Origin: a virus
IMG/VR virus record: IMGVR_UViG_3300044675_003592
Location: 1-20,201 of that record
Length of the DNA stretch: 20,201 nt
Direction: 5' to 3' (one strand)
A program made the position numbers and the translations under genes. The notes below the pieces were generated by a model that ran no database searches, had not been told where the DNA came from, and was given only the letters and a program-made list of their open reading frames with translations. This document shows, piece after piece, positions 1 to 20,201 of the stretch. Each line of letters begins with the position of its first letter. Position 1 is the stretch's first letter.

Positions 1-1
1 C

Positions 2-982
2 GCTATGTTGGCAACAGATGGTTTAAAAGCAAATGAAGAAGCGGTACAAAGCGGAAAGGATAAAGTAGATTTGTACAATCAAACCGTTAAAGATACTTTA
101 GAGATATTTCAAAGTGAGTTTTTTAGTGAGGCGGGTTTTCCTACATTGTTCAAAGCGTTAAACGATGATATTTTAGGGTTTGGAGAAAACTTTGCAGTAA
201 CGTTTAATACTATTACAGAAATAGCACAAGAAGCGTTTAATTATATTGCTAATTTATCTAATCAACGTTTTCAATCACAATACGAAAACTTAGCAAAAGA
301 AAAAGAAGTTGCTTTGATGTTTGCTGGAGAATCAGCAAGCGCAAGAGAAGAAGTAGAAAGACAATTTGAGGAAAAACAAAAAGCAATCCGCAAACGTGAA
401 TTTCAAGCACAAAAAAGAATGGCCTTATTTAATATTGCGGTTAATGGCGCACAAGCAATTATAGCAACTTTAGCACGTACACCGCTACCATTTGGATTAC
501 CTTTAGTACTTGCCACAAGCGCATTAACTGCTGTTCAATTAGGCGTAGTAGCAAGTCAAAAAATCCCCGAATTTTGGAAAGGTACAGATAACGCACCTGA
601 GGGATTGGCTTTAACACAAGAGCGAGGGCGTGAAATCATTACCGATAAATCGGGTAAAATTAAAAGTTTAGGTAGTGACAAAGGAGCGGAACTAACGTAC
701 TTAAACAAAGGCGATAGGGTATTTAATGCCGACAAAACAATGGAAATGCTTATGTTTGATAATTCGTTGAACAATATGCTAAACAATAGCGGAATATCAA
801 TGCCAAACATCGAAGTAAACACGCCTAAAATCGACTTACAACCCGTTATCGATGCGATAAAAAACAAAGATAGTATGGTGTTCAATTATGACCAAAACGG
901 GGCGAGAATATCACGTGTTACAGAAAACCAAACAATAGAATACGTAAACAGACGAGCGCAAGGAATAGGAAAAATATTTTAA
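2..982 (+). CDS. Tape measure protein, C-terminal part (5' truncated by window)
   Basis: The frame is open from the first bases, so the ATG at 5 is probably internal and the true start lies upstream. The visible 325 residues begin with helical, charged sequence (residues about 85-135, rich in E, K, Q and R, likely coiled coil). A hydrophobic stretch follows at about 140-185, and then a tail reading KGTDNAPEGLALTQERGREI with the later motif LNKGDRVFNADKT. This order (coiled coil, hydrophobic segment, then a GxE-rich tail ending in a 'KGDRVFNADKT'-type motif) is known from the C-termini of siphovirus tape measure proteins in Bacteroidota. Tape measures set tail length and line the tail tube, and the hydrophobic part may help DNA cross the inner membrane. 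The next genes encode tail-tip and fibre proteins, which fits the usual gene order. The family call is fairly firm. Confidence 0.75.
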   Translation, partial: AMLATDGLKANEEAVQSGKDKVDLYNQTVKDTLEIFQSEFFSEAGFPTLFKALNDDILGFGENFAVTFNTITEIAQEAFNYIANLSNQRFQSQYENLAKEKEVALMFAGESASAREEVERQFEEKQKAIRKREFQAQKRMALFNIAVNGAQAIIATLARTPLPFGLPLVLATSALTAVQLGVVASQKIPEFWKGTDNAPEGLALTQERGREIITDKSGKIKSLGSDKGAELTYLNKGDRVFNADKTMEMLMFDNSLNNMLNNSGISMPNIEVNTPKIDLQPVIDAIKNKDSMVFNYDQNGARISRVTENQTIEYVNRRAQGIGKIF

Positions 983-985
983 CAA

Positions 986-3601
986 ATGGCAAACAATCCA
1001 ATTGATACAAACGCATTTACTCACTTTTTAGAGTTTGTTAATTTCGCACCAAACGAACTTTATCAGATAACCGAACCTATTGGATGGGATGGGTGGCAAT
1101 ACACGTTAAAAGAAGAGCCGAGAAGATATGCGAGAAATACTTTTTTTGGTGGTGTTAATGAGTTGGAGTTTCCAAACAAAAGCGGATTTTTATTAGATGC
1201 TCCACGTGTAGTCAATGAATTAGGCGATTTATCCGAGTTTATGGATTACGGTTATCAGTGGTTAATATACGGACTTAAAACATACGGATTCGAGTTTAAG
1301 GTACGCTACCATTGTTTTGAAAATGGAATAGGTTTTGAGCCGTTAGTACTTGATTTAACCGATAAAGATGTTACCGATTTTAGAACGTATGTAAAAGCAA
1401 AGTTAATACAAGATAATACTATTCAAGATTATAAACGTCAATTTGATACAAAGATTAATCTATTTTCAGATAAGAACCTAAAAGGCGAAACCATCACACC
1501 GATTGAAACGGTTAACTATTTGCATATTGCAACGCCTAAAAACACTATTAGCAAATGGGTAAGTGATGGTTATAGTAGATTGACTTTTACACCGCTTGTA
1601 GGTCAATTGTATTTTAATCCGATGCAAGAGTTATCGCAAAGCGAAATAAGTAATACTTTAGCTTTTTTAGACCAAACCCCGCAAACTTCAGATCCATTCG
1701 ATGTATTTGGATTTGTAAAAGCAACAAAAACATTAACCAATGTAAAGATTAAATTCAAACTAAATTACCAAATACAAAGCGGTGGTACATTAACATTAAA
1801 AATACTAAAAGGTTTTGATAGTGGAACGTTAGACCTTGACCATTCAATACCTTTGAACGATGCAGAAGGCGTTTGGATAACTTATGATTTTGAGTACACT
1901 ATACCGATTATCTTCACTGGACAAACCGTATCTATTTACTTCCAGCAATTAGCTTACGATATTGAGTTTGAAGATAACTTTATTGAAATATCAGCAACTG
2001 AAACATCATTCAACAAAGTGTTTAAAGCGAGTAGATGGGTGGATATGGCTAAGCAATGCGACAAAGCAATTAATAACATAGGTGTTGATGCTCCTACCTT
2101 TGAAAGCGGTGGCGAGCATTTTAATAATTTAGTTTTTTGCCGTTCTATGATTAGCAATAACACCGAGATTTTTAATAGTTCTTTCAAAAATGCTTTAGAG
2201 AGTTTTATGGAAGTTAACAATGACTATGAGATCTATAATGATGTTATTCAAGTACGTAATTACGACGAATTTCACGCTAATAATGAAATAGGTGTGTTTT
2301 TAATTAATCCCGATAGAGAGGGCGTAATAGGTTATAATGACGAGTTACAAATTAATAATTGTAAAATCGAATGGAAAAAATTTGAGCAAGACCGTGAAGT
2401 ATCGGGAACGTCAAATGTAATCCACGCTAAATCGGAGTGGAATATTAAAAATGTAATGGTCGAAAATAAATTTGAAAAGAGTTTTGAGTTTATCCGCGAT
2501 CCTTTCCGTGTTCAAGATATTATTGATTCAGAAGTAAAAACACCAACAACCGTAACTTCAACAGATACTAACGATGATGTGTGCATAGTAAACGTTGTTC
2601 CATTAGCACCATCAGAGTTTAATACGTTGTTTTTATACGTAAATATGCGTGTTGTCGATGTATTGACTACCAATGCGGTTTTAGAAATGGTTAACCGAGA
2701 TAGTACTGGAGAGGAAATATATCTTATCTGGAATAGTATGGGTATCGGTGTTGGTTCAACTATACAATTATTAACGGGTGGCGTAAATGTTGGTAATTAT
2801 ACCGTTTTAGCTTTAGACACTAACTTTATAAGACTGCAACCACAAGCGGGAACAATACCAACTTTTAGCGGTGATGGTTTTATTATATTCAAATATTTTT
2901 ATAGTAACGTGCAATTTAAAACACGGACAAACGAGGGATTCAGTTTAGTTGATGGTGTACCAAATGGATTTAGTAATTTATATTACACACCAAAAAGAAC
3001 GTTATTACGATTCGGGCGAAATTTAAAAGCAATGTTACAATATAGCAGACAAAACATAACTATGTTAGATTATAAATTTAATCGTAATGTAATTACACGG
3101 TTGTCGAGTGAAAGCGAAAATGTAGTTGAAGTAGGCGATATTGTTTTTGATGATTTGCCAACGCAATTAATAAACGGACTTATTTACAATTTAGAATGCG
3201 TAGCCGATTATAACGAGGTGGTTAATATGCTAAATGAGTATAAAAATAATAAAGGATTCGTTAGAATGTACGATTTAAACAATGAAGTTGTACGTTTATA
3301 TATCAAAGATTTTACCTACACCGCTAAATTTAAAGAATTAAAAGTAATCGGAAAGGGTAAATTTGAAGTGCCTGAATTGATTATTACTGGTACGATTGGA
3401 AACCTATTTGTTAATGACGCACCTTATAATTTATCGGGTGTTGCTAATTGGTGGCGATTCCAAAACGACTATTTGCAGTTGTTCGATGAAAAAAGTAGAC
3501 CGATAAGCAATAAATACAAATATAATTTAGTAATTTTGAACAATGTAACGTATTCTACAAAAGAAGAATTGGTTGCGGAATTAGTACTATTAAATGAATA
3601 A
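986..3601 (+). CDS. Large tail-tip / baseplate-like protein
   Basis: This 871-residue protein follows the tape measure gene after three bases, where siphoviruses normally encode distal-tail and tail-associated proteins. I recognise no catalytic motif. The N-terminal 200 residues are rich in W, Y and F (for example ITEPIGWDGWQYTLKEEPRR), as in Bacteroidota tail-tip proteins. The middle and C-terminal parts look beta-rich, with many short alternating hydrophobic stretches. There is no signal peptide or membrane helix. By position it is likely a structural hub that joins the tail tube to the adhesion proteins encoded next. Its stop codon overlaps the start of the following gene by eight bases, which suggests coupled translation. 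The exact role (Dit-like, Tal-like or a fusion) cannot be settled from sequence alone. Confidence 0.6.
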   Translation: MANNPIDTNAFTHFLEFVNFAPNELYQITEPIGWDGWQYTLKEEPRRYARNTFFGGVNELEFPNKSGFLLDAPRVVNELGDLSEFMDYGYQWLIYGLKTYGFEFKVRYHCFENGIGFEPLVLDLTDKDVTDFRTYVKAKLIQDNTIQDYKRQFDTKINLFSDKNLKGETITPIETVNYLHIATPKNTISKWVSDGYSRLTFTPLVGQLYFNPMQELSQSEISNTLAFLDQTPQTSDPFDVFGFVKATKTLTNVKIKFKLNYQIQSGGTLTLKILKGFDSGTLDLDHSIPLNDAEGVWITYDFEYTIPIIFTGQTVSIYFQQLAYDIEFEDNFIEISATETSFNKVFKASRWVDMAKQCDKAINNIGVDAPTFESGGEHFNNLVFCRSMISNNTEIFNSSFKNALESFMEVNNDYEIYNDVIQVRNYDEFHANNEIGVFLINPDREGVIGYNDELQINNCKIEWKKFEQDREVSGTSNVIHAKSEWNIKNVMVENKFEKSFEFIRDPFRVQDIIDSEVKTPTTVTSTDTNDDVCIVNVVPLAPSEFNTLFLYVNMRVVDVLTTNAVLEMVNRDSTGEEIYLIWNSMGIGVGSTIQLLTGGVNVGNYTVLALDTNFIRLQPQAGTIPTFSGDGFIIFKYFYSNVQFKTRTNEGFSLVDGVPNGFSNLYYTPKRTLLRFGRNLKAMLQYSRQNITMLDYKFNRNVITRLSSESENVVEVGDIVFDDLPTQLINGLIYNLECVADYNEVVNMLNEYKNNKGFVRMYDLNNEVVRLYIKDFTYTAKFKELKVIGKGKFEVPELIITGTIGNLFVNDAPYNLSGVANWWRFQNDYLQLFDEKSRPISNKYKYNLVILNNVTYSTKEELVAELVLLNE

Positions 3602-4745
3602 CAACGTATCTTTTATAAAACTTTACAAATCATTATCCGAAGCGGTTGCATCGGAAAATCCACCCGTTAGTGAAATAAATTACACGGGTTTTATTCAGCA
3701 ACTACCAAACGAAACATTTTTACAAATCAGTTCAAGCGATGAAAGTATTTCATTTGTTAATGAATTTACAACCGATTTAGTAGATGGTTGTAATAATTTA
3801 ATAGCAAATATTAATAATAATTTTTACGCTGAATTTCGTGTTGATAGTGATGGGATTACTCAAATAGCGTTTGAGTTTGGAATGATTGGAACAGATTACG
3901 GAAGCACGGTTTTACATTTAAGATTAACCGATTCTACAAATGGTAATGTATGGTTTTCAAGTCCGTTTTTAATTACGAATAATAATAAAAAAATATCTAC
4001 ACGTTTTGACTATTGGGGCGAAAGCAAATTTAATAACATTAGTTACGATTTGTTTAATCGTAAGCAAAGTATTCGTTTGAGTAATTGTTATGATAACACC
4101 TCAGTAAATAAACGTGATTTAAAGCAGTATTTACAATCAAATGGTATGCAAGTAAGTTATAGAAGCGTAACGACTTATTTACGTCAATTTATACTTAATG
4201 CAATTGATTATTTTACTAACGATAGATTAGAAGTATTATTTTCGCACCCGATTGTATATGTTAACCGAGAGCGGTCAGATGTTTCAGATTTTAAAGTTGA
4301 TGAACGCAAAGGAGATACAAATTGGTTTAGTGGCGAATTCGTTATAAATCCAAAACGTCAATATTTACCCGTTGAGTATCAAATTTATCAAGGTTTAGAA
4401 ATAGTAGATTATATTCCTTTAGTTGGTGGTGTTACATCTGAAACTGATAGAATACAACTAACATTTAATAAACCCGTAACATTAGGAGTAGGAACGCTAC
4501 AAGTTTATAAAGATGGTGTTTTAATCGATACTTTTACTCAATCTGATGTAATTCTTTCAGGCGATGGATTGACAGTTAGAATAACACAAGAGTACACCGA
4601 CACTGGTTTATATTCAATTGTCGTAAGTAGCGGTTTATTTTTGAGCGGAGTTGAAACAATAGAAATAGTAAATCCTAATTGGACGTTTACAATTGCAACA
4701 GGCGAGTTTGATGCAGATGATTTTAGTACAGAATTTTTAACATAA
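3594..4745 (+). CDS. Tail adhesion/structural protein with C-terminal SbsA-type Ig-like domain
   Basis: This 383-residue protein has an N-terminal part (about 1-260) that I do not recognise and a C-terminal part, about 270-372, that reads like an SbsA-type bacterial Ig-like domain. Supporting segments are ITSETD-like VTSETDRIQLTFNKPV, a repeated V-x-V-Y-K-D-G strand, and the ending 'YTDTGLYSIVVSSG'. Such domains are common in surface-layer and adhesion proteins and in phage tail proteins, where they act as spacers or carbohydrate contacts. The start overlaps the upstream stop by eight bases. No signal peptide is present, as expected for a virion part assembled in the cytoplasm. I infer a baseplate or fibre-associated role from position between the tail-tip and fibre genes. 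The domain call is moderately sure; the role is inference. Confidence 0.55.
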   Translation: MNNNVSFIKLYKSLSEAVASENPPVSEINYTGFIQQLPNETFLQISSSDESISFVNEFTTDLVDGCNNLIANINNNFYAEFRVDSDGITQIAFEFGMIGTDYGSTVLHLRLTDSTNGNVWFSSPFLITNNNKKISTRFDYWGESKFNNISYDLFNRKQSIRLSNCYDNTSVNKRDLKQYLQSNGMQVSYRSVTTYLRQFILNAIDYFTNDRLEVLFSHPIVYVNRERSDVSDFKVDERKGDTNWFSGEFVINPKRQYLPVEYQIYQGLEIVDYIPLVGGVTSETDRIQLTFNKPVTLGVGTLQVYKDGVLIDTFTQSDVILSGDGLTVRITQEYTDTGLYSIVVSSGLFLSGVETIEIVNPNWTFTIATGEFDADDFSTEFLT

Positions 4746-4750
4746 ATAAT

Positions 4751-5170
4751 ATGGCAACAAAAGCAAATTTAATTAGCGCAGTAAACGGGTTTTTAACGGC
4801 AATAATAACGCAGTCAAAAGTACGTGATGCACAATTAGAAGTAATCGATGAACTTTACCCAAGTGCGGTAACTGATAATTCAACAGATGAAACGTACACA
4901 ACGCAAACCACACCAACGGTAACTTATGCAATACAAATAACAAAGCAAGGGCGTAGCGTTAGAATTAATGGAACGTACACAAATACAACGGGTTTAGCAT
5001 TACCCGCTGGAACTGAAATATTTGCTTTTAAAACAAATGAGTTTAGAGGTAGTACTTCGGAGTTTATTGGTGAAAACGTTATTTATACTCCTTATAAATT
5101 AAACTCAAGAGGTAGTATTGCGCCTTTTATCGGTACAAAATTTGAAATAATTATTAACTCAAACGACTAA
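4751..5170 (+). CDS. Small tail-region protein, unknown function
   Basis: This 139-residue protein has no function I recognise. The first 35 or so residues look helical (MATKANLISAVNGFLTAIIT) and could form a trimerisation stem. The rest is rich in T, N, G and Y with alternating hydrophobic residues (YAIQITKQGRSVRINGTYTN), suggesting a small beta-sandwich. That architecture, a short helical stem plus a beta head, is common among phage tail appendages. It sits five bases after the Ig-domain protein and four bases before the next adhesion-like gene, so it is likely co-transcribed and present in the tail tip. No cysteines or catalytic motifs stand out. Confidence 0.5.
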   Translation: MATKANLISAVNGFLTAIITQSKVRDAQLEVIDELYPSAVTDNSTDETYTTQTTPTVTYAIQITKQGRSVRINGTYTNTTGLALPAGTEIFAFKTNEFRGSTSEFIGENVIYTPYKLNSRGSIAPFIGTKFEIIINSND

Positions 5171-5174
5171 ACAA

Positions 5175-6005
5175 ATGGCTAACGGAGTATTAGAAAATAA
5201 CAGAATACCGCAATATTGTAAGAGCTTAGTAAATAAGTTTTGGCAGTTCAACGATAATTTTAGTTACAACACGGTAAGCGGTGGAAGTAATGGTGTGGCA
5301 AACAACAACCAAGAACGAGTGTATGAGGGCGATAAGTCTTTACTTGTTACCTTTACGGGAACGGGCGAATATCGATTTAACACGGGAGGTACTGAAACAA
5401 ACTTTGTAATACCTCGTGATGGGTGGTATTTGTTTAGTTACGCATTTTGGAAAGAAAATGTGAATGCAACCGTTACGTATAAAATTCAATTTTATGCGGA
5501 TGGCGTAGCGGATTCAGATAAACTACTTGAACAAACATTACATAATACAGAGGGATTTATTGACGGTCAATGGAATACTTATTTTCAATTTATTTACTTT
5601 AACGAAAATGATGTAGTTTCTGCCGATTGGTCAGTACAAGCGAGTGAGTTTAGCGGTACAAAAGTATATTTAGATGCCGTTATGGTAAACTTAAACGATA
5701 GAAATTTAACAATACCTCCTATTTATCAAAAACCCGAACCGACAATTATAGAAGTAGAAGAAGTAATTGATTTAGGTAGTATTGGTAGTAATTCATCGAT
5801 TGAATACGAAGTTACAATGCAAGGCGTTTTAGTTGGAGATTTTATTTGGCCAGCGTACCCAATAGAGTTAATAGATTTAGGTTTAGTTTTTGCCGTTCCA
5901 ACGGTAAGCGAACCTAACAAAATTAAATTTTTAGTACATAATAAATCAGGCGGTGCAATTAACCCCGCAAGTGGAAGTTATAAATTTTTAGCTTATAGAC
6001 AATAA
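5175..6005 (+). CDS. Beta-rich tail protein, possible carbohydrate-binding (jelly-roll-like) module
   Basis: This 276-residue protein has a segment at about 20-175 resembling carbohydrate-binding, galactose-binding-like modules. It opens with NKFWQFNDNFSYNT, has the 'EGDKSLLVTFTG' strand typical of these folds (compare 'sG..sl.v..'), and ends with a 'VYLDAVMVNLND' strand. The last 80 residues look like a second beta domain. Such modules in tail proteins often bind cell-surface glycans, which would suit adsorption to a flavobacterial host. The stop codon TAA at 6003-6005 shares a base with the ATG of the fibre gene. The fold assignment rests on pattern only, and glycan binding is inferred. Confidence 0.5.
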   Translation: MANGVLENNRIPQYCKSLVNKFWQFNDNFSYNTVSGGSNGVANNNQERVYEGDKSLLVTFTGTGEYRFNTGGTETNFVIPRDGWYLFSYAFWKENVNATVTYKIQFYADGVADSDKLLEQTLHNTEGFIDGQWNTYFQFIYFNENDVVSADWSVQASEFSGTKVYLDAVMVNLNDRNLTIPPIYQKPEPTIIEVEEVIDLGSIGSNSSIEYEVTMQGVLVGDFIWPAYPIELIDLGLVFAVPTVSEPNKIKFLVHNKSGGAINPASGSYKFLAYRQ

Positions 6006-7303
6006 TGGCAATATTCAGAATACATAAAAAAGGTACTCGTAATTTTTGGCATACTTACGACACGAAAACAGACCAAGAGTTTAGCGATTGGAATATTAAT
6101 ATCGACCATCAAGGGCAAAATATTATTTTAACAATGCCTAACGGGGCTACTTTTCCAAAATTAGAAGTGCCGATAGCCGATGTAAGAGTTAAAGTACTTA
6201 CGGGATCGGATGAAACTTTTGCAACTACTGAATTATTACGGGCAAGGTTGGTAGCTATTGGGTACAATCCTTTGGTTGCTCCGAGTAGTGGCGGTTCTCA
6301 AAACTTGCAAGAAGTTACGGACGAGGGAAATATTACAACGAATGAGGTAATATCTTCAAATAATTCAGGTGTTAGCGGTTCTTCAATTACTCCTTTTGGG
6401 GTAATGATGAACCAAAGCACTGGAGCAAGCACAACTACTTTAAAATCAACTCACGAAGATGGCGATTTAGAAGTTGATTTTGTTGATGGTGGTACGAACG
6501 CTACACGTGAGTGGGTTGTTGCTAATGTTAGTGGCGGTGCAACAGATTTAGGATACACTGCATCACCAACAAACGGAATAGTAACAAGTTCAACGGGTAC
6601 GGATGCCACATTGACATTAGCAACGGGAACAAATGCGGGGTTACTTGCACCCGCTGATTTTACTAAATTAGGTAATCAAAGCGGAACAAATACGGGTGAC
6701 CAAGATTTGAGCGGTTTAATGGTTAAATCAAATAATTTAAGCGACCTTACAAACACTACAACCGCTCGTAGTAATTTAGGATTAGGCACATTAGCAACGC
6801 AAAGCGGAACGTTTACGGAAAAACTAACTGCCACTAAAACATTAATCCAATTAACAGCAGACCAAACAAATAATACAATTACATTAGCTGATATAACGGG
6901 ATTTTCATTTACTTTGCCAGCGGGAAAAAAATGCGAGGTAAATATTAATTGCGGGTACAACACGAGCGGAGTTGGGGTAGGTATAACAACAAACATTAAT
7001 ATTGTAACCGCTTCTGGAGCTAACGCAAATCTATTTGGTATTTTAGAAACAGAAACACGATTAAGTACAACTACTATAAACGAAAGTACTTATATGGTAG
7101 ACCAACCCGCTAACACGACAACTGATTACGAAAGTTTCACGGGCGTATCTACGACTGGTATTAATAGTTTTAGTTCGACGGCAATGTTAAACAATTTAGC
7201 TACAAACACAGATGTAGTTTATAAAATACAATTTAGGTCTGAGACTGCTGGGCAAGAAATTAAACTATTAAAAGGTTCATCAATGACAATAACAATTTAT
7301 TAA
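6005..7303 (+). CDS. Tail fibre / receptor-binding protein
   Basis: This 432-residue protein has the low-complexity G, S, T and N-rich composition of trimeric tail fibres. Residues about 100-120 contain QNLQEVTDEGNITTNEVI, a motif widespread in fibre and collar proteins of Bacteroidota phages. Further on, a 'GTNTGDQDLSGL' segment and 'NNLSDLTNTTTARSNLGLG' match the repeats that build fibre shafts in many phages. The last 160 residues differ: alternating hydrophobic strands ending in KGSSMTITIY, which suggests a compact beta-sandwich head, likely the receptor-contacting tip. The first 80 residues probably attach to the tail. The fibre call is good; which host structure it binds is unknown. It is the last gene of the tail module. 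Confidence 0.75.
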   Translation: MAIFRIHKKGTRNFWHTYDTKTDQEFSDWNINIDHQGQNIILTMPNGATFPKLEVPIADVRVKVLTGSDETFATTELLRARLVAIGYNPLVAPSSGGSQNLQEVTDEGNITTNEVISSNNSGVSGSSITPFGVMMNQSTGASTTTLKSTHEDGDLEVDFVDGGTNATREWVVANVSGGATDLGYTASPTNGIVTSSTGTDATLTLATGTNAGLLAPADFTKLGNQSGTNTGDQDLSGLMVKSNNLSDLTNTTTARSNLGLGTLATQSGTFTEKLTATKTLIQLTADQTNNTITLADITGFSFTLPAGKKCEVNINCGYNTSGVGVGITTNINIVTASGANANLFGILETETRLSTTTINESTYMVDQPANTTTDYESFTGVSTTGINSFSSTAMLNNLATNTDVVYKIQFRSETAGQEIKLLKGSSMTITIY

Positions 7304-7314
7304 ATATAAACACA

Positions 7315-7467
7315 ATGGAACAAGAATTTGACTTAGTAATTACATTTACTACCGAACCAACAGAAAAACAATTGGGAATGGCGAAAGACTTTGTAAAAGG
7401 TTTTGAACTAGCTAATCCGCAATTAAGAGGAACAGTAATAACACCGAGACCTCCAAGAGTTGGTTAA
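7315..7467 (+). CDS. Small conserved-looking ORF, unknown function
   Basis: A 50-codon ORF starting MEQEFDLVITFTTEPTEKQL and ending TPRPPRVG. It begins 12 bases after the fibre gene, in an A/T-rich leader, and fills the gap up to the next ORF, whose TTG start overlaps its last eight bases. The protein is soluble and mixed alpha/beta by pattern, with a basic proline-rich end. I do not recognise a family. Good spacing and lack of any alternative gene here support it being real. It could be a fibre-assembly or lysis-timing accessory, but nothing in the sequence decides this. Confidence 0.5.
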   Translation: MEQEFDLVITFTTEPTEKQLGMAKDFVKGFELANPQLRGTVITPRPPRVG

Positions 7468-7792
7468 ACATTTACCAATAGTATTAATAGTTTACATTGC
7501 TATTTGTTTAGTAATGTGGAATAGTGCATTTTTAGCTGATAATTTCGCACTATTAGACTTTATAGATACTATTGCAACTTTTGTTATGATTTGCCACGCT
7601 ATACGCTTTTACTATACTTATTTAAACACGGCTAAAAATTGTCTCTGGGGTGTAATCGCAATAGTTTTTATCAATCGCATTGATATAGATTTTCAATTGA
7701 AAAACGAGGTTTATTTTAATCTTTATATTTTAATTTGTAGTTTAGTGGTAATTTTTAGTGTTAAAGATAATTTGAATGAAAATACTAACTGA
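7460..7792 (+). CDS. Four-helix membrane protein, holin candidate (TTG start)
   Basis: A 110-residue hydrophobic protein with four likely membrane segments at about 5-26, 29-54, 61-75 and 83-100. It opens the block of three membrane proteins that precedes the endolysin, the usual place for holins, which form lethal lesions in the inner membrane to release the endolysin. The frame contains stops shortly upstream and no ATG before residue 19, so the start is probably the TTG at 7460, overlapping the preceding stop. An ATG at 7514 would remove most of the first helix. The TTG start could keep expression low. No family was recognised, so the holin role rests on topology and position. Confidence 0.55.
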   Translation: MVKHLPIVLIVYIAICLVMWNSAFLADNFALLDFIDTIATFVMICHAIRFYYTYLNTAKNCLWGVIAIVFINRIDIDFQLKNEVYFNLYILICSLVVIFSVKDNLNENTN

Positions 7793-8000
7793 TACTTTAA
7801 AAGTAAACGGCAAATGGTCGCAAAAGCGGTTAATGACATTTAGTGCATTTTGGATAGCTATTGCATACGCATTTACACCGCTTTTTGTTCCTAACTTTGA
7901 TGTAAAGGAATTTGTATTTTTAGGTATCTTAGCAACTGGCGGATTTAGTTTATATAGAACTCAAAAAACGAATGAAAATATTAACCAAGTAGAAGTATAG
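7776..8000 (+). CDS. Small two-helix membrane protein, holin candidate
   Basis: A 74-residue protein with a short polar N-terminus, membrane segments at about 19-38 and 44-60, and a polar C-terminal tail ending QKTNENINQVEV. The segments are separated by a short loop containing proline, giving a hairpin topology like that of class II holins. It overlaps the preceding membrane-protein gene by 17 bases and is followed after one base by the next, so the three are translated together. Length and topology are typical for a holin or antiholin. Which of the three neighbours is the true holin cannot be told from sequence. Confidence 0.55.
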   Translation: MKILTDTLKVNGKWSQKRLMTFSAFWIAIAYAFTPLFVPNFDVKEFVFLGILATGGFSLYRTQKTNENINQVEV

Positions 8001-8001
8001 A

Positions 8002-8331
8002 ATGAGCGCATTAAGTCAAGAACAAAAAGATATAATCCAAATCAAAGGCGAAATAGAACGAATTAGACACCATCAAGAGTTACAAAAAAAGTCTAATGAA
8101 ACATTTACTACTATACTAATCGAAATTAAAAACGCTATTAAAGGCAGTGATATGAATGGTAATGTAGGTATCGTTGACGATTTGCGGGATGTTAAAAAAA
8201 AAGTAGACCTATTAGAAAATTTCCATTTAGAAGTTGAGATTTATGTACGTCAGTTCAAATGGTTTATCGGAGTTTTGTCCGCTATTGTTGTTGCTCTTTG
8301 CGTTTCTTTTATAAGATTATTAGGAAAATAA
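8002..8331 (+). CDS. Coiled-coil protein with C-terminal membrane anchor (XhlA-like, lysis accessory)
   Basis: A 109-residue protein whose first 80 residues are charged and heptad-like (for example KGEIERIRHHQELQKKSN and VDDLRDVKKKVDLLENFH), followed by one membrane helix at about 87-107 and a short basic end. This plan, coiled coil then a single C-terminal helix, matches the XhlA family found beside holins and endolysins in many phages; membership is inferred from architecture, not from a search. It may assist holin assembly or hold the endolysin at the membrane. It is the last gene before the terminator at 8386. Confidence 0.5.
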   Translation: MSALSQEQKDIIQIKGEIERIRHHQELQKKSNETFTTILIEIKNAIKGSDMNGNVGIVDDLRDVKKKVDLLENFHLEVEIYVRQFKWFIGVLSAIVVALCVSFIRLLGK

Positions 8332-8385
8332 AAAATACTTTTTTATATTTACAAAGAGTTTTTTCATAATTAAATTTTTAGTTTG

Positions 8386-8415
8386 AACCGCTTGTGCAAA
8401 TGAGCGGTTTTTTTA
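8386..8415 (+). terminator. Rho-independent terminator after the tail/membrane-protein unit
   Basis: A perfect 7-bp stem AACCGCT (8386-8392) and AGCGGTT (8403-8409) with a 10-base loop runs straight into a T-tract. It closes the tail and holin-candidate transcription unit. The -7 element of the next promoter starts two bases beyond the T-tract, so the end of one unit and the start of the next are nested. Confidence 0.8.
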
Positions 8416-8424
8416 TTATATTTG
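8392..8424 (+). promoter_or_regulatory. Promoter for the endolysin gene (TAnnTTTG type)
   Basis: TATATTTG at 8417-8424 matches the Bacteroidota -7 consensus TAnnTTTG, and a TTG at 8392-8394 lies 22 bases upstream as a possible -33 element. The -33 candidate falls inside the terminator stem. Transcription would start near 8430, about 18 bases before the endolysin ATG. The consensus is established for Flavobacterium; use of this site is inferred. Confidence 0.5.
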
Positions 8425-8447
8425 TTTGAACGTTAAAACTTTGAATT

Positions 8448-8945
8448 ATGGACGCAATCACTTTAGAACGAATTAAACTAATGCACCCCGACAAAAGGGA
8501 TGAATTAAAACAAATGTACACTTCAATCAATAATCTATTACCTAAGGGCGTTAGATTACGTTTTACGCATACACTTAGAACGATTGAAGAACAAAACTAT
8601 TTATTTTCGCAAGGTCGTACAAGAGGCGGAAGTATTGTAACCAATGCAAAAGGCGGTCAATCGATACACAACTATGGTTTGGCAATAGATATTGTTATTT
8701 TACTTGATGAAGATAAAAACGGAACTTTTGAAAAAGCCGTTTGGAATGGTAAGCATTTTAACACGGTTGTTACCGAGTTAAAAAAATACGGTTTTGAATG
8801 GGGTGGCGATTGGAAGTTTAAAGACGCTCCACACTTTCAATATAAAAAACCTGATGGGAGTAGTTACAAATGGCAAGAATTAAAAGCGTTATTGGATAGC
8901 GGTCAATCAGTAAAAAGTAACGGAGTGAATTATCCTAAAATATAA
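8448..8945 (+). CDS. Endolysin, M15-family L-Ala-D-Glu / D,D-peptidase
   Basis: This 165-residue protein is a zinc peptidase of the M15 (VanY/Ply500-like) type that cuts peptide bonds in peptidoglycan. The signature S-x-H-x-x-G-x-A-x-D appears as SIHNYGLAID (residues 72-81), giving zinc ligands H74 and D81. The second signature, DAPHFQ, supplies the catalytic acid D126 and third ligand H129, after the usual GFEWGGDWK segment. The length is typical for a single-domain endolysin, and there is no cell-wall-binding domain or signal peptide, so release depends on a holin. It follows three membrane proteins and has its own promoter just after a terminator, suggesting separately timed late expression. 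The family call is firm; the exact bond cut is not decided. Confidence 0.88.
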   Translation: MDAITLERIKLMHPDKRDELKQMYTSINNLLPKGVRLRFTHTLRTIEEQNYLFSQGRTRGGSIVTNAKGGQSIHNYGLAIDIVILLDEDKNGTFEKAVWNGKHFNTVVTELKKYGFEWGGDWKFKDAPHFQYKKPDGSSYKWQELKALLDSGQSVKSNGVNYPKI

Positions 8946-8968
8946 AACGCACTTGATTGTAGCGTTTT
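8944..8968 (+). terminator. Stem-loop directly after the endolysin stop
   Basis: AAAACGC (8944-8950) pairs with GCGTTTT (8962-8968) around an 11-base loop. The stem overlaps the last base of the stop-codon region of the endolysin gene. The 3' arm ends in only four T residues, so alone it is a weak terminator. A stronger hairpin follows a few bases later. Confidence 0.45.
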
Positions 8969-8972
8969 AAAC

Positions 8973-9005
8973 AAAACTATCTACTTAATTGTAGGTAGTT
9001 TTCTT
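8973..9005 (+). terminator. Rho-independent terminator after endolysin
   Basis: A 12-bp stem, AAAACTATCTAC (8973-8984) with GTAGGTAGTTTT (8991-9002), contains one T-G wobble and a 6-base loop, and is followed by TCTTATTT. Together with the preceding stem-loop it forms a tandem terminator that isolates the endolysin transcript from the next unit. Confidence 0.65.
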
Positions 9006-9028
9006 ATTTATAATCGTTTTAAATTAAG

Positions 9029-9066
9029 TTGTAATGTAATTTGTAATGTAAAAAGCATTACATTTG
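9029..9066 (+). promoter_or_regulatory. Promoter with tandem and inverted operator-like repeats
   Basis: TACATTTG at 9059-9066 fits the TAnnTTTG -7 consensus, with TTTG at 9040-9043 upstream. TTGTAATGTAA occurs twice in tandem (9029-9039 and 9041-9051, period 12 bases). TGTAATG (9042-9048) is also inverted as CATTACA (9056-9062), so a dyad overlaps both promoter elements. This is the layout of a repressor-controlled promoter. It lies 24 bases before the ATG at 9090. Confidence 0.55.
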
Positions 9067-9089
9067 TTTAAACTTTAAAACTTATTATT

Positions 9090-9374
9090 ATGATAACAAA
9101 TGTAGTATTGTGTAAAAAAGGAAATACAACAACACCTGTATTTCATATAGACAAAGAACAAGCTATAAAAAATTGTAGCGTATTAAAAAGCTATAACAAA
9201 AAAGAACTTTTAACTTTTGATGAATTTATTAATTTAAAAGGTATTGTATTAACTGTTAATTATAAAAAATTTCATAGTGTAAAACGTGCGATGAAGGAAG
9301 AAGTTAAATATATTTCTAAGGAATATCCTAACGATTTGATTTATTACTCCAACGTTTTAGAATTAATAAAATAA
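9090..9374 (+). CDS. Small soluble protein, unknown function
   Basis: A 94-residue protein, first gene of the unit that starts at the repeat-rich promoter. It is basic (many K) and predicted soluble, starting MITNVVLCKKGNTTTPVFHI and containing FHSVKRAMKEEVKYISKEYP, which looks helical. I recognise no family. It is followed after four bases by a ribbon-helix-helix gene, and the shared promoter with a dyad makes a regulatory or host-takeover role possible, though nothing in the protein itself shows it. The start is supported by the A/T-rich leader and the promoter spacing. Confidence 0.6.
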   Translation: MITNVVLCKKGNTTTPVFHIDKEQAIKNCSVLKSYNKKELLTFDEFINLKGIVLTVNYKKFHSVKRAMKEEVKYISKEYPNDLIYYSNVLELIK

Positions 9375-9378
9375 ACAA

Positions 9379-9525
9379 ATGACTAAAAGACAAAACATCA
9401 CAATCGGTTCTAACAAAGAACACAAAGAAAAGGTAAAGCATCAAGCTAAACAACGGGGTTTTAATACAAGTAATTACATTAGACACTTGATTGAAAAGGA
9501 TGGGGAATTATTAACTAAAAAATAG
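9379..9525 (+). CDS. Ribbon-helix-helix (Arc/CopG-like) DNA-binding protein candidate
   Basis: A 48-residue ORF starting four bases after the preceding stop. The sequence reads RQNITIG (candidate beta strand, residues 4-10), NKEHKEKVKHQAKQRG (helix A) and NTSNYIRHLIEKD (helix B starting at the N-S/T cap). This strand-helix-turn-helix order and the spacing match small ribbon-helix-helix repressors such as Arc and CopG, which dimerise and bind paired DNA sites through the strand. The high content of K, R and Q in the strand fits DNA contact. It is the second gene behind a promoter with repeated and inverted TGTAATG motifs, so autoregulation is a natural guess, but binding is not shown. The family call is moderate given the small size. 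Confidence 0.55.
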   Translation: MTKRQNITIGSNKEHKEKVKHQAKQRGFNTSNYIRHLIEKDGELLTKK

Positions 9526-9553
9526 TGTAATTGTAAAACTAAAAAATATAAAA

Positions 9554-9655
9554 ATGCCAAATAACCTCCAAACCCTCGAAAAAGAAATCCGTTCTAAATT
9601 ACCGCACACAATGGAGTTGATAGATAGTTTAATTAATTTAATACCTAAAAGATGA
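9554..9655 (+). CDS. Mini-ORF of 33 residues, unknown
   Basis: A short ORF, MPNNLQTLEKEIRSKLPHTM then ELIDSLINLIPKR. It probably forms one amphipathic helix. It starts after an A-rich leader and its TGA overlaps the next start in an ATGA arrangement, which supports translation. Function is unknown. Confidence 0.4.
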   Translation: MPNNLQTLEKEIRSKLPHTMELIDSLINLIPKR

Positions 9656-9756
9656 AATACCTATTAATTTGGATTTTATACGAAGTCCTAAGATATTACG
9701 CAAAGTTTATTTTTAACTACTTAGTTACTTACAATGACAGAAACGAAAAATTTTAA
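9652..9756 (+). CDS. Mini-ORF of 34 residues, aromatic membrane-like peptide
   Basis: A short ORF starting MKYLLIWILYEVLRYYAKFI, rich in Y, F, L and I, with a polar end DRNEKF. It may be a single membrane helix or an amphipathic helix. It overlaps the preceding mini-ORF by four bases and precedes the lipoprotein gene by 18 bases, so it could be part of the lysis group, but no evidence decides this. Confidence 0.4.
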   Translation: MKYLLIWILYEVLRYYAKFIFNYLVTYNDRNEKF

Positions 9757-9774
9757 TTTAAAAGAGAAAACAAA

Positions 9775-10323
9775 ATGAAAAAAACAATCACAATCCTATC
9801 ATTCGTGTTTTTAACGGCTTGCTCCACAACCAAAAACAAGCAAAGCAAGTCCGAGAAATCAGAAACGAAAACGGAAATAGTCGTTAGCGAAAATTCAACG
9901 ATCAAAACCGATGCGCAAACAAACACGAAAACGACTACCGAAATCAGTACCAATACTGAAACAAACGAGGTAACAGAAACTACAACTATTGAGCCAATCG
10001 ACGCAACCAAACCCGCAACTTTTACAAATGAATCGGGCGAAGTTGTTAATTTGAACAATAGTAAAGTAGTAAAAAGCAAAACAAGTCGTAAGAACGTAGA
10101 TAAATCAAAAAGCAATGTAGTAGACGATAAAACGGAAATAATAGCGCAAATCGAAGAAAACGACAAAAAGACGTCAGAAAAACGACAAATGTCGAGTAAC
10201 AAAAAAGAAACTGACAAAAGTGTTGAGAGCAAATCTATATTTCTACATTTTTGGTGGCTATGGATTTTAATTGCTATTGCTATTTATATCGGTTGGAAAA
10301 ATAAATCTAAACTATTTTTATGA
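9775..10323 (+). CDS. Lipoprotein with C-terminal membrane anchor, candidate unimolecular spanin
   Basis: This 182-residue protein begins with a lipoprotein signal peptide: MKKTITILSFVFLTAC with lipobox L-T-A-C and the lipidated cysteine at residue 16. Residue 17 is serine, not aspartate, so sorting to the outer membrane is expected. Residues 17-155 are low-complexity, rich in T, K, E, S and N, and probably extended. The C-terminus has a hydrophobic helix at about 156-173 followed by WKNKSK. A protein anchored by lipid in the outer membrane and by a C-terminal helix in the inner membrane is exactly the plan of unimolecular spanins, such as T1 gp11, which fuse the two membranes in the last step of lysis. 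It lies downstream of the endolysin. Known spanins have little sequence similarity, so this rests on topology. An unrelated phage lipoprotein is the alternative. Confidence 0.6.
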   Translation: MKKTITILSFVFLTACSTTKNKQSKSEKSETKTEIVVSENSTIKTDAQTNTKTTTEISTNTETNEVTETTTIEPIDATKPATFTNESGEVVNLNNSKVVKSKTSRKNVDKSKSNVVDDKTEIIAQIEENDKKTSEKRQMSSNKKETDKSVESKSIFLHFWWLWILIAIAIYIGWKNKSKLFL

Positions 10324-11525
10324 CTAAAAAAGTAAGGTTGAAGCCATACGAAGCAATCGCTTTAGGTTTTGCAGTTAAAAAAAACCCGAACCGGGACGGA
10401 AATTTTGCATACAGACTTACAGAAAATCAAATAACGGAACTTAAAAAAATTAGAGAATTACAAAGTACAGAATTTACAGAGGTAAAAAGAACTTTAGACA
10501 AAGACGGATGTATTATATCTAAGGTAGAAAAATTAGTGCCGAAAGATTTAATCGATATACCAGTAAACCACCAAATAAAAAGACTTTCAACAAATGTTTC
10601 TACTCAACAACAATGGATTATTACAGAGCCGATAAAAGAAGTTGAAGCGGAAAAAGAAATAGATTTTTTAAGTATTTTTAAATCGGTTGTAACACCAGTT
10701 AAAATAATCCCTAAAAAATTAAAAGAAAAAGCATTATTTGATAGGGCGGTTTTTTGCGATGTTCACGTAGGTATGGAAGTAAATAAAGATGGTTTTTCAT
10801 TATACGATGGTCAATGGGATGAAACAGAATTATTTAAAAGGCGTGATATATTTGTTAATGAAATAGTAAAAAATCAAAAATCTAACGTTCTTTTACTTCA
10901 CGAGTTAGGCGATTTTATGGATGGATGGGATGGATTAACCACAAGAGGTGGTCACGCATTACCTCAAAATATGGATAATCAAAAAGCATTCGACGTCGGT
11001 TTGCGGTTTAAAATTACTTTAATCGACGCATTAGTACATCATTATAGTAAAATCCATATTGTAAATATTTGTAATGATAACCACGCTGGTAGTTTTGGGT
11101 ATATTGTAAACTCCGCTTTTAAGACTTATATTGAACTTAAATATAAAAACGTTATCGTTGTAAACCAACGTAAATTTATAGACCATTACTTCTTTAAAAA
11201 TCGTTGCTTTATATTAACTCACGGCAAAGACGATAAAAGTCTAAAATTTGGATTTAAACCGCAATTAGATGCAGTTCAAATAGAAAAAATTAAAAACTAT
11301 ATTGATGAATACAAATTGCACCTTTATAAGATTGAGTTTGGAAAAGCAGATAGCCACCAATTACTATTAGACTTTACTTCATCTACTGCTTTTGAATATC
11401 ATAATTTTGGGGCGTTTTCTCCGCCATCTGATTGGGTAAAGACAAACTTTAAAAATACAAATAGTTCTTTCACAACATTCAACTATTATGAAAATCAAAA
11501 AACCATTAACAATTATATTTTTTAA
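10320..11525 (+). CDS. Calcineurin-like metallophosphoesterase
   Basis: This 401-residue protein carries the ordered metal-binding motifs of the calcineurin-like phosphoesterase fold: D147-x-H149 in FCDVHVGM, G-D-x-x-D in GDFMDG (D198, D201), N-D-N-H (252-255), H301 in LTHGK, and D-S-H at 344-346. The third motif has N-D-N-H where G-N-H-D/E is usual, and the last has ADSH in place of G-H-x-H, so this is a divergent member. The first 130 residues are not recognised and may be a separate N-terminal domain. Such enzymes cleave phosphodiesters or phosphomonoesters; phage members are often DNA or nucleotide processing enzymes. The ATG overlaps the preceding lipoprotein stop (ATGA). The substrate is unknown. 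Confidence 0.7.
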   Translation: MTKKVRLKPYEAIALGFAVKKNPNRDGNFAYRLTENQITELKKIRELQSTEFTEVKRTLDKDGCIISKVEKLVPKDLIDIPVNHQIKRLSTNVSTQQQWIITEPIKEVEAEKEIDFLSIFKSVVTPVKIIPKKLKEKALFDRAVFCDVHVGMEVNKDGFSLYDGQWDETELFKRRDIFVNEIVKNQKSNVLLLHELGDFMDGWDGLTTRGGHALPQNMDNQKAFDVGLRFKITLIDALVHHYSKIHIVNICNDNHAGSFGYIVNSAFKTYIELKYKNVIVVNQRKFIDHYFFKNRCFILTHGKDDKSLKFGFKPQLDAVQIEKIKNYIDEYKLHLYKIEFGKADSHQLLLDFTSSTAFEYHNFGAFSPPSDWVKTNFKNTNSSFTTFNYYENQKTINNYIF

Positions 11526-11527
11526 TT

Positions 11528-11647
11528 ATGACAAACTTACAAAGAATCAAACGAATACTTAATTTTTATTATAAGCGTGGTATTAATTCTGAAAGGGCTA
11601 ACAACGTTTACCGAAACATTTTAAACCATAAATTCAACCGCCCCTAA
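11528..11647 (+). CDS. Small basic ORF of 39 residues, unknown
   Basis: A 39-codon ORF, MTNLQRIKRILNFYYKRGIN then SERANNVYRNILNHKFNRP. It is strongly basic and helical by pattern, possibly nucleic-acid binding. It starts three bases after the phosphoesterase stop, and its last codons form the 5' arm of the terminator hairpin. No family was recognised. The tight spacing supports it being a real gene. Confidence 0.45.
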   Translation: MTNLQRIKRILNFYYKRGINSERANNVYRNILNHKFNRP

Positions 11648-11662
11648 AAGGCGGTTATTTTT
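11636..11662 (+). terminator. Rho-independent terminator overlapping a coding end
   Basis: AACCGCC (11636-11642) pairs with GGCGGTT (11650-11656) around a 7-base loop, followed by ATTTTTA. The 5' arm lies within the last codons of the 39-residue ORF. It ends the lipoprotein-phosphoesterase unit before the next promoter. Confidence 0.75.
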
Positions 11663-11685
11663 ATTCATTCTAAATTACTAATGTA

Positions 11686-11717
11686 TGTAATTTGTATGTA
11701 TATTATACATATATTTG
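11686..11717 (+). promoter_or_regulatory. Promoter with a 17-bp palindrome between its elements
   Basis: TATATTTG at 11710-11717 matches TAnnTTTG, and TTTG at 11691-11694 is 15 bases upstream. The palindrome TATGTATATTATACATA (11695-11711) fills that space, as an operator would. The upstream part, TGTAATTTGTATGTA (11686-11700), is nearly identical to TGTAATTTGTAATGTA at 9035-9050 in the promoter of the unit before it, differing by one base insertion. Confidence 0.55.
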
Positions 11718-11748
11718 CATATGTTTAATTATTAAAAAATAGAAAATT

Positions 11749-11985
11749 ATGAACTCAACACTTTTATTAAAACTTACACAACCATCAAAATTTGTAGCTG
11801 ATAAAGTTTTCGATTGTACAGACTACAAAGGAAATACAACTACTTGCTATTCTAAAAAAGTAGGTAGAACGACTTATACTACTGATTCATTGATTACTTT
11901 AGAAGCAATGTGTAAAGCGCATGTTGAATATAACAATGATGGAGCAAGACACTACTACGATGGAAAAACCTTTAACAACGATTAA
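11749..11985 (+). CDS. Small soluble protein, unknown function
   Basis: A 78-residue protein, first gene behind the palindrome promoter. It is rich in T, Y, K and N, with three cysteines (near residues 23, 33 and 55), and begins MNSTLLLKLTQPSKFVADKV. I see no motif or family. It ends two bases before the next gene, which suggests an operon of small genes. By position in an early-type unit it may act in host takeover or counter-defence, but nothing in the sequence supports a specific role. Confidence 0.55.
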   Translation: MNSTLLLKLTQPSKFVADKVFDCTDYKGNTTTCYSKKVGRTTYTTDSLITLEAMCKAHVEYNNDGARHYYDGKTFNND

Positions 11986-11987
11986 TT

Positions 11988-12131
11988 ATGAACCTAAAAA
12001 TCAAAAAGCAAACATTATGGACGGCTGAACAATTAGAATCAGCCGTTGAATTAGCCAACAAACATTACGAGGGTAATTTTTGTAGAATGGTAAGAGAAGC
12101 AGTTAAACATTTAAAAAAAGAGAAATTATGA
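11988..12131 (+). CDS. Small helical protein of 47 residues, unknown
   Basis: A 47-codon ORF starting MNLKIKKQTLWTAEQLESAV and continuing ELANKHYEGNFCRMVREAVKHLKKEKL. The second half looks like a pair of helices, basic, and could bind nucleic acid or a partner. It begins two bases after the preceding stop and its own TGA overlaps the next ATG in an ATGA. Function unknown. Confidence 0.5.
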   Translation: MNLKIKKQTLWTAEQLESAVELANKHYEGNFCRMVREAVKHLKKEKL

Positions 12132-12493
12132 GTTTTGAATCAGACGACTTTTTATGGCAGTCAAATAGCCCAACACAACAAGACGACAATAACAATAAAT
12201 ACGTTTATCGTTTGCGGTTTGATGGCGATGTTTATTCCGAGCATGAAAGCTACGAAGATGCAGTTGATAGATTGAAGTTCTTAATAAAAATGTCAGAGCC
12301 TTTTGATATTTGCCAAATAGAACAATACGAAATCAATTTCCACGATACAAAGACTTTTTACACGTTGGAAAAAAACGAGTACATTCAAAAAGTATGGCGA
12401 TTTATAGAATTAGAATCAGCGCAATGGGAACTATCATCAGATGAATTAGTAGAGAAAAATCAGTTAAGAACTTACTTAAATTTTAAATTATGA
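12128..12493 (+). CDS. Acidic small protein, unknown function
   Basis: A 121-residue acidic protein (many D and E), starting MSFESDDFLWQSNSPTQQDD. A basic-aromatic segment YVYRLRFDGDVYSEHESYED is followed by helical sequence. I recognise no motif. It overlaps both neighbours by four bases (ATGA), so translation is coupled. Acidic phage proteins in such clusters sometimes mimic DNA or bind host enzymes, but no feature here shows that. Confidence 0.55.
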   Translation: MSFESDDFLWQSNSPTQQDDNNNKYVYRLRFDGDVYSEHESYEDAVDRLKFLIKMSEPFDICQIEQYEINFHDTKTFYTLEKNEYIQKVWRFIELESAQWELSSDELVEKNQLRTYLNFKL

Positions 12494-12771
12494 AAAAACT
12501 ATCACAATGGCTTTACAACACTTTTGTAAAACCCACACCAAACAAAGACGAGATTAAAGGATGCGTTGAACTAACATTCAAGGGTAAAACACTTGAACAA
12601 TCAATCGCAATTAATCAGCGTTACAACGAGCAGTTTAGAAGCGAACTAAATCAACGCCACATCAAAGCGTTAAACGATATGGAATTAATCGAAAACTATT
12701 TCAATCCTAAGCGTAAACAGATTTATACTATTGACGTAAACGACCCAATTTTTGAACAACCTATAAAATGA
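12490..12771 (+). CDS. Small protein, unknown function
   Basis: A 93-residue protein starting MKKLSQWLYNTFVKPTPNKD with a long central helix-like stretch rich in E, Q, R and K (residues about 35-70). It has no signal peptide or membrane segment that I would trust, though the first 14 residues form a basic amphipathic helix. It overlaps the genes on both sides by four bases. No family was recognised. Confidence 0.55.
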   Translation: MKKLSQWLYNTFVKPTPNKDEIKGCVELTFKGKTLEQSIAINQRYNEQFRSELNQRHIKALNDMELIENYFNPKRKQIYTIDVNDPIFEQPIK

Positions 12772-12863
12772 AACTCCTAAACTTCACAATAGCAATTTTA
12801 CTAACAATAACATTTTTAATCGCTTATTTATTATTTGGCGATTGGATGAAAAAATTTAATTAA
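12768..12863 (+). CDS. Small single-helix membrane peptide
   Basis: A 31-codon ORF: MKLLNFTIAILLTITFLIAY then LLFGDWMKKFN. It is almost entirely one hydrophobic helix with a short charged tail, so a tiny inner-membrane protein. It overlaps the preceding gene by four bases and is followed two bases later by the next ATG. Such peptides in phage early units can act on host membrane complexes, but the role here is unknown. Confidence 0.45.
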   Translation: MKLLNFTIAILLTITFLIAYLLFGDWMKKFN

Positions 12864-12865
12864 TT

Positions 12866-13459
12866 ATGAAAACAGAATTTGACCTATCAAAACTTACCCA
12901 AGAACACATACAAGAACTTGACAAAGAACCAAACATCCACGAAATGTTTGTGCGGATTGGGGTGGTTAAGAATCAGTTGGAAGTGGGGAAATGGTATAAA
13001 AGAAAGAACGCATTATGTTTTTATTTATCAGACGAAAGTCAATACGGAATACACAACGATGGTACATGGATAAAAGATGCTAAATGGTTATGCGATGGCG
13101 TTATACGGGATTCGGAGTTATGGATTGAAGCCACCCCCGAAGAAGTTACTAAACGATTGATTGAGTATGCTAAATCGATTGGGTTTGTTAAAGGTGCTAA
13201 ATTCAAATCTGTTGAGCCAAATATTTACGGAGAAAGTGTTATTGAGTTTGGTAATATAAGTTGTGAATTTTATTTTGATAAATTTAATATTTATAATTCT
13301 TGTGGATGGGTATTTAAAGACGGAATTTGGGCCGAACTTATTAGCGAACCAATCCCACAAGAAGAAACCTATATAAAAATACCTCTTTCAGAAATAAAAG
13401 CAACAAAAACGGATGCGGAGTTAGTAGATTTAGTTCGTAGTATTTCAGGTATATTTTAG
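12866..13459 (+). CDS. Conserved-type phage protein, unknown function
   Basis: A 197-residue soluble protein with mixed composition. Residues about 85-110 contain ATPEEVTKRLIEYAKSIGF, a segment I associate with uncharacterised proteins of Flavobacteriaceae phages. The region from about 35 to 80 is rich in aromatics and glycine and may bind a ligand. It sits two bases after a small membrane peptide and three bases before a small HTH-like gene, in one operon. There is no signal peptide, membrane helix or known catalytic motif. The role is unknown. Confidence 0.6.
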   Translation: MKTEFDLSKLTQEHIQELDKEPNIHEMFVRIGVVKNQLEVGKWYKRKNALCFYLSDESQYGIHNDGTWIKDAKWLCDGVIRDSELWIEATPEEVTKRLIEYAKSIGFVKGAKFKSVEPNIYGESVIEFGNISCEFYFDKFNIYNSCGWVFKDGIWAELISEPIPQEETYIKIPLSEIKATKTDAELVDLVRSISGIF

Positions 13460-13461
13460 TT

Positions 13462-13728
13462 ATGAAACTATACACCACAAAAGAATTACAAGAAGAAACG
13501 GGTTTAAGTAGTCAATGTCTTCTTGATAGAAGTAGAGCATTGAAAATTAACTTTAGAAAAATAAGTAACAAGGCTTATTTTACCGAAAAACAACGACTAC
13601 AAATTATAAATTTCAGAAACCGAAAAGATAAGTTTATGAATGTAGAAGTATCAACGGGGCACGATGTAAAAGTAATCCACCACACTACAACGTGGTGGAT
13701 AATTCCAAGTAAAATTAATTATTTATGA
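13462..13728 (+). CDS. Small HTH-like protein (MerR/excisionase-type pattern)
   Basis: An 88-residue basic protein. Residues 3-30, YTTKELQEETGLSSQCLLDR, look like the helix-turn-helix of small MerR or excisionase-like proteins: an aromatic-T-x-x-E-L start, G-L-S turn, then a recognition helix, followed by KISNKAYFTEKQRLQI, as in 'wing plus next helix'. It would bind DNA as a regulator, but the family call is only by pattern. Its end, residues about 71-80, encodes IHHTTTWWI within a perfect DNA hairpin at 13675-13700. The stop codon overlaps the start of the N6/N4 methyltransferase gene (ATGA), so it may be co-translated with it and affect its expression. Confidence 0.5.
   Translation: MKLYTTKELQEETGLSSQCLLDRSRALKINFRKISNKAYFTEKQRLQIINFRNRKDKFMNVEVSTGHDVKVIHHTTTWWIIPSKINYL
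13675..13700 (+). other. Perfect 9-bp inverted repeat in the end of the HTH-like gene
   Basis: ATCCACCAC (13675-13683) and GTGGTGGAT (13692-13700) are exact inverse complements around an 8-base loop. The hairpin lies 25 bases before the methyltransferase start and has no T-tract. It may be an operator or an RNA structure affecting the coupled start. No function is shown. Confidence 0.5.
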
Positions 13729-14387
13729 ATGATACAATATCAGAAGTGTATTTAGAAGATTGTGTAACGGCATTAAAACGCTATGCAGATAACCATTTTG
13801 ATTTGGCAATAGTTGACCCGCCTTATGGAATAAATGCTGATATAAAAAACAATGGCAAAAATAGTGATAGGCACGAAAAAACTTCTTTGGCTAAAATCAA
13901 TACCTATAAAAAAACAAATTGGGATAATGAAACGCCAAACGAAGATTATTTTAACGAACTAAAAAGAGTATCTAAAAAACAAATCATTTGGGGTGCAAAC
14001 TTCTTTGGATTAGTTGGAGGTATGCTTTACTGGCACAAAGGCGTAACAATGCCAACTTATAGTACTGGAGAACTTGCTTGGTTAAGTTGGTTGCAAAAAA
14101 TAGACTTTGTAAATATCACTTGGCACGGAATGCTACAACACAATATGAAAGACAAAGAACAAAGGATACACCCAACTCAAAAACCTGTGGCATTGTATGA
14201 TTGGTTATTATCAAATTATGCCAAAGAAGGCGATTTGATTTTAGACACCCATTTAGGAAGCGGAAGCAGTAGGATTGCAGCGTATAAAGGCGGGTTCAAC
14301 TTTGTAGGATTTGAAATAGACCAAGAATATTATGAGAAACAAGAAAAGCGTTTTAATGACTTTAAATCACAATTACGCTTATTTTAA
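13725..14387 (+). CDS. DNA methyltransferase, N6-adenine or N4-cytosine type (orphan)
   Basis: This 220-residue enzyme has DPPY (31-34), the catalytic motif IV of amino-methyltransferases, near the N-terminus. At the C-terminal side are IHPTQKP (148-154) and the S-adenosylmethionine-binding motif I in variant form, DTHLGSGSS (174-182, H where F or C is usual), followed by VGFEID. This order, catalytic motif before the cofactor motif, defines the beta class. Short size and no separate long target-recognition domain are usual for phage versions. No restriction endonuclease lies nearby, so it probably protects phage DNA or marks it. The recognition site cannot be read from sequence. It is followed immediately by a 58-bp repeat whose second copy follows the next methyltransferase. 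Confidence 0.85.
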   Translation: MNDTISEVYLEDCVTALKRYADNHFDLAIVDPPYGINADIKNNGKNSDRHEKTSLAKINTYKKTNWDNETPNEDYFNELKRVSKKQIIWGANFFGLVGGMLYWHKGVTMPTYSTGELAWLSWLQKIDFVNITWHGMLQHNMKDKEQRIHPTQKPVALYDWLLSNYAKEGDLILDTHLGSGSSRIAAYKGGFNFVGFEIDQEYYEKQEKRFNDFKSQLRLF

Positions 14388-14388
14388 C

Positions 14389-14446
14389 CCATTCCAAACA
14401 ACGCCCACCCATTGCGTAAATGGGAAATAATTAGTAAATTTAATAA
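14389..14446 (+). repeat. 58-bp direct repeat, copy 1 (before C5 methyltransferase)
   Basis: All 58 bases match copy 2 at 15544-15601, offset 1155. It starts one base after the methyltransferase stop and contains a stem-loop, CCCATT (14408-14413) with AATGGG (14419-14424) around GCGTA. The following sequence is A-rich, not a T-tract, so it is not a standard terminator. It ends 23 bases before the next ATG. Confidence 0.92.
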
Positions 14447-14469
14447 CTAAAAAGTAAAATTAATTATTT

Positions 14470-15543
14470 ATGAAAAAAGTACACGAGTTTCCATATAATT
14501 GGACTTTAAAAGATGCAAACTTTACAAAAGATAAAGGAAAAGTTTTTAGTTGCTTTGCTTGTGGCGGTGGTTCAACTATGGGATATAAACTGGCTGGATT
14601 TGATGTAATTGGTCACAATGATATTGATAAAAAAATGATTGAGGTTTACAAAGAAAATCACAAGCCGAAATATTCTTTTTTAGAAAGTATTACAACTTTT
14701 GCAAAACGTAAAGACTTGCCAAAAGAACTTTATAACCTTGATATTTTAGATGGTTCTCCCCCTTGCAGTAGCTTTAGTATGGCGGGTAATCGTGAAAAAG
14801 ATTGGGGTAAAGAAAAAGTATTTAGAGAGGGTCAAGAATTACAGGTTTTAGATACTTTATTTTTTGATTTTATTGATTTAACAAAAGAACTACAACCAAA
14901 AGTAGTTGTAGCTGAAAATGTAAAAGGATTGCTTTTAGGAAATGCAAAGCAATATGTAAGGCAGATTTATAGAGAATTTGATAAGGCTGGTTATTATTGT
15001 CAACACTTTTTATTAGATGCTTCAAAAATGGGTGTGCCACAACGTAGAGAAAGAGTTTTCTTTATTTGTTTACGTAAAGATTTAGCTAAACCATTTTTAC
15101 ACTATGCAGATATGTTTACAGAAGTTCCTAAAATAGAATTAGAGTTTAATGAAACTAAAATAAAATTTAGTGAAGTTTATACAGAAAATATAGATAGACC
15201 GATAACAGGTAAAACAATTGAATTATGGGAAAACAGAAGACAAACTGATAATGGATTAAGTGAGGCAAATGGAAGGATTTATAATAAACCAAATAATTAT
15301 TTTAATTGGACTTATTTAAGATATAACGATGTCCCACCAACAATCATTGCTAATGATACAACTGTCCTTTTTGATTATCCCAGATTTTTAGGTAAAATTG
15401 AATCTTGTAAAATAGGAAGTTACCCTTTAGATTATAATTTCTTAAAAATAAAACCTGAATATCTTATTGGAATGTCAGTGCCTCCAGTTATGACCGCACA
15501 AATAGCAAAACAAATATATGACCAATGGTTATCTAAATTATAA
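14470..15543 (+). CDS. DNA cytosine-5 methyltransferase (Dcm-like)
   Basis: This 357-residue enzyme has the ordered motifs of C5 methyltransferases. Motif I is a variant, FACGGGSTMGYKLAG (about 29-43), followed by NDID. Motif IV is GSPPCSSFS with catalytic cysteine 99, motif VI is AENVKG (148-153), motif VIII is QRRER (191-195), and motif X near the end reads MSVPPVMTAQIA. The target-recognition region lies between VIII and X (about 200-290) and is not recognised. Length is normal and there is no frameshift. No restriction enzyme is present, so it is likely a protective orphan methyltransferase. It is bracketed by a perfect 58-bp direct repeat, starting right at its stop codon on the 3' side, which suggests cassette-like gain or loss. 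Confidence 0.9.
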   Translation: MKKVHEFPYNWTLKDANFTKDKGKVFSCFACGGGSTMGYKLAGFDVIGHNDIDKKMIEVYKENHKPKYSFLESITTFAKRKDLPKELYNLDILDGSPPCSSFSMAGNREKDWGKEKVFREGQELQVLDTLFFDFIDLTKELQPKVVVAENVKGLLLGNAKQYVRQIYREFDKAGYYCQHFLLDASKMGVPQRRERVFFICLRKDLAKPFLHYADMFTEVPKIELEFNETKIKFSEVYTENIDRPITGKTIELWENRRQTDNGLSEANGRIYNKPNNYFNWTYLRYNDVPPTIIANDTTVLFDYPRFLGKIESCKIGSYPLDYNFLKIKPEYLIGMSVPPVMTAQIAKQIYDQWLSKL

Positions 15544-15601
15544 CCATTCCAAACAACGCCCACCCATTGCGTAAATGGGAAATAATTAGTAAATTTAATA
15601 A
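15544..15601 (+). repeat. 58-bp direct repeat, copy 2 (after C5 methyltransferase)
   Basis: Identical to copy 1 at 14389-14446. It starts the base after the TAA of the C5 methyltransferase gene and carries the same CCCATT/AATGGG stem-loop (15563-15579). The flanks of the two copies differ after the last base, so the homology ends sharply at both sides, apart from the stop-codon TAA and an extra C in copy 1. Confidence 0.92.
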
Positions 15602-15611
15602 AAAATAGAAC

Positions 15612-15677
15612 ATGAAAAACTTTAACGAATTTTGCAACTACTACCGAGGCAAAGGGATAGACCCGATAATATTATAA
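15612..15677 (+). CDS. Mini-ORF of 21 residues, uncertain
   Basis: A short ORF, MKNFNEFCNYYRGKGIDPII then L, located 10 bases after the second repeat copy in an A-rich leader and 19 bases before the next gene. It reads like a real small protein by composition but is too short to judge. It may be a leader peptide or the remnant of a gene cut when the methyltransferase cassette arrived. Confidence 0.3.
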   Translation: MKNFNEFCNYYRGKGIDPIIL

Positions 15678-15696
15678 ATTATTAAAACTGAAAATT

Positions 15697-16212
15697 ATGG
15701 AAACACGCACACACATTGACAAACTCCGAAACCCTAACTATTTAGGAGGTTGGGATTTAATGGACGAAAACGGCAAAACTATTGACCGAATCGTAACGAT
15801 TAAGGAAATTAAAAACGAATCAGTTTTTAACCAAAAAAATCAAATCGAGGAACAAGTTATCACACTTCTATTTGAGGAATGTAAACCAATTATCTTAAAC
15901 GCTACCAATCGTAAAACTCTTAAAAAAGTTACCGGCACAGAATATATTGAGGAAATGATTGGTAAAAAAATTCAACTGACTACAAAACGTATTAAGGCGT
16001 TTGGAGAGTTTCACGATGCAATACGTATCACAACTACCAAGCCGAGCGATGTAATTAGTAAACCTGTTGACGTATCGGATTGCCTCGAAAAGCTATCTAA
16101 ATGCACCACGTTAGCAGAACTGCAAACACAATGGACTGCATTCACGGCTCAAGAACAAAACGAAACAAAAGTATTAGCCGAAAAAGACCGCCTTAAATCT
16201 GTATTGAAATGA
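15697..16212 (+). CDS. Recombination-module protein, unknown function
   Basis: A 171-residue soluble protein starting METRTHIDKLRNPNYLGGWD. Residues 1-115 look like a compact beta-rich domain (VITLLFEECKPIILNA, IQLTTKRIKAFGEFHDAIRI) and the last 50 are helical. I recognise no family. It overlaps the start of the YqaJ exonuclease gene by four bases and is followed by an OB-fold gene, which is the place where phages usually encode a single-strand annealing or single-strand binding protein. A role as partner of the exonuclease is therefore plausible, but is inferred only from context. Confidence 0.55.
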   Translation: METRTHIDKLRNPNYLGGWDLMDENGKTIDRIVTIKEIKNESVFNQKNQIEEQVITLLFEECKPIILNATNRKTLKKVTGTEYIEEMIGKKIQLTTKRIKAFGEFHDAIRITTTKPSDVISKPVDVSDCLEKLSKCTTLAELQTQWTAFTAQEQNETKVLAEKDRLKSVLK

Positions 16213-16856
16213 AAATATACCACGACTTAGAACAAGGTTCGACCGAATGGCACGAACTTAGGCACGGAAAAATTGGCGGTACACGATCAAAACAAATCGC
16301 GATTAAAACCGATACGTTACTGATTGAATTATTGGCCGAATTAACAGAGCCATTCGATGAGGATGTAGAGCAATACAAATCGGATGCAATGGAAAACGGG
16401 AGTAATTTAGAACCGCAAGCACGTTTAGAACTCGCAAAGTACACGGGGGTTGAATTTTTAGAAGTGGGTTGGATTCAATCTGATGACGAACTTTTAGGAG
16501 TTTCGCCTGATGGAATTTCGCCTTGCGCTACAATTGGATGTGAAATTAAATGCCCCGAAGCAAAGGAACACATTAGAACTTGTTTAGCCGATGAAATACC
16601 ATTGAAACATATTGACCAATGCATTCACAACTTTACGGTCAATACCGAACTTAAGGAGTTTTATTTTATGTCGTACAGACCCGAAAGCGTAAAACCTATA
16701 TTCGTTAAAAAATTGACCCGTGAAAGTTTGGTTAATGTAGGTACTGAGGCGAAACCCGTATTTAAAAAAATATCGGAACAAATCGAAATCAACCGAGCGT
16801 GTGTTGAATTATTAAAAATAAAAATAACAGAATCATTAAACAAATTAAAATTTTAA
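16209..16856 (+). CDS. YqaJ-type viral exonuclease (lambda-exonuclease-like)
   Basis: This 215-residue protein matches the YqaJ viral recombinase family of PD-(D/E)XK nucleases. The family start QGSTEWHELRHGKIGGT (residues 9-25) includes the E-W-x-x-x-R core. The active-site segment is GVSPDG (97-102, acidic residue D101), then CEIKCP (111-116, E112-x-K114), and Q137 in HIDQCIHN. Such 5'-3' exonucleases resect double-stranded ends to leave 3' single strands for annealing by a phage recombinase. Length is typical. It is translated together with the unknown upstream gene (4-bp overlap) and followed after three bases by an OB-fold gene, forming a recombination set. Confidence 0.85.
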   Translation: MKIYHDLEQGSTEWHELRHGKIGGTRSKQIAIKTDTLLIELLAELTEPFDEDVEQYKSDAMENGSNLEPQARLELAKYTGVEFLEVGWIQSDDELLGVSPDGISPCATIGCEIKCPEAKEHIRTCLADEIPLKHIDQCIHNFTVNTELKEFYFMSYRPESVKPIFVKKLTRESLVNVGTEAKPVFKKISEQIEINRACVELLKIKITESLNKLKF

Positions 16857-16859
16857 ATT

Positions 16860-17141
16860 ATGGAAGTAGTAGGAAAAGTAAAAGTAATTAATCCCGTTCA
16901 ACAAGTATCGGCTTCGTTCAAAAAACAAGAGTTAGTTGTTACAACGGATGAACAATATCCGCAAGACATACTGATTGAATTTGTAAAGGATAACACCGAT
17001 TTGTTAAATGCTTTATCGGTTGGGGATAATGTGAAAGTATCAATAAATTTAGGTGGCCGAGAATGGGTTAACCCACAAGGCGAAACAAAATACTTTAACT
17101 CAATTAAAGGTTGGCGTGTAGAAAAAATATCTACATTTTAA
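16860..17141 (+). CDS. DUF3127-type OB-fold protein (single-strand DNA-binding candidate)
   Basis: A 93-residue protein with the DUF3127 pattern: MEVVGKVKVINPVQQVSASF, then FKKQELVVTTDEQYPQDILI, a GDNVKVSINLGGRE strand and a closing GWRVEKI. This family is predicted to adopt an OB fold and is common in Bacteroidota phages next to recombination genes. It could bind single-stranded DNA and replace a standard SSB. The start lies three bases after the exonuclease stop, and a terminator follows the stop. The family call is good; the ssDNA role is inferred. Confidence 0.75.
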   Translation: MEVVGKVKVINPVQQVSASFKKQELVVTTDEQYPQDILIEFVKDNTDLLNALSVGDNVKVSINLGGREWVNPQGETKYFNSIKGWRVEKISTF

Positions 17142-17151
17142 ACCCTAAATT

Positions 17152-17186
17152 AAATCCGAATTATTACAATGGTTCGGATTTTTTTT
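17152..17186 (+). terminator. Rho-independent terminator after the recombination unit
   Basis: A perfect 9-bp stem, AAATCCGAA (17152-17160) and TTCGGATTT (17173-17181), with a 12-base loop, runs into eight consecutive T residues. It separates the recombination genes from the helicase unit. Confidence 0.85.
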
Positions 17187-17187
17187 G

Positions 17188-17195
17188 TATGTTTG
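17188..17195 (+). promoter_or_regulatory. Promoter -7 element for the helicase unit (TAnnTTTG)
   Basis: TATGTTTG fits TAnnTTTG and follows the T-tract of the terminator directly. Transcription would begin near 17202, at the base of a long stem-loop. No convincing TTG -33 element is visible, as the terminator hairpin occupies that place, so the promoter may be weak or need an activator. Confidence 0.4.
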
Positions 17196-17200
17196 TACTT

Positions 17201-17272
17201 GTATTGACGTGAGAAGCAATGCAAATCGAAAATATTATATAAATCCTATCAAGGAGGCACTTCTCACAATAC
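17201..17272 (+). other. Structured 5' leader stem-loop upstream of helicase
   Basis: GTATT (17201-17205) and GTGAGAAG (17209-17216) pair with CTTCTCAC (17260-17267) and AATAC (17268-17272), giving 13 base pairs with a 3-base GAC bulge. The 43-base enclosed part contains a second hairpin, TCCT-ATCA-AGGA (17244-17255), which holds an AAGGAGG sequence, and a 7-codon ORF starting at 17219 (MQIENII). It would lie at the very 5' end of the helicase mRNA. Confidence 0.55.
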
Positions 17273-17306
17273 TGCCAAATTGATGGGATTTAACTTTTTT
17301 ATTAAT

Positions 17307-18965
17307 ATGCAGTTAAGGCCGTACCAACAAAATCAACTTGACCAAATTTTATTTAAGCTCCCGAGCGTAAATAAATTATGCGTTCAGTTAAGTACTGGAG
17401 GTGGCAAAACTATTATTTTTACCGAACTTACAAAGCAACTAAATACAGATACTTTGATATTAGTTGATAGTGAGGAATTAGTTAATCAGACTTTTAAAAC
17501 CTTTCAAAAGCAAGGAATTGATGTTGCTACTTTTGAAAGTAAAAACAAAATATTTCCTATTAATAAAGTTGTCGTTTCAATGGCTCAAACTTTATTTAAT
17601 CGGTTGCAAAAGAAACCGCAATTAATTGAAAGATTTAATTATCTTATAATTGACGAGGCGCATATTTGGGTTTTTAATAAAATATTTGATTATACTAAAG
17701 ATTGTAAAATAATAGGTTTTACCGCTACACCAGTAAGACTAAAAAGAATTAAGTATTATAAATGTAACGAGTGCAATACCGAGTTACCATTTGTAAAAGA
17801 ACTTGAAGGAGTTACCCATTGCGGTTATGAAATGAAAATTTGGACTAAAGAGGAAACGATGTCAAATGTTTACGATGATATTGTAGTTGGTGTAGGTATT
17901 GATTATTTAATTGATAATGATTTTTTAGTTGACGAGGAACTTTATAGTATTTCCGTAAATACCGCAAATTTAAAAACAGATGAAACTGGAGAGTTTACCG
18001 CTAAATCAATTGCTGAAACTTACGAGAAAGAAGAAATACAAATTGACATTTTACATAATTACGAGGAGTTATGTTTTGGTAAAAAGACTATGATTTTTAC
18101 CGCCTCAACTAAAGTTAATCTTTTAATATACGAAATGTTCAAAGAAAAAGGTTATAACGTAAAAATGTACGATAGCGTTAATAACGATAAAAAAGAACGC
18201 AAGCCGTTAATAAGATGGTTTGAAAACGAGAGAAACGCAATACTTTTAAATGTTTCATGTTTTACTAAAGGTTTCGATGTAGATGATGTTGAGGCTATTA
18301 TAATGGCAAGACCTACCGCCTCACTATCTTTATTTATTCAAATTGCTGGACGTGGCGCAAGACCAACAAAGAAAATATTTAAAGATAAGTTTATATTTAT
18401 TGATGGCGGTGGTAATTCAGACCGATTAGGAATGTGGTCAGATAAAACAAGAGATTGGGAAAAGATTTTTTTTAACGGGGTAAAACCGCCAAAACAATTA
18501 AAGGAAAGTTTAGATGATATAAACGAGTGTAACAATTGCGGATTTTTAAAAATGAAATCAGACAAAATTTGCCCTAATTGCAATTATGAAGAACCTATAC
18601 TTGAAGTTGAACAAAAAGAAGTTGAAATAGTTACAAATAAAGTAACAGCAGTTAAAATAAAACAAATTTACCCAAGTGGCGAAAAAATTATAAAGTATGT
18701 AAAATCAATTAACGAGGATATAAATTTTGCATTTAAAATACTTGTTAATCAAACTTTTGACTTATTTGTAAAAAATAGAGTTACATTTGGAAGTTACAAA
18801 AAATCTTTATTAGATGGTAATTTTGATAAAAAAATAAATCGTATCTTAGGAGAACCTTTTATAAAAATTATCAATGCTTTACCAAGTAAAAGTAATCGTA
18901 CTCTCGCTTATTTAAAATCAAAATTAAAAGACAAATTACAACAATATTATGATAAGATTCAGTAA
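17307..18965 (+). CDS. SF2 DEAD/DEAH-type helicase (ResIII-like) with zinc-binding motifs
   Basis: The protein of 552 residues (from ATG 17307) has the ordered motifs of superfamily 2 helicases: LRPYQ at the start (Q-motif region), Walker A STGGGKT (29-35), Walker B DEAH (116-119), FTATP (138-142), and QIAGRGAR (345-352, motif VI with arginine fingers). Two cysteine clusters stand out: C153-x2-C156 with H171-C172 in the middle, and C408-x2-C411 with C422-x2-C425, a zinc ribbon near the C-terminal third. The last 120 residues are unknown. I chose 17307 because the family begins with M-x-L-R-P-Y-Q; ATG 17283 or TTG 17280 would add eight or nine residues. It probably unwinds DNA for phage replication or recombination. 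Its end overlaps the next gene by 17 bases. Confidence 0.85.
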   Translation: MQLRPYQQNQLDQILFKLPSVNKLCVQLSTGGGKTIIFTELTKQLNTDTLILVDSEELVNQTFKTFQKQGIDVATFESKNKIFPINKVVVSMAQTLFNRLQKKPQLIERFNYLIIDEAHIWVFNKIFDYTKDCKIIGFTATPVRLKRIKYYKCNECNTELPFVKELEGVTHCGYEMKIWTKEETMSNVYDDIVVGVGIDYLIDNDFLVDEELYSISVNTANLKTDETGEFTAKSIAETYEKEEIQIDILHNYEELCFGKKTMIFTASTKVNLLIYEMFKEKGYNVKMYDSVNNDKKERKPLIRWFENERNAILLNVSCFTKGFDVDDVEAIIMARPTASLSLFIQIAGRGARPTKKIFKDKFIFIDGGGNSDRLGMWSDKTRDWEKIFFNGVKPPKQLKESLDDINECNNCGFLKMKSDKICPNCNYEEPILEVEQKEVEIVTNKVTAVKIKQIYPSGEKIIKYVKSINEDINFAFKILVNQTFDLFVKNRVTFGSYKKSLLDGNFDKKINRILGEPFIKIINALPSKSNRTLAYLKSKLKDKLQQYYDKIQ

Positions 18966-20201
18966 ATACCCGACTGCAAAAAGTATCGATAAAATAGATA
19001 TTGATATTCAAGATTATATTGATATGGTTCAAAAAGGAACGTATCAAGATTTGGTTTTAAAGGCACGTTCTTTAAAAAATGACGAGGTAAAATATAAGGA
19101 GTGCAAAATAAAAGCACCTTGCATAACTGGTTCGGCAGTGATGAAAAACGGAAGTAAAACCGCTGATAACATCGATGAGTTAAACGGCTTGATAGTTATT
19201 GATATTGATGATGATGTAGATTTGCAACTTCTTAATAAAATTAATCAAGACAAATATACTATGATGTCGCACCGCTCTTTTGGTGGCGATGGCTTGTGTG
19301 TTTTTATTAAAATAAACTCGAATAAGTTTTTAGAATCATTTAACGAACTTGCTCAATACTATTGGGATAATTTTAACGTAGCGATTGACCCAAGTTGTAA
19401 AAATAAAAATAGACTTAGGTTTATTTCGTATGATCCTTATTTATTTTTAAATGAAAATAGTAAAAAGTTTATCGCAAAGCAAGTTATAAAAAAGGACAAA
19501 ACACATAATTTTGTTTTCGTTAATGATGATTTTCAAACTATTTTATCACAAATACAAGAGAAACAAATTGACCTTTGCCAAGATGATTACGACCGATATG
19601 TAAGAATTGGCTTTGCTATTGCTTCAAAATTCGGCGAAAGCGGTTTTGTTTATTTTGATGCTATTTGTAAATATGGCAGTAAATATGATGCAAATAAAAT
19701 CGAAAAGCATTATAAAAACTTTTGCAAAAACAACGGACAAGTTTCAATATCTACTATTTATTTTTACGCTAAAGAAGCGGGTTTAAAACTATATTCAGAA
19801 AAAACTGAAACTATTATTAATCGGGTTTCAGTTGCTAAAAGTCAAGGAAATCCAACAATAGAAAGCGTAAAAAAATCCCTTGAAAAAATTAATAATATTA
19901 CCGATGCTGACGAAGATTTAATAAAATTCTTAATAGATAGCAAAAAAGATTTTAAACAACTTGACGAAAATTTAACCGATAGTAAAAAATTACAGAATTT
20001 TATATTTGAAAATTATAATCCAGTTAAAGATATAATTACTAACGAGGTTTTTATTAATGGTCAACTTTTAGACGATGTAAAACTTAATACTATTTACTTT
20101 GCGTGTAAAAATTATTTGGATTTTATACCAAGTAAATCAGACGTTAGAGATATGATTAATAGTGAACACACTACTTTTTTTAATCCGATTAACGAGTTTT
20201 T
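18949..20201 (+). CDS. VirE_N / PriCT_2 primase-like replication protein (3' truncated by window)
   Basis: The frame opens at ATG 18949 and stays open to the window end (417 codons). The N-terminal 175 residues match the VirE_N (BT4734-like) domain: ITGSAVMKNG, then LIVIDIDDD (81-89) with acidic D85, D87 and D88, and SHRSFGGDGLCVFIK (107-121). The acidic cluster and the G-G-D-G turn resemble the active site of archaeo-eukaryotic-type primases. Residues about 195-280 look like PriCT_2, a helical domain that follows such primases. Phage and mobile-element proteins of this plan often continue into a VirE helicase/ATPase domain, which would lie beyond the window. It likely primes or starts phage DNA replication. 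It overlaps the helicase gene by 17 bases, so the two are made together. Confidence 0.8.
   Translation, partial: MIRFSKYPTAKSIDKIDIDIQDYIDMVQKGTYQDLVLKARSLKNDEVKYKECKIKAPCITGSAVMKNGSKTADNIDELNGLIVIDIDDDVDLQLLNKINQDKYTMMSHRSFGGDGLCVFIKINSNKFLESFNELAQYYWDNFNVAIDPSCKNKNRLRFISYDPYLFLNENSKKFIAKQVIKKDKTHNFVFVNDDFQTILSQIQEKQIDLCQDDYDRYVRIGFAIASKFGESGFVYFDAICKYGSKYDANKIEKHYKNFCKNNGQVSISTIYFYAKEAGLKLYSEKTETIINRVSVAKSQGNPTIESVKKSLEKINNITDADEDLIKFLIDSKKDFKQLDENLTDSKKLQNFIFENYNPVKDIITNEVFINGQLLDDVKLNTIYFACKNYLDFIPSKSDVRDMINSEHTTFFNPINEF

Follow-up and report, generated by a model that had tools for sequence, protein, structure and literature searches.

A 58-bp direct repeat as the probable right edge of a slot for DNA-modification genes in a Flavobacterium-type phage

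Short conserved sequences at the edges of modules have been discussed as the homology that allows swapping in mosaic phages (PMC3029335). In T4-like phages the promoter early stem-loops (PeSLs), small intergenic stem-loop elements repeated beside exchanged genes, are thought to mediate shuffling (Arbiol 2010; Comeau 2014, as cited in PMC4503421), and cluster K mycobacteriophages carry repeats just upstream of the start codons of some genes, the SAS/ESAS, some of them with an inverted repeat (PMC3203893). DNA methyltransferases occur as exchangeable single-gene units in integron-like gene cassettes of phages (CALINs), for example in Polaribacter phage P12002L (PMC9892861). In the present study we have analysed a 20,201-bp stretch of viral DNA, hereafter the window (positions 1 to 20,201 of IMG/VR record IMGVR_UViG_3300044675_003592), in which two methyltransferase genes are followed by the same 58-bp element. 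We consider it probable that this element represents the fixed right edge of a slot that exchanges DNA-modification genes, and that the window has stacked two alleles of the slot in tandem.

The two copies of the element lie at 14389-14446 and 15544-15601, with an offset of 1155, and are identical over 58 bp with both ends sharp, as the first-pass annotation had described. They form the longest exact repeat of the window, the runners-up being 23 bp and 17 bp long. The previous observation that each methyltransferase is followed by the element is also correct, with a gap of 1 base after the stop of the N6/N4 gene and of 0 bases after that of the C5 gene. Copy 1 continues into CTAAAAAGTA, which is also found behind the element of a related genome (G003), and copy 2 into AAAATAGAA, which is also found behind the single copy of another (G001). 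Within each copy there is a 6-bp inverted repeat (CCCATT gcgta AATGGG; 14408-14424 in copy 1 and 15563-15579 in copy 2), to which no strand is assigned; the genes, frames, repeats and boundaries of the window described here are all given on the + strand. A comparison with Rfam gave nothing but a sub-threshold chance match at 17492-17527.

The first cargo gene (13725-14387) encodes an N6/N4 DNA methyltransferase of 220 aa (Pfam N6_N4_Mtase, PF01555, 3e-17), and the second (14470-15543) a C5 cytosine DNA methyltransferase of 357 aa (Pfam DNA_methylase, PF00145, 4.5e-49). The 23-bp repeat, second in length among the exact repeats, has one copy before each of them (13707-13729 and 14452-14474). 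With the 58-mer behind both, each gene thus sits in the same bracket, the order being leader, N6 gene, 58-mer, leader, C5 gene, 58-mer, and these brackets are made of the two longest exact repeats in the 20 kb. The second copy of the 23-bp repeat ends in frame with ...LKSKINYL and a stop, resembling the small helix-turn-helix-like (HTH) protein upstream. This protein of 88 aa, taken from the ORF list (13462-13728; phrog_29042, E=1.4e-5, residues 1-39), is encoded by a gene that overlaps the start of the N6 methyltransferase by 4 nt (offset -4) and whose 3' end is the left boundary of the cargo slot (13674-13729), formed by a perfect 9-bp hairpin, ATCCACCAC...GTGGTGGAT, together with the leader AAGTAAAATTAATTATTTATGAA. 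At the DNA level the N6 gene shares 96% identity over 647 bp with a gene of G002, a phage with unrelated flanks (window 13740-14386, G002 9779-10425). As it is near-identical, up to the stop codon, to a gene of an otherwise unrelated phage, the N6 and C5 genes of the window appear from this comparison to have separate origins. The match to G002 is bounded by codon 6 and the stop codon, the pattern of an ORF-precise transfer.

To the right of copy 2 the shared backbone resumes at a small ORF, MKNFNEFCNYYRGKGIDPIIL (15612-15677), with a start that is also conserved in both G001 and G003 (39 bp at 97.4% against G003). It is followed by a backbone protein of 171 aa (15697-16212; phrog_21613) and a YqaJ-family exonuclease (16209-16856; Pfam PF09588, 5.8e-16). 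The 171-aa neighbour of the exonuclease is predicted, from a structural model of moderate confidence (mean pLDDT 72), to be a probable OB-fold ssDNA-binding protein, its best solved match being PrgE (6e-4), with DUF669-like viral matches as well. Among 27 wider relatives, the site on the left of the 171-aa/YqaJ pair varies strongly. Further to the right, behind a DUF3127 gene, a strong intrinsic-terminator-like hairpin with a T run is seen at 17152-17181.

Scanning IMG/VR with a 26-bp core of the element gave one further contig, G001 (IMGVR_UViG_3300042898_002186, also L175), and a 20-bp probe gave G003 (IMGVR_UViG_3300017766_002297). No carrier was found among the IMG/VR records beyond the window, G001 and G003, nor was there a credible match to the 58-bp region among 50,697 named phage genomes; with three phages carrying the element, few genomes bear on its history. 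The match of a bacterial genome to a 20-mer (L176) was judged to be chance because the flanking sequence mismatches.

In G001 a single 58-mer, identical to that of the window, stands right behind the stop of a 264-aa ORF. To the right of the element this contig is 98.8% identical over 4617 bp to window 15588-20201, so that for practical purposes G001 and the window are the same phage, and this backbone identity is reached after a 62-aa ORF that is present in G001 only. The left side of G001 is unlike that of the window and carries the end of a C5 methyltransferase (78% identical, 151 bp), a DNA methyltransferase of 463 aa (phrog_498, 5.4e-38) and the 264-aa ORF. We also noted that the 62-aa ORF lies between the 58-mer and MKNFHEFC, as an ATG-to-ATG gain or loss (window 15602-15614 against L175), the window continuing after copy 2 almost straight to the next ATG. 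In G001 the C5 gene and the gene of the 463-aa methyltransferase are separated by an apparently structured intergenic stretch, ACGTGAAGTAAGGCGCACGTGAG..., at approximately 16660-16550 on the - strand, and L174, L186 and L194 have stretches resembling it to the left of the 171-aa gene.

The second relative, G003, has 39,069 bp with 123-bp identical ends and is thus a complete genome. It contains one copy of the element (96% over 74 bp, 56/58 in the 58-mer), where the window has two, directly after the stop of a 301-aa PAPS-reductase-like protein (phrog_424, 5.5e-9). An identity of 56/58 is unexceptional, as 5.5% of the aligned 58-column windows in these mosaic genomes reach it, and special conservation of the 58-mer was dropped against this background. 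The cargo gene of G003 is preceded by the left boundary of the window, namely the hairpin and the leader AAAGTAAAATTAATTATTTATG (G003 1073-1128, 92.9% identity over 56 bp), and a different cargo gene comes next. In three phages, then, the element is located directly after the stop codons of different cargo genes, which are the 264-aa ORF in G001, the PAPS-reductase-like gene in G003 and the N6 and C5 methyltransferases in the window, and rightward all three rejoin at the small ORF MKNF(N/H)EFCNYYRG and then share the backbone. The presence of the element behind other genes in relatives, and of single-copy relatives with different cargo, supports the earlier reading of a recent duplication or insertion, here at a boundary prone to recombination.

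We propose that in this Flavobacterium-type phage group the 58-mer, which would cover most of the stretch from the stop of the cargo to the leader of the next gene, closes the slot on its right side, and that the hairpin-plus-leader at the 3' end of the small HTH gene (13674-13729) forms its left edge. An allele composed of left leader, N6 gene and 58-mer would have been joined by recombination to an allele composed of left leader, C5 gene and 58-mer, with the end of one 58-mer (...AAAAAGTARAATTA) exchanging with the similar leader of the other allele (AAGTAAAATTAATTATTT). The outcome would be two modification genes stacked with the same bracket around each, and the homology between the two copies could serve for later loss or exchange. 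The homology at the proposed junction is short; in G003 the end of the element and the leader agree in 11/12 bases, with one mismatch and an exact contiguous run of 6 bp. A parental allele with the C5 gene alone in the slot was not found. Both copies look genuine, as the continuation of copy 1 is found in G003 and that of copy 2 in G001; this independent support concerns the right-hand continuations only, while the left junctions, N6 to 58-mer and C5 to 58-mer, are seen in the window alone.

The finding adds a case to the known mosaicism at boundary sequences. Like the boundary sequences discussed in PMC3029335, the 58-mer is a short conserved edge of exchangeable genes, but the window holds two cargo genes in tandem and with them two copies of the boundary, whose left-hand counterpart is identifiable too. 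The 58-mer shares with the PeSLs, as these are summarised in PMC4503421, the character of a small intergenic stem-loop element next to exchanged genes; it differs from that summary in having two copies rather than many, in its phage group and in having no supported promoter and no terminator, since its promoter-like match is weak and unenriched and its 6-bp stem has no T run on the coding strand, with a fold no better than shuffles. The SAS are 13 bp long, with 11-19 copies per genome and a fixed place at the start codon (PMC3203893), whereas the element has 58 bp and 1-2 copies at one locus (one in G003, two in the window). With the CALINs the window has in common that methyltransferases are exchangeable units. 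However, integron cassettes possess complementary ends and attC hairpins, while the bracket of the window is made of direct repeats without an attC-like core; the longest inverted match around its N6 gene is 10 bp and the GTTA...TAAC cores of relatives are absent. An integron attC reading of the 58-mer, whose first half looks attC-like, was accordingly rejected for the absence of the cores and of a complementary partner flanking the gene.

Integron-like cassettes were observed elsewhere in the survey. Methyltransferase relatives in Flavobacterium-type phages often sit in such cassettes, with attC-like palindromes between the genes. A core such as GTTACCAGCAGTGCC lies near the gene start and its complement, GGCATTGCTGGTAAC, after the stop; core and complement change together between cassettes (GTTAGGT...ACCTAAC), and between the cassettes lie long palindromes, the majority of them with a better fold than shuffled sequences. 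The loci are L119 1-3900, L051 3530-4800, L084, L096, L099, L102, L105, L110 and L163 around 4980-5670, and L264 (MN812240) 600-3660. Named Muminvirus genomes (filifjonk, tooticki) contain them, and in tooticki6-1 three consecutive methyltransferases show this pattern. For other phages, attC clusters that include methyltransferases have already been published (PMC9892861).

The repeat had been labelled noncoding, which is uncertain in view of one frame that is open across its whole length. In copy 1 this frame spans 14388-14450 (PIPNNAHPLRKWEIISKFNN, stop), in frame directly after the N6 stop, and in copy 2 it spans 15537-15608 (IITIPNNAHPLRKWEIISKFNKK, stop); the peptide read from the 58-mer is (T)IPNNAHPLRKWEIISKFNN or ...KFNKK. 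The copy of G001 forms a 24-codon ORF whose ATG overlaps the previous stop. A functional gene of 20-24 codons with a conserved product, the repeat being a gene duplication, would account for a frame open in 4/4 copies, for the overlap of the previous stop by ATG in G001 and TTG in G003, and for the nature of the two substitutions, one synonymous (CGT/CGG) and one from Ser to Asn. Two substitutions have no statistical weight, however, and with ATG, GTG and TTG all missing from the head of the frame in both window copies, and with no credible match to the peptide in 50,697 phage records, we regard such a gene as very improbable. The end of the frame resembles the tail (W/F/Y)xI..SK(M/I/L/F/V)N of small Bacteroidetes-type phage ORFs, in which the next gene very often starts 4 to 14 bases before the end of the tail, and the HTH protein encoded ahead of the N6 methyltransferase has the same type of tail (TWWIIPSKINYL). 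The strict motif is present in 29 of 64,399 stop-terminated segments. Shuffled-peptide tests gave p values of 0.01-0.05 for the better matches and no signal for several tails (summed score, p=0.0125), and the comparison of the 58-mer with the HTH tail at the DNA level gave p=0.04, which is suggestive of a relationship between the end of the 58-mer and the tails of small HTH proteins. In G003 and L173 such tails stand ahead of cargo genes in detached form, in a frame different from that of the preceding HTH gene. Tails of the form (W/F/Y)xI..SK(M/I/L)N, usually overlapping the next start, were seen at L188 2634, L182 1127, L202 5713, L203 5856, L233 4962, L262 538 and window 13728. The 58-mer may derive from the 3' end of a small ORF with such a tail, a stretch that doubled as the leader for the next gene. 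A wider reading takes the HTH-tail sequences, that is the left hairpin-leader and the 58-mer, as a general docking element of Bacteroidetes phages, of which the 58-mer would be the fully detached form; each tail ends where the next gene begins, so that a modification gene inserted behind it would be translated. We hold this generalisation to be unlikely.

The probable slot has also to be weighed against the proposal of the first-pass annotation that recombination between the copies excises the 1155-bp C5 unit as a loop, so that variants with C5 methylation and variants lacking it would occur in one population. The idea is mechanically sound, as the collapse, in which ...TTTTAACCCATTCC...TTTAATAA is joined directly to AAAATAGAACATG, would produce the order N6, 58-mer, backbone, matching the single-copy layout of G001 and G003; the 58 bp are perfectly identical, in direct orientation and flank the C5 gene, and the phage encodes the YqaJ exonuclease. 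Nevertheless, the IMG/VR searches gave no genome with the collapse junction, the single-copy relatives differ in whole cargo sets instead of being the same locus minus C5, and a loss by deletion could be reversed only by acquiring the unit anew. Among 158 other related methyltransferase loci, none has a flanking direct repeat of at least 25 bp (longest 23 bp, median 9), which rules out direct-repeat bracketing as a general habit of these methyltransferases. Loop-out between the copies is plausible, but such coexisting variants are rather unlikely, and nothing found here demonstrates an evolved or programmed C5 switch. One-copy genomes do exist in G001 and G003, but their cargo differs and neither is the clean loss of C5 for which the annotation had suggested looking. 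As regards the involvement of a YqaJ module, the exonuclease is real and has an ssDNA-binding-like OB-fold neighbour, but an annealing protein was not found and there is no sign of a link between the module and the repeat. The longest bracket of the 158 loci, the window apart, is a 23-bp direct repeat, GCCGCCGACATCATACGCAAATA, around another N6 methyltransferase in L158.

A duplicated regulatory site (promoter, operator or RNA hairpin), each new gene needing its own control region as with the PeSLs of T4-like phages, would explain the position of the 58-mer between stop and start codons, the perfect 17-bp dyad CCCATTgcgtaAATGGG, which in G003 is altered in the loop only, and the resemblance of TTG-N20-TAAATTTA to a Bacteroidetes promoter. 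Yet the variant carried by the element, with a spacer of 20 and A as its last base, is unenriched (7 v 8, four of the 7 being the element itself), while TTG-N19-TAnnTTTG is enriched in sense-strand intergenic DNA of this phage group (20 v 5), and a promoter found no support in a scan with the motif learned from this group. The RNA fold has a z of about -1 against shuffles, further copies of the dyad, as an operator might have, do not exceed chance in either the window or G001, and as no T run comes after the stem, the coding strand lacks an intrinsic terminator. On this analysis a duplicated control site would be distinctly unlikely. A false joining in tandem of strain variants of one locus comes to mind because the window is a metagenomic contig and G001 proves that strain variants of the locus exist; but the differing right-hand continuation of each copy is present in an independent contig, which argues against an assembly chimera, and 58 bp is below ordinary short-read length, so that an artefact is highly improbable.

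Phage methyltransferases help to set which host strains a phage can infect, and in Baltic Flavobacterium phages poor plating on one host goes with the lack of one methyltransferase (PMC7077304). The pair of near-identical genomes with different cargo makes the process testable. Should the tails indeed act as a general docking element, recombination between them would let phages stack, swap and drop methyltransferases. The same bracket around two methyltransferases in the window, and around other modification genes in sister phages, indicates how such genes may be stacked or exchanged with the operon unbroken.
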